From Sphingomonadaceae bacterium (GTDB lineage Bacteria > Pseudomonadota > Alphaproteobacteria > Sphingomonadales > Sphingomonadaceae): a stretch of DNA of 64,000 bases. The translations under genes were made by a program, and so were the position numbers. A model generated the notes under the pieces. That model had not been told where the DNA came from, did no database searches, and was given only the letters and a program-made list of their open reading frames with translations. Of this stretch, positions 1 to 64,000 are shown in pieces. The stretch covers positions 1 through 64,000 of the forward strand of contig JANYGC010000055.1 of assembly GCA_025359425.1 (NCBI GenBank), given 5' to 3'. Every line of letters starts with the position of its first letter. The first letter of the stretch is position 1.

Positions 1-56
1 CTTGGTCCAGGGCATTCCGGTTTCGCGCAAGAAGCGTTCGATCCGGGTAATCAGCA
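1..56 (-). CDS. Partial small hypothetical protein (N-terminus MLITRIERFLRETGMPWTK..., runs off the window)
   Basis: ATG on minus strand at 56-54, open to the window edge; divergent from the S24 gene. Confidence 0.45.
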
Positions 57-177
57 TTGGTGGTCCCCCCCCTTTTTTGCTCGGTGCAGTTCCCGGGCGA
101 ATCGCCGTAGGAATAATCCTGTTCTTTCCTGCCAAATCCTACTTGTCTAGGAAAAATACATCGTGTATGTCATTTTC

Positions 178-828
178 ATGGTTACCAGTGATCCGCGTTC
201 GAAACTGTTGTTGCTGGCGAGTAAGCACGGCGCGAGCTTGTCTGGCTTGTCTGAGCTGATTGGGCGTAATTCGACGTATTTACAGCAATTTATTCGTAAA
301 GGCAGTCCGCGTAAGCTGGAAGAGAACGATCGCCGCACACTGGCGCAGTTCTTCGGGATCGATGAAGCAGAACTGGGCGCGCCAGAGGATAATTCCTCGG
401 CATCGCCCGCGAAAACGGCCAAACGCGAATGGATCGATGTGCCGCGATTGGCGCTGGGCGCTTCGGCTGGGCCGGGGCTTTTGGCGGCCGAGGAGCTGCC
501 GATCGGCGCGTTCCGGTTCGGCGCGCGGTGGTTGCGCGAACAGGGGCTCGATCCGGCGCAACTTTCGGCCATCCGGGTCGAAGGCGATTCGATGGAAGCC
601 ACGCTGCGCGACGGTGACGAAATTCTGGTCGACCGCACCCCGCGCGGTCTGCGTGACGGAATTCATGTGGTCCGGGTGGGCGAGGCGCTGCTGGTCAAAC
701 GGCTCGATACCGGCCGCCCTGGGGTGATCGCGCTGGTCAGCGACAACCCGGCCTATACTGCGCTTGATCTCACGCCCGGCGAGGTCGAGGTGATCGGCCG
801 GGTGGTCTGGAAAAGCGGGCGGTTGTGA
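178..828 (+). CDS. S24 family LexA-like / phage-repressor-type transcriptional regulator
   Basis: C-terminal S24 peptidase motifs (VEGDSMEATLRDGDEILVD ... HVVRVGEALLVKRL) and N-terminal helix-turn-helix-like region; ORF opens at 163, ATG at 178 preferred. Confidence 0.85.
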   Translation: MVTSDPRSKLLLLASKHGASLSGLSELIGRNSTYLQQFIRKGSPRKLEENDRRTLAQFFGIDEAELGAPEDNSSASPAKTAKREWIDVPRLALGASAGPGLLAAEELPIGAFRFGARWLREQGLDPAQLSAIRVEGDSMEATLRDGDEILVDRTPRGLRDGIHVVRVGEALLVKRLDTGRPGVIALVSDNPAYTALDLTPGEVEVIGRVVWKSGRL

Positions 829-859
829 GGGTCAATTAAGTCGCTGACATGTCAGGGTT

Positions 860-1540
860 CTACTGGTCAGCCGCGTTTGCCTTGAGCACAGGCTTTCTCG
901 CACCACTCGGCCATTGCAACAGGAATTCGCAGACAAGTAGCGGTCCGACCCACGAAAGCCAGATAAAGGCTTGGCCGTTCCCCAGTTCGCCGATTGCCGG
1001 AATCCGCGATGCAATCCGGCAAAAGACAAATGACCAGACGAGTACATAGCTTCGGATCATCCACTCACCGTGCGATGCGAAGCGCCGGTTGCGGGCTGCC
1101 CGCAGGCCCATTCCGGCGCAGGCGAGCCACGCTGTTGCCAGCATGAGGAGCGAAACCGACATGTTGGTCAGAACTGGGGCGCCCGCAGCCTTGTGAGCGG
1201 GGGTCATTGTGAGCCAGCCTGCTATGAGCGCTGAAAATGTGCCGAATGACAGATAGGCTTGCCCGACGCGGCGGTGGATACGGTAGTGTTGCTTCCGCGC
1301 TGCAAGGTATAGGTTCAGACCGCCCAGAGTGAGCATCCCGGTGCCGCCCGCCATGTGTGCAAAGGTTAGTGCAAAATGACCTTTATGGCTTGCCACGTTG
1401 GAGAGTGTCGCGACCGGCCAGGCGATCAGCCACCAAGCGGCCATGCTGCTGACCAGCGCGCCAGCCAACAAAATGCCATTACGGCCGAGCCAAAACGCCG
1501 AGGTCAGTGCTTTATCTGAAGTCTGTGTGGTCATGCCCAA
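860..1540 (-). CDS. DUF2306-like multi-TM membrane protein
   Basis: Several hydrophobic helices, conserved His-rich pattern (HRRVGQAYL, SHGEWMIRSY). Confidence 0.6.
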   Translation of the reverse strand: MGMTTQTSDKALTSAFWLGRNGILLAGALVSSMAAWWLIAWPVATLSNVASHKGHFALTFAHMAGGTGMLTLGGLNLYLAARKQHYRIHRRVGQAYLSFGTFSALIAGWLTMTPAHKAAGAPVLTNMSVSLLMLATAWLACAGMGLRAARNRRFASHGEWMIRSYVLVWSFVFCRIASRIPAIGELGNGQAFIWLSWVGPLLVCEFLLQWPSGARKPVLKANAADQ

Positions 1541-1647
1541 ATCCCCCGGCGCGAACTCTGCGCATCATGACGGAGTTGAGGTTAGCTTGCCAGTTCAATC
1601 ACATTGCGCATTTGTAGACGTCGGGCTGCCGAATCCAAACTTCACCA

Positions 1648-2349
1648 TTGCAGCCTATGCAATCCATCGCCATTTCATCGCCCATGACCAATCCCAACGA
1701 ACCCCCGATGCGCGTCGGAATCATCCCGGTAACCCCGCTCCAACAGAACTGCTCGCTGATCTGGTGCACCAAAACCATGCGCGGCGCGGTGATCGATGCG
1801 GGCGGCGAGCTCGACAAGATCAAGGCGGCGGTGGCCAAGGTCGGGGTGACGCTGGAAAAGCTGCTGGTGACCCACGGCCATCTCGACCACTGCGGTCAGG
1901 CTGGGATTTTGGCCAGGGAGCTTGGCCTGACCATCGAGGGCCCGCACGAGGACGACCGCTTCTGGATCGACAAGCTGGCAGAGGACGGCGGCAAATACGG
2001 GATGCACGCCGAGAGCTTCGAGCCCGACCGCTGGCTCGTCGACGGCGACAAGGTTACCGTGGGCGAACTGGAGCTCGATGTGATCCACTGCCCCGGCCAC
2101 ACTCCGGGCCACGTCGTGTTCTACCACGCGCCGTCGCACTTTGCGGTGGTCGGCGACGTGATTTTCGCAGGCTCGATCGGCCGCACCGATTTCCCGCGCG
2201 GGAATCATCAGGACCTGATCGACGCGATCACGCAGAAGCTGTGGCCGCTGGGCAACGACGTGACCTTCCTTCCCGGCCATGGACCAACCAGCACCTTCGG
2301 CCGGGAAAGACAGGTCAACGCTTTCGTCAGCGATTACGCGCTGAGCTGA
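1648..2349 (+). CDS. MBL-fold metallo-hydrolase (glyoxalase II-like)
   Basis: THGHLDHCG, CPGHTPGHVVFY, GHGPTSTFGRE metal-binding motifs. Confidence 0.9.
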   Translation: MQPMQSIAISSPMTNPNEPPMRVGIIPVTPLQQNCSLIWCTKTMRGAVIDAGGELDKIKAAVAKVGVTLEKLLVTHGHLDHCGQAGILARELGLTIEGPHEDDRFWIDKLAEDGGKYGMHAESFEPDRWLVDGDKVTVGELELDVIHCPGHTPGHVVFYHAPSHFAVVGDVIFAGSIGRTDFPRGNHQDLIDAITQKLWPLGNDVTFLPGHGPTSTFGRERQVNAFVSDYALS

Positions 2350-2353
2350 TCGC

Positions 2354-2752
2354 TCACATATACCCGGTGGCGACCAGCAAGGCGACTACGGCCAGACCGA
2401 TCTGGGTCAGCATGGTGGTAACAGTTCCGATACCGCGCCCTGCTTTAAGCCCGGTTCCGTCCATGCCAAGACCGTGCGCGACGCGGCCGAGCATGTAGAT
2501 TGCGCCGACGATAGCCAGCCAGCTTGCGCCCTTGCCAGCCAGTTCTATTCCCGCAATCAGGATCAGGACCCACGCCGTGTTCTCGGCAAAGTTGAGCTGC
2601 GCGCGCATCCGCCGCTCCATCAGGTCGCTGCCGCCGGTACCGATGTTGATTTTCTCTTTGGTGCGGACCTGGCCGCAGCGAATCGATAGCCATATATTGA
2701 TGATGGCAGCCGCTGCAGCCATGCAGAGTGTAGTGGGTAACAAAATTGGCAT
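2354..2752 (-). CDS. MAPEG family membrane protein
   Basis: Small 4-TM protein with RAQLNFAENTAWVL and GRVAHGLGM pattern. Confidence 0.75.
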   Translation of the reverse strand: MPILLPTTLCMAAAAAIINIWLSIRCGQVRTKEKINIGTGGSDLMERRMRAQLNFAENTAWVLILIAGIELAGKGASWLAIVGAIYMLGRVAHGLGMDGTGLKAGRGIGTVTTMLTQIGLAVVALLVATGYM

Positions 2753-2900
2753 TGTCTTCTCCCCTGTGTCGTCGCCAGAGCGGCGGTCGGTGCTTGCAAG
2801 CGCTGCGGAATTCGCTATAGGCCCGCCTTCGCAGCCGCCGGCCCCGTGCCTGACGCGGCTTACTTAGACCGAATGATTAATTGCAGGAACAGGTGCCGCA

Positions 2901-3080
2901 ATGGCTGTCCCCAAAAGAAAAACATCGCCCTCACGCCGGGGCATGCGCCGCAGCCACGATGCGCTGAAGGTCGAAGCCTTCCACGAATGCTCCAACTGTG
3001 GTGAGCTCAAGCGTCCGCACAACCTGTGCCCGGCGTGTGGCCACTACAACGGGCGCGAAGTTATCGCGGTCGGGCTCTAA
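2901..3080 (+). CDS. rpmF: 50S ribosomal protein L32
   Basis: [59 protein letters not shown]; below the ORF-track length cutoff; upstream of plsX. Confidence 0.97.
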
Positions 3081-3107
3081 GCCCTTAAATCAAGTGGATA
3101 GTCGCAC

Positions 3108-4163
3108 ATGAGCCTGCCGCGTATCGCCGTTGATGCGATGGGCGGAGACGAAGGCGTGCGCGTGATGATCGAAGGCGCGGCGTTGGCCCGGCGCCGTCAC
3201 GATCGTTTCAAATTTCTGCTGGTGGGCGACGAGGCGCGGATCACGCAAGCGCTCGAAGCGCATCCCAACCTGCGCTCTGCCTCGGAAATCCTCCATGCTC
3301 CCGATGTGGTGAGCGGCGAGGAAAAGCCGACTCAAGCGCTGCGCCGCGCCAAGACCACCTCGATGGGTCTCGCGATCAACGCGGTTAAAGTTGGCGATGC
3401 CGGCGCCGCGGTCAGCGCGGGCAACACCGGCGCGCTGATGGCGATGGCCAAGCTGGCGCTGCGCACGATGCCGGGGATCGATCGGCCAGCGCTGGCCGCC
3501 TTGCTCCCGACACTGGGCGACAATGACGTGGTTATGCTCGATCTGGGCGCCAACACCGAATGCGATGCGCGCAACCTGGTGCAGTTTGCGATCATGGGCG
3601 CGGCCTACTCTCGAATTGCAACCGGCCGGGCAAACCCCCGCGTCAGGCTGCTCAACATCGGCACCGAAGAGATCAAAGGGACCGAGCACCTCCAGGCCGC
3701 CGCCGCGCAGCTCAAACTGGTTTCGGCCAGTCTGGCCATGTCGTTCGATGGTTTTGCCGAAGCGGACAAGCTCAATCGCGGCGACATCGACGTGGTGGTG
3801 TCGGACGGATTTTCCGGGAATATCGCTTTGAAGGCAGTGGAAGGCACGGCGCGCTTCGTCACCGACTTGCTGCGGCGCAGCTTCGCCTCTTCATTGCGGT
3901 CGAAATTCGGCTTCCTGATCTCGCGCCCTGCAACCGAGCTCTTGAAGCACCATCTCGACCCGAACAATCATAACGGCGCGGTATTCCTGGGGCTCAATGG
4001 CGTGGTCGTCAAAAGCCATGGTTCGGCCAATGCGCTGGGCGTAGCCAACGCCGTGGCGGTGACCGCGCGGCTGCTCGAAGAAAATATCACTGAACGCATC
4101 GCCGCTGATGTGGCGCGGCTGGGCAACGGCGCAATCCGCACGGCTCCAAAGGCCGCTGAATGA
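3108..4163 (+). CDS. plsX: Phosphate acyltransferase PlsX
   Basis: [12 protein letters not shown]-terminus; rpmF-plsX-fabH synteny. Confidence 0.97.
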
Positions 4164-5128
4164 CCCTGCGGTCGGTTCTCATCGGCACCGGCTCGGCCTT
4201 GCCCAAGCGCGTGGTCAGCAATGCCGAACTCGCGCAGACCGTCGATACCAGCGACGAATGGATCGTCGAGCGCACCGGCATTCGCCAGCGCTATATCGCG
4301 GGCGAGGGTGAGACGACCTCGACGCTGGCGACCGACGCCGCCCGCCGGGCGCTAGCAGCTGCCGGGCTCGAACCTGCCGACATCGGCCTGATCGTGCTCG
4401 CCACCGCAACCCCCGACCAGACCTTCCCCGCCACCGCGACTCAGGTCCAGCATGCGCTCGGCTGCAACGGCGGGATCGCGTTCGATGTCGCCGCGGTATG
4501 CTCTGGTTTCCTTTATGCAATGGGCGTGGCCGATTCGCTGCTGCGCACCGGCATGGCCAAGCGCGCATTAGTGATCGGAGCGGAAACTTTCAGCCGGATC
4601 CTCGATTGGGATGACCGCACCACATGCGTGCTGTTCGGCGACGGCGCCGGCGCGGTGGTGCTCGAAGCGCGCGAGGTTGCCGAGGATGGCCCCGGTGTGC
4701 TCGCCACCCGGCTCCACGCCGACGGCAAGCACAACGGCCTGCTCTACGTCGATGGCGGCCCGTCGAGTACCGGCACGGTCGGGCATGTTCGGATGAAGGG
4801 CCCCGAGGTGTTTCGTCACGCGGTCGTCAACCTCGCCGAAGTTCTGCGTGAAGTGTTGGCCGATCAGGGGCTTACCGCCGCCGATCTCGATTGGGTGGTG
4901 CCCCACCAGGCCAATCAACGGATTCTCGATGCGACCGCGCGCAAGCTCGGACTGCCCGCCGAAAAAGTGGTGGTCACGGTTGATCAGCATGCCAACACCT
5001 CGGCCGCATCGGTGCCGCTTGCGCTCGACACTGCGGTGCGCGACGGTCGGATCAAGCCGGGCGACCTGGTCATGCTCGAAGCGATGGGCGGCGGGTTTAC
5101 CTGGGGCGCCAGCCTGATCCGGGTATAA
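4160..5128 (+). CDS. fabH: Beta-ketoacyl-ACP synthase III
   Basis: [29 protein letters not shown] active site, VPHQANQRI; 4-nt overlap with plsX. Confidence 0.97.
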
Positions 5129-5245
5129 CTAACGGATTGGCGAGCCGATTTGACTATCGGCCGCGTTGCAATCGGTAACGATATCGGTATGTTTCAATTC
5201 AAGGTCGCAACCTTGCAGCTTTAGGGAAGGGGCTGGATGCGCTCC

Positions 5246-5533
5246 ATGACTACTTTGACTCGGGCCGATCTGGCCGAAGCGCTCAATCGCAAGCTTGGCT
5301 TGTCGCGTTCGGATTCGCTTGGCATGGTCGAATCGATTCTCGATCATATGACGGTTGCCCTCGAAGAGGGTGAGAACGTCAAGATTTCGGGGTTCGGCAC
5401 GTTCCTGCTCCGCGACAAGGGCCAGCGGATCGGGCGCAATCCCAAGACCGGGATCGAGGTTCCGATCACGCCGCGCCGGGTTCTGACCTTCCGCGCGAGC
5501 CAGATGCTCAAAGAACGGATCGCCCGCGGGTGA
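5246..5533 (+). CDS. ihfA: Integration host factor subunit alpha
   Basis: [19 protein letters not shown] ... [25 protein letters not shown]. Confidence 0.95.
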
Positions 5534-5931
5534 GCGATGCCGGGCCTCCTGGCTTTGCTGACGGCAAGGATCCGGAGGCGCTGCGCACCATCGGTGAGGT
5601 CGCAAAAGCGCTCGGCATTCGCCAGCACGTGCTGCGCTATTGGGAAGAACAGTTCCCGATGCTCAGCCCGTTGAAGCGCGGCGGCGGCCGGCGCTATTAC
5701 CGCGCTGACGACGTCAGGATGGTCGAGACGATCGACCGGCTGGTCCATCGTGAGGGCTACACCCTGAAAGGCGCGAAAATGGCGCTGCAGGGCCGGGCAG
5801 CCAAGGTCCCAGAACCGCAGGCTGCGCCGCGTCCGGAAGCACCCGCCACCCTGGTTGCGACCAATTTCGCGTACCGTGCCCGGCTGATTGCGCTGCGCAC
5901 CACACTGGTAAACGCGCTCCACGAAGCCTAA
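5530..5931 (+). CDS. MerR family transcriptional regulator
   Basis: [27 protein letters not shown] ... [18 protein letters not shown]; overlaps ihfA by 4 nt. Confidence 0.92.
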
Positions 5932-5961
5932 GTCCACTCCTCGCGGATGTGAGGACTTTCC

Positions 5962-7395
5962 ATGCAAGATACCTATGACGCCGACCTGTCGTTGTTCATC
6001 AATGGCAGCTGGAGGATCGGCGAAGGCCGCGACTTGTTCCCGGTGGTCGATCCGGCCAGCGGCGAGGCGATCGGCGAAGTGCCGATGGCCAGCCCGGCCG
6101 ATCTCGACGAGGCGCTCGACGCCGCCGACAAGGGCTTCAAGGTGTGGCGTGCGACCCCGGCCGATCAACGCGGCGCGGTGCTCAAGAAAGCCGCTGGATT
6201 GCTCCGCGAGCGCGCCGAACCAATTGCGCGGCTGCTTACACTCGAACAGGGCAAGCCAATCGCCGAAGCCCGCGCCGAAGTGCTCAGCAGCGCGCAGTTT
6301 CTCGAATGGTGCGGCGAGGAGGCCCCGCGCATCTATGGCCGCACGCTGGTCCGCCCGACCGGGCAGCGCGCGCTGGTCACCCGCCAGCCAATCGGCCCGG
6401 TGGCGGCGTTCAGTCCGTGGAATTTCCCGGTTTACCTGATGGCAAAGAAGCTTGGCCAGGCGCTCGCGGCGGGCTGCTCGGTGGTGGCCAAGCCCCCCGA
6501 AGAGACCCCCGGCTGCACCGGCGCGCTGGTCCGCTGCCTGGTCGACGCCGGGCTGCCCAACGGCGTGGTGCAGCTGGTTCACGGGGTGCCCGACGCAGTC
6601 AGCCGGCACCTGCTCGCCTCACCGGTCATCCGCAAGGTCAGCTTCACCGGCTCGGTCCCGGTCGGCAAGCACCTGATGCGGCTGGCCGCTGACGGGCTCA
6701 AGCGGGTGACGATGGAACTGGGCGGGCATGCCCCGGTGCTGATCTTTGCCGATTGCGATCTGGAAAAAACGCTGGATGCCGTGGTCCCGCAGAAATTCCG
6801 CAATGCCGGGCAAGTTTGCGTCTCGCCGACGCGGTTCTATGTCCAGGAGGCAATCTACGACCGCTTCGTGGCGGGCTTTGCCGAGCGCGCCAAAGCGGTG
6901 ACGACCGGGCACGGGCTGTTGGCCGCGACCAGGATGGGCCCGCTCGCCAATGCGCGGCGCCCGGGCGCGATTGCCGCGCTGGTCGACGATGCTGCCGCCA
7001 AAGGCGCGCGCGTGCTGGCCGGGGGCAAGCGCGGCGAGGGCGGCTTTTTCTTCGAGCCGACGCTGCTTGCCGACGTCCCCGACAATGCCGACATCATGTC
7101 GAACGAACCGTTCGGCCCGGTCGCGGTGACCGCGCCGTTCAGCACGTTCGACGATGCGGTAGAAAAGGCCAACCGGCTGCCGTTCGGGCTCGCCGCCTTC
7201 GCCTTCACCGAGGGTTTGCGCAATGCCAACCTGCTCGGTGATGCGATCGAGGCGGGGATGGTCGGGATCAACACCTTCGCGATCAGCACCGCCGACGCGC
7301 CGTTCGGCGGGGTCAAGGATTCAGGCTTCGGCAGCGAAGGCGGGCTTGAGGGGATGGATGGCTACCTTGTCACCAAGGCAATCCACATGGCCTAG
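5962..7395 (+). CDS. NAD(P)-dependent aldehyde dehydrogenase, succinate-semialdehyde dehydrogenase-like
   Basis: FSPWNFPVYLM, VTMELGGHAPVLIF, NAGQVCVSPTRFYV active-site motifs. Confidence 0.92.
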   Translation: MQDTYDADLSLFINGSWRIGEGRDLFPVVDPASGEAIGEVPMASPADLDEALDAADKGFKVWRATPADQRGAVLKKAAGLLRERAEPIARLLTLEQGKPIAEARAEVLSSAQFLEWCGEEAPRIYGRTLVRPTGQRALVTRQPIGPVAAFSPWNFPVYLMAKKLGQALAAGCSVVAKPPEETPGCTGALVRCLVDAGLPNGVVQLVHGVPDAVSRHLLASPVIRKVSFTGSVPVGKHLMRLAADGLKRVTMELGGHAPVLIFADCDLEKTLDAVVPQKFRNAGQVCVSPTRFYVQEAIYDRFVAGFAERAKAVTTGHGLLAATRMGPLANARRPGAIAALVDDAAAKGARVLAGGKRGEGGFFFEPTLLADVPDNADIMSNEPFGPVAVTAPFSTFDDAVEKANRLPFGLAAFAFTEGLRNANLLGDAIEAGMVGINTFAISTADAPFGGVKDSGFGSEGGLEGMDGYLVTKAIHMA

Positions 7396-7934
7396 CCCGG
7401 TTCCGGCCCCAGCGCCGGATCGAGGTCGCGCGGGCGGATCAGGTGGACCAGGCGCGCGCAGTTGTCCTTGAGTTCGGTCCAGTGATCGATCTTGAGTTCG
7501 AGCACGGCAAAGCTCGCGGTCGGGAACTTGACCTCGACCACGTCGCGCAGCGGGCTGGTGCCGTCATCGGGGACAAGGTCGAAGATCAGGTCTTCGAGGC
7601 CCGGGTTGTGCCCGACCATCAGCACCGCTCCGAGTGCGTTATCGCTCTCGCGCAGCAGGTCGATCAGGGTCACGCTGCTGGCGAGGTAGATCCGCCGGTC
7701 CCACTGCACCGCGACCGGCTGGCCGGCGGCCTGGCACGCAATCTCGATCGTCTCGGCGCAGCGGATGGCGGGGGAGGCGATCATCCGGTCCCAATGCTGG
7801 CCGTGCTCAAGCACATGGCGGCCCATCAGCGCCGCGCCTTTGCGACCGCGCCCATTGAGCGGGCGGTCGAAATCGCGCGCGCGCGGATCATGCCAGTCGG
7901 ACTTGGCGTGACGGAACAGTCCTAAGGTCTTCAA
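7392..7934 (-). CDS. Histidine phosphatase family protein (SixA-like)
   Basis: LGLFRHAKSDW RHG motif and VGHNPGLEDL; probable TTG start at 7934 overlapping the upstream dinG TGA. Confidence 0.85.
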   Translation of the reverse strand: MKTLGLFRHAKSDWHDPRARDFDRPLNGRGRKGAALMGRHVLEHGQHWDRMIASPAIRCAETIEIACQAAGQPVAVQWDRRIYLASSVTLIDLLRESDNALGAVLMVGHNPGLEDLIFDLVPDDGTSPLRDVVEVKFPTASFAVLELKIDHWTELKDNCARLVHLIRPRDLDPALGPEPG

Positions 7935-10642
7935 GCGGGAGTCTCGCGCTGGACGGGCCGCTGTGAAACACCGGCGGCGACGCGTTGTAAAGCCTCGTCG
8001 AGCGTCAGGCGCGAAATCCGCGTGCCGGGCGGGAAGGCCGAGAGCAGCCGGCTGGGGAAGGCGGCGGAGAGCACCACGAAGAACCCGTGATCGTCGCGGG
8101 TACGGATCAGCCGTCCGAAGGCTTGGGCCAGCCGGGCGCGGATCACCCGGTCGTCGTAAGCCGCGCCGCCGCCCGCCAGCCGCCGAGCGCGGTGCAAGAT
8201 CGACGGTTTGGGCCACGGGACCTGCTCCATCACCACCAGCCGCAGCGAGTTGCCGGGGACATCGACCCCGTCGCGCAAGGCATCGGTGCCGAGCAGCGAA
8301 GCGCGCGGATCGTCGCGGAAAATGTCCACCAACGTGCCGGTGTCGATTGGATCGACGTGTTGTGCGTAAAGCGGCAGCCCGGCGCGCGCGAGCCGGTCGG
8401 CAATGCGGCCCTGGACTGCCCGCAAACGCCGGATCGCGGTAAACAAGCCCAGTGCCCCGCCGCCCGCCGCCTCAATCAGCCGCGCATAGGCCCCGGCCAG
8501 CGCCGCCATATCGCCCTTGGTCACGTCGGTGACGATCAGCACTTCGGCCTGAGCGGCGTAGTCGAACGGGCTGTCGAAACTGGACAGGCGCGGGGCGAGT
8601 CCCAGCACCGGCGCGCCGCTGCGCACCACCGCGCTGTCCCAATCGTCGCCGTCCTTGAGCGTCGCCGAGGTCAGCATCACGCCGTGTGCGCCCTGCAGCA
8701 CGACTTGCGCAAACGGCTTCATCGGATCGAGCCAGCGGCGGTGCAGCCCCACATCGTATTCGCGCGCCTCAGCCCGATCAACCGCCAGCCAATCGACGAA
8801 TTCGGGATCGGCTGGCCCGCCGAGCCGCTCGAGCAAGGCCTCCCAGGCGGCGAGCAGATCGATGCGCCAGCCGAGCGAATGGCGCGCGCCCTCGATCCGC
8901 GCCCGGCCCGAACCATCGAGCCAGTCGGGCGGTTCGGCCAAAATCGCTTCGAGCCGCACCCCCAGCCGGATCAGCGGACTGCGCAATTCGGCCAGCGCGG
9001 CCTGCGCCGCCCCGGCCAGTTCGACCAAGGGCCCGTCAAGCTGCGCCGCCTCGGTTTCCAGCCCATAGCCGCCGTCCTGTCCGCCGCTTTCATCGCGCGC
9101 GTAAGTCGTGGCGCGCACGGCCGCGAACAGCTCCTCAAGTGGCCCCGACGGCGTGTTGTCATGCAGCCGTTGCAGCCAGCCATCCCCGGGCAGTGCCTCG
9201 GCGGCATGGCGCGCGGCTGAAATCGCCTTGCCCCCTGCTTCGTCATAGCTGGCAATGTCCGCCAGCCGCGCCGCCAGCCCCCGGCGGCGGCCTTTGGAGC
9301 CGCGTTCGGGCCCGATCACCCAGCGGCGCAGCTCGATTGTCTCGGCCCCGGTCAGGGCTGCGGCAAAGGTCGAATCCGCTGCCTCGAACACGTGATGGCC
9401 TTCGTCGAACACGATCCGGCTGGGCCGCTGCGCCGCATCGCGGCCGCGCGCGGCATTGACCATGACCAGCGCATGGTTGGCGATCACCAGATCGGCCTGG
9501 GCACTTGCCCGGCTCGAGCGTTCGATGAAGCATTTGCGGTAGTGCGGGCACCCGGCATAGACGCATTCGCCGCGCCGGTCGGTCAGCGCGGCAACCCCGC
9601 GTTGGCGGAACAGCGTGGCGAGCCAGCCGGGCAGATCGCCGCCGATCATGTCGCCGTCCTGACTGTAAGCCGCCCAGCGCGCGACCAGCTGCGCCATGAT
9701 CGCCGCGCGCCCGGTGAACCCGCCTTGCAGCGCGTCCTCCAGGTTGAGCAGGCACAGGTAATTCTCGCGGCCCTTGCGCACCACCACCGGGGCAGAGCCA
9801 TCGGCGCGGCGGGCTGGCCAGGCGCGGCGGCTTTCCTGACGCAGCTGGCGTTGCAGCGCCTTGGTGTAGGTCGAGACCCAGACCGTGCCTTGTGCAGCTT
9901 GTGCCCACAGCGAAGCTGGCGCGAGGTAGCCCAGTGTCTTGCCGATCCCAGTCCCGGCTTGCGCCAGCAGCAGGTGCGGCGCATCGCGTGCGGTGCGCGG
10001 GGCAAAGACCTGCGCGGCTTCCTCGGCATAGGCGACTTGCGCCGGGCGGGGCTCGGCCCCTTGCCCGGTAAGCTCGGCGAGCCGCGCCGCCACGATCGCC
10101 GGATTGAGCGTCAACTGCGCGGGCTGCGGCCGTTCGGCGACGTCCTCCCATTCGGGCAGTCGCGAAAACAGCCAGCGTTCGACCTTGGCCGGGGCGGTGA
10201 TCCGCGCGGCCAGCAGCGGTGCCCACGACCACCGCAGCCGGGTCAACGCCTGGAGCGAAGTCCACGCGCCTTCGCGCTCACTCCAGCCGGGTGACGAACA
10301 AATGCCGAGCAGCGCTTCGGCCCCCTGCTGGAGCAGCAGCGCAACCTCGTCATCGCTCTGTGGTTCAGGCAAGCCAAGGGTGTGCGCCAGCCCCTTGGGC
10401 GTCGGCACCATAAACCGCGCCGGGTGGACGAAGGCGAACAGCTCGAGCAGGTCGAGCCCGGACAGGTCGGGATAGCCGAGCCGGGTCGCCACCAATGGCG
10501 CGTTGAGCATCAATAGCGGGGTATCGGCAGCCGCGACAATCGCGTCACCCTTGCTCACCGTCCGCGTCGCGCCCGAGCCGCCGCGCAGCCAGCAGCCGCC
10601 GTGGCTGGCGTGCAGGGCGGGGAGAGGCAGCGCTTCGCTCAT
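7931..10642 (-). CDS. DinG/XPD-type ATP-dependent DNA helicase
   Basis: Walker A AQAGTGIGKTLGYL, FDEGHHVFEAAD, Fe-S cysteines CVYAGCPHYRKC, ATG at 10642 (MSEALPLP). Confidence 0.9.
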   Translation of the reverse strand: MSEALPLPALHASHGGCWLRGGSGATRTVSKGDAIVAAADTPLLMLNAPLVATRLGYPDLSGLDLLELFAFVHPARFMVPTPKGLAHTLGLPEPQSDDEVALLLQQGAEALLGICSSPGWSEREGAWTSLQALTRLRWSWAPLLAARITAPAKVERWLFSRLPEWEDVAERPQPAQLTLNPAIVAARLAELTGQGAEPRPAQVAYAEEAAQVFAPRTARDAPHLLLAQAGTGIGKTLGYLAPASLWAQAAQGTVWVSTYTKALQRQLRQESRRAWPARRADGSAPVVVRKGRENYLCLLNLEDALQGGFTGRAAIMAQLVARWAAYSQDGDMIGGDLPGWLATLFRQRGVAALTDRRGECVYAGCPHYRKCFIERSSRASAQADLVIANHALVMVNAARGRDAAQRPSRIVFDEGHHVFEAADSTFAAALTGAETIELRRWVIGPERGSKGRRRGLAARLADIASYDEAGGKAISAARHAAEALPGDGWLQRLHDNTPSGPLEELFAAVRATTYARDESGGQDGGYGLETEAAQLDGPLVELAGAAQAALAELRSPLIRLGVRLEAILAEPPDWLDGSGRARIEGARHSLGWRIDLLAAWEALLERLGGPADPEFVDWLAVDRAEAREYDVGLHRRWLDPMKPFAQVVLQGAHGVMLTSATLKDGDDWDSAVVRSGAPVLGLAPRLSSFDSPFDYAAQAEVLIVTDVTKGDMAALAGAYARLIEAAGGGALGLFTAIRRLRAVQGRIADRLARAGLPLYAQHVDPIDTGTLVDIFRDDPRASLLGTDALRDGVDVPGNSLRLVVMEQVPWPKPSILHRARRLAGGGAAYDDRVIRARLAQAFGRLIRTRDDHGFFVVLSAAFPSRLLSAFPPGTRISRLTLDEALQRVAAGVSQRPVQRETPA

Positions 10643-10706
10643 TGCCGCAGCGATAGAACGAAAATGGAACGCAGGGCAAGCGCGCCGGGCCAAAAGCCCC
10701 GCAGGC

Positions 10707-12540
<1,834 letters not shown>

Positions 12541-12569
12541 AAACTCTGCCGCTTGATTGAGCCGCAAAG

Positions 12570-12659
12570 CCCTTCCCCTGGGGGAAGGGTTGGGATGGGG
12601 GGTCTGCCTTATCGAGCGTGGAACCCCCACCCCCCAACCCCACCCCACCGGGGAGGGGC
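12570..12659. repeat. GC-rich paired palindromic intergenic element (REPIN-like), copy 1
   Basis: cccttcccctgggggaagggttgggatgggg...gtggaacccccaccccccaaccccaccccaccggggagggg; arms inverted; second copy at 14386-14473. Confidence 0.7.
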
Positions 12660-12688
12660 GATCATGCTTCGTCAGAACCGTCTCGTGG

Positions 12689-14335
12689 TCACCACCCCGC
12701 CGCCGCACCCAACCGCGCAACCACTCGGTCCTTGCCCAGCACCTGCATCAGCTCAAACAGATCAGGCGTGTTGCGCCGTGCCGCGAGCACGATCCGCAAC
12801 GCTCCCGCCAGATCGCCAAAATGCCCGCGGAACGCATCGGGCGCGGCCTTGAACGCCTTCACATTGGCGGCATAACCATAGCTCAACCCCAGCGCCCGGA
12901 GCCATTCGAGCCACTGGTCGCGGTCGAGCGCCGGGTCATAGGCGGCAGCAATGGCGGCAAGCATGCCTTCGGGCGGGGCGGGCTGGAGCGCGGCCAGTGC
13001 GGTTTGTGCTTCGGGCAGCAGGCCAGCATAGGTATCGTCGAAGAAATACCCGATGTCGGGGGCCAGATCGGACCACTTGACGATGTCCTTGCGCGGGCGC
13101 TCGCCGTGGCGCTCAATGTCGAGAATGGCCTGCGAATAGGCCCCGTCGGCGCCGAACCGCGTGGCGAATTCGGACGCATGGTCGCTCGCCCAGACCAGCG
13201 CCGCGTCATAGATTGCGCCCGCGCTCATCGCCCCGACCAGATCGCGCGAGACGCTGTCGAGCTTGGCCAGATCGAACAGCGCACCGGCGCGGTTCATCCG
13301 TTCGAGTTCGATTGTAAAGTCTTCATTGCTCACCCCCGGATTGGCAGCGCGCCAATCCTCAAAGCGGCCGTCGATCAGGTTGAGCAGGTATTCGATCACT
13401 GCATCGCGCGGATAGCCAGCCTCCATGTACCAGCCGACCGACGCTTCAGGATCGCTGCGCTTCGACAGCTTGCGCCGCGACGAGCCATCGTTCTTCTCGA
13501 TCGGCGAGATATGCGCAAAGCGCGGCGGGACCCAGCCGAACAGCTTGAACATTTCAGCGTGCATCGGATAGCTCGCCAGCCATTCGTTGCCGCGCACGAC
13601 ATCGGTGGTCCGCATGAAATGGTCATCGACCACGTGGGCGAGGTGATAGGTCGGCATCCCGTCGGCCTTGAGCAGCACGACATCGGTCTGGTTGGCGGGA
13701 AATTCGAGGCTCTCACGAATCGTATCGGGCAGGGTGACCCGCTCGTCGCGCCCGCCGGTCGAACGCAGGCGGATCACGAACGGCTGGCTCGCCGCGAGCG
13801 CTGCATCGACGTCTGCGGCGGTCTTGTCGCGCCAGATTGCCCAGGTGCCCCAATAGCCCGGCGGCACCTTGTGCTTGGCCTGCGCGTCGCGCAGCGCCTG
13901 CAATTCCTCGGCGCTGGCGAAGCACGGATAGGCGTGGCCTTGTTCGAGCAGCCAGCGCACGCAGCTTTGATAGATCGGTTTGCGCTCGCTCTGGCGGTAG
14001 GGTCCGTATTGGCCGATTTCCTTGCCGTCAGCGATCTCGCCTTCGTCGGGCGAGAGGCCGTAAGTCGCCAGCGACGCGAGGATCAGCTCGACCGTGCCGG
14101 CGACTTCGCGCTTCCTGTCGGTATCCTCGATCCGCAAATAAAACAGCCCGCCGCTCTGGTGCGCGACCCGGCGCGAAACCAGCGAAGTGTAAAGCCCGCC
14201 GATGTGCATCGAACCGGTCGGGCTGGGGCCGAAGCGGGTGACGCAAGCGCCTGCGGGCAGATCGCGCGGTGGGAAGCGGGCTTCGAGCTCGTCGATCGTG
14301 AAACTGGCTTCGGGGGTGAAGATGTTACGGTCCAT
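12689..14335 (-). CDS. gltX: Glutamate--tRNA ligase
   Basis: TRFGPSPTGSMHIGGLYTSL class I signature and KLSKRSD KMSKS-type motif. Confidence 0.93.
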   Translation of the reverse strand: MDRNIFTPEASFTIDELEARFPPRDLPAGACVTRFGPSPTGSMHIGGLYTSLVSRRVAHQSGGLFYLRIEDTDRKREVAGTVELILASLATYGLSPDEGEIADGKEIGQYGPYRQSERKPIYQSCVRWLLEQGHAYPCFASAEELQALRDAQAKHKVPPGYWGTWAIWRDKTAADVDAALAASQPFVIRLRSTGGRDERVTLPDTIRESLEFPANQTDVVLLKADGMPTYHLAHVVDDHFMRTTDVVRGNEWLASYPMHAEMFKLFGWVPPRFAHISPIEKNDGSSRRKLSKRSDPEASVGWYMEAGYPRDAVIEYLLNLIDGRFEDWRAANPGVSNEDFTIELERMNRAGALFDLAKLDSVSRDLVGAMSAGAIYDAALVWASDHASEFATRFGADGAYSQAILDIERHGERPRKDIVKWSDLAPDIGYFFDDTYAGLLPEAQTALAALQPAPPEGMLAAIAAAYDPALDRDQWLEWLRALGLSYGYAANVKAFKAAPDAFRGHFGDLAGALRIVLAARRNTPDLFELMQVLGKDRVVARLGAAAGW

Positions 14336-14385
14336 CGGTGCCCCTTAAAGGAATTGAGGCGGAGATAAAGCCTTGGACTCTCTTT

Positions 14386-14473
14386 GCCCCTCCCCGGTGG
14401 GGAGGGGTTGGGGTGGGGGTTCGACACCGGCGTGGAACCCCCACCCCTCGATCCCCTCCCCACCGGGGAGGGG
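14386..14473. repeat. GC-rich paired palindromic intergenic element (REPIN-like), copy 2
   Basis: cccctccccggtggggaggggttggggtgggggttcgacaccggcgtggaacccccacccctcgatcccctccccaccggggagggg. Confidence 0.75.
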
Positions 14474-14533
14474 AGGAATTGTCGCGGTTTGTGCTTGCGC
14501 GGGCGGGTGAAACTCGCAATTGCGCGGGACATT

Positions 14534-16138
14534 ATGACAGACGCCGAACTCATTGCCGCCGCGCAGGTCTCCAAGGCCTGGCCGTTCGAGGAAGCCCGCA
14601 AGCTGATCAAGCGGTTTCCTGACGGTAAACCGGGCCAAAACGGACAAGCCGCAGCGGTGGTGTTCGAGACCGGCTATGGGCCGAGCGGGCTGCCGCATAT
14701 CGGCACCTTCCAGGAAGTGCTGCGCACCACGCTGGTCCGCCGCGCTTATGAGACGCTGACCGGCGGCGCGCCGACCCGGCTGATCGCGTTTTCCGACGAT
14801 ATGGACGGCCTGCGCAAGGTACCCGACAATATCGAAAACCGTGCAGTGCTCGATGCCAATCTGCACCGTCCGCTGACCCGCATCCCCGATCCGTTCGGGA
14901 CGCATGAGAGCTTTGCGCATCACAACAACGCGATGCTGCGCCAGTTCCTCGACCGGTTCGCCTTCGATTACGAATTCGTCTCGTCGAGCGACATGTACAA
15001 TTCGGGCCAGTTCGATGACGCGCTGAAGGGCGTGCTGCGCAACTGGCAGGCGATCATGGACATCATGCTGCCGACGCTGCGCGCCGAGCGGGCGGCGACT
15101 TACTCGCCGGTCCTGCCGGTTTCGGCGACGTCGGGCAAAGTGCTCCAAGTGCCGGTCACGGTGCTCGATGCCGAGGCCGGGATTGTCCGGTTCGAGGATG
15201 AGGGGCAGAGCGTCGAGCAATCGATCCTTGGCGGGCAGGCCAAGCTGCAGTGGAAGGTCGACTGGGCGATGCGCTGGGTCGCGCTGGGCGTCGATTACGA
15301 GATGTGCGGCAAGGATCTGACTGACTCGGTCCGCGAAAGCGGCAAGATTGCCCGCGCGCTCGGCGGACGTCCGCCCGAAGGGATGATCTACGAGCTGTTC
15401 CTCGACGAGAACGGCGAGAAGATTTCCAAATCCAAGGGCAACGGGCTGACCATCGACCAGTGGCTGTCCTATGGCAGCGAGGAAAGCCTGGGGTTCTTCA
15501 TCTACCGCGAACCCAAGAGCGCGAAGAGCCTGCACGCCGGGGTGGTTCCCAAGGCGGTCGACGAATACTGGCAGTTTCGCGAAAAGCTCGCCAGCCAGCC
15601 GCTCGAGCAGCAGCTCGGCAACCCGGTGTGGCATCTGCTGCGGGCCAATGGCGATGCGGGCGGGGATGGCGACAAGCTGCCGGTGACGTATGGCCTGCTG
15701 CTCAATCTGGTCGGCGTGCTCGGCGCGGGCGCGACCCGCGATCAGGTCTGGTCGTACCTTGGCAACTACATCGCCGATGCCGATCCGGCGGCGCATCCCG
15801 CAGTGGACACGCTGGTCACCACCGCGCTCGCCTACAACCGCGATTTCATCGCCCCGACGTTGCAGCGGCGCAAGCCCGAGCCGAACGAAGCGCTGGCGCT
15901 GGCCGCGCTCGACGAGGAGCTCGCCGCAACCTCTGACGATGCCACGCCTGAGGAATTGCAGACCATGGTCTACGAGATCGGCAAGGACCCGCACTTCGCC
16001 TTTGAAGGGCTGCGCGACTGGTTCAAGGCGCTGTACGAAACCCTGCTCGGCTCACCCCAAGGCCCGCGCATGGGCAGCTTCATCGCGCTCTACGGCATCG
16101 CCAACACCCGCAAGCTGATTGCCGAGGCACTGGGCTAG
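14534..16138 (+). CDS. lysK: Lysine--tRNA ligase, class I
   Basis: GYGPSGLPHIGTFQEVLRTT (HIGH-type) and EKISKSKGNGLTIDQWL (KMSKS-type) of class I LysRS. Confidence 0.92.
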   Translation: MTDAELIAAAQVSKAWPFEEARKLIKRFPDGKPGQNGQAAAVVFETGYGPSGLPHIGTFQEVLRTTLVRRAYETLTGGAPTRLIAFSDDMDGLRKVPDNIENRAVLDANLHRPLTRIPDPFGTHESFAHHNNAMLRQFLDRFAFDYEFVSSSDMYNSGQFDDALKGVLRNWQAIMDIMLPTLRAERAATYSPVLPVSATSGKVLQVPVTVLDAEAGIVRFEDEGQSVEQSILGGQAKLQWKVDWAMRWVALGVDYEMCGKDLTDSVRESGKIARALGGRPPEGMIYELFLDENGEKISKSKGNGLTIDQWLSYGSEESLGFFIYREPKSAKSLHAGVVPKAVDEYWQFREKLASQPLEQQLGNPVWHLLRANGDAGGDGDKLPVTYGLLLNLVGVLGAGATRDQVWSYLGNYIADADPAAHPAVDTLVTTALAYNRDFIAPTLQRRKPEPNEALALAALDEELAATSDDATPEELQTMVYEIGKDPHFAFEGLRDWFKALYETLLGSPQGPRMGSFIALYGIANTRKLIAEALG

Positions 16139-16148
16139 AGCGCGCGCG

Positions 16149-17951
16149 TTACTGCGTTTGTTCCGCTTCGCTCCCATCGGCTGGCGCCAGGATAGCTTTC
16201 GCTCCCTCATTGCCCGCGTCGGCCGCGTCTCTGAAAAGGGTGTCGGCTTTGGTTAAGTTTTTGAGCACTGCAGGCGTTTCGCCGTCGGCTGGCGCACCAC
16301 TATCATAGAGCTGGCCCAAGAAGAACTTTGCCTGCGGTGCCTCGGACGTGGCGGTGGCTTCGAACCACATCGCAGCAGCAGCAGGGGAGATTTGTTGCTG
16401 TTCGAACCCTTTCAAGTAGATGCACCCCATGATGTAATTTGCCCGGCCTGCGCCGGTTGCAGCATATTTCTCGATAGTGTCGAAGGTGACGCCGTCTTTT
16501 CCGAGCACTTCGTTGACGATCTTGCACTCCGGATCGTTGATCCATCGTGCCGGGTCGACCTGAGCGATGGCCTTCGCGACCGGATCGGTGATCTCGGCAC
16601 CCGCTTCTGCGGCCTCGGAAGCTGCCGTTGCCGTCGCCTCAGCGGCTGGCTGGTCATCACCGGTGTCGCACATCGTGAGTGCCAGAACCAGCAGCACCGC
16701 AGCGGCGATCCCGCCCAGCACAATCGGCTTCTTGTACCACGGCTTCGTTGGTGCAGCCGGCTCGGCCGAGAGCAGCGGAAGCGGCGCGGCCGCAACGACG
16801 GGTTCAGCCACCGCCGCCTGATCAGGCGTTGCAGCGGTCTTGCCGCTCGAACGGTCAAACAGATCGCCATTGGCAGCGCGCATGTAGAGCACCGGCGTCG
16901 CCCATTCCGAACCCGTGCGATCGAGCAGGCCCTTGCGCCCCTCGCTCATCGCCTGTTCGACCGGCAGGCCCTGGGCGATGCGCTTGTAAAAGGTTTCGGC
17001 AAAGATAATTGCGGCTTCGTCGGAGATCGGGAATTGCATGGCGACCACCGAGGGTACCCCGCTGCCGATCAGCGCGCTGGCGACCCCGGCGAACGGATGC
17101 AGCCCGGTCTGCTGCCCGGTGGTGCCGGTGTTGCAGGCGTTGAGGAACACCAGCCGCAGCGGCTCGTCATGGAGCCAGGTGGCAAAGGTATTGCCGCTGA
17201 TCGGCTGCTCGCTCCCGTCAGCCGATTCCATGATGACCTGGCCGCCCAAGCCGCTGTCGAAATTGCCGTGGCCCATGTAATGGACCACGTGGAATTCGTC
17301 CTGCGACAAGGCATCAAGGATCAGCCGCGCTTCGGGGCGGCACTCGACGTATTCGATATTGTCCAATCCGTCCCAGATCTTGCAGATCCGCGCCTTTTCG
17401 TCGCCGAGGTTGAGCGGACTGGTATCCTTGGGATTGGAGACGAGCAGCAGGATCTTGAGCTTGCCGATGATCGGGTGGAGCGGGACCGAGATCGGGGTGT
17501 CGAAGGCGCGGACTACCGGGGTGTTGACCGATACCACCAGCGGGTTCTGGTTGCGCCGCCGCATCAGTTCCCACGGCAAGCTGGCAACCTCGGCCATGCC
17601 TTCGGCGGCGAGGTTCATCGACAGGCGGATGCGCACCCCGGTCTTGTCAGGGTTGCGCTTGGCCGCGTCTTCGGCGCTTCTGAGGACTTCGCGGGTTTCG
17701 CCGCTGAACAGCGCGTCGAACAGTTGCACCCCGACCATTTCGACCGACAACAGCCGCTCGGGCGGCACATTGCCGGCGCTCATCCCGCGGGCCGCGCTCG
17801 AAGCGCCGAAAATCGAGGGCGACAGGTCGGCGAGTCGGAACGGTAGTTTGAGCTCTGAATTGCCTTCGCCGCCATCGGCCGATTTGGCCGAAACCTGAAA
17901 GTTTTCGCCCCGCGCCGGTGATATCATCACATAAATATCGAGATACTTCAT
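16149..17951 (-). CDS. CHAT-domain (caspase-like) protein with one TM helix and Sel1-like C-terminal repeats
   Basis: Putative His HVVHYMGHGNFDSG and Cys VFLNACNTGTTGQ; TM PIVLGGIAAAVLLVLALTMC; C-terminal AAAMWFEATATSEAPQAKFFLGQLYDSGA. Confidence 0.82.
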   Translation of the reverse strand: MKYLDIYVMISPARGENFQVSAKSADGGEGNSELKLPFRLADLSPSIFGASSAARGMSAGNVPPERLLSVEMVGVQLFDALFSGETREVLRSAEDAAKRNPDKTGVRIRLSMNLAAEGMAEVASLPWELMRRRNQNPLVVSVNTPVVRAFDTPISVPLHPIIGKLKILLLVSNPKDTSPLNLGDEKARICKIWDGLDNIEYVECRPEARLILDALSQDEFHVVHYMGHGNFDSGLGGQVIMESADGSEQPISGNTFATWLHDEPLRLVFLNACNTGTTGQQTGLHPFAGVASALIGSGVPSVVAMQFPISDEAAIIFAETFYKRIAQGLPVEQAMSEGRKGLLDRTGSEWATPVLYMRAANGDLFDRSSGKTAATPDQAAVAEPVVAAAPLPLLSAEPAAPTKPWYKKPIVLGGIAAAVLLVLALTMCDTGDDQPAAEATATAASEAAEAGAEITDPVAKAIAQVDPARWINDPECKIVNEVLGKDGVTFDTIEKYAATGAGRANYIMGCIYLKGFEQQQISPAAAAMWFEATATSEAPQAKFFLGQLYDSGAPADGETPAVLKNLTKADTLFRDAADAGNEGAKAILAPADGSEAEQTQ

Positions 17952-18131
17952 CACGTCCCCCTTCAACCCCTGAACTCAAGATATCCGCCCGGCCGCAGCT
18001 TCCGCCGCCGCACCCGTTCGAAAGGCTCGCGCCCCGGGGCCGGGTATCGATCATGTTGCTGAGAAGTGTCACGGCGACATCTTCCCACCCGAAGATACTA
18101 GCGACCACCTGCAGGTCTATCATGCGCCGCG

Positions 18132-19022
18132 CTATCCCGCCAGCGCCTTGCGGTACGCACGCTGCATGGGGGCCAAAGTGGCGGCGAGGTCGGCGCTGAG
18201 CTCTGGCCGCAGCAGGTGTTGCCCGATCAGATCGCCTTGCACGGCGAGCAATCGTTCGGCCTCGACCGGGTCAAGCAGCCCCGCCGCCACGGCCACGCGC
18301 CAGGCACCGAGCATCGGCGCGGTCAGCGCTCCGGCTGCGGCCTTAGCCTCGACCTCGCGCGGGCTCGGCAAGCCATGCTGCTGCGCTTTCATCGCGGTGA
18401 CGATCGCGGCTTTCCAGCGCCGATCGGACTGTGCGCGGGCCAGCGCGTGGTCACGCGCGGCCCGTATCGCAGGATCGACAATAGCGTCTGCTGCAATCAC
18501 CAGCGGAGCTTCGGTGCCAACGCTGCAAAGGAAGCCCGGGGTGGCGACAAAAGCATCGAGATCGCGCGCTGCGGCGCATGCGGGCCGCGAATAGTGCAGC
18601 GGCACCGCGCGGCACGACAGCGGCCGCCGCGCATAAATGCTGCACTGGGCGTTTTCCAACATCGGGCAGCGACCTGAACCCAGATCGAGCGGCAGGACCG
18701 ACAAGCTGAGGTACTGGACGTATTCGACCACCCGGTCAGCGCGCCGCACTTTGGCAGGCCAGGCAGCGGCGGCAAACTGGCCGAGCAGGCGCTTGGTTTC
18801 GTAGAATTCCGCGCTCGCTTCGGCGCGCGACAGATCGGTCACGATATCGCCCAACGCGCGTGGCAGGCTGTAGATCCGCAGCATCAATCGCAGCACGAAC
18901 ATATCGGCCAAAGCGGCCGCCTCACCGAGTTCGAGCTCGGGCGCGCGTTTGCAGCACGCGCCGCACATGGTGCAGGCGAAGCGGCGCTCGCCCGCGTTCA
19001 GGCCTGCTGGGCCGCGATCCAC
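18132..19022 (-). CDS. YkgJ-type cysteine cluster protein (zinc/iron-chelating domain)
   Basis: CTMCGACCKRAPELELGEAAALADMF and LDLGSGRCPMLENAQCSIYARRPLSCRAVPL. Confidence 0.85.
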   Translation of the reverse strand: MDRGPAGLNAGERRFACTMCGACCKRAPELELGEAAALADMFVLRLMLRIYSLPRALGDIVTDLSRAEASAEFYETKRLLGQFAAAAWPAKVRRADRVVEYVQYLSLSVLPLDLGSGRCPMLENAQCSIYARRPLSCRAVPLHYSRPACAAARDLDAFVATPGFLCSVGTEAPLVIAADAIVDPAIRAARDHALARAQSDRRWKAAIVTAMKAQQHGLPSPREVEAKAAAGALTAPMLGAWRVAVAAGLLDPVEAERLLAVQGDLIGQHLLRPELSADLAATLAPMQRAYRKALAG

Positions 19023-20797
19023 CGGTCGAGCTTGGCTTCAAGGATCGGTAGCGGCAACGCGCCCGAGCCGAGCACCTGATCGTGGAAGCCGCGAATGTCG
19101 AACCTGGCGGCCAGCTGCTCCTGCGCCTTTTTCTTCAAACGCTGGATGGTCAGCGCGCCGAGCTTGTAGCCCAGCGCTTGCCCCGGCCAGGCGATATAGC
19201 GCTCGACCTCGGCGGTCGCATCGCTGCGGCCCATGCCCGAGTTGGCCAGCATGTAGTCGATCGCCTGCTCGCGGCTCCAGCCCTTGGAATGCAACCCGGT
19301 ATCGACCACCAGCCGCATCGCGCGCAGCATTTCGTCGTCGAGCGTGCCCCAGTGCTGCATCGGGTCATGATAGAACCCCATGTCGTAGCCGAGCGTCTCG
19401 GCATAGAGCGCCCAGCCTTCGACATAGGCATTGTTGCCGCCGAACCGCTGGAAATCGGGCAAAGACTTATCTTCCTGCGCCAGGCTGATCTGGAAGTGAT
19501 GCCCCGGCGCGCCTTCGTGCAGAAACAGCGTGGTGATCCCGGTGAGGAACCGGCTGGGCAGATCATAGGCGTTGTAGAAGAACACCCCCGGACGGCTGCC
19601 ATCGGGCGCGCCCTGGTTGTAACTGCCGCCGGCTTCGTACTTCTCGCGGTAAGCCGGGTAGGGTTGGATCACCAGCTTGCTGCGCGGCATGTGGTTGAAG
19701 AATTTGGGGGCCTGGAGCTCGACCGCTTTCGCCACCCTGGCAAAACCATCGGCCAATTCCTCGCGGGTCTTGGGATGAAAGCGCGGCGCGGTGCGCAGGT
19801 AGTCGAAAAACCCGCGCAATTCGCCGGGATAGTCGAGTTCGCGCGCCACTGCGATCATGTCGCGCTGGATCCGCGCCACTTCGGACAGGCCCAGCCGGTG
19901 AACCGCATCGGGTTCGAGCCGCAAGGTGGTGTGATGCGCGATCTGCAACCGGTAAAGCCCGCCGCCGCCCTTCATCGCCGATATCCCGACTTGCTCGCGC
20001 GCTGCGGGCAGATAGTCCTTGGCAAAGAAATCGCGCAGCCGGCGATAGGCCGGATAGACCTGGCTCGCGGTTACGGCGGTGTACTTTGCCGTCAACCCGG
20101 CGCGGCTAGCTTCGGGCACAGCAGCGGGAAAATCGCGCACCGCCGAAGTGAACGGCGATGTGCCGGGCGGCTGCGCGAGCAGCGCGTCGATCTGGCCGAT
20201 CATGTTGGTCACGGTCAGCCTGGATTCGACCACGCCGCTATCTAGCCCCTGCCGGAACCGAACGATCGCATTGTCGAGCACTTGCGGGAAGGCTGCGATC
20301 AGCGCGAGGTTGCGGGTATATTCGGCCTCGTTGGTATAGGGCAGCGAACCGTCTTTCGCGACCAGCGAGGGGAATTCGATGTGCATTCCGCCAAAGTGAT
20401 TGAACGGGCGAACTGCATTGAGCGCCTCGACCTCGGGGCGCAGCCAGGCGGCATTTTCGCGCTTGTCGCCAAGGAAAATGTCGTAGGAAATCTGCCGCTC
20501 GGGGCTGAGCTTGCGGCGATCGATCCGGCGCAGCCCGGCCAGCGCCTGCACGTTGACCGCGCGTTTCGCCCGCTCCTGCGCAGCGGTGTAAAGCTGGCGG
20601 AATGCCGCCACATTGGGTTCGCCGCCGCGGTAGATCATGCCGAGCGGATCGAGCGCGTCCTCAGCCTTGGCAACGGTGCGGAACAGCACCATCAGCCGCG
20701 CGTCCTCGCCCGTTTGCGCGGGTGCGGGGCGCGCGGGCAAAGCGGCCATTCCGGCAGCAGCCAGTGCTCCCGCAGCAAAGCGCCGGCGGGTGACCAT
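18998..20797 (-). CDS. DUF885 family protein with Tat-type signal peptide
   Basis: MVTRRRFAAGALAAAGMAALPARPAPAQ signal; LFLHEGAPGHHFQISLAQE (HExxxGH) metallopeptidase-like motif. Confidence 0.85.
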   Translation of the reverse strand: MVTRRRFAAGALAAAGMAALPARPAPAQTGEDARLMVLFRTVAKAEDALDPLGMIYRGGEPNVAAFRQLYTAAQERAKRAVNVQALAGLRRIDRRKLSPERQISYDIFLGDKRENAAWLRPEVEALNAVRPFNHFGGMHIEFPSLVAKDGSLPYTNEAEYTRNLALIAAFPQVLDNAIVRFRQGLDSGVVESRLTVTNMIGQIDALLAQPPGTSPFTSAVRDFPAAVPEASRAGLTAKYTAVTASQVYPAYRRLRDFFAKDYLPAAREQVGISAMKGGGGLYRLQIAHHTTLRLEPDAVHRLGLSEVARIQRDMIAVARELDYPGELRGFFDYLRTAPRFHPKTREELADGFARVAKAVELQAPKFFNHMPRSKLVIQPYPAYREKYEAGGSYNQGAPDGSRPGVFFYNAYDLPSRFLTGITTLFLHEGAPGHHFQISLAQEDKSLPDFQRFGGNNAYVEGWALYAETLGYDMGFYHDPMQHWGTLDDEMLRAMRLVVDTGLHSKGWSREQAIDYMLANSGMGRSDATAEVERYIAWPGQALGYKLGALTIQRLKKKAQEQLAARFDIRGFHDQVLGSGALPLPILEAKLDRWIAAQQA

Positions 20798-20808
20798 GGG
20801 TCCGAAAG

Positions 20809-21483
20809 TCAGCCCCATTTGCGCGTACGATACCATTTGGTGATGATGTATTTCTTGCCCTTTATCACCGGGGTACCGGCGTGCATCGTCAGTTCGTTGG
20901 GTTGTCCGGTGGGGGACTGATTGTTCCAGATCAGCAGTTTACCGCGTTCGGGCGGAACCGAAATGCCGAGTTCGGTAAAGGCGGTTTCGCCGCCTTCCTC
21001 GACCTCGTTGAGGAAGCACATCGCGGTGATCGAGCGCTGCCCGCCCTGCTTGGCTTCCTTCTTCCAGTAGTCGGCCTTGGTCCAGAACAGGTCGAGGTGG
21101 TACTTGAACTCCTGCCCGACCAGATAGCGTTGGCCCTGCATCGTCTCGCCAAAATCGTGCGGCAGCCCGAGCAACGCGTCGATCCGGCTTTCGAGCATGT
21201 GGACGAACGGATTGTCGCGATCGACGTTGCCCGAATGGCTGGTCCGCCACACTTCTTTATAACCATGGTCGAACACTTCGGACGGCTGGCAGGTGCGGTC
21301 GATCATCTCGACCAGCTCGGCGCATTCGTCGGCGGCCATGAAATCGGGCACGGTCCAGATCTCGGCGGCGTCGGTGGCGATCCGCTGCACGCGCGGGTCG
21401 GCATCAAGGCGGCGGCGGACGTGCGCGCCGGTCCGCAGCAGCGCCACCTTGTCGGGGTTGGGGGCGGTAATGTAAGTGCTCAT
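20809..21483 (-). CDS. 2OG-Fe(II) oxygenase, prolyl 4-hydroxylase-like
   Basis: EFKYHLDLFW (HxD), MHAGTPVIKGKKYIITKWYR. Confidence 0.88.
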   Translation of the reverse strand: MSTYITAPNPDKVALLRTGAHVRRRLDADPRVQRIATDAAEIWTVPDFMAADECAELVEMIDRTCQPSEVFDHGYKEVWRTSHSGNVDRDNPFVHMLESRIDALLGLPHDFGETMQGQRYLVGQEFKYHLDLFWTKADYWKKEAKQGGQRSITAMCFLNEVEEGGETAFTELGISVPPERGKLLIWNNQSPTGQPNELTMHAGTPVIKGKKYIITKWYRTRKWG

Positions 21484-21588
21484 CGTATCTGCCTATCGCA
21501 TTGACCGCGCAGGGCAAGAGTGAAGCTGCGTGCTGCCAGTGCTCAGATCGCACTTGCCCACAATGCCGCTTTGCGCCAGCACTTGGCC

Positions 21589-22158
21589 ATGGAAACCATC
21601 GACCCAGGCGCCGCCGCCTCAGCCGTCCGCTATTCGCGCGGCGCCATGATCCTCCACTGGCTGATCGCGCTGCTGATTATCGGCAACGTCCTTGGTGCGT
21701 GGCTTTCCGAAGACCTGCCCAAGCCTGATCGCGCGGCGATCATGGGGCTGCACAAGGCCTTCGGGATCACCGTGCTGCTGCTCACGCTGGTGCTGATTGG
21801 CTGGCGCCTGCTGCACCGGCCGTCGCCGATGGTCGAAACGCTGAAAGCGTGGGAAGCCGCGCTGGCCCGGGTGACGCACTGGCTGTTCTACATCCTGATG
21901 CTGGCCTTGCCGCTGACCGGGTGGGCCTTTGTCTCGGCCGCTTCGCAAGGCAAGCCGGTCAGCATATTCGGGCTGTTTGGCATGCCCGCGCTGCCGGTCG
22001 GCTTCGACAAGGCCACAGTCGGCACGTTCAAGGACCTGCATGGCGCACTGGGTACGCTGATGGTGGCGCTGTTCGTCCTCCACGTGGCGGGCGCGCTCAA
22101 ACACCAGTTCCTCGATCGCGACGGCACGCTGCGGCGCATGGTGCCGTTCCTGAAATAG
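21589..22158 (+). CDS. Cytochrome b561 family protein
   Basis: MILHWLIALLIIGNVLGAWL, GLHKAFGI, LHGALGTLMVALFVLHVAGALKHQF. Confidence 0.9.
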   Translation: METIDPGAAASAVRYSRGAMILHWLIALLIIGNVLGAWLSEDLPKPDRAAIMGLHKAFGITVLLLTLVLIGWRLLHRPSPMVETLKAWEAALARVTHWLFYILMLALPLTGWAFVSAASQGKPVSIFGLFGMPALPVGFDKATVGTFKDLHGALGTLMVALFVLHVAGALKHQFLDRDGTLRRMVPFLK

Positions 22159-22227
22159 CGGGGCTCGAATGAGCGAAGGGCCGCCGCATCGCTGCGACGG
22201 CCCGCTCGGTTCAGGCGTCTTGCTGGC

Positions 22228-23244
22228 TTACCAGAAGAAGTTGTTGATCACGTCGACCACTTCGCCCGAGTAGATATCGACCAGCACCGCGTCGTCATAA
22301 TAGCGGACCCAGCGATAGGGACCATAGACGTCGGGCAAGCGGTAGTACTGCGGATTCCCGATTCGGTAGTTCTGCCCGAAGAACAGATTGTCGAGGAAAA
22401 ACCCGACGCTCAGCCGGCGGTAGCTGTAATTGCGGTACGGCGCGTAATAGCTGCCCAGCCGGAAGTACGAGGGATGGCTGCTGCGATAGCTGTACCAGTT
22501 GTAGCTGGTGTTGCTCCGCCACTGCCGGTCCCACTGATGATGATCGCGGTCGCCATCGTGATCGCGGTTCCAGTTGCGGCCGTCGCGGTCATAGTTGCCG
22601 CCGCTGGTGCCGTAATAGGTGCCGCCCTTTGTGTATCCGCCGTTCCGGTCGCGGGTCCGGCCTTCATCGTGCTGGCGGCGATCGCCGCCGCGGTCCTGGC
22701 GGCCGGCTTCGGTCCAGTTGCGGACCTGCCCGTCGCGGTTGCGATCCCGAGCTGCCTCACGGTTGCCGTCGCGGTTGCCGTCACGGTTCCAAGTCCGGCC
22801 CTGGTCGTCACGGCCATCGCGGTTGCCGCGATTGCCGCCGTTCCAGCCGGCCTGCTGGGCTTGCTGTGGCACCGGTGCGGCTTGCGGAGCGGCGGGCTGT
22901 CCGCCGTTCCAGCCGCGCCGTTCGCCGCCGCCCTGATCACCGCCGCGATTGCCGCGGTCCTGGCGGCCTTGCCACTGGGCCTGGGCTTGCGGTGCAGCCT
23001 GCTGGGCCGGCGCCGCGCGCGGCTGTTCCTCCTGTTGCGCTGCCTGCTGACGCCCGCGTCCACCATCATCCTGACGTTCAGGCCGCGCCTCACGGCCGCC
23101 TTCTTCGCTGCGCGTGCGCCAACCTCCGCCCCCTTGATTTTCGGGCTCAGATTGGGCCGAAGCTACGCTGGGCAGCGTCAACGCCGATATCGCCAGCGCC
23201 ATCACTGCAAGACGGCGCGTCTGCTTGTTCTTACCTGCGGCCAT
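22228..23244 (-). CDS. RcnB-like secreted protein with long Arg/Gly/Asn/Asp-rich low-complexity region
   Basis: Signal peptide (ALAISALTLPSVASAQ); C-terminal YRLPDVYGPYRWVRYYDDAVLVDIYSGEVVDVINNFFW. Confidence 0.8.
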   Translation of the reverse strand: MAAGKNKQTRRLAVMALAISALTLPSVASAQSEPENQGGGGWRTRSEEGGREARPERQDDGGRGRQQAAQQEEQPRAAPAQQAAPQAQAQWQGRQDRGNRGGDQGGGERRGWNGGQPAAPQAAPVPQQAQQAGWNGGNRGNRDGRDDQGRTWNRDGNRDGNREAARDRNRDGQVRNWTEAGRQDRGGDRRQHDEGRTRDRNGGYTKGGTYYGTSGGNYDRDGRNWNRDHDGDRDHHQWDRQWRSNTSYNWYSYRSSHPSYFRLGSYYAPYRNYSYRRLSVGFFLDNLFFGQNYRIGNPQYYRLPDVYGPYRWVRYYDDAVLVDIYSGEVVDVINNFFW

Positions 23245-23589
23245 AGCCGTCACTCCATCCATCGCGCCAAACCATCGCCGGCGACCATGGAGCAATTTCT
23301 ACCCGAGTCGCGCTGTCGGCAGGGTGAATGGTTTTGTCAGATTTGTGTTCAGGGTGGGGTGGGACAATTCGCCAAAGGTCACACGAAGGTCACACCAAAA
23401 CGACTTCGCGGTGTTGCCCGGGATTCCGCACCGGCGGCAACGGGGGCCAGACGATCTGAAAGAGCGGGGCGGCGACGCTGGCAGAGTGCGAGCATGTAGG
23501 AAAGTGCTTTGGTTGGCACACCTTGTCCTGTGAGACATGCCACTTTGGCCGTCATGCGGTACCTGACATTCATGGCTCTCACTATGCAC

Positions 23590-23874
23590 CCGTCGATAAT
23601 TTCCCATCCGGGCCCGTGGCTTCGGGAGGAGATCGTCAAGCCCCACGGCCTGACCGTGACGCAAGTTTCAGAGCTGCTGGACGTCAGCCGCCAGAACATG
23701 AGTCTGTTCCTTAACGGCCATTCCAGTCTGAGCGCCATCATGGCGCTGCGCTTCGAAAAGGCCTTCGGGATTTCGGCGGATACCACGCTGCGGATGCAGG
23801 CGGCTTATGAGCTGGCGCAGGCACGGTTGCGCGAAGGGGAGCTGGGGTTGGAACGGGTGAAGAGGGTGGCTTGA
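23590..23874 (+). CDS. HigA-like addiction-module antitoxin, no HigB partner visible
   Basis: MHPSIISHPGPWLREEIVKPHGLTVTQVSELLDVSRQNMSLFLNGHSSLSAIMALRFEKAFG; start within ORF 23509-23874 approximate. Confidence 0.8.
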   Translation, partial: PSIISHPGPWLREEIVKPHGLTVTQVSELLDVSRQNMSLFLNGHSSLSAIMALRFEKAFGISADTTLRMQAAYELAQARLREGELGLERVKRVA

Positions 23875-23912
23875 GCTTCAGCTTGTGTTAATACGATAAT
23901 GTCAATACAGGG

Positions 23913-24179
23913 GTGTCAATGCAGTTCGAATGGGATTCTGCGAAAGATGCGATCAACCAGATAAACCACCGCGTTGCCTTCGAGGTGGCGGAACGGGTCT
24001 GGAACGATCCGGATCACCTGATCCTGTTTGATCGTTTCGAGAACGGCGAGGAAAGGTGGCACGCGATCGGATTGGTCAAGGGCGTGGTGATTTTGACCGT
24101 TGTCCACGCCTATCCCGAGCAGGACGATGCCACGATTCGGATTGTCAGCGCTCGACGCGCGACCAAGGTTGAGAGATAG
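23913..24179 (+). CDS. brnT: BrnT family toxin (module 1)
   Basis: FEWDSAKDAINQINHRVAFEVAERVWNDPDHL ... ERWHAIGLVKGVVILTVVHAY ... IRIVSARRAT; GTG 23913 or ATG 23919. Confidence 0.9.
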   Translation: MSMQFEWDSAKDAINQINHRVAFEVAERVWNDPDHLILFDRFENGEERWHAIGLVKGVVILTVVHAYPEQDDATIRIVSARRATKVER

Positions 24180-24183
24180 CGCT

Positions 24184-24462
24184 ATGAAACACAAAATGAC
24201 TGAAGCACAGGTGGACGCGCAGCTGGCCGTGCTTGCGGCGATGTCCGACGAGGATATCGACACCGACGATATCCCTGAGGCTCCCGCCGAAAACTGGGCC
24301 CTCGCGAAGCGGCCGGGGCTGTATCGTCCGGTCAAGAAGCCGGTGACGCTGCGGCTCGATATGGACCTGGTCGAATGGTTCAAGAGCCACGCGCCCGACG
24401 GCGGGTATCAGACCGAAATCAACCGGGTGCTGCGGCGATATGTGGCTGGGGCGGGGCGGTGA
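24184..24462 (+). CDS. brnA: BrnA family antitoxin (module 1)
   Basis: KKPVTLRLDMDLVEWFKSHAPDGGYQTEINRVLRRYV ribbon-helix-helix-type C-terminus; 4 nt after brnT. Confidence 0.88.
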   Translation: MKHKMTEAQVDAQLAVLAAMSDEDIDTDDIPEAPAENWALAKRPGLYRPVKKPVTLRLDMDLVEWFKSHAPDGGYQTEINRVLRRYVAGAGR

Positions 24463-24495
24463 GTTGGGCATTTGTGTCCCAAAATTCCCGGTCTC

Positions 24496-25173
24496 TCAGT
24501 TCCATACTTCATCGGGAGGCAAGGCATACTTTTGTAACAAATTTCGACAATTTGAAATCGCCGCAGATCTCCTCAACAAAGCGATTCTATCTTCATCTGT
24601 GAAGCCGTTGTCGCCTTCGAGTTTTGTCCAGCCTCGGGGCCATCCAAGTTCCTCCTCCAAGTCCTCGACAGTCAGCTTATTTAGTCGCAGGCCTTCGGAT
24701 GAAAAAAAGACGTCGGGGTCGATAATGTGACCAAATTTTATGTATGCGTCTCCAACTATTTGGCAAACAATGCGAAAATACAAATCCGTTGCCAAAAATG
24801 CATTCTGGACAGGAATAAATTCGTCATTTCCGAATGAGCCATCGCTCAGCAGCAGGATTGGGCCATTTGGTCCAGATACGCCACCGTTCACAAAATTTCG
24901 CCCTACATGTTGAATGTCGGTTCGGCAGTTATGGAAGAAACGGGCTAGTCGGCTGTCGCGCAATCGCCTCTGCCAGACTTTATACCAGTCCTCGCAATCT
25001 TCGATTCCGCTGATGCTCGCCTGCAACGCGAAAGTGACGCTTCTGGTCGATGAGACGAAGGCATTGAAAAGAAATTGTGCTTCGCGAAGATTCCAACCAC
25101 ATTTCTGAAATTTCTCGAAAAAATACTCTGCCTCTTCAAGCTTTGTATCTACGATTCCAAAAGGTCGAGGCAT
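24496..25173 (-). CDS. Hypothetical protein, possible HEPN-like
   Basis: AT-richer 225-aa ORF; FLFNAFVSSTRSVTFALQAS and FFHNCRTDIQHVGRN (R-x4-H pattern). Confidence 0.6.
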   Translation of the reverse strand: MPRPFGIVDTKLEEAEYFFEKFQKCGWNLREAQFLFNAFVSSTRSVTFALQASISGIEDCEDWYKVWQRRLRDSRLARFFHNCRTDIQHVGRNFVNGGVSGPNGPILLLSDGSFGNDEFIPVQNAFLATDLYFRIVCQIVGDAYIKFGHIIDPDVFFSSEGLRLNKLTVEDLEEELGWPRGWTKLEGDNGFTDEDRIALLRRSAAISNCRNLLQKYALPPDEVWN

Positions 25174-25199
25174 GCAAAGTCACTTAGCAGCAATTCCAT

Positions 25200-25275
25200 T
25201 CACCTCGTCAACTTCTTATACACCAACCTAGTCGGCCGATCCGCCGCATCGCCCAACCTGCACCGCTTGTCTTCC
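25200..25275 (-). pseudogene. Remnant / diverged duplicate of the ettA 3' end
   Basis: Reverse strand reads ...EDKRCRLGDAADRPTRLVYKKLTR*, versus genuine ettA tail EDKRRRLGDAADRPTRLAYKKLTR*. Confidence 0.88.
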
Positions 25276-25282
25276 ACGATGA

Positions 25283-25600
25283 TCAAATCCCCACAGCCTT
25301 GCGCAGCGTTGCATTGATCCGCGATTGCCAGCCTGCGCCGGTCGCGCGGAAGCGTTCGAGGAGGTCGGCGTCGAGGCGCAAGGTGACCTGCTTTTTGGGT
25401 TCGTCGCGTTCAGGCGGGCGACCCGGAATCGGGATGACGTATGGTGGCACTCGCTTCATGCCATCTTTGGTCAGCACACCGGTAGCAGGCCGGATCACGC
25501 GACCGCGAATCGTAAGCTGTCCCATCTCGGCCATTTCCTTAGTCAGGAACGGCGCGTCATCGGGGTCGATCCAGTCCGACATTTTCAATTTCCTCGTCAT
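25283..25600 (-). CDS. brnA: BrnA family antitoxin (module 2)
   Basis: MSDWIDPDDAPFLTKEMAEMGQLTIRGRVI ... KKQVTLRLDADLLERFRATGAGWQSRINATLRKAVGI. Confidence 0.87.
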   Translation of the reverse strand: MTRKLKMSDWIDPDDAPFLTKEMAEMGQLTIRGRVIRPATGVLTKDGMKRVPPYVIPIPGRPPERDEPKKQVTLRLDADLLERFRATGAGWQSRINATLRKAVGI

Positions 25601-25832
25601 GCATTTGGCGCATCGAAATGATCCGGCGATTTTCACCGCGCCAAGTCCATACGACATTGACTGCCACTTGATTGAGCCAGCCAAAGGTGAGCCAACGATC
25701 CTCGCCGTAGTTGAATCGTGAATCGAGAAACGTAACTTCACTGTCATCAAACACTAGCGGTGCATCGCAAAAGTCCAGCCCGCGTTCCTGCAGCGTCAGG
25801 TTGCGCTTGTCGGGATCGAACTCGACCTTCAT
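25557..25832 (-). CDS. brnT: BrnT family toxin (module 2)
   Basis: VEFDPDKRNLTLQERGLDFCDAPLVFDD ... RFNYGEDRWLTFGWLNQVAVNVVWTWRGENRRIISMRQM; overlaps brnA start. Confidence 0.9.
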   Translation of the reverse strand: MKVEFDPDKRNLTLQERGLDFCDAPLVFDDSEVTFLDSRFNYGEDRWLTFGWLNQVAVNVVWTWRGENRRIISMRQMHDEEIENVGLDRPR

Positions 25833-25836
25833 GAGA

Positions 25837-25852
25837 TTATGTAACTACATAA
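25837..25852. promoter_or_regulatory. Perfect inverted repeat TTATGTA-ac-TACATAA upstream of brnT2, candidate autoregulatory operator
   Basis: 7-bp perfect inverted repeat with 2-nt spacer, 4 nt upstream of the brnT2 ATG. Confidence 0.55.
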
Positions 25853-25880
25853 GTCCAAATTGTCAAGGTGCGCATTGGCC

Positions 25881-27554
<1,674 letters not shown>

Positions 27555-27675
27555 TTGGGGTATCCTTCAGGAAGCGATGATGGGAGTTTGTGCGCCCTCT
27601 ACAGACGGCAGCGAAGGCCTGCAAGCATGGCGCGAGGGTGCCTTGGGGGCGGCAAGACTTAACAGGCGCGCGAAC

Positions 27676-29022
27676 TCAAGAAATAACCGGCTTCGCTCCG
27701 GTCGGCTCCCCGACAATCTCCTTGAGGTCGAGTTCCAGGGCCCGCGACAGCGCTTCGAGCGCCGGATTGGAAGGCTTCCACTTTGGGCGTTCTCCCAGCC
27801 AGTAATCGCAGTGTGCAAGCCACCGGCCCGGCGCCGGCGCGATCCGGTAGTCGACCACGGCAGGTCCGAACAAACCTGCCAGCGGACCCGCGATCGGATC
27901 GCCCAGCAGACCGTACCGGGTGGTAAAGTAGATGTTGGTCCATCGTGTAGACGCGAAGACAGCGTTATCGCGCAGGGTGAACATCGTCCTCTTTTGGCCA
28001 TCGGCCAACTGGTAGTTGACCGGCCGACCGAGTTTTCCGGATACCGGATCGACCCGCGGCGGACAGGCCGAAAGCTCTCCCGATTCGAGAAAGGCCCTGA
28101 ATTCGTTTTCCGTATCGGCCATCAGCAGGTCGGCGTGGGCAAGCGGGCTGCCAAGCGTGACGAAATCGGTGATCCGCCAACCATTGCCGCAAGCGCGCTG
28201 CTCGACCCACAAGGCGCGTTGCAGCTTGCGGAATTCCGCTCCCTGGCCGTCTTTGGCAAGCTTCCCCATCCGGTCTAATACGTCCTGGATGGGCGAAGCC
28301 ATTGGCTTGAATTCGTCGCTGCGGGTGAACCAGTAGCGCTGCAGGATATCATAGCCGATGACGCTGCCCAGACTATGCCCGCACAGGATGATCCGGCTGT
28401 AACCCTTTTCCGACTTGTGCAGTCGGTCGAGGAAGCTCAGGCCCAGTTGCCGCACCTTGTTGCGCGCCTCGACATTGCGCGGGCTGGCATCGAGGTACCG
28501 GGCGGCATCGCTTATCGTATCGAGCGCAAATGCCTTTAGCAGGCCGACCAGCCCGGCATAGACCAGCGGCACCAGCGGTAGCGCTAGCAGGTAGGCAACC
28601 CACGGCTGCTGTACCAGCAACCTGCCAATCAGCAGTGCGACACCAAGCACAAGCAGGCTGGCAATCCGGACCAGCAGTACGGGGCGCCGATAGCGCTTGG
28701 GCAGACTTGAGCGCGGCCTGACCAGCAGCCGCAACAGCCAACCGGCCAGTGTCGTCAGTTTCGTTTGTTCGAACAGATGCGCCCAGTAGAGTTCATAAAC
28801 GTCGGTGATCGGCCGGGTCCGGGTCTGGGGGATCGTGAAGCAGCGGTGCTCAAACCCTTCGGAGATGTCGTCCGGCTTGCTCCAGGCCGGGGCCTCGCTG
28901 GGATAGCGCTCGATCTTGGGAATTGCCGTCGCGAACGAGCGCAGCGTGGCCATCGGCCGCTGCTCGCCGATACCGTGGATGATGACGATCGCCTGGCGCG
29001 TGATCTCTTTGCTGCTTGGCAT
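27676..29022 (-). CDS. Alpha/beta-hydrolase-like protein with internal transmembrane helices
   Basis: QAIVIIHGIGEQRP, IILCGHSLGSVIGYDIL (GxSxG); hydrophobic stretch VLLVRIASLLVLGVALLIG between them. Confidence 0.65.
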   Translation of the reverse strand: MPSSKEITRQAIVIIHGIGEQRPMATLRSFATAIPKIERYPSEAPAWSKPDDISEGFEHRCFTIPQTRTRPITDVYELYWAHLFEQTKLTTLAGWLLRLLVRPRSSLPKRYRRPVLLVRIASLLVLGVALLIGRLLVQQPWVAYLLALPLVPLVYAGLVGLLKAFALDTISDAARYLDASPRNVEARNKVRQLGLSFLDRLHKSEKGYSRIILCGHSLGSVIGYDILQRYWFTRSDEFKPMASPIQDVLDRMGKLAKDGQGAEFRKLQRALWVEQRACGNGWRITDFVTLGSPLAHADLLMADTENEFRAFLESGELSACPPRVDPVSGKLGRPVNYQLADGQKRTMFTLRDNAVFASTRWTNIYFTTRYGLLGDPIAGPLAGLFGPAVVDYRIAPAPGRWLAHCDYWLGERPKWKPSNPALEALSRALELDLKEIVGEPTGAKPVIS

Positions 29023-29145
29023 GTCCTGGCATCCCCCCCTCAGACAATGGCGGCTTGCCCGAGCATAGCCGATCCGGTGAAATTTGACAGGATCGCAAGC
29101 AAGCGTGCTTGCCTGTGATTGGTCAATCATCTATTCAAAGAACAT

Positions 29146-30489
29146 ATGAGAAACACCCTTCGCGCTGCTGCGCTTTCCGCCTTGCTCCTCTCCACCGCTG
29201 CCCCAGCCGCCCCGCCGCAAGGATCGGGGGTGGCGTGGGATATCGTGGCCGACCTGACGACCGAGATCGGCGCGCGGCTCGCTGGGTCACCGCGTGAGGC
29301 GGCGGCGCGTGATTGGGCGGTGGCGCGGTTGACCTTGCTGGGGTTCAAGAACGTGCAGGTGGAGCCGTTCACGATTTCCGGGTTCGTGCGCGGGGCCGAA
29401 ACGGCCAAGCTGACCGGGCCTTATCCGCACAATCTGCACATCACCGCGCTGGGCAATTCGGTGCCGACGCCCAAGGGCGGGCTGACCGCCGAAGTGGTCT
29501 ATTTCGTCAGCCTCGACGCGCTCAAGGTTGCTCCGGCGGGCTCGCTCACCGGCAAGGTCGCCTTCATCGACAACCAGATGCTGCCCAACCAGGACGGCTC
29601 GGGCTACGGCCCCTACGGCAATGCCCGCCGCCAGGGCCCGGCAGTCGCGGCGAGCAAGGGCGCGGTGACGGCGGTGATCCGCTCGGCCGGGACTGACCAC
29701 AACCGCGATCCGCACACCGGCGGGACCAATTTTCCGGCTGGGAGCAAGGCCATTCCCGCAGGGGCCGTGTCCGCCCCCGATGCCGATCTGATCGCGCGGA
29801 TCGCCGCGACGGGCAAGCCGATGACGATCAATCTGGTGCTCGAAAGCCACCCGCAGGCGAACATGCCCTCGGGCAATGTGATCGCCGATCTCCCCGGGCG
29901 CGATCCGTCGCTGCCGCCGATTCTGGTCGCGTGCCACCTCGATAGCTGGGATCTGGGCACCGGGGCGATCGACGATGGCGCGGGCTGCGCGATCGTTACC
30001 GCTGCCGCCTTGCGCGCGCAGCAGGGCGGGCAGCCCTTGCGGACGATCCGCGTGCTGTGGGCCGGCAGCGAGGAGCTCGGCGGGTTTGGCGGGATTGCCT
30101 ATGCCAAGGCCCACGCGGGTGAGCCGCATGCCCTGGCGATGGAGAGCGATTTCGGGGCTGACCGGGTGTGGCGGGTCGACCTGAACTTGGCCGCAGCGAA
30201 CAAGCCGCTCGGCGCGAAAGTCAGCGCGGCGCTGGCGCCGATGGGGATCGTCACCGGCACCACGAAAGCTGGCGGCGGGACCGATGTGGAGCCGATCATT
30301 GCCGCGCAGAAGCTGGCAGTGGTCGATCTGCAGCAGGACGGCACCCGCTATTTCGACCTGCATCACACGCCTGACGATACGCTCGACAAGATCGATCCGG
30401 CGCAGCTTGAACAGAACGTCGCAGCGTGGACGGCGGTTTTGAACGTCGTGGCTAATGAGCCGGGGGCGATAGCCGGCCAAAGCGACTAA
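29146..30489 (+). CDS. M28 family metallopeptidase, signal peptide-bearing
   Basis: ILVACHLDSWDLGTGAIDDGAGCAIV, LWAGSEELGGFGG, FDLHHTPDDTLDKI. Confidence 0.88.
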   Translation: MRNTLRAAALSALLLSTAAPAAPPQGSGVAWDIVADLTTEIGARLAGSPREAAARDWAVARLTLLGFKNVQVEPFTISGFVRGAETAKLTGPYPHNLHITALGNSVPTPKGGLTAEVVYFVSLDALKVAPAGSLTGKVAFIDNQMLPNQDGSGYGPYGNARRQGPAVAASKGAVTAVIRSAGTDHNRDPHTGGTNFPAGSKAIPAGAVSAPDADLIARIAATGKPMTINLVLESHPQANMPSGNVIADLPGRDPSLPPILVACHLDSWDLGTGAIDDGAGCAIVTAAALRAQQGGQPLRTIRVLWAGSEELGGFGGIAYAKAHAGEPHALAMESDFGADRVWRVDLNLAAANKPLGAKVSAALAPMGIVTGTTKAGGGTDVEPIIAAQKLAVVDLQQDGTRYFDLHHTPDDTLDKIDPAQLEQNVAAWTAVLNVVANEPGAIAGQSD

Positions 30490-31519
30490 ACGGTTTCCGA
30501 GTGATCGCTCCGTAAAGCTGGATCAGCGCGCGCGGCAGCAAGGCGAGCCCGGCAAACCACGCCGGGATCAGCAGGAAGCCCCAGTAGAAATTGTCCGGCC
30601 GCGAAAACAGCGCGATCATCAGCGCGTAGCCGCCCAGCAGCAGCACGGCGAAGTGCCCGCCGCGCCCATCGAGCGCCAGCCAGCCGAGCAGCGGCAGCAG
30701 CGCAATCACCAGCGCCAGCTTCATCGGCAGCATGTGGAGCAGCGTGGTGTTGACCAGCGCCAGCAGCACCGCGCGCGGGCCAAGCCCGCCGGTCCAGCCG
30801 GGCGAATGCAGGTCTGTCGGCAATTGCACTTGCGCGACTTGCGCCGCGTGCAGCGTCAGCCCGATCCCGAACAACACCCCGACCAGCGTCCAGGCGGCGA
30901 GCTCCGTCCACCGGCGTTCCCAGGCGGCAAAGGCGGCGGCGAGCAGCAGGAACGGCAGCGCCAGTTCGCGCACGGCCAGCGCGGCGGCGATGACCACCAC
31001 CGGCATCCACCACTTTGCGCGGTGCCACAGCGTCAGCCCCAGCGCGAGAGACAGCAGCAGGCCGGTCCAGGCCTCGCTCATGGGGGTGAGGCTGGTGGCA
31101 ATCGGTGCCAGCCCGGCGGCCGCGACCAGCCCGGCGGCGGCCAGCTTTTCCAGCCACATCACCGGGGCAGGCAGCGCGAACAGCCAGAGCAGAATTATCG
31201 CACCGTAGAGGACCTTCTCGGCGCGGTTGAGCCAGCCCCAGCCGAACGCCGCACCGGCCAGATAAAGCGTCGGCTCGCGGACCGTCACGAATGGGCGGGT
31301 CGGGTAGTGGTGCGCCCGCTGCAGCTCGGTCACCGCACGATAATAGTCTTTGCCGCCCTGCACTTCCTTCACGATGTCGCGAAACAACATCATGTCGGTG
31401 TAGTGCCCGGGGGCGGCCTTGGAGACCTTGCCGGGCGGAGTCGACAGGCACCATGCGATAGCGACGAGGAACACCATGGCGACGAGGATGGCATAAGGGC
31501 GGGAGAGTTGCGCGAGCAT
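30452..31519 (-). CDS. Polytopic membrane protein of unknown function
   Basis: Multiple hydrophobic helices; convergent 38-nt overlap with the peptidase. Confidence 0.7.
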   Translation of the reverse strand: MLAQLSRPYAILVAMVFLVAIAWCLSTPPGKVSKAAPGHYTDMMLFRDIVKEVQGGKDYYRAVTELQRAHHYPTRPFVTVREPTLYLAGAAFGWGWLNRAEKVLYGAIILLWLFALPAPVMWLEKLAAAGLVAAAGLAPIATSLTPMSEAWTGLLLSLALGLTLWHRAKWWMPVVVIAAALAVRELALPFLLLAAAFAAWERRWTELAAWTLVGVLFGIGLTLHAAQVAQVQLPTDLHSPGWTGGLGPRAVLLALVNTTLLHMLPMKLALVIALLPLLGWLALDGRGGHFAVLLLGGYALMIALFSRPDNFYWGFLLIPAWFAGLALLPRALIQLYGAITRKPFSRFGRLSPPAH

Positions 31520-31748
31520 CCGCCCTGTTCACTCCAGCCGGAGCGAAGTGGCAAGCTGCCCCGGCGGTGCTATCCCCGGATCAGACCCGGCATGCGTGTC
31601 CCACCGGGTGGTTTCGACCATCACCACCCGCGCGCCTTGCGCGCCGCTCATCAGGCTCGACCGCGTCGAGCAGATGGGAAAACTTGGTCGGGACAGCCCG
31701 TCAGGTTCGCTCTTGCAATTTATAACTATGCTTATTAAGTGCACATCT

Positions 31749-32195
31749 ATGAAAGAGAGTCCATTTGCCTTGATTGGCGATATTTCGCGGCTCGCACGGC
31801 GTGCGTTCGATGCGCGCGCGCGCGAAATCGGGGTCACCCGGCCGCAGTGGCAGGTGCTCGTCGTGCTCAATCGTCACGAAGGCGTAAACCAGGGTGGGCT
31901 GGCCGAGTTGCTCGATGTCGAGCCGATCACGGTGTGCCGCATGGTTGACCGGTTGCAGGAGGCCGATCTGGTCGAGCGGCGGCCCGATCCCGCCGATCGC
32001 CGCTCGTGGCGGCTGTTCCTGACGGGAAAAGCGGTCGCACTTCTGGCGCAATTGCAGCCGCTGGGCGAACAGCTCGAAGCCGAAGCGTTCGAAGGCATAA
32101 GTAGCGAAGAGCGCGAAGCAGTGCTCGCCACGCTCGGTCGGTTGCGTAACAATCTGGCGCCGCGCGCGACCAGCAAGGTGGTGTCGAATGGCTGA
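31749..32195 (+). CDS. MarR family transcriptional regulator
   Basis: GLAELLDVEPITVCRMVDRLQEADLVERRPDPADRRSWRLFLT. Confidence 0.93.
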   Translation: MKESPFALIGDISRLARRAFDARAREIGVTRPQWQVLVVLNRHEGVNQGGLAELLDVEPITVCRMVDRLQEADLVERRPDPADRRSWRLFLTGKAVALLAQLQPLGEQLEAEAFEGISSEEREAVLATLGRLRNNLAPRATSKVVSNG

Positions 32196-33294
32196 AGGCG
32201 ATCCCAAATTCGATCAGGCAGCCGAAGCTGTCACGCCGCAATCGCCGCAGCTGGCGGAAGAAAGGGTCGTTGTTCCGGACGAGCTGAGGCCCAAACCTAA
32301 ATGGGGCCGGCTCGCGCTGATGGTCTCGCTGCCGCTCGCGCTGATCATCGGCGGGGTGGCTTACTGGCGCAGCCTGCAGGGCGAGGTTTCGACCGACAAC
32401 GCCTATGTCCATCTCGACAAGGTCTCGGTCAGCGCCGCGGTTGGCGGCAAGATTGTCGGCGTGATGGTCAAGGAAAACCAGCATGTGAACGCGGGCGATT
32501 TGCTGTTCACGATCGATCCGCAACCGTTCCAGCTGCAACTGGCGCAAGCCGATGCGGCGATCGCGACCGCGCAGGCGAACCAGACCGCGCTGGCCAGTTC
32601 GAGCGCCTTGTCCGGTGCGGACGTATCGGCGGCACAGGAGCAGATCGCCTTCGCGCGGTCCAATCTGGCCCGGCAGGAAGCGCTGTGGAAACGCGGCTTC
32701 ACCACCAAGGCCACTTATGAAGCGGCGCAGCACCAGGTCGCAATCGGCCAGGAAGCGCTGCGGCTGGCGCAGGCCAAGGGCCAGGAAGCCGCCGCCAAGC
32801 TGGCCACCGGGGCGCAAGTTCCCGGAGTCTATCCGCAAGTCGCCGCTGCCCGGGCGCAGCGCCAGGTGGTCGAGCTCAGCCTGACGCGGACCCAGGTGCG
32901 CGCGCCGGTCGCCGGGCAAGTCAGCCAGGCCAGCCGGCTCCAGCTGGGGCAGGAACTGATTTCGGGCCTGCCGGTGATCACGCTGGTGGCCGACGGGACG
33001 GCGTATATCGAGGCCAATTTCAAGGAAACCGACCTTGCCGACATGCGGCCGGGCCAACCCGCCGAGATCAAATTCGATGCCTATCCCGGGCTCAAGCTGA
33101 AAGCCCACATCATGTCGATCGGCGCGGGGACCGGGAGCGAGTTTTCGGTCCTGCCGGCGCAGAACGCGACCGGCAACTGGGTCAAGGTCACGCAGCGCGT
33201 GCCGGTGCGGATCGTGCTTGACGAGCCGAGCCCGCGGCCGCTGATTGCCGGGCTTTCGGTGCACGTCACGGTCTATACCGACGGCCGGCGCTAG
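32188..33294 (+). CDS. HlyD/EmrA family efflux adaptor
   Basis: GEVSTDNAYVHLDKVSVSAAVGGKIVGVMVKENQHVNAGDLLFTID. Confidence 0.93.
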   Translation: MAEGDPKFDQAAEAVTPQSPQLAEERVVVPDELRPKPKWGRLALMVSLPLALIIGGVAYWRSLQGEVSTDNAYVHLDKVSVSAAVGGKIVGVMVKENQHVNAGDLLFTIDPQPFQLQLAQADAAIATAQANQTALASSSALSGADVSAAQEQIAFARSNLARQEALWKRGFTTKATYEAAQHQVAIGQEALRLAQAKGQEAAAKLATGAQVPGVYPQVAAARAQRQVVELSLTRTQVRAPVAGQVSQASRLQLGQELISGLPVITLVADGTAYIEANFKETDLADMRPGQPAEIKFDAYPGLKLKAHIMSIGAGTGSEFSVLPAQNATGNWVKVTQRVPVRIVLDEPSPRPLIAGLSVHVTVYTDGRR

Positions 33295-33304
33295 AACCTG
33301 GCGC

Positions 33305-34927
33305 ATGGCCACTGCTGCCTCCCCCCCAGGCCGCGCTACGCCGAAGAGCAGCGGACCGCGGCTGCTGACCGCAGCCGACGATGTCGCGACGCTGCCGGTT
33401 GCCAATCCCTTGCTGGTGGCGATCGGGGTGATGCTCGCGTCGTTGCTGCAAATTCTCGATACCACGATTGCCAATGTCGCCATTCCGCACATGCAGAGCT
33501 CGCTCGGGGCAACCTCGGACGAGATCAGCTGGGTGCTGACCAGCTATATCGTCGCGGTCGCGGTGGCGATGCCGATGACCGGGTGGCTGGCCGACCGGAT
33601 CGGTTCGCGGCGGCTGTTCCTGCTCTCGGTCACCGGGTTCGTCTTGTCCTCGATGCTGTGCGGAATGGCGCAGAACGTCGGCCAGATGGTCTTGTTCCGC
33701 GCACTGCAAGGCGCGACCGGGGCGTTTATCGGCCCGCTCAGCCAGGCCGCGATGATCGATACCAACAAGCCCTCGCGCCAATCGCAGATGATGGCGGTGT
33801 GGGGGATGGGGATCATGGTCGGGCCGATCCTGGGGCCGCTGCTGGGCGGCTATCTGACCGAAAACTGGAACTGGCGGGCGGTGTTCTACGTCAACCTCCC
33901 GCTCGGGATCATCTCGTTGGCAATCCTGGCGGCGACCCTGCCTTCGCGCGGGTTGGTCCGGCGCAAATTCGACGGGGTTGGCTTCGTGCTGGTCGCCTTG
34001 GCCCTGACGGCGCTGCAATTGCTGCTCGACCGGGGCAGCCACATCGACTGGTTCCAATCCAAGGAGGCGTGGGTTTACGCCTTCCTGGCGATTTCGGCCG
34101 TGTGGATCGCGGTGATCCATTTCGCGACGGCGCGCGAGCCGCTGTTCAGCCGGCACTTGTTTGCCGATCCCAACTACGTTTTCGGGCTGGTCTTCAGCCT
34201 GGTCATCGGGGTGGTGATGTTCGCGACGATGGCCCTGTTGCCACCGATGCTGCAGCGCCTGTTTGGCTATGGCGTGATCGATACGGGTGAAGCGCTGATG
34301 CCGCGCGGGATCGGTACCCTGCTGGCGATGCAATTTTCAGGCTATATCCTGCGCAAGGGCTTTGACCCGCGCATCCTGATCGCGGGGGGCTTCAGCATTG
34401 CGGCGTTGTCGCTGTGGGAAATGGCCTCGTGGTCGCTCGGCACCGACTATTACCACATCGCAACTACGGGGTTCCTGCAAGGGATTGGCATGGGGCTGGT
34501 GTTCATCCCGATCAATGCCAGCGCCTTTGCCACTTTGCCGCCGATGCTCCGGACCGATGGATCGAGCTTGCTCAACCTGTCGCGCTCGGTCGGCTCGTCA
34601 GTGGGGATTTCGATCGTTACCTCGCAGCTGGCGCACAACCTGCAAGTCAGCCATTCGGACCTTGCCGCGCATGTCACCGCATCCTTCACCAGCGTGATCG
34701 ACGTCTCGACCATCGACCGGTTCCAGTCACTGGGCGAAGCGGCGCTGCGGATGATCGATGCCGAGGTAAACCGGCAAGCCGCGATGATCGCCTATGTCGA
34801 TGATTTCTACCTGATGATGTGGCTCAGCCTGGCCGCCGCGCCGCTCGTGATATTCATGAGCAAGGCCGACTTGCGGCGCCAGGTGGCTGCCGATGACGAC
34901 GCGCCGCCGGCTGATATCCCGCATTAG
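33305..34927 (+). CDS. DHA2 family (EmrB-like) MFS multidrug efflux transporter
   Basis: LQILDTTIANVAIPHMQSSLGATSDEISWVLTSYIVA ... GWLADRIGSRR. Confidence 0.94.
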   Translation: MATAASPPGRATPKSSGPRLLTAADDVATLPVANPLLVAIGVMLASLLQILDTTIANVAIPHMQSSLGATSDEISWVLTSYIVAVAVAMPMTGWLADRIGSRRLFLLSVTGFVLSSMLCGMAQNVGQMVLFRALQGATGAFIGPLSQAAMIDTNKPSRQSQMMAVWGMGIMVGPILGPLLGGYLTENWNWRAVFYVNLPLGIISLAILAATLPSRGLVRRKFDGVGFVLVALALTALQLLLDRGSHIDWFQSKEAWVYAFLAISAVWIAVIHFATAREPLFSRHLFADPNYVFGLVFSLVIGVVMFATMALLPPMLQRLFGYGVIDTGEALMPRGIGTLLAMQFSGYILRKGFDPRILIAGGFSIAALSLWEMASWSLGTDYYHIATTGFLQGIGMGLVFIPINASAFATLPPMLRTDGSSLLNLSRSVGSSVGISIVTSQLAHNLQVSHSDLAAHVTASFTSVIDVSTIDRFQSLGEAALRMIDAEVNRQAAMIAYVDDFYLMMWLSLAAAPLVIFMSKADLRRQVAADDDAPPADIPH

Positions 34928-36057
34928 CCGGGCAGTTTCGGGGCCGCCGCGCCAAGCTTGAGCGCCATCTGGCCGAACCTGATCGGGGTGCGGATGCCGG
35001 CGATCGACTGACCATCTGGCGTGAGGAATTGCTGCTGCATCGCCCGCGCCACAATCTGCGGATCGGCAAAGGCATCGGCGACCGAGTTGATCGGCCCGGC
35101 GGGCACTCCAGCCGCCTCGAGCAATTCAAGCAGATCCGCCCGCGTGCGCAGCCGCGTCGCCTCGGCGATCAACACCTCGAGCACGCCGCGATGCTCCAAT
35201 CGCCGCGCATTGCTGGTGAACCGGGTATCCCGCGCCAAGGCATCCAGACCCATCGCCGCGCAGAATTTGCGGAACTGGCTGTCGTTCCCAACCGCGAGGA
35301 TGAACCAGCCGTCCTCGCAAGGAAACACGGCGTAGGGGGTAATATTGGGGTGCGAATTGCCCAGCCGCCGCGGCGTCTGGCCGGTGACCAGGTAGTTCTG
35401 CGCCTGATTGGCCAGCACCCCGGTCATCACGTCGAACAGCGCCATGTCGATATGATCGCCGCGCCCCGAAACCGCGCGCGCCGCCAGCGCGGCCTGGATC
35501 GCGATCACCGCATAAAGCCCGGTCATGATGTCGGCAAAGGCCACGCCGATCTTTTGCGGCGGTCCATCGGGATCGCCGGTCAGGTCCATCACCCCGCTCA
35601 TCCCCTGGATGATGAAGTCATAGCCCGGGCGGCTGGCATAAGGCCCGTCCTGCCCGAACCCGGTGATCGAGCAATAGACGAGGCCCGGATTAGCGGCGGA
35701 CAGGCTGGCATAATCAAGCCCGTACTTCGCGAGCGTGCCGACCTTGAAATTCTCGATCACCACGTCGGCATCGGCGACCAGACGGCGTACCTCGGCTTGC
35801 CCCTCGGGCGTCGCGAAATCGATCACCACCGAGGTCTTGCCGCGATTGGTGGCGTGAAAATAGGCCGCATCGCTCGATCCGTCCGCGTAGGTTACGAACG
35901 GCGGACCCCACTGGCGGGTATCGTCTCCCGCCGGGCTTTCGACCTTGATCACCTCGGCACCCAGATCGGCGAGGATCTGACCCGCCCACGGCCCCGCGAG
36001 AATGCGCGCGAGTTCGATCACCTTGAGGCCGGAGAGGGGGTGATTAGGCTTGTTCAT
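34924..36057 (-). CDS. CaiB/BaiF family CoA-transferase
   Basis: PLSGLKVIELARILAGPWAGQILADLGAEVIKVESPAGDDTRQWGPPF. Confidence 0.95.
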   Translation of the reverse strand: MNKPNHPLSGLKVIELARILAGPWAGQILADLGAEVIKVESPAGDDTRQWGPPFVTYADGSSDAAYFHATNRGKTSVVIDFATPEGQAEVRRLVADADVVIENFKVGTLAKYGLDYASLSAANPGLVYCSITGFGQDGPYASRPGYDFIIQGMSGVMDLTGDPDGPPQKIGVAFADIMTGLYAVIAIQAALAARAVSGRGDHIDMALFDVMTGVLANQAQNYLVTGQTPRRLGNSHPNITPYAVFPCEDGWFILAVGNDSQFRKFCAAMGLDALARDTRFTSNARRLEHRGVLEVLIAEATRLRTRADLLELLEAAGVPAGPINSVADAFADPQIVARAMQQQFLTPDGQSIAGIRTPIRFGQMALKLGAAAPKLPG

Positions 36058-36087
36058 GCAGGTGTCTGTCCATCGAGGGAGCGCAGA

Positions 36088-36573
36088 TCATTGAGCACAG
36101 CTGGACAGGTTCGATGAAAATGTCAGGTTCATGACGCGCCATCTGCCATTTTCACGCACGAGGTCAAAGTGATCAAAGCCGCAGTTCGCGACACGGCCTT
36201 GCTTGCGAACCACAAACCGAGCCCAGACCATCGCTACGTCGCCATCGATCTCGATCGCGGGATCAGTGATGCTTTCCTGGAATTCACCGCCGGGCTTGAT
36301 CCGCTCGGCAAATTGCGCCCAGCTTTGCTCTCGCACGGTGCCGCCATCGCCAAGACCAGGCGCAGAAACGCGTCCATCAGGATAGACATGCTTTAGCATG
36401 GCTTCGGCATCACCAGCTGCGAAAGCGGCGAAAACCGCGTTGATCGGCGCGAGCACCGCTGCTTCTTCGGTGCCCGGCGGCGGAATAGCGGTGCCTGCCG
36501 GGAACAGTTGAGCATGCGCAGGTGCGCCGCTCAAAACGGCGCAAGCGTTCAGAAGCGCTACTATGAAAGCCAT
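36088..36573 (-). CDS. SnoaL/NTF2-like secreted protein
   Basis: Signal peptide plus AVFAAFAAGDAEAMLKHVYPDGRVS ... NGRWRVMNLTF. Confidence 0.75.
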   Translation of the reverse strand: MAFIVALLNACAVLSGAPAHAQLFPAGTAIPPPGTEEAAVLAPINAVFAAFAAGDAEAMLKHVYPDGRVSAPGLGDGGTVREQSWAQFAERIKPGGEFQESITDPAIEIDGDVAMVWARFVVRKQGRVANCGFDHFDLVRENGRWRVMNLTFSSNLSSCAQ

Positions 36574-36578
36574 CCGCC

Positions 36579-38180
36579 TCACATCCGGAACACCCCAAAG
36601 GCCGGCCGCTCCGGAATCGGCGCCTCGAGCGCCGCCGCCAAGGCCAACCCCAGCACATCGCGCGTCTGCGCCGGATCGATCACCCCGTCGTCCCACAGCC
36701 GAGCGGTCGCGTAATAAGGGTTCCCCTCATCCTCATACTTCTGGCGGATGGGGGCCTTGAATGCCTCAGCCTGTTCGGGTGTCCAGCTCTCCGCATCGCG
36801 GTGAACCGTTGCCAGCACGCTCGCGGCCTGTTCGCCGCCCATCACGCTGATCCGCGCGTTGGGCCAGCTGAACAGGAAGCGCGGGGAATAGGCGCGGCCG
36901 CACATACCGTAGTTGCCCGCGCCAAAACTGCCGCCGATCAGCACGGTCAGCTTGGGCACAGTGGCGGTAGCAACCGCGGTGACCAGCTTGGCCCCGTGCT
37001 TGGCGATACCCTCGGCCTCGTACTTGCCGCCGACCATGAACCCCGAAATGTTCTGCAGGAACAGCAGCGGGATCTTACGCTGGCAGGCGAGCTCGATGAA
37101 GTGCGCGCCCTTGACCGCGCTTTCGCTGAACAGCACGCCGTTGTTGGCGAGAATGGCGACTGGCATGCCCCAGATGTGCGCAAAGCCGCAGACCAAGGTC
37201 GCGCCATACTGCGCCTTGAATTCGTGAAACTCGCTGCCGTCGACCAGCCGGGCGATGACTTCGTGGACATCGTAAGGCGCGCGAACGTCATCGGGCACCA
37301 CTGCGTAAAGCTCGTCCGCATCGTACTTCGGCGCGCGCGGTTCCTTGAGCGGCAGGCCGTGTTCGTGGCGCGGGCCGAGGTGGCTGATGATGTCGCGCAC
37401 GATGGTCAGCGCGTGTTCGTCGTTCTCGGCCAGGTGATCGACCACGCCCGATTTGCGCGCGTGCAACTCGCCGCCGCCCAGGTCTTCCGCACTGATCTCC
37501 TCGCCGGTCGCGGCCTTGACCAGCGGCGGCCCGGCCAGGAAAATCGTGCCTTGCCCGCGCACGATGATGCTCTCGTCGGACATTGCCGGAACGTAGGCGC
37601 CGCCAGCGGTGCAGCTGCCCATCACGCAGGCGATCTGCGGGATGCCCTTGGCGCTCATATTGGCCTGGTTGTAGAAGATCCGCCCGAAATGATCGCGGTC
37701 GGGGAAGACCTCGCTCTGGTGCGGCAGGTTCGCCCCGCCGCTATCGACGAGGTAGATGCACGGCAGGCAATTGGCCTCGGCAATCTCCTGCGCGCGCAAG
37801 TGCTTCTTGACCGTCATCGGGTAATAAGTGCCGCCTTTGACGGTCGCATCGTTGCACACGATCATGCACTGGCGGCCCGAGACGCGGCCGATCGCGGTGA
37901 TGAGCCCCGCGCCGGGGACCTCGCCCTCGTACATGTCGCCCGCCGCGAGTTGCCCGATTTCGAGCAACGGCGAGCCCGGATCGAGCAGGCGCTCCACCCG
38001 TTCACGGGGCAGCAATTTGCCGCGTGCGGTATGCCGTTCGCGGCTCTTCTCGTTCCCGCCGAGCGCCGCCTGCGCCACCCGCGCGCGCAGCTCTTGCGCC
38101 AAGCCGCGGTTATGCGCCGCCCGCGCCTGCGCCTCGGGACTATCGGGATTGAGCGTAGTGGTCAGAACGGGGGCGCTCAT
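36579..38180 (-). CDS. Acyl-CoA carboxylase carboxyltransferase subunit, methylcrotonyl-CoA carboxylase-like
   Basis: [83 protein letters not shown]. Confidence 0.92.
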
Positions 38181-38437
38181 GCACTCTCCTTTTTGCGAAC
38201 GAGATACTGATAGACGCCGATCAGGTTGATCGCGAGCATCACGATGTTTTGCGCCCCGATCCCGGTGGCGTCGGGCTGCGCAAAGCCCCAGCCGATCAGC
38301 GCCACCGACGAGGTGACAAACAGCACGAACGCCCAGCCGGTGATCCTGCGCCCCAGATCGAGCGCAACCAGCCCCGCAGCGATGACGCTGGCGCCGGCGC
38401 CGTACCATTGCAGGACTTGGAGAAGGGTATCGCTCAT
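38177..38437 (-). CDS. Small multi-TM membrane protein, translationally coupled to the carboxyltransferase gene
   Basis: 86 aa, hydrophobic helices, 4-nt overlap with downstream gene. Confidence 0.7.
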
Positions 38438-38546
38438 GCCTCGCCTGAATCCGGCAGTCTTGGTAGATTGGGATGGCTCATAGATTCTCCTTGCGGGCCG
38501 ACCTAACGGTGTTCAATTGTCTCGCCAAGCACGGAGACCCAAGATC

Positions 38547-39305
38547 ATGCAAAATCGGCTTTTCGCGCTAGCTGCTTTGTTGTCATGCGGACTGACCGCC
38601 GCGCCAGCCGCCGCAGATATTTCCGCCAGATACGAATTTGAGCAGGGCGGTGGCTCGTTCAATATGGCCATGACGCTCGAGATCGATGGTAATGGGAACG
38701 AGCGGGTTCAGATGGCCAATCAGCCAGGCTACATGCTGATCCTAAACGACGTGATCTACATGGTGAATCGGGGACCGACAGGTGTCTATGTGACGCGCAT
38801 GGACGATTTCGTGACTCTTTTTGGTGAAATGTCGAAGCGAATGGGCTTCGACAAGGCGGTTGCCGCGATGCCGGAAAGTGCAACCGAAAAACCTCCGCTG
38901 ATCGCTCCGATGGGTCAGAAAGTAGTGAATGGCCGAACCGGGACAGCATACGGAATTTCGGTCGATGGCAAAGGCCCGGTCTATGCCCTGATCGTGATTT
39001 CCGACGATCCGAAACTAGCTCCGCTAGGCGCAGCGTTCGTCAAGAGTTTCGCGCAAAGCGCTGGCATGGCGAACAAGATGCTGCCTGGCTTGGGCAGCAT
39101 GGGCGGATATTTCGGACCGGATGCTGCGCTGTTGAAAAAGGGCGCGCCGCTTTCGCTTGTGATGATGAATCTCAGCGATGTCTCGTTCGCCGAAATCGAT
39201 GACGGCCGTTTCACTCTACCCAGCCAACCGCTTTCAATCGAGCAGATCAGACAGCAATTTGAGAGCTTCCCAGCGCCGCCGACTCTGCCCGTTCGTGCCA
39301 ACTGA
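38547..39305 (+). CDS. Hypothetical secreted protein
   Basis: Signal peptide MQNRLFALAALLSCGLTAAPAAA, long ORF with coding composition. Confidence 0.7.
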   Translation: MQNRLFALAALLSCGLTAAPAAADISARYEFEQGGGSFNMAMTLEIDGNGNERVQMANQPGYMLILNDVIYMVNRGPTGVYVTRMDDFVTLFGEMSKRMGFDKAVAAMPESATEKPPLIAPMGQKVVNGRTGTAYGISVDGKGPVYALIVISDDPKLAPLGAAFVKSFAQSAGMANKMLPGLGSMGGYFGPDAALLKKGAPLSLVMMNLSDVSFAEIDDGRFTLPSQPLSIEQIRQQFESFPAPPTLPVRAN

Positions 39306-40478
39306 TTAAGCCGCCCCGATCAATTCGCGCCCGATCAGCATGCGCCTGATCTCATTCGTACCCGCACCGATATCGAGCAGCTTGGCGTCGCGCAGATAGC
39401 GCTCGACCGGCCAGTCTTTGGTGTAGCCCGCGCCGCCCAGCGCTTGCACCGCCTCGCCGCTGACCCGGAAGGCGTTTTCGCTCGCCAGCAGGATTGCCCC
39501 GGCGGCATCGAAGCGCGTGGTCAGCCCGGCATCGCAGTTGCGCGCCACGGCATAGGTGTAGGCCCGTGCCGATTGCAGCGCGACGTACATATCCGCAACC
39601 TTGGCCTGCATCAGCTGAAACGCGCCGATCGGTTTGCCGAACTGCTTTCGCTCGCGCAGGTACGGGATGACCGTATCGAGGCAGGCCTGCATGATCCCGA
39701 GTTGCAGCCCGGCGAGCACCACGCGTTCGTAATCGAGGCCCGACATCAGCACGCCCACCCCGCCGTGCAATGGCCCCATAATACGGTCCTCGGGGATGAA
39801 GCAGTCGCTGAACACCAGCTCGGCGGTGGGCGAGCCGCGCATCCCCATCTTGTCGATCTTCTGGCCGATGGAGAACCCTTCGTCGCCCTTTTCGATCAGG
39901 AAAGCGGTGATCCCGCGCGAGCCGTCGCCGGTCTTGGCATAGACCACCAATGTATCGGCATAGGCCGCGTTGGTGATCCAGAACTTGGTGCCATTGAGCA
40001 TGAAGCCGGCCTGGCCATCCTTGGCAACCGCCTCAGCCTTGAGTTTCATCGAAACCACGTCCGACCCGGCTCCAGCCTCGGACATGGCGAGGCTGCCGAC
40101 GTGCTCGCCGCTGACCAGCTTGGGCAAGTACTTGGCCTTCTGCTCCTCATTGCCCCACCGGCGGATCTGGTTGACGCAGAGGTTCGAGTGCGCCCCGTAG
40201 CTCAGCCCGATCGAGGCCGAAGCGCGGCTGACTTCCTCGACCGCGATCACATGATCGAGGTAGCCGAGGCCCAGTCCGCCCCATTCCTCTTCGACCGTTA
40301 TGCCGTGCAGGCCGAGCGCGCCCATCGCGGCCCACAGCTCATCGCGGGGGAACCAGTCCTCGGCGTCGATCCGCGCGGCCAGCGGTGCGATCTTCTCGTC
40401 GGCGAACCGCGCGGCCGCGTCGCGGATCATCAGCGCGCTCTCGGGCAGGGCAAAATCGAACTCGGGGGTGGCACGCAT
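39306..40478 (-). CDS. ivd: Acyl-CoA dehydrogenase, isovaleryl-CoA dehydrogenase-like
   Basis: AMSEAGAGSDVVSMKL, WITNAAYADTLVVYAKT, RDAKLLDIGAGTNEIRRMLIGREL. Confidence 0.9.
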   Translation of the reverse strand: MRATPEFDFALPESALMIRDAAARFADEKIAPLAARIDAEDWFPRDELWAAMGALGLHGITVEEEWGGLGLGYLDHVIAVEEVSRASASIGLSYGAHSNLCVNQIRRWGNEEQKAKYLPKLVSGEHVGSLAMSEAGAGSDVVSMKLKAEAVAKDGQAGFMLNGTKFWITNAAYADTLVVYAKTGDGSRGITAFLIEKGDEGFSIGQKIDKMGMRGSPTAELVFSDCFIPEDRIMGPLHGGVGVLMSGLDYERVVLAGLQLGIMQACLDTVIPYLRERKQFGKPIGAFQLMQAKVADMYVALQSARAYTYAVARNCDAGLTTRFDAAGAILLASENAFRVSGEAVQALGGAGYTKDWPVERYLRDAKLLDIGAGTNEIRRMLIGRELIGAA

Positions 40479-40599
40479 GGAAAGTCCTTTCGGCTCCAAG
40501 CGATACCAAGTTGGACCGCGCCCGCAAACAACTTCGGTGCAGCTTGCCTGGCGGGCCGGCATGGATGGCAGTTGCCAACCCGGCGGCAGCAAGCCCCAA

Positions 40600-40805
40600 A
40601 GCGGGTGCAACCCGTCTGCGGTGCCCGAACAGCTCACCGCTCCTTGGCCAAACCCGGAGTCGGCCAGCCAATCGCCCAACGCGGCCCCGAGAGTCTGCGA
40701 AAACGTGATGGTAATCCAATGGCAGGACTCTTGGCGCGGACTGACGGTCGAATTGACCGAGATCGAGCCAGTCGCCCGATACCAAACCAGCAGCGAACTC
40801 CCTCG
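40600..40805 (-). pseudogene. Degraded fragment resembling a COG4705-type membrane-anchored protein
   Basis: Reverse strand: LLVWYRATGSISVNSTVSPRQESCHWITITFSQTLGAALGDWLADSGFG, no start codon, in-frame stop just upstream. Confidence 0.45.
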
Positions 40806-40866
40806 TCATACGCTCCACCCGGCGCGAGCGTCGCAGCCTGGTTCGAGTATCTGTTTCTTTTGATCC

Positions 40867-41238
40867 TTATTGCCTCTTGATTGCAGTCAATTCCCCAACG
40901 CTGCCGGTCACGGTCACATCAAAGTCAACTTTGTCACCGACGGACATGCCAGCGAGCAGGGCAGGCTTGGCGGAAAACTCCATCTTCATCGCAGGCCAGC
41001 CGATTGTGGGGATCGCGCCGTGATCGAGTGTGATTTTGCCAGCGGCCGCATCGATGGCAGTCACGATGCCGGAAGCTTTTCCCATTTTGGCATCAACAGC
41101 CATCGCCGTGCCCGCCATGGCATCGCTTGCCACTTCGCCCTTGGGTGCTTCGGCAGAAGGTGCTTCTGCCTGCTTGTTGCATCCCGCAAGACTGGCCATC
41201 GTCACAGCCAGCAGGGCAGTCATCATTTGCGTCTTCAT
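40867..41238 (-). CDS. CusF-like copper-binding protein (lipoprotein-type signal)
   Basis: [36 protein letters not shown]. Confidence 0.88.
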
Positions 41239-44200
41239 CGTGTTTCTCCATTGTGTTGAAGCTGGATGCGCCGCTGCATCAGCAGATAGGCGGCGGGGAT
41301 TATGAGCATCGAAAGCAAGGGAGCGGTCAGCATTCCGCCGATCATCGGCGCGGCGATCCGGCTCATGACTTCCGAACCTGTACCGGTGCCGATGAGGATG
41401 GGGAACAGGCCGGCAAGGATCACCGCAACTGTCATGGCCTTGGGACGGACGCGGAGCAGCGCACCGGCGCGGATGGCGGATTTTACGTCGCTGTTCTCTG
41501 CCAATGCGGATTTGAGGTAGATCAGCATCACCACCCCGAACTCAGCCGAAACCCCTGCCAGCGCGATGAACCCGACGCCGGTGGCGACCGACTGGTTGAA
41601 CCCCAACAGGTAAAGCAGCCAGACTCCGCCGGTCAGCGCAAACGGCAGCGTCGCCATGATCAGTGCGGCCTCGTCCCAGCGCCGGAATGTCGCGTAGAGC
41701 AGCGCGAAGATGATCAGCAGGGTCGCGGGCACGACGATCTTCAATCGCTGCGTCGCGCGGTCGAGAAACTCGAATTGGCCCGTGTAAGCGACGCTGATCC
41801 CCGGCGGCAGTTTCACCTTCTGGGCGACCGCCCTTTGCAGGTCGCCGACAATCTCGGTGAGGGCACGGCCTCGCCCGTCGATATAGACCCAAGTGGCAGG
41901 GCGGCCATTCTCGCTGCGCAGCATCGGCGGACCATTGGTGACTTGGACATTGGCGACTGTCCCCAGCGTGATTTGCTGGCGCGAGGGCGTCAGCACCGGC
42001 AGGTTGGTGATGTCGTCAACACTATCGCGGATTTCGCGGGGGTAACGCAGGCTGATCGGGTAGCGGGCAAGACCCTCGACAGTCTGCCCGAGCGCCTCGC
42101 CGCCGATTGCGCCTGAAACCACTGCCTGGACGTCTGCGACATTGAGACCATAGCGCGCCGCGGCCGCCCGGTTGATGGTAACGTCGATATAGCGTCCGCC
42201 TGACAGTCGTTCAGCCAGAGCGGAGCTGATCCCCGGCACGGTCTTGGCCACTGTTTCGATTTGGCGAGCGGTGCGGTCGATCTCGTCGAGGTTCGAGCCG
42301 GAAACCTTGATCCCGATTGGACTCTTGATGCCGGTCGCCAGCATGTCGATCCGGTTGCGGATCGGCGGAATCCAGAAATTGGCGAGGCCGGGGACTTTGA
42401 CCGTCTTGTCCAGCTCGTCGATCAACCGTTCCTGCGTGATGCCCGCGCGCCACTGGCTTTTGGGCTTGAAGCGGATCGTGGTCTCGAACATTTCGAGCGG
42501 GGCAGGATCGGTCGCTGTATCGGCGCGGCCCGCCTTGCCAAACACGCTTTCGACCTCGGGCACGGTCTTGATCAAGCGGTCGGTCTGCTGGAGCAATCTC
42601 GATGCGGTTGCGGTCGAAAGCCCCGGCAGAGCGGAGGGCATGTAGAGCAAATCTCCCTCATTCATCTGCGGCATGAACTCGCCGCCGGTCTGGCTGATCG
42701 GCCACGCGCTGGAGGCGAACACCAGCCCCGCGATGAGCAGCGCGGCTTTGGGCTTGGCGAGCGCCCAATCGAGCGCGGGACGGTAAATGCGCGTCAGGAA
42801 ACGGTTGATCGGGTTGCTATCCTCGCTCGGGATGCGGCCGCGGATCAGCCAGCCCATCAGCACCGGGATCAGGGTGATCGACAGCAAGGCCGCGCCAGCC
42901 ATTGCATAGGTTTTGGTGAAGGCGAGCGGCGCGAACAGCCGTCCTTCCTGACCTTGCAGCGAGAATATCGGGATGAACGAGAAAGTGATGATCAGCAGGC
43001 TGAGGAATAGCGCCGGGCCAACTTCTGCCGCCGCATTGGTGACGACACCCCATCGTTCCGCACCTTCCAATTCCTTGCCGGGGTTGTCGTGCGCCCAGCG
43101 TTCAAGGTGCTTGTGGGCATTCTCGATCATCACGACCGCCGCATCGACCATCGCCCCGATGGCGATGGCAATACCGCCGAGAGACAGGATGTTGGCGTTC
43201 AGTCCTTGCAAGCGCATGACGATGAACGCGATCAATATGCCGAGCGGCAAGGTCAGGATCGCCACCAGCGCCGAGCGCGCGTGCCACAGGAACAACCCGC
43301 AGACGAGCGCGACGATCAGGAATTCCTCGAACAGCTTGCCAGTGAGGTTTTCCACCGCGTGGTCGATCAGGCCCGAACGATCATAGGTGGTGACCACCTC
43401 GACACCGGGCGGCAGGCTGGCCTTGAGTTCGGCAAGCTTGGTGCGGACGCCTTCGATCACCTCACGGGCATTCTTGCCCTGGCGCATGACGATCACGCCG
43501 CCCGCGACCTCGCCCTCACCGTTGAGTTCGGCGATTCCGCGCCGCATTTCGGGGCCGACCTGCACCGTGGCCACATCGCCCAGCAACACCGGCACACCGC
43601 CCGCTGCGGCGCGGATCGGCACGGCGCGGAAATCGTCGAGGGTTTTGAGATAGCCGGTGGCGCGAATGACATATTCCGCTTCGGCCAGTTCGACGACACC
43701 GCCGCCGGTTTCCTGATTGGCGCGCTTGAGGGCATCGCTTACATCGCCCGCCGTTACGCCATATGCGGCCAGTTTCTGCGGATCGACCACGACCTGATAT
43801 TGCTTCACCATCCCGCCGATGCTGGCGACTTCGGCCACACCGGGAACTGCTTTCAGCTCAAAGCGCAGAAACCAGTCCTGAATGCTGCGGAGCTGGGCGA
43901 GATCGTGCTGCCCGGTCCTGTCGACCAGCGCATACTCGTAAATCCAGCCGACCCCGGTCGCGTCGGGACCGAGTGAAGCGGTCGCGCCCGCGGGCAACTT
44001 CCCCTGAATCTGACTGAGATATTCCAGCACCCGGCTGCGCGCCCAGTACAGATCGGTGCCGTCTTCAAACAGCACATAGACGTAGCTGTCGCCGACAAAC
44101 GAATAGCCGCGCACCACTTTCGCGCCGGGCACCGAGAGCATCGTCGAGGTGATTGGGTACGTCACCTGGTTCTCGACAATCTGCGGGGCTTGCCCCGGGT

Positions 44201-44357
44201 AGCTCGTCTTGATGATGACCTGCACGTCAGAGAGATCGGGCAGCGCGTCGACCGGGGTGGTTCTAACCGCCCCGATACCGATCACGGTCAACACGAGCGA
44301 AGCGATCACGACCAGACCGCGTGCCCTGACCGAGGCGCGGATGATCCATTCGATCAC
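41235..44357 (-). CDS. CusA/CzcA family heavy-metal RND efflux permease
   Basis: 1040 aa; [76 protein letters not shown]. Confidence 0.96.
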
Positions 44358-45583
44358 TGTGCACCACCAATCGGTCGCGCCGCGATCCCGGTCAGGCTGG
44401 CTTCGGAATCGAGCAGGAACTGGCCCGAAGCGACGACCTTTTCTCCCACAGCAAGCCCTGCCAGAATCTCGGTCTGCCCGCCGCCTTCACGGCCCGTTCG
44501 AACTTCTGCCGGTTGATAACGCCCGTCACCGCTCGCCAGCATGACGATTGTGCGGGTGCCGGTGCGGATCACGGCTTCGCTGGGGACCAGCAGCGCTGGC
44601 TTGACGTCGCCGCCCAGCGCGACTGCCGCAAACATGCCGGGGCGCAAGCGTCCGCGGCGATTGGGTAGCTCGATCCGCACGGTCAGCGTGCGGCTGTCGG
44701 TTTGCGCGGTCGGCAGGATCGCAACGATCCGGCCGCCGAATGGCTCACCCGGGAAGGCAGTGAGCGTGGCGGTAGCGCGCTGCCCAATGCGGAGGCTGCC
44801 CGACTGCGCCTCAGGCACGGCGGCGTTGAGCCAGACCGTGCCAATGCCGGTAACTTGGGCCAAGGTCTGCCCCAGGCTGAGCGTCATCCCGGCGCGAACA
44901 TCGAGGGTCTGAATCACCCCCGAGATCGGCGAGGTAATTGTGACCGTGCCATTGGTCCGTCCCGAGCGTTCGACGCTGGCAATCAAGCCGTCGGACATAC
45001 CCAGCAACTTAAGCCGCTGTCGGGCGGCGGCGGTGAGATCGGGCCTGCCGAGACGGTTGACGGCAAGAAACTCGGTCTGCGCCCCGCCCCATTCGGGCAG
45101 CTGGACGTCGGCAATCGGTGCACCCGCCGCGATCACGTCGCCGGGAGCGCGGGCATAAACACGCGACACGAACCCGCCCGACCGCGCTTGGACAATCGCC
45201 ACATCGTGTTGGTTGAAGTCGATACTGCCGGCAACATTCAGCGGCGCCGCCAACGAGCCGAGCTGCGCGGTAACCACCCGAATCCCCAGGTTCTGCATCG
45301 CAGAGGGGTCGATTTTCATGCCCGATGCCGCTCCCGCCTGGTCGGCATATTTAGGCTGAGTCTTCATCCCCATCGAGCTCAACGAGTTGGGATTGTCGTA
45401 ACGCTCTTGCGGCACCATCGGATCATAATAGTAGAGGATCTTGCGCCCGTTAGCACTCGCTGCCGTGGGAACAACTTCATCACTCCCGCGCTGGCCGAAC
45501 CAATATCCACCACCACCTGCGACGAGAACCGCTGCGAATATTCCGGCGCGCCAACGCGCCGCAGTGGTTGCATCCATGCTCAT
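44354..45583 (-). CDS. CusB-like efflux RND periplasmic adaptor
   Basis: [33 protein letters not shown] ... adaptor barrel/lipoyl pattern. Confidence 0.93.
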
Positions 45584-46809
45584 GGCCGCATCTCCCCATA
45601 GGTGTAGTTGAGCCGCATCGCAGCGCGCGCGACGTCGGCTTCACGGGACAGCGCCTCGACTTCGGCTTCGGCCTCAGCCAGTGTCGAAAGCAGCGCGCTG
45701 CCGAGATCGAGCTTGCCCGCGGCGTAGCTCGCCATGTCGAGCTCGGCCCGGCGCTTGGCCAGCGGCACCAGCGTGTTGCGTGCATTCAGCAGGCGCTGGT
45801 GATGCATGGCATGATCGGCGAGATCCCCATCGAGCGCGGCCAGGACGTCGCGTTCTCCGGCATCGCGCATCAACCGGGCGCGGCTGGCCTCGCTCTCGCG
45901 CGCGGCGATCAGGGGATCTTGCCGGTGCTTGCCGAAGAACGGCAGGTCGATGCTGAGCGTGACTGATACCAGATCGCCATAGGCCGGATCGCGGCGGCCA
46001 TAGGAGGTGCCAATCCGCCAGTCGGGCCGCTTGTTGGCGCGGGCTAACGAGACATCGGCATCGGCTACCCGCGCCTGCGCATCGAGCGCCTGCAACCGGG
46101 GCAGCACCGCGACATGCGCCCGCAACGCGGGTCCGTTCACTTCGAGTGCGGGCGGCGTTCCGGAGACATCCGCATCGGGATCGCCGGTCAGGCGGGCAAG
46201 CCGCGCTTGCGCCTTGGCCGCATCGGCTTGAAGCTCGCTGCGCCGATCTTTCACCGCGGCGCGCAATTGTTCGGGTTCGAGCGCCTGAGAAGGACGGGCC
46301 GAACCCGATGCCAGCCGCGCCGACACTGTCGTCTGCAATTCGCCGAGGCTCTCATCAAGCGACTCCAGCTGCACGAGCCGTCGCTTGGCGTAGTAGAGAT
46401 CAACCCAGGCCAGCGCCGTCTCGAGCCGGATATTCTGCGCTTCGACCGCCAGATCGGCATCGGCGACGCCAATATCGGCCTGCGCCCGTCCGCGCTGAGC
46501 GCGGCGCTTAGCGGGATTGGGAAACTGCTGGCTGACACCGACCTTGGTCATCGTGAAGTTGTCACGGGTAAAACTCCCGGCGTTGGGACCGGTCACTGGA
46601 AAGTCCTGAATGCCGAGATCGAGCGTCGGATCGGGGAGCTGTCCGGCGGCAATCGATGCCGAACGGGTCGCCGCGACTCCTGCCTCGCCTGCTCGCAGCG
46701 ACGGCGCATTCGCCGCCGCGCGCTGAAGCGCAGTGTCGAAAGTCATCGGTTCGGCCAGCGCAGTGCCCGAAATCACCACAAGCAGCGGGGCCAGAAAGAT
46801 TATGCGCAT
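45580..46809 (-). CDS. TolC family outer membrane protein (CusC-type)
   Basis: Signal peptide MRIIFLAPLLVVISGTALA; TFDTALQRAAANAPSLRAGEAGV. Confidence 0.92.
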   Translation of the reverse strand: MRIIFLAPLLVVISGTALAEPMTFDTALQRAAANAPSLRAGEAGVAATRSASIAAGQLPDPTLDLGIQDFPVTGPNAGSFTRDNFTMTKVGVSQQFPNPAKRRAQRGRAQADIGVADADLAVEAQNIRLETALAWVDLYYAKRRLVQLESLDESLGELQTTVSARLASGSARPSQALEPEQLRAAVKDRRSELQADAAKAQARLARLTGDPDADVSGTPPALEVNGPALRAHVAVLPRLQALDAQARVADADVSLARANKRPDWRIGTSYGRRDPAYGDLVSVTLSIDLPFFGKHRQDPLIAARESEASRARLMRDAGERDVLAALDGDLADHAMHHQRLLNARNTLVPLAKRRAELDMASYAAGKLDLGSALLSTLAEAEAEVEALSREADVARAAMRLNYTYGEMRP

Positions 46810-46947
46810 GAAGCTCTCCTGATCGGCAGAGCCGAGCCGGGAACGCAAAAGCAGCCTGAGGCAGTCGTTCGTCGGCGAGGTGTCGAACACCCCGCCGACG
46901 ATACGCGCCCAGCCAGTTTGCTTTTCATTATCGGCCAGGCAATCGCC

Positions 46948-47217
46948 TTAGCCGGCCAATGGCGCGTCGGACTTGCCCGGCATGCTCATCATGCAATCGG
47001 CCGCGCTCATCTTCATCTTGGCGCAGTTGCAGTCGGCCATGTCGGTGTCGCCGTCCTTGATCCAGACGCGGACCTGCTGCGGCAGGTTGGCCCGGTTCGG
47101 CCCAGAGATGGCTCGCGACTGCCATTCCCAATGGCCGCCAGCAGGCGTGTGGGCAAAACTGGCGGAGGCGGTGGTGAGTGCCGCAATGGCTGCGGCGAGT
47201 GTCAGAATCGTCTTCAT
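46948..47217 (-). CDS. Small Met/Cys-rich periplasmic protein of the metal cluster
   Basis: Signal peptide; C-terminal ADCNCAKMKMSAADCMMSMPGKSDAPLAG. Confidence 0.75.
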   Translation of the reverse strand: MKTILTLAAAIAALTTASASFAHTPAGGHWEWQSRAISGPNRANLPQQVRVWIKDGDTDMADCNCAKMKMSAADCMMSMPGKSDAPLAG

Positions 47218-47286
47218 GTCAAAAATCCTTGGTTGAATCGCGTTGGGGCGCAGAACGGCAGTTGAAGCCGCTAAGCGCCAGTCGGT

Positions 47287-47673
47287 TCAGCCAAGGAGTG
47301 ACGGAGGGTCGGGTTCAGGCGCGACGCTACGCCCGGTCAGAACGGAGGTGGCAGACCAGAGTTCAAGTCCGGCAACGGCCAGCGGCGGTTCAATATTCGG
47401 CGAAAGCGTTCCGAGGCCAACGATTGCCGCGCATCCCGCCATGGCCAGACACCCAGGCGTCATGTCCTTGCAGGGGGCTGAATTCTTGTCGGATTTGTGC
47501 TGGCTCATGGCACAATCGGCCATTCCTGCCATCTGCCCAGCCATCGACGCGGCCATCGTCGTCATCTGTTCCTTTTGCATTTCAGCACAGGGGCTGGACG
47601 CAAAAGCCACGCTTTGCCCGGCAAGGCCAAGAATGACCCCGAGCAACAGGAGATGGCGGAACAAAAACTTCAT
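47287..47673 (-). CDS. Met/Cys-rich secreted protein of the metal cluster
   Basis: Signal-like N-terminus; CAEMQKEQMTTMAASMAGQMAGMADCAMSQHKSDKNSAPCKDMTPGCLAM. Confidence 0.7.
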   Translation of the reverse strand: MKFLFRHLLLLGVILGLAGQSVAFASSPCAEMQKEQMTTMAASMAGQMAGMADCAMSQHKSDKNSAPCKDMTPGCLAMAGCAAIVGLGTLSPNIEPPLAVAGLELWSATSVLTGRSVAPEPDPPSLLG

Positions 47674-47707
47674 AGTGGTGGCGAAATGCTCTTGAGGGTG
47701 GTGAATG

Positions 47708-48934
47708 TCAATCTGGCCGGGCTTCGGTAGAGGTGACACTGTGCACTGTGCTGCCGAAAATTAGCGCTATGAGCGCAGCTGCGGCTATGGCTGCTCCGGC
47801 AAAAAAGGTCGCATTAGCGCCGAGCTTGTCCCACAACAGGCCCGCGACGACACTGGCGACCAGCAGCGCGATCCCTGTGGCGAGATTGAACAGACCGAAG
47901 GCCGACCCGCGCAATTCTGCAGGTGCCTGATCTGCCACCAGCTTGGCCATCAAGCCTTGCGTGAGCGCCATGTGCAGGCCCCACAGGGCAATCCCGGCAA
48001 ACGCCCCGGCCAGTCCTGAAACCATTGCCAGGACAAGATCGGCGAGGATCAGGCAGGCGAGCCCCCAACCCAGCAAAATGCGCGCCGACACACGATCGGA
48101 TGCGATACCAGCTGGATAGGCACCGAGTGCATAGACCACATTCATGACGACCAGCACGGCGGGCGCATAGGTCAGCGGCAGCCCCTCGGCCGATACCTTG
48201 AGGATCAGGAACGCTTCGCTGAACCGTGCCAGCGTGAAGATGACGCCAAGCGCGACAACGCCCCAGAACGGCCGCTCAAGGCGTTTGAGATCGGCAAACG
48301 CGATTGGCGGGCGTTCTGGTTTGGGGGCCGCATGATCGATCCGTTCCTCAACGCCAAAGATCACGCAAAGGACCGCCAGTATTGCCGGGACGACCGCAAC
48401 CCAGAAGACCAGGCGCATGTCGTTGGCAAAGGCGGCCATCAGCCCGATGGCCAGCAGCGGTCCAGCGAAGGCTCCAACCGTATCGAGCGACTGGCGCAGA
48501 CCGAAAGCCCGCCCGCGAATGGCTGCTGGTGTGACATCGGCCACCAGCGCATCGCGCGGGGCACCGCGCAAACCCTTCCCGATCCTGTCGGCAAACCGTG
48601 CGCCGAGCACCACTGGCGCTGAGCCGGCCAGAGCGAACAGCGGTTTGCTCAAGGCGCCCAGACCATAGCCCAGCAGGATCAGCGGTTTGCGCCGCCCGAT
48701 CCGGTCCGAAATATAGCCCGAGAACACTTTCGTGATCGAAGCGGTTGCCTCGGCGATCCCGTCGATCAACCCAACCATCGCGATGCTAACCCCGAGCGTC
48801 GTAGTCAGGAACAGCGGCAGCAGCGCGTGGATGATCTCGGACGACAGATCCATGAACAGGCTGACCAGACCGAGCGCCCAGACTGTGTGGGGAATAGCCA
48901 AGCGAGGACCATCATGTTTGCGGATAGGCATCAA
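47708..48934 (-). CDS. MFS transporter
   Basis: VSLFMDLSSEIIHALLPLFLTTTLG ... SGYISDRIGRRKPLILLGYGLGALSKPLFALA. Confidence 0.92.
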   Translation of the reverse strand: MMPIRKHDGPRLAIPHTVWALGLVSLFMDLSSEIIHALLPLFLTTTLGVSIAMVGLIDGIAEATASITKVFSGYISDRIGRRKPLILLGYGLGALSKPLFALAGSAPVVLGARFADRIGKGLRGAPRDALVADVTPAAIRGRAFGLRQSLDTVGAFAGPLLAIGLMAAFANDMRLVFWVAVVPAILAVLCVIFGVEERIDHAAPKPERPPIAFADLKRLERPFWGVVALGVIFTLARFSEAFLILKVSAEGLPLTYAPAVLVVMNVVYALGAYPAGIASDRVSARILLGWGLACLILADLVLAMVSGLAGAFAGIALWGLHMALTQGLMAKLVADQAPAELRGSAFGLFNLATGIALLVASVVAGLLWDKLGANATFFAGAAIAAAALIALIFGSTVHSVTSTEARPD

Positions 48935-50139
48935 TGGCGATTGTAGCGTTGGAGGCTGATCCTAAGTCCTATCCGCACTTCATCACTGGGATTGGCATTT
49001 GTGATGATCGCAGTGGGGCCACTGACGCTGTTGTGAGCATATTCAACGTGCAGGCTCACCAGCTTGCCGGTGTAGGGCAGATTATAGTTGAACCCCGTGC
49101 GTATGGCTCGCTGTTGCGCGCGGCCAGCGATTGAATCTTGCCCGAGGCTGACCAAATCATAGCGCAGGAACAGGTCGAGATCGCCCGCCTTGCTTGTATC
49201 AAACAGCGCGAATTGCGCCATCGCATAGCCACCAAGCACATCGCTGTTGCTGCCCGAAAAGCGCGAGCGGATCACCTCGCCTTCGATCGTTGCCGGGTGG
49301 CCTGCGAGCGGGAACGTATATGCGGCATCGGCTTCGAAAGTCAGCTTGCCGCCTGTTGCCGGAACGCTCCCCAGCGGTGCTGCGGCGATCGCTGTTGCCA
49401 GCGTGAAGCTGCGATTGGTGATCCCGCTCGTATAATCGCTGGCAAAGCCGAGTGTCAGCTTGCGTCCACCTTGTGCATCATTGATGGGCGTGAGGAGGAG
49501 CTTGCCCGCGACCGAGCGCCCGATGCTGTCGTGGTATTCCCCGGCGTTGAGCGAACCCCGGTTATCGCCCAGCGAAACCTGGATTGTTGCCTTGGGCGAC
49601 AATGCCCTCTGCACCTGAAACCCCATCTGCGCGCCGAAGGTATTGACCGAACCATGCTCTTCCAGAACCAGCGAACGGTTGATCGTCGGCAGATTGCCCG
49701 AGGACAGGTTGTCGTCGCGCGACAGGATATGGGTGTTATGCCCGAACAGCAGCCGAAACTTGCCTGGATCGTCGGCATCCTGAAGCGACACGAACAGGTT
49801 CTCGAAATTGCGGCGGAACGGCCCATTACGGAAGAAGTCGCTGTTGGTCAGATCGATTTCATAGACGACCGCAGCGCGCAAGTGCGGCGTAATCCGCGGT
49901 AAATCGAACTCGGCCCCTTGCCGCACCCGCCGCCAGCCATCTTTGCCGTCTGGATCGATCAGCCGTTCGGCAAAGCCCCAAGCGGTAATGCGGAAATCGT
50001 CCGATTGGACGACTACGCCCGCATCGGGGTTGAATGACAGAACCGGCGGGGGTGCGGGTGGAGTTACCGATTGCGCCAATGCTGGCGTTGCCGTGGCCGC
50101 CAGCAATGGCGCAGCCAAAATGGTGAGCGGAACCCTCAC
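48931..50139 (-). CDS. Outer-membrane porin-like protein (OprO/P-like)
   Basis: Signal peptide VRVPLTILAAPLLAATATPALAQ; beta-barrel-like alternation, VEYAHNSV, C-terminal LRISLQRYNRH; GTG start at 50139 overlaps upstream stop. Confidence 0.7.
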   Translation of the reverse strand: MRVPLTILAAPLLAATATPALAQSVTPPAPPPVLSFNPDAGVVVQSDDFRITAWGFAERLIDPDGKDGWRRVRQGAEFDLPRITPHLRAAVVYEIDLTNSDFFRNGPFRRNFENLFVSLQDADDPGKFRLLFGHNTHILSRDDNLSSGNLPTINRSLVLEEHGSVNTFGAQMGFQVQRALSPKATIQVSLGDNRGSLNAGEYHDSIGRSVAGKLLLTPINDAQGGRKLTLGFASDYTSGITNRSFTLATAIAAAPLGSVPATGGKLTFEADAAYTFPLAGHPATIEGEVIRSRFSGSNSDVLGGYAMAQFALFDTSKAGDLDLFLRYDLVSLGQDSIAGRAQQRAIRTGFNYNLPYTGKLVSLHVEYAHNSVSGPTAIITNANPSDEVRIGLRISLQRYNRH

Positions 50140-50699
50140 CAGAAATACCGCCGCCAGCCGCGCACCTTGCCCGCCGCGCCGGTGCGCCGTGCCCGCAGCA
50201 TGTTCAGATAGAGAATGATGCCGGTGATGCTCATGGCGATCAGTGCCAAACCCCACGCCAGCCCGAGAAACTTGCCGCCGTCACCGAGTATCTCGCCGGT
50301 ATGAAGACGTACTACCCAATCCTCGCCATCGGGTTCGGAGGCGATGATTGCAGCGTTTGCCGCATTGACTGTCACTTTGACCGGCTCTGCCCCGTCGAGA
50401 TGGAACACATAGGCTGGCACGGGAGCCTTGATGACCCAGTCAACAGAAGCAACGGGTCGATTGCCGTAGCGGGCGAGAATAATTGCGCGGGCCTTGTCCA
50501 TCGAGACTGCATTGGCGGGCAACGGCGCTGCCAGCGAAGCAGGGGAGGTAATTTGCGCCATCGCTTCACGCACGGCTTCGTCCTCGCCGAAGATTGCTTC
50601 AATCTGGAGCCAGATGCCGGTGGCGGCCACCGAGAGGAAAAAGACGATGCCGATAACGCTCAGCCAGCGGTGAATTTTGCGATTGGTCATCTGCGGCAA
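50136..50699 (-). CDS. PepSY-associated TM helix domain protein
   Basis: RKIHRWLSVIGIVFFLSVAATGIWLQIE ... RLHTGEILGDGGKFLGLAWGLALIAMSITGIILYLNM. Confidence 0.85.
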   Translation of the reverse strand: MPQMTNRKIHRWLSVIGIVFFLSVAATGIWLQIEAIFGEDEAVREAMAQITSPASLAAPLPANAVSMDKARAIILARYGNRPVASVDWVIKAPVPAYVFHLDGAEPVKVTVNAANAAIIASEPDGEDWVVRLHTGEILGDGGKFLGLAWGLALIAMSITGIILYLNMLRARRTGAAGKVRGWRRYFW

Positions 50700-50709
50700 G
50701 CACCCTAAT

Positions 50710-50762
50710 GTAATAGCTGTTACTTCCTAGAGGTCGCTCAGCGTGATGCAACACCTATTACA
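50710..50762. promoter_or_regulatory. Inverted pair of 13-mers GTAATAGCTGTTA / GTAATAGGTGTTG in a divergent promoter region
   Basis: gtaatagctgttac at 50710-50723; caacacctattac at 50750-50762 (reverse complement gtaataggtgttg). Confidence 0.45.
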
Positions 50763-50774
50763 ATCCACGCCCCG

Positions 50775-51311
50775 ATGAGCAGGCTCAAATGGCTCCTCTT
50801 GCTGACCCAGATACCTGCCTCCGCATCGAGCGCGCGGGTTGCGCTTTGGCGGCGACTTCGCGCAGCAGGGGCGACCAGCGTTGAACATGGTGCTTGGATG
50901 TTGCCTGCTTCCGAAGCGCATCAAACGCTGTTGAACGAGCTCGCCCAGACCGTGCAAGCGCAAGGGGGTAGTGCCAGTCTGTTCGAGGCAACTGCCGTTG
51001 CGGATGACAAGGAGATGATCGCGAGGTTCGTCAGCGACCGGCAGCGCGAATATCAGGAATTTGAAACCCGCAGCCAAGGGCTACTCGACGAAGTAGCCAA
51101 GGAGATCGCCGCTGAGAAGTTTACGTTTGCCGAGCTGGAAGAGGTCGAGGACGACTTGAAAAAGCTCGAAGTCTGGCTTGCCAAAATCGCCGTGCGCGAT
51201 TTCTTTGCTGGGGATGCCCTCACGACTGCTCAGCAACAGCTTGGGGCTTGCGCCCTTGCGGTCGAGAACTTCGCTGCCAACGTCTATGCCGCAGATGGAA
51301 TCGAGGAATGA
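50775..51311 (+). CDS. ChrB N-terminal-domain-like protein
   Basis: [68 protein letters not shown]. Confidence 0.75.
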
Positions 51312-51537
51312 GGTAGGACTTAGACGCGATCCCCGCATATGCCCGGAAATCGGAATGACTCAGCACGCATATCGGTGCCCGAATCTCTTTTCGCCATTGA
51401 CTGAAAATAACGGAGAAAGTGGCGGTTTCAAGTCGCCGACTTTCGAGGCAAACCGCAAAAAGTTCTACACAGTTCCTGCACAGGCTAAAATTGGTATATT
51501 TTCAGAAACTATATCAGTGACTTGCAAGTCACCGATA

Positions 51538-51617
<80 letters not shown>

Positions 51618-51639
51618 ACCTGGGGTATCTCTGTCGCCG

Positions 51640-51716
51640 TGGTGGGCCCGGCAGGACTCGAACCCGCGACCTAGCCGTTATGAGCGGCCAGCTCTAACCA
51701 ACTGAGCTACAGGCCC
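51640..51716 (-). tRNA. tRNA with CAT anticodon (Ile2 or elongator Met), CCA encoded
   Basis: GGGCCTGTAGCTCAGTTGGTTAGAGCTGGCCGCTCATAACGGCTAGGTCGCGGGTTCGAGTCCTGCCGGGCCCACCA. Confidence 0.93.
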
Positions 51717-51771
51717 ATCAGGCGAAGCGACGGCGCGCGTTAGCTTGGCCCGATCACTTAAGCAAGCGCGG

Positions 51772-52773
51772 TTAGGTTAGCGTCGCGGCACCGATCAGTT
51801 CTTCCACCGTCGTCGGCGCGACGCCGCGATTGCGCAAATAGGCGAAGACCTGACGCCACCAATCATACAGCGCATCCAGATCGGCTTCGCTGCGCACATA
51901 GGGGGTATAGCCCGGCGCGAGCGAGGGACTGTGGAACGACAGCACCAGCACCGGCAGGTCCAGGTCGATCGCAATATCGATCCCGCGGATTGCTTCTTCC
52001 ACCGTCACGCCTTCGGGGGTGAGCGGGATCCGCTCAAGCATACCGATCCGCGCGAGCAATCCGCGCAGCCGCGGCACGCGCCACATCTGCGGATAAAGCC
52101 ACGCCCCGATCTGGCGCAGCACGCCCCAGTAAACCGTGGTCAGCGGCAATTCCATCAGGCCCTTGCTGCGATCGAGCCAATAGGGCCGCACCGGAAATTC
52201 ACGGAAATTGGGGCCGCCTTGCGATGAATAATCGAAGCACGAGCGCACCGAGCTGTCGATCGCGATGCCCCCGCTGGAGAGGATATCGGCGGTGTTCGGT
52301 CCGACTCCGTAACGCCCGGCGCGGTAGATCAGCGGCGGTGCGCCGAAGTTCTCGGCAATGGCATCGCGCAGCTTGCCGAATTTGGCCTGTTCCAGAGAGG
52401 CAGGAAGATTGCCGGCAAAACTGTTGTGCTGGTTGACCTCTTCATCGTGCGGCGGACTGACCCAGGGGTGCAGCTGGACCCCGATCTCGGCCTTGCCGGC
52501 AGCAAGCGCGGGGCGGAGAATGTCCGCTGCGGCGGGCGATGTGGCGATTGGATAATCGACCAGATAGACCGGCACCACGCCCTGACCTTCGCAAAACTCC
52601 TGAAACTTGGCGAGCCGCGCCACGGTCAGCACGGTGTGCTCCTCGCGCGCCAGCGGCTTGGTCCAGTCGAACTCTTCCTCGGTGTCGACAGTCAGCAGGA
52701 AGCGTTGCGCGAAACCGGGCTTGAATGCCACGAAATCGGGTGGGCTGGGCAGGTCGGTAATCCGCGTCACTGC
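51772..52773 (-). CDS. Polysaccharide deacetylase-like (WalW-type) protein
   Basis: FLLTVDTEEEFDW, VQLHPWVSPPHDEE, IYRAGRYGVGPNTADIL, LVLSFHSPSLAPG; start approximate. Confidence 0.8.
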   Translation of the reverse strand, partial: AVTRITDLPSPPDFVAFKPGFAQRFLLTVDTEEEFDWTKPLAREEHTVLTVARLAKFQEFCEGQGVVPVYLVDYPIATSPAAADILRPALAAGKAEIGVQLHPWVSPPHDEEVNQHNSFAGNLPASLEQAKFGKLRDAIAENFGAPPLIYRAGRYGVGPNTADILSSGGIAIDSSVRSCFDYSSQGGPNFREFPVRPYWLDRSKGLMELPLTTVYWGVLRQIGAWLYPQMWRVPRLRGLLARIGMLERIPLTPEGVTVEEAIRGIDIAIDLDLPVLVLSFHSPSLAPGYTPYVRSEADLDALYDWWRQVFAYLRNRGVAPTTVEELIGAATLT

Positions 52774-52798
52774 CAAGTTAAAACACCCTTTCGACTGA

Positions 52799-54490
52799 TC
52801 AGGCGCTACCAACCGAATCCCCGTCGGCGCTGTGGGTATGGCCGGGGAGTGGCAGGGTCAACCCCGGCAGAGTCAACCGCAGCTTATCACCCTTGCGGAC
52901 CAGATCGCCGCCAGCAGCGCGGGCCTCGGCGCGGGCCAATCGCAACGCAAAGCCGGCCCCGAAGACCCCGGCAGAAATAACCTGCGGCACCGCGCCGACT
53001 CCCGCCTCGAACAGCGTATCGTCGGACATGGCAGCAAGCGATGCGGGCAAGGCAAGCTCGAGCCGCGCCATGCCATCCCTGGCGCGCAGCCGCAGCTTGA
53101 GCTGCTCGCCCGGCGCGCTGGTCCCGGCGAGGGTGGCGAGCAAGCGCCAGACAATCCGCTCCAGTTCGAGCCGGTCGAGCGGGACGGGCAGGGGTTCGTC
53201 GTCGGCGCGCACCACAAAGCCGCTGCTCCGGCTGGCGGTATGCGCGCTGAGTTGCGCGACCGTGGCGGCGGTCAGCTGCGCCAGATCGGTGTCGCCCGCG
53301 GTCAGCTCCATCGCCCCGCTTTCGAGCCGGGCGAGCCGCTCAAGTTCCTCGAATGCCGAGAGAATGCGCGCAGCATCCCCGACGATTCCGGCAGCCAGCG
53401 CGCGGTATTCGTGCGGGGTGGGGCCGAACAGCTGCTGCTGGATGACCTCGGCAAAGCCCTGGATCGCGTTCACCGGGGTGCGCAGCTCGTGCAGCATCTG
53501 GCGGATCCGGTCGGCGGGGCTCTCGGTTACCGGCGGGTTGGCCGAGGCCGGCGCGGTGACCGTGGCAGGACGGCGCAAGCGCCCGCGATAGCCGCGAAAT
53601 TGCCCGGTCAGCGGATCGAACCACGGTGCGGCGTCGACCTGCCATTGTCCGGAAATCGCTGGTGCCCCCGCGAGCGCAAGCCGCTGTGCGCAGAGCGGCT
53701 GGCGCTGGCGCAGGACTTGATCGATGGCCGGCGTGCGGTTCAAGCGCATCCCGACCAGCATCGGCGCCACGCCCGCATCGCACCACACGATCCGCAATTG
53801 GGCATCGCTGGCAAAGTCGGCGGCGCGGACCGTATCGGGCACCCGCAGCACGTGTTCTTCACCGAGCGGCAGGCGCGGCGAATCGCCGGTGCCGGGCTGC
53901 TCGACCACGGACTTGGCGCGGCGATAGGCCTCGATCCGGCGGACGATCGCGCCGATGCCTTCGCCCGCTTCGGGCTGCGTGATTGTCTCGTTTTCTTGAT
54001 CGTTATCAGCGTCGTCATCGTTGGCGCAGGCGGCAATTGCTGCGCTCTCGGCCATCGGCAAGGCGCGGTCGGTGATCCCCAGCTGGACCAGCAAGGCCTT
54101 GACCTCGCCCGGCAAATCACCGCGCTGGCGCAGCGCCGGGCGCGCACCGGGGGGCAGCGCGGGGATCAGGTCGAGCCACTGTTCGGGGCTGAGCTGGGCG
54201 CGCTGGAGCGTGGCCTGGGCCACCTGCGGCTCGGCCCCGCACAGCACCGCCACCAGCCGCGGCGAGCGCAGCCGCAGCGCCGGATCGCGCAGCATTGCGA
54301 TGCGTTCCCCAGGCGGAATTTCGCCGCCGATTTCGCTCAGGCAAAGATAGGCGAGGTCGATCTGGTCGCCGCGCGCTTCGGCGGGCGAGGTGCCGAGCAG
54401 GTCGAGCAGCTGCCGGAACTGGATGCGCCGCAGTCCGCCGCCATCGGCGCGCATGCGCAGTACGGTTCCAAGGCGGTCATCGAAATGCAT
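52799..54490 (-). CDS. Sensor histidine kinase, orphan
   Basis: H-box MLHELRTPVNAIQGFAEVIQQQ; N-terminal helical repeat-like region; poorly conserved ATPase region. Confidence 0.75.
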   Translation of the reverse strand: MHFDDRLGTVLRMRADGGGLRRIQFRQLLDLLGTSPAEARGDQIDLAYLCLSEIGGEIPPGERIAMLRDPALRLRSPRLVAVLCGAEPQVAQATLQRAQLSPEQWLDLIPALPPGARPALRQRGDLPGEVKALLVQLGITDRALPMAESAAIAACANDDDADNDQENETITQPEAGEGIGAIVRRIEAYRRAKSVVEQPGTGDSPRLPLGEEHVLRVPDTVRAADFASDAQLRIVWCDAGVAPMLVGMRLNRTPAIDQVLRQRQPLCAQRLALAGAPAISGQWQVDAAPWFDPLTGQFRGYRGRLRRPATVTAPASANPPVTESPADRIRQMLHELRTPVNAIQGFAEVIQQQLFGPTPHEYRALAAGIVGDAARILSAFEELERLARLESGAMELTAGDTDLAQLTAATVAQLSAHTASRSSGFVVRADDEPLPVPLDRLELERIVWRLLATLAGTSAPGEQLKLRLRARDGMARLELALPASLAAMSDDTLFEAGVGAVPQVISAGVFGAGFALRLARAEARAAGGDLVRKGDKLRLTLPGLTLPLPGHTHSADGDSVGSA

Positions 54491-54694
54491 CTGGGCTTTT
54501 AAACTCTTGGGCAGGATACGCGCGAGCCGGGTTAGCAGACTTGTCCCCAGTCAAAACGGGCCATGAAAGGTGCGTTGCAAAGCGGGACAGTTGCGAGCAT
54601 AAACAATAAAATTAGCAGTCCGGGATAGGCATCGCGGCAATTGTTGCCCAATATGGGCATTCTGCTGCGCCATGCGGCATGAAAGGGGTGACGG

Positions 54695-55159
54695 ATGGCC
54701 AATCTTGATTCGATCGATCGCCGTCTATTATCGGAGCTTCAAGATGAAGGGCGGGTGACCAACGTCGAGCTCGCCAGCCGCGTCGGCCTGACCGCGCCGC
54801 CCTGCCTGCGCCGGGTCCGCGCGCTTGAGGAACTGGGCGTGATCCGCGGCTACCACGCCGATCTCGATTCGTCGAAACTGGGATTTGCGATCACCGTGTT
54901 CGCGATGGTCAGCCTCAAGAGCCAGGCCGAAGAAGCGCTGCGCCAGTTCGAAGATGCGATGAAAGACCTGCCCGAAGTGCGCGAATGCCACATGCTCAAC
55001 GGCGAGATCGATTTTATCCTGAAGATCGTCAGCAAGGATTTGCAGAGCTTTCAGGAGTTTCTGACCAGCAAGCTGACGCCCGCGCCGAATGTGGCGAGTG
55101 TGAAGACGAGTTTGACGATCAGGACGGCGAAGCAGATGCCCGGGGTGCCGTTGGAGTAG
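54695..55159 (+). CDS. Lrp/AsnC family transcriptional regulator
   Basis: LDSIDRRLLSELQDEGRVTNVELASRVGLTAPPCLRRVRALEELGVIRGYHADLD. Confidence 0.95.
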   Translation: MANLDSIDRRLLSELQDEGRVTNVELASRVGLTAPPCLRRVRALEELGVIRGYHADLDSSKLGFAITVFAMVSLKSQAEEALRQFEDAMKDLPEVRECHMLNGEIDFILKIVSKDLQSFQEFLTSKLTPAPNVASVKTSLTIRTAKQMPGVPLE

Positions 55160-55172
55160 TTCGAACAAAGAA

Positions 55173-55235
55173 CCCCTCCGTCACGCCCTTCGGGCGCGCC
55201 ACCTCCCCGTTTGTGCTTCGCAAAAACGGAGAGGA
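55173..55235 (+). repeat. Two-hairpin palindromic repeat, copy a
   Basis: cccctccgtca-cgcccttcgggcg-cgccacctccc-cgtttgtgcttcgcaaaaacgg-agagga. Confidence 0.85.
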
Positions 55236-55254
55236 TCGGAAAAAGCCTTCTTGG

Positions 55255-55318
55255 TCCTCTCCTTTTTCACGAAGTGCAAAAGGGGAGGTGGCAGTCGCTT
55301 TTGCGACTGACGGAGGGG
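55255..55318 (-). repeat. Two-hairpin palindromic repeat, copy b (inverted relative to a and c)
   Basis: Reverse complement cccctccgtc-agtcgcaaaagcgact-gccacctcc-ccttttgcacttcgtgaaaaagg-agagga. Confidence 0.9.
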
Positions 55319-55321
55319 CCT

Positions 55322-55675
55322 TCAACGCTTGCAATAGCGAACCAAAGCCTCGGCGATTTCCTCTGGCGATTTGAGCACGTCGGTCGCCGGAATTCGCATC
55401 ACCTCAATTCCATCCGCACGCAATTCGGCATCGCGCTCGTCGTCGCGCGCGGGGCGGTCGCCCATGCTGTGCGCAATGCCGTCGACTTCGATGCAAACCT
55501 TTGCCTTCGCGCAATAGAAATCGAGGACGTATTTACCGTGCCGCTCCTGGCGGCGAAAGTGCACGCCACCAGGCGATTTTCGGAGCAGGTTCCACAAGAG
55601 TACTTCGGGCAAACTCATGTTTTGCCGCAGCTCGCGCGCCTTCGACAGGTCTCCGCTGCGTGGCTTGCGTGGCAA
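55322..55675 (-). CDS. DUF559 endonuclease-like domain protein
   Basis: ARELRQNMSLPEVLLWNLLRKSPGGVHFRRQERHGKYVLDFYCAKAKVCIEVDGIAH ... DDERDAELRADGIEVMRIPATDVL; TTG start at 55675 with ggagg upstream. Confidence 0.92.
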   Translation of the reverse strand: MPRKPRSGDLSKARELRQNMSLPEVLLWNLLRKSPGGVHFRRQERHGKYVLDFYCAKAKVCIEVDGIAHSMGDRPARDDERDAELRADGIEVMRIPATDVLKSPEEIAEALVRYCKR

Positions 55676-55679
55676 TTTA

Positions 55680-55740
55680 CCCCTCCGTCAGCCCTGCGGG
55701 CTGCCACCTCCCCTTTTGCACTTCGTGAAAAAGGAGAGGA
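55680..55740 (+). repeat. Two-hairpin palindromic repeat, copy c
   Basis: cccctccgtc-agccctgcgggct-gccacctcc-ccttttgcacttcgtgaaaaagg-agagga. Confidence 0.9.
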
Positions 55741-55751
55741 CCAAAAAACGC

Positions 55752-57104
55752 TTACACGTTTTTCCGCTTCGCCAGCCACTCCTCCAGCCACTTGATCGTG
55801 TAGTCCCCGTTGATGAAATCGGGGTCCTTCATCAGCGCCTGATGGAGCGGGATGCTCGTGTTGACCCCGCCGATCACCATCTCCTCGAGCGCGCGTTTGA
55901 GGCGCATGATGCAGCCTTCGCGGGTGCGGCCTTTGACGATCAGCTTGGCGATCATCGAATCGTAGTACGGCGGGATCCGATACCCGGCGTAGAGCCCGCT
56001 ATCGACCCGGACGTTCATGCCGCCGGCGGCGTGGTAATTGGTGACGAGGCCGGGTGAGGGGGTGAAGTTCCACGGGTCTTCGGCGTTGATCCGGCATTCG
56101 ATCGCGTGGCCGTTGAACTCGACGTCTTCTTGGCGGACCGACAGCGGCTTGCCATCGGCAATGCGGATCTGCTCGCGCACCAGATCGACCCCGGTAATGG
56201 CCTCGGTGACCGGATGTTCGACCTGCAGCCGGGTGTTCATTTCGATGAAATAGAACTCGCCGTTTTCCCACAGGAACTCGATCGTGCCCGCGCCGCGATA
56301 GGCCATGTCGGCCATCGCCTTGGCGACGATCCCGCCCATGCGGTTGCGTTCCTCGGGCGTGATGACCGGCGAGGGGGCTTCTTCGAGCACCTTCTGGTGG
56401 CGGCGCTGGAGCGAGCAATCGCGCTCGCCCAGGTGGATCGCCTCGCCGTTGCCGTCGCCGAACACCTGGAATTCGATGTGGCGCGGATTGCCGAGGTACT
56501 TTTCGATATAAACCGTGGCGTCGCCGAACGCGGCCTTGGCCTCGCTCCCGGCCTGGGCAATCAGCGTTTCGAGCTCGTCCGGCCCGTTGCAGACCTTCAT
56601 GCCGCGCCCGCCGCCGCCCGATGCGGCCTTGATGATCACCGGGTAGCCGGCCTGCTCGGCGATCCGCTTGGCTTCGCCGATTTCGCTGACCGCACCGTCC
56701 GATCCGGGGACCAATGGCAGACCCAAGGCACCCGCGGTGCGTTTGGCCTCGATCTTGTCACCCATCGTGCGAATGTGTTCGGGCTTGGGCCCGATCCAGA
56801 TCAGCCCGTGCGCCTCGACGATGTCGGCGAACTGGGCGTTTTCGGACAGGAAGCCGTAGCCGGGATGGATCGCATCGGCGTGCGCGATTTCCGCGGCCGA
56901 AATGATCGCGGCCATGTTGAGGTAGCTGTCCTTGGCCGCCGGCGGCCCGATGCAGACCGCATGATCGGCGAGGCGCACGTGCATCGCATCGGCATCGGCG
57001 GTGGAGTGCACCGCGACCGTTTCGATCCCCATTTCGTGCGCGGCGCGGTGAATGCGCAGCGCGATTTCGCCGCGGTTGGCGATCAGTATCCGGGAAATGC
57101 CCAT
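55752..57104 (-). CDS. accC: Acetyl-CoA carboxylase biotin carboxylase subunit
   Basis: [30 protein letters not shown] ... [13 protein letters not shown] ... [22 protein letters not shown]. Confidence 0.97.
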
Positions 57105-57106
57105 GC

Positions 57107-57604
57107 TTAGGAGAGGACGACCAGCGGCTGGTCGAATTCGACCGGCTGCGCGTTTTCAACCAGGATCGCCTTGATCGTGCCCGCAGCGGTGGCGGTGATC
57201 GGGTTCATCACCTTCATCGCCTCGATAATCAGCAGCGTATCACCCGCTTTGACCTGCTGGCCGACCGCGATGAACGAGGGACTGCCCGGCTCGGCCGAGA
57301 GGTAACAGGTGCCGACCATCGGTGATCTGAGCGCATTGACATCGACCGTGGGTTCGGGCGCGGCGGCAGCCAGCGGAACCGCCGGAGAGGAGGCTGGAGC
57401 AGCGGCGTGGACCGCTGGCGCGGCGGCCATGTGCACCGCTGCGGCGTGCCGCGCGACCTTGATCTTGCGCTCACCGTCTTCGACTTCGATCTCGGTCAGG
57501 CCGGTTTCGTTCAGCAGTTCGGCAAGTTCGCGCACCAGTTTGCTGTCAATATTCATGCCGCCGTTTGTGCCGCCAGTCCGGCTGACGCCCTTCGTCTCGC
57601 TCAT
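57107..57604 (-). CDS. accB: Acetyl-CoA carboxylase biotin carboxyl carrier protein
   Basis: [21 protein letters not shown] biotinylation motif; adjacent to accC; ATG 57604 or 57556. Confidence 0.96.
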
Positions 57605-57723
57605 GCGAACCTCTTATCTGAAACAGGGCTCTCGCCTATGCGGCGCGCCGCCAGCGAGGGCAAGCCTAAAGCGCCCCGAAGGCTTCCGGTTGGTTGCAAA
57701 ACCCGCTCGCAATGACGAGAAAG

Positions 57724-58143
57724 TTAGAGGGCCGCTGCGCGTTCCAGCGCGACGATGTAGCTTTGCGGGCCCAGTCCCTTGACGCAGTCGGTCGCCGCCA
57801 TCCCGACATACGAGATGTGACGGAACGGCTCGCGGGTTTCGGGGTCGGACAGATGGACCTCGATCACCGGCAGTTCGATCGCGCGGATCGCGTCGTGCAG
57901 CGCGATCGAAGTGTGGGTGTAGGCCCCGGCGTTAAGCAGCACCGCGTGCAGGCCCCGGGCGCGGGCTTCGTGCAGCCAGTCGACCAGCGTGCCTTCATGG
58001 TTGGTCTGGCGGCATTCGACGGTCAGCCCCAGCTCGGTCCCGTAAGCGACCAGCCGGGCATCGATTTGGGCCAGCGTGTCATGGCCATAGATCGCCGGTT
58101 CGCGCGTGCCGAGCAGGTTTAGGTTGGGTCCGTTGAGGACCAT
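57724..58143 (-). CDS. aroQ: 3-dehydroquinate dehydratase, type II
   Basis: MVLNGPNLNLLGTREPAIYG, ECRQTNHEGTLVDWLHEA, NAGAYTHTSIALHDAI, EVHLSDPETREPFRHISY. Confidence 0.96.
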   Translation of the reverse strand: MVLNGPNLNLLGTREPAIYGHDTLAQIDARLVAYGTELGLTVECRQTNHEGTLVDWLHEARARGLHAVLLNAGAYTHTSIALHDAIRAIELPVIEVHLSDPETREPFRHISYVGMAATDCVKGLGPQSYIVALERAAAL

Positions 58144-58267
58144 GACTGTGCGTTCGCCCACGCGGCTGCTCCGATTTGTTGCGGGATCGGCCCGTCCATA
58201 GCCGCGCATGGCCCACGTTCATAGGCTTTGGTATTTGCGGGGGGCTGGCGGCGGCGCGCGGGGGCGA

Positions 58268-58576
58268 TCAGCCTTCGATGGTTGGCTCGGGGGCGGGGGC
58301 TTCGTTGGCCTTGGCCTGTTCGGGCTGATCGTCGTTCGGGTCGGGCTCGGCTTCGGCCTCGACGACCGTCGCGTGTTGCGCTTTTGCGACTTCACCGGCG
58401 GCATGTTCTGCGCGCTGCGCTGCTTGTTCGGCGCGGAGCGCTGCGGCATCGGCTGCGGCGACCTTTTCGGCGAGGTTGGCATCGCGGCTGCAACCGCCGA
58501 GCAGCAACGCGGGGACCAGCAGCACGACTGCCAGCTTGATGCGGCTTTTCCGACCGATTTGCCTGGTTGTGGACAC
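58268..58576 (-). CDS. Small lipoprotein, hypothetical
   Basis: Lipobox LVPALLLGGCSRD; Ala/Glu-rich helical body. Confidence 0.65.
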   Translation of the reverse strand: MSTTRQIGRKSRIKLAVVLLVPALLLGGCSRDANLAEKVAAADAAALRAEQAAQRAEHAAGEVAKAQHATVVEAEAEPDPNDDQPEQAKANEAPAPEPTIEG

Positions 58577-58690
58577 GCGGATACTCCCGGGGCACCGCGA
58601 AGGACGGATGCCGCTGCGGCGAGCTATACCGGCAAAAGATTACCTGAAACTAACCACGAGCGGCATTTTGTTAAGTTGGCCGAGCGGAAC

Positions 58691-59104
58691 TCAGCTGTCC
58701 GACCCGGCGATCTTGCCCCACTGCCGCGCCGCGGTGTAACCAAGGTAGCCGGTCCCGAACAAGGCGTAGAGCGGCTCGGGCAGTCCCACCAGGTAAGCGT
58801 TCATCCCCGCCGCGATCGCCGCCGCGCGGCCCGGGCTGAACATTGCCAGCAGCCCCATCGGCAGCGCGGTCAGCAGCAGGATGTACATCACATAGAGGAA
58901 ACTCGGGCGGGCCCGGCTGGTCCACGGATCGCGCGCATTGGCCTCGGCGACGATCGCGGAGAGGCGTGAATTGATCTCGGCCAGCTCTTGCGAGCCCTGC
59001 AATTGCAGCAGCTCGAGCTTGGCCTTGTCGCGCTGGGCCTTGTCGGGGATGACTTTGTCGATGATCGAGATGACCGGCCCGATCAGGGCGTCGAGAAGTG
59101 CCAT
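58691..59104 (-). CDS. Holin-family 3-TM protein (gene-transfer-release type)
   Basis: [36 protein letters not shown] ... [22 protein letters not shown] ... [20 protein letters not shown]. Confidence 0.7.
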
Positions 59105-59208
59105 GCGTTTTGCTCCTTCGGTTTGAACGAAGGCGCGCAGATAACCAAATCGGTTCATGTAGGAAAATGGTTTGCCGCGCAGCGATAGCTTGCCGGTATA
59201 AAGTAAAA

Positions 59209-59285
59209 TGGTCGGGACGAGAGGATTCGAACCTCCGACCCCCACACCCCCAGTGTGATGCGCTACCAGGCTGCGCTACGTCCCG
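59209..59285 (-). tRNA. tRNA-Pro (anticodon GGG), CCA encoded
   Basis: CGGGACGTAGCGCAGCCTGGTAGCGCATCACACTGGGGGTGTGGGGGTCGGAGGTTCGAATCCTCTCGTCCCGACCA. Confidence 0.96.
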
Positions 59286-59539
59286 ACCGGTCCGCCCGTC
59301 CGCGTGAACGCAGCCGGGCAGGGACCGCGCCTATAGGCAGGGCGGGGCGCTGTGGCAAGCGGCTCGGCGTAAACCTGCGGTAACCCCTTGAAGCGCTGCG
59401 ATCAGATGCCAAATGGATTGCGCGCCAGTGACGGACTGTGAGGGACGGCGCGTTGCAACGCCCGTACATTGCTGCTAGTCGCGCGCAATTCCGCCCGCTG
59501 CCAGATGGCGCGCGATTTGACAGGTGCAGACAGCAAGCC

Positions 59540-59878
59540 ATGAACAGCGCAATTCTCTCCGTCCTTTCCGCCGCAGCCGGTGCGGGCCAAGCCCCGCCGG
59601 TATGGCTGACCTACCTGCCGTTCGTTGCGATTTTCGCGGTGATGTGGTTCCTGATGATCCGCCCGCAGATGCGCCGCCAGCGCGAGCTGCAGGAAAAGAT
59701 CGGCAGCATCAAAAAGGGCGATCAGGTGCTCACCGCGGGCGGCTTCCTGGGCAAGGTGATCAAGGTCGACGAGGTCTATGCCGAGGTTGAGCTGGCTCCC
59801 AATGTGCGGGTCAAGACGCTCAAGTCGACGATTTCGGATATCGTGCCGCCGGCCGGCAGCAAGCCGGCCAACGACTGA
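59540..59878 (+). CDS. yajC: Preprotein translocase subunit YajC
   Basis: VMWFLMIRPQMRRQRELQEKIGSIKKGDQVLTAGGFLGKVIKV; upstream of secD. Confidence 0.96.
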   Translation: MNSAILSVLSAAAGAGQAPPVWLTYLPFVAIFAVMWFLMIRPQMRRQRELQEKIGSIKKGDQVLTAGGFLGKVIKVDEVYAEVELAPNVRVKTLKSTISDIVPPAGSKPAND

Positions 59879-59926
59879 GCTGGCATCCAGCCGCCCAGCT
59901 CCAGTCGTACAAGCGAAAGTTTTTAG

Positions 59927-61528
59927 ATGCTCGATTTTCCCCGCTGGAAACAGATCCTGCTGTGGTTTGTGACCGCGGCCTGTGCGATCGCCACCTTGCC
60001 GACAGTCTTTGCCGCAACGGGCCTTGCCTGGCCGTCGGTCCTGCCGGCGCCCATGATCAATCTCGGGCTCGATCTGGCCGGCGGCAGCCACCTGTTGCTC
60101 GAAGCCGATTCCAACCAGATCCGCCAGCTTCGTTTGGGGCAAATGGAAGAGAGCGTGCAGGTCCGCATGAACAAGGCCGACCCGAAGATCGGGATCGGCG
60201 ATATCTCGACCAAGGACGGCAAAGTCTCGTTCATGCTCAACGATCCGAGCAAGGCCGACGCAGCGCGCGAGGAATTGCAGACGCTGACCAGCGGCGCGGG
60301 CACCACCGGCCAGCGCGACTGGGACCTGGCGGTCAACGGCGGGCTGATCGTGCTGACCCCGACCGAGGCGGGGCTCAAGCAGAGCGCCGACCAGGCGATG
60401 GGCGCAGCAGTCGAAGTGGTGCGCAAGCGCATCGACAGCCTGGGGACGCGCGAGCCGACCATCATCCGCGAAGGTTCGAACCGCATCGTGGTACAAGTCC
60501 CGGGGTTGAGCGATCCGAAGGCGCTAAAAGACCTACTCGGGCAAACCGCGAAACTGGAATTCAAGCTGGTCGACAGCGCCGCCACGGCCAACGACCGCAC
60601 CCAGGGGATCGCTCAGCCGGGCACCCAGCTGGTGCCGTTTGCCAATCCTGAAAAGGACGGCCTGGTCCCGCTCGCAGTATACCGGCTTGGCGGGATCAGT
60701 GGCGATCAGTTGACCCAGGCGACCGCGAGCAATGACCAGAAGACCAACGAACCGATTGTCGAGATTTCGTTCAATCAGCAGGGCGGGACGAAGTTCGCCA
60801 AGCTGACCAGCGAGAATGTCGGCAAGCCGTTTGCGATCATCCTCGACGGCAAGGTGATTTCCGCGCCGAGCATCAACGAGCCGATTCTGGGCGGGCAGGC
60901 GCGCATATCGGGCAGCTTTTCACCCGCCAGCGCGCAGGCCTTGGCGATCAACCTTGCCTCGGGCGCGCTGCCGGTCGATCTCAAGGTGATCGAAGAACGC
61001 ACCGTCGGGCCCGATCTGGGCAAGGATTCGATCCACAAGGGCATCATCGCGATGCTGGTCGGCACCGGGGCGATCATGGTCCTGATCGCGCTGAGCTATG
61101 GCCGGTTCGGGATCTACGCCAATATCGCGCTGGTCATCAACGTGCTGATGATCCTGGGGGTGATGGCGATGATCGGCGGCACCTTGACGCTGCCGGGGAT
61201 CGCGGGGTTCGTCCTGACCATCGGCGCTGCGGTCGACGCCAACGTGCTGATCAACGAACGTATCCGCGAGGAGCGAAACCGCGGGAGGCGGGTCGTCCAA
61301 GCAGTCGAAGTGGGGTATACCGAGGCCAGCCGGACGATTTTCGATGCCAATATCACGCACTTCATCGCTGCGGCGCTGATGGGGATATTTGGCTCGGGGC
61401 CGATCAAGGGCTTTGCCGTGGTGCTGATCATCGGCATCGCCACCTCGGTGTTCACCGCCGTCTATCTCACCCGCATGTGGGTTGCTTTGTGGCTGCGCCG
61501 CGCGCGCCCGGCCGAACTCCACATCTGA
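59927..61528 (+). CDS. secD: Protein translocase subunit SecD
   Basis: GLDLAGGSHLLLEAD, INLASGALPVDLKVIEERTVGPDLG, AAVDANVLINERIREE. Confidence 0.97.
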   Translation: MLDFPRWKQILLWFVTAACAIATLPTVFAATGLAWPSVLPAPMINLGLDLAGGSHLLLEADSNQIRQLRLGQMEESVQVRMNKADPKIGIGDISTKDGKVSFMLNDPSKADAAREELQTLTSGAGTTGQRDWDLAVNGGLIVLTPTEAGLKQSADQAMGAAVEVVRKRIDSLGTREPTIIREGSNRIVVQVPGLSDPKALKDLLGQTAKLEFKLVDSAATANDRTQGIAQPGTQLVPFANPEKDGLVPLAVYRLGGISGDQLTQATASNDQKTNEPIVEISFNQQGGTKFAKLTSENVGKPFAIILDGKVISAPSINEPILGGQARISGSFSPASAQALAINLASGALPVDLKVIEERTVGPDLGKDSIHKGIIAMLVGTGAIMVLIALSYGRFGIYANIALVINVLMILGVMAMIGGTLTLPGIAGFVLTIGAAVDANVLINERIREERNRGRRVVQAVEVGYTEASRTIFDANITHFIAAALMGIFGSGPIKGFAVVLIIGIATSVFTAVYLTRMWVALWLRRARPAELHI

Positions 61529-61541
61529 AGGATCCGGACCC

Positions 61542-62528
61542 ATGCGTCTGCTCAAGCTCATTCCCGACAATACCAACGTCCACTTCCTCAAGTACCAGTG
61601 GCCGACCACAATCCTCAGCGTGGTGCTGATGATCGGCAGCCTTGTGCTGCTGTTCACCCAGGGCCTCAACCAGGGCGTCGACTTTGTCGGCGGGCAAATG
61701 ATCCGCGTGACCTTCACGCAAAGTCAGGAAGCGCCGGTGGGGGCATTGCGCAGCGAGATCGAGAAGCTAGGTTATGGCGAGCCGATCATCCAGACCTTCG
61801 GCGCGCCCAACGCGGTGTCGATCCGGCTGCGCCTGCCCGAGGGTTCGGAGACCAATGCCGGCCTGTCCGATGCCATGTCGAAACGGATTTCCGCCACGGT
61901 CAAGGCCGACCATGCGGATGCGCGGATCGACGGGGTCGATTCGGTTTCGGGCAAGGTTTCCAAGGAATTGGGCTGGACCGCGTTCAAGTCGCTCGGTTTC
62001 GCCGCGATCGCGATCTCGATCTATATCTGGATCCGCTTCGAATGGCAGTTCGGGGTCGGCACGCTGATCAGCTTGATCCACGACGTGATCCTGACGATCG
62101 GCCTGTTCGCGCTGACCCAGATGGAGTTCGATCTGACCGCGGTCGCCGCGATTCTGACCGTCATCGGCTATTCGCTCAACGATACGATCGTGGTCTATGA
62201 CCGAATACGCGAGAACCTGAAGAAATACCGCCGAATGCCGACCGAGCAGCTGCTCGACATGTCGATCAACGAGACGCTGCACCGCACGGTGATGACCTCG
62301 GTGACGATCCTGATGGCGCTGTTTGCGTTGCTGTTCCTGGGACCAAAGGTGATCTTCGCGTTCTCGGCCGCGATGATCCTCGGGATCGTGGTGGCGACTT
62401 ACAGTTCGATCTACGCGGCGGCGCCGATGCTGCTGTGGCTCAAGGTCACCTCGAACAGCTTTGTCCCCACCGAAACCGAGATGGACCGGCAGGAACGCCT
62501 GACCCGCGAGCGCAGCTCAGCCAACTGA
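61542..62528 (+). CDS. secF: Protein translocase subunit SecF
   Basis: GVDFVGGQMIRV, TVIGYSLNDTIVVYDRIRENLKKYRR. Confidence 0.97.
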   Translation: MRLLKLIPDNTNVHFLKYQWPTTILSVVLMIGSLVLLFTQGLNQGVDFVGGQMIRVTFTQSQEAPVGALRSEIEKLGYGEPIIQTFGAPNAVSIRLRLPEGSETNAGLSDAMSKRISATVKADHADARIDGVDSVSGKVSKELGWTAFKSLGFAAIAISIYIWIRFEWQFGVGTLISLIHDVILTIGLFALTQMEFDLTAVAAILTVIGYSLNDTIVVYDRIRENLKKYRRMPTEQLLDMSINETLHRTVMTSVTILMALFALLFLGPKVIFAFSAAMILGIVVATYSSIYAAAPMLLWLKVTSNSFVPTETEMDRQERLTRERSSAN

Positions 62529-63722
62529 GTGCCGTCCCGCGAGGCCACGCCAATGCGCGACCAGCGCGGCGGCATTGGCTTCCCAGCTGAATTCCGCCGC
62601 ACCGGCCAGCACCGCATGGCGCGGCACCGGGGCGGCAAGCAGTTCCCTCACCGCTGCTGCAATCGCCCCGGCATCGCGCGGTGCCATCCGGCCATAGGCG
62701 GGATCGGTCAGCAATTCCTGCGCGCCGGGGATTGGGGTGGTGACCACCGGAGTGCCGCAAGCGAGCGCCTCGACCCAGGCATTGGCGAGGCCTTCGCTGG
62801 CGGTGGGCAGCACGAATATATCGGCCGCGCTGAGCACCACCGGCAAGTCACCATGCGGCACCGCGCCGAGGAAATGAACCCGGGCCGACAGGCCAAGACG
62901 CACGGTCAAAGCGCGCAAATGCGCGTCATCCGGGCCTGCTCCGGCCAGTACGAGGTGGGCCCCGGGAATATGCGCCAGCGCCGCGATTGCGAAGCGTTGC
63001 CCTTTGCGTTCGATCAGCGCGCCGACGCAGGCGAGGATCGGTCGATCGGTGGGCAGGCCCAGTTTTTTGCGGCATTCGGCGGGGTCGAGTGGTTGGAAAA
63101 TCGTCCGGTCGAGGCCGGTGCGGTGGACGGTGATCTTGTTGCGGTCTGCGCCGAGCGCGACGAGATCGTCGGCCAAGCCACTGGAAACCGCCAGCAATCC
63201 GCTCGCACGCTTGGCGGCGTCGCGCACTTGCCGGGCGGTGCCGGGGGCCTGGCCCCAGTGGTGCACGTCAGCGCCGCGGGCCTTGATCGAGCAGGGCAGG
63301 CTAAGGGCCCTGGCGACCGCCACAGCAGCAGGTCCATCGGGGTAAAAAAACTGCGCGTCGATCAGATCGAACGGCTGTTCTGCGTGCATTTTGCGCGCTA
63401 GCGGGAGCACGGCGGCGGCCTCGCACCGCGCGCTGAACCGTCCGCCGGTGCCCGGCAACACGGTAAAATGCGGGCGATAAACACTGACGCCACCGCGCTG
63501 CTCAAACGGGTCTAAACCCTGCAAACTGCGGTACCGCGGGTGCAGCGAGAGGGGAAAGGGGGGCCGGCCGAGCGGCGAGACCATCACCAGATCGACATCG
63601 CCCCGCGCCGCCACTGCCTGCATCTGCCGCTCGACGAACACCCCGAAGTTGGGAGCATTAGCATTGGGGTAAAGCGTCGATAGCGACAGGACCCGCAATT
63701 TTTCGGCAACGGGGGCTGTCAC
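62517..63722 (-). CDS. Glycosyltransferase family 4 protein
   Basis: RVLSLSTLYPNANAPNFGVFVERQM ... GALIERKGQRFAIAALAHIPGAHLVLAGAGPDDAHL ... PTASEGLANAWVEALACGTPVVTT. Confidence 0.93.
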   Translation of the reverse strand: MTAPVAEKLRVLSLSTLYPNANAPNFGVFVERQMQAVAARGDVDLVMVSPLGRPPFPLSLHPRYRSLQGLDPFEQRGGVSVYRPHFTVLPGTGGRFSARCEAAAVLPLARKMHAEQPFDLIDAQFFYPDGPAAVAVARALSLPCSIKARGADVHHWGQAPGTARQVRDAAKRASGLLAVSSGLADDLVALGADRNKITVHRTGLDRTIFQPLDPAECRKKLGLPTDRPILACVGALIERKGQRFAIAALAHIPGAHLVLAGAGPDDAHLRALTVRLGLSARVHFLGAVPHGDLPVVLSAADIFVLPTASEGLANAWVEALACGTPVVTTPIPGAQELLTDPAYGRMAPRDAGAIAAAVRELLAAPVPRHAVLAGAAEFSWEANAAALVAHWRGLAGRHSVG

Positions 63723-64000
63723 AATTTGCGCACCAGCATTTCAGCGACCGCGATCCACGCCGGACTGTCGACCACCACCTGGCGCGAACCCGCACCGGGC
63801 GGCAGCACCGCGACCCGCTGGGCATCGCGGTCGATCATCCGCCCGAACGCGAACCGCCCGCCGGGGCGCGGGACCAGCACGTCGCGGTTGAGCAGGCGCG
63901 GGAAGGCCTCGGGCCCCAATTGCCGCAACCAGACCTGATCGCCGGCGCGGTATTCGCCGTTGCTCGCCTCAACTTCGAGCGCGACCAGTACGCCGTCGCC
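63719..64000 (-). CDS. Partial CDS, unknown function, 5' end beyond the window
   Basis: Open frame continues to the edge: GDGVLVALEVEASNGEYRAGDQVWLRQLGPEAFPRLL...; 4-nt overlap with the glycosyltransferase. Confidence 0.6.
   Translation of the reverse strand, partial: GDGVLVALEVEASNGEYRAGDQVWLRQLGPEAFPRLLNRDVLVPRPGGRFAFGRMIDRDAQRVAVLPPGAGSRQVVVDSPAWIAVAEMLVRKL

Follow-up and report, generated by a model that had tools for sequence, protein, structure and literature searches.

The closest described systems are those in which RAYT (TnpA-REP) transposases drive GTAG REPs and the REPINs built from them (PMC3116915, PMC8266576). A second set of palindromes, the CGTC-tagged REPs, was described by Di Nocera in 2013 as mostly alphaproteobacterial, with N. 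aromaticivorans and C. crescentus among the named hosts, and as apparently lacking a dedicated transposase (PMC3733652). DUF559 proteins have been discussed in other settings: Caulobacter VsrA, a DUF559 protein with the active-site spacing E73-D102-D115-H119, is reported to cause SOS induction when a cytosine methyltransferase is deleted, and the same 2026 paper treats VsrA as a mismatch-repair nuclease, proposed for very short patch repair (PMC12907096). In Legionella, segments carrying a transposase and DUF559 were described in 2025 as recombination hotspots (PMC12308824). We found no published link between DUF559 and REPs in the openly licensed PMC literature, to which our search was confined, and an earlier description elsewhere is not excluded.

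A DUF559 gene between inverted REPs

The window analysed here, a 64,000-nt stretch of a Sphingomonadaceae bacterium genome (contig JANYGC010000055.1), contains three copies (a, b and c) of a ~65-nt element with the layout CCCCTCCGTCA - hairpin 1 - GCCACCTCCCC - hairpin 2 - GGAGAGGA (Table 1). Folding of the three copies gave an unpaired head, CCCCTCCGT(C), followed by hairpin 1, GCCA/CCA and hairpin 2, with z-scores against shuffles of -3.3, -5.0 and -3.6. A DUF559 gene is separated from b by 3 nt and from c by 4 nt, and both REP heads face it; an earlier sequence-only reading had placed the gene at this position, and the Pfam match and coordinates confirmed it, as they did a unit of ~490 bp in which b and c, inverted around the gene, form 47-nt arms of 98% complementarity. 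The same reading had paired a with b as a REPIN-type dimer. These two copies are indeed inverted (38-nt arms, 84%), but they stand tail-to-tail; it is b and c that are arranged head-to-head in the REPIN manner, with the DUF559 gene where REPINs have a ~20-nt spacer. The original observation is correct, and understated.

Table 1 Features of the DUF559 locus (window coordinates).
Feature	Coordinates	Strand	Description
Lrp/AsnC regulator	54695..55159	+	left neighbour; anchor for empty-site comparison
REP a	55173..55237	+	head CCCCTCCGTCA, two hairpins, tail GGAGAGGATC; outside unit
Putative mobile unit	55251..55744		494 bp; TTGGTCCTCTCC ... b - DUF559 - c ... GGAGAGGACCAA
REP b	55253..55318	-	inverted copy; head towards DUF559 stop codon
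Stop-side inner end of unit	55319..55333	-	TGCAAGCGTTGAAGG adjoining CCCC
DUF559 nuclease	55322..55675	-	117 aa, start TTG
REP c	55680..55742	+	head towards DUF559 start
accC biotin carboxylase	55752..57104	-	right neighbour; anchor for empty-site comparison

Elsewhere in the window (14389-14475), a REPIN-like pair from another family (CCCCTCCCCGGTGGGGAGGGGTTGGGGTGGGGG - 18 nt - inverted copy) stands head-to-head and resembles REPs found beside other DUF559 clades.

Membership of the protein in DUF559 (PF04480) is well above threshold (E = 5e-25; 87.8 bits against a gathering cut-off of 20.6). Its AlphaFold model (pLDDT 82, pTM 0.74) has as nearest PDB folds 3hrl, a gonococcal DUF559 protein, and 3r3p, the homing endonuclease I-Bth0305I, with a weaker match to Vsr (1vsr); I-Bth0305I and Vsr were also among the matches in sequence searches. 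The near-invariant residues E24, D52, E63, D65 and H69 occupy positions 17, 45, 56, 58 and 62 of the aligned domain, and all five of these catalytic-type residues (E, D, E, D, H) show 99-100% conservation across 156 proteins, which argues that DUF559 is under selection as a nuclease. The protein thus qualifies as a Vsr/EDxHD-type PD-(D/E)XK fold with intact catalytic residues. I-Bth0305I and Vsr share this fold and these residues, and the spacing in VsrA resembles that of the aligned DUF559 proteins. Unlike them, DUF559 is bounded by multicopy REPs and does not lie within an intron or intein. Linkage to a cytosine methyltransferase, the trait of Vsr repair genes, is not met in the window, where the immediate neighbours are Lrp/AsnC and accC.

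In common with RAYT/REPIN systems, the locus has a small nuclease-family gene between inverted REPs, dispersed head-to-head REP dimers with a short spacer, cognate pairing of enzyme and REP type, and an intergenic location. It differs in its enzyme (an HUH tyrosine transposase there, a PD-(D/E)XK Vsr/EDxHD-fold protein here), in its head (GTAG there, CCCCTCCGTC or CCCTCACCCC-like here) and in its REPs, which have one or two hairpins each. We found no Y1_Tnp in the unit, so that an HUH transposase (PF01797) flanked by REPs is lacking, and we therefore class the unit as an analogue of RAYT/REPIN that stands outside that group. The element also shares with CGTC-tagged REPs the unpaired CGTC before the first stem, the CCA after it and the predominance of head-to-head dimers (PMC3733652). 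It departs from them in having two hairpins, with a second stem of CCTCCCC..GGAGAGG, and in the partner gene, DUF559, found here; moreover, many DUF559 REPs outside this clade lack CGTC. The first stem in the window is 5-7 bp with a loop of 3-4 nt, against 8-9 bp and 4-5 nt in the definition of the CGTC superfamily. As with MITEs and their parent insertion sequences, short derivatives share their ends with a coding parent, but the unit has no DDE, serine or tyrosine recombinase, and no target-site duplication was identified.

Dispersed copies, empty sites and flanking repeats

The host genome carries 30 exact copies of CCCCTCCGTCA against 1 of the reversed control, and 81 copies of the fuller REP pattern against 0 of its reverse; reversed control patterns gave 0-2 matches per genome. 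Many of these copies are head-to-head dimers with a spacer of ~20 nt, mostly 19-21 nt. Both hallmarks of REP/REPIN repeats are met: multicopy dispersed palindromes forming hairpins, and head-to-head dimers with a conserved short spacer that vary among relatives. Spacers of the dispersed REPINs have ends with the consensus TATCGACGC.GGC, which corresponds to the inner end of the unit on the stop side; against shuffles, the fit was far closer there (z = 12) than on the start side (z = 4). For this reason we rejected an origin by simple deletion with retention of both gene ends, and fold-back of the stop-side end is the likelier origin of the REPINs. The dispersed dimers have the appearance of miniatures derived from the unit.

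The sequence-only reading had called for a locus cleanly lacking the unit, and such a locus exists in the sister species (G287), whose accC and lrp proteins are both 99% identical to those of the window. There the site reads accC - 8 nt - one REP orthologous to a - lrp, and the 494-bp unit, b-gene-c, which the window has between accC and a, is missing as a block. Of two further relatives, one has a single degenerate REP at this site (G313) and the other none (G318). From these two further relatives we infer that REP a is probably older and that the unit was gained in the window lineage, loss in the sister remaining possible. Two dispersed REPINs also have empty counterparts: one (L013) is missing at the orthologous sites of both G287 and G313, the other (L027) at that of G313. 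No target-site duplication was recognisable at the window's empty site, to which this result is confined. Mobility of the unit and the REPINs is strongly indicated by these empty sites, although no transposition was observed.

For 131 distinct loci (Sphingomonadaceae, other Proteobacteria and other phyla), we then took as a score the best alignment, in inverted orientation, of the 350 bp on the left of the DUF559 domain with the 350 bp on its right, using 844 same-sized intervals elsewhere in the same loci as controls. A score of at least 20 was reached by 78% of DUF559 loci and 0.12% of controls, and a score of at least 25 by 66% and 0%, respectively, in line with the predicted enrichment of repeats beside other DUF559 genes. 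When phylum-level loci were added, 74% of 156 had inverted flanks, and most of the remaining DUF559 loci had REP-like motifs on one side or both. Inverted flanks also occur at DUF559 loci of Deinococcus, Azospirillum, a Novosphingobium plasmid and Caulobacter vibrioides. Within the window's own genome there are three further DUF559 genes, and all four have repeat elements of distinct families on both sides: a second CGTC-like type brackets the gene on contig C117, GGATGGGGGTG..CACCCCCATCC elements that on C20, and CCCATCCCCAACCC elements in mixed orientation that on C49. Counting against a general rule, E. coli ycjD and the Neisseria gonorrhoeae homologue showed REP-like elements on one side only.

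The published dRS3 repeats are reportedly CGTC-1 REPs. A link to Neisseria through them and the gonococcal homologue 3hrl was considered but found no support: the gonococcal DUF559 locus has no dRS3-type palindrome (ATTCCC..GGGAAT) nearby, and its single REP-like element lies upstream.

Two DUF559 units with different REP types, one on C117 of the window's genome (L033) and one on a Sphingomonas parapaucimobilis plasmid (L318), occupy the same gene pair, the transhydrogenase alpha subunit and small proton-translocating subunit, as if at a repeated insertion site.

In E. coli K-12 AB1157, the DUF559 gene ycjD adjoins REP-like elements (L319 1454-2020); places similar to the one at 1966-2020 number 19 in the median E. 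coli genome. Of 5426 genomes, 3309 have the downstream end of ycjD; in two genomes without it, sapF is followed by an MFS transporter.

Pairing of REP type and number with DUF559

The phylogeny of 116 DUF559 proteins requires 17 changes of REP cluster, compared with 47.1 for shuffled labels, and the CGTC-like type of the window falls on one side of a branch, albeit one with weak support (53). REP similarity to the nearest DUF559 relative in another genome is 0.64, whereas among DUF559 genes within one genome it is 0.31, no better than random (0.32); at 42 of 49 loci the REP is closer to that of the nearest DUF559 relative than to REPs of the same genome (p = 5e-9). Since REPs sharing a genome are no more alike than random pairs and those of a relative elsewhere are closer, the REP travels with the gene. 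The comparison shows that REP types tend to be specific to DUF559 clades, whatever the host genome.

Repeat number was surveyed in 121 genomes of the family, the counts being uncorrected for phylogeny throughout. Of 800 pattern copies, 756 belong to the 44 genomes that carry a DUF559 of the same subfamily as the one in the window. Any repeat at all was present in 42 of the 104 genomes having DUF559, and no copies were found in the 17 family genomes without it, so that repeats are not equally abundant in relatives lacking the gene. DUF559 presence also correlates with abundance: at least 5 copies occur in 19/44 genomes with the matching subfamily versus 4/77 others (p = 6e-7), and at genus level in 23/35 genomes with matching DUF559 versus 5/45 (p = 4e-7). 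There are exceptions in both directions, five of the 45 genus genomes without a matching DUF559, G310 among them, carrying 13-31 REPs and seven of the 35 with one carrying none. These are compatible with loss and persistence, yet the dependence of REPs on DUF559 is not strict. Taken together, these genome comparisons show association and cognate pairing of DUF559 and REPs.

Co-occurrence alone would also be expected if DUF559 were a host repair enzyme, a Vsr-like nuclease for mismatches or hairpins, by which REP hairpins are tolerated or cleared up. REP-rich genomes would then retain it, and the REPs beside it would act as terminators or insulators. The SOS induction reported for VsrA, its proposed role in very short patch repair and its active-site spacing, like that of DUF559 here, speak for such a function (PMC12907096). 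Host repair does not, however, predict REPs that bracket the gene on both sides, a REP type that follows the protein clade and not the genome, several DUF559 genes per genome each with its own REP, presence or absence of gene plus REPs as a block, or REPIN spacers resembling the end of the unit, and we regard it as improbable.

Candidate drivers of the REPs

It is also conceivable that DUF559 units are free-standing homing-type genes or passengers, inserting into or beside REPs whose spread depends on a different enzyme, such as RAYT or some other transposase; the nearest solved relatives of DUF559 do include a homing endonuclease, I-Bth0305I. We searched the 121 family genomes for PF01797 (Y1_Tnp) and read 20 of the loci. 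RAYTs are present in 24 genomes, and genomes with them tend to have more CGTC-type REPs (at least 5 copies in 12/24 versus 11/97), which favours a passenger. We cannot explain this correlation beyond general genome plasticity, the genes themselves being unlinked to the REPs. The 20 RAYT loci had unrelated inverted repeats or none, and no PF01797 match was found in several REP-rich genomes, including G040 (72 copies) and G064 (100 copies); RAYT was accordingly rejected as the driver of these REPs. Insertion would, moreover, pair DUF559 with the REPs of its genome instead of the type of its own clade, and the sister's site has REP a only, with no b/c pair awaiting a gene. The passenger hypothesis is very doubtful. 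That GC-rich palindromes are simply common and DUF559 genes happen to sit in repeat-rich intergenic DNA fits the GC-rich, intergenic nature of the repeats, but is already contradicted by the same-locus controls and the backward-read patterns and can practically be discarded.

Sphingomonadaceae Y1_Tnp (RAYT-like) genes often have flanking inverted repeats of their own, of type AATTCCGGGGACACAATACTTAA (L255-L268).

We thus consider it probable that b-DUF559-c is a mobile unit that encodes a nuclease, is bounded by REPs and works in the manner of RAYT/REPIN although its enzyme is unrelated; both cleavage and mobilisation are inferred. This supports the nuclease-driven RAYT/REPIN analogue of the sequence-only reading, which would have been refuted by repeats equally abundant without DUF559, by no enrichment beside other DUF559 genes or by the want of a locus without the unit; none of these held. 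The unit would be a minimal mobile element with a Vsr/EDxHD-fold nuclease as its sole protein and its own cognate REPs as its ends. The nuclease may recognise the head or hairpin of its own REP, most likely when the REP is extruded as a hairpin or cruciform or is single-stranded at a replication fork, and would cut at the head or tail boundary, although no cleavage has been observed. DNA so released or copied would be fixed elsewhere by host repair or replication: to our knowledge, PD-(D/E)XK enzymes do not form covalent DNA intermediates, so the joining would have to be supplied by the host or by some partner not yet identified. REPINs would be mobilised in trans, and they carry sequence like the stop-side end of the unit, as internally deleted or fold-back miniatures would. 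DUF559 would then stand to these REPs as RAYT (TnpA-REP) does to GTAG REPs. That DUF559 drives these REPs is likely but has not been shown, and cleavage of the cognate REP is inferred, as is the joining step.

These results suggest that DUF559 is the enzyme that had long been missing for one of the most common types of dispersed repeat in bacterial chromosomes, with DNA cutting again inferred. Beyond this family, a CCCTCACCCYAACCCTCTCCC-type palindrome lies beside ycjD of E. coli K-12 and at ~20 places per E. coli genome, and on balance we incline to the view that DUF559 genes are phylum-crossing minimal mobile elements and the source of a large share of bacterial REP-like palindromes. If so, REPs would have two unrelated drivers, HUH RAYTs and PD-(D/E)XK DUF559 nucleases; repeats published as having no dedicated transposase would gain a candidate enzyme, and a widespread unannotated family would be explained together with common 'junk' palindromes. 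The question can be tested in laboratory strains, including with ycjD of E. coli K-12. Nuclease-only REP mobilisation, if real, would mean that the RAYT/REPIN lifestyle had arisen twice independently, and it might provide hairpin-specific nucleases.

In one further genome (G310), CGTC-type REPs recur in a single orientation, for the most part at intervals of ~130-160 bp (G310:C1:60232-60896 and 928650-928961); this genome has no match to the matching DUF559.
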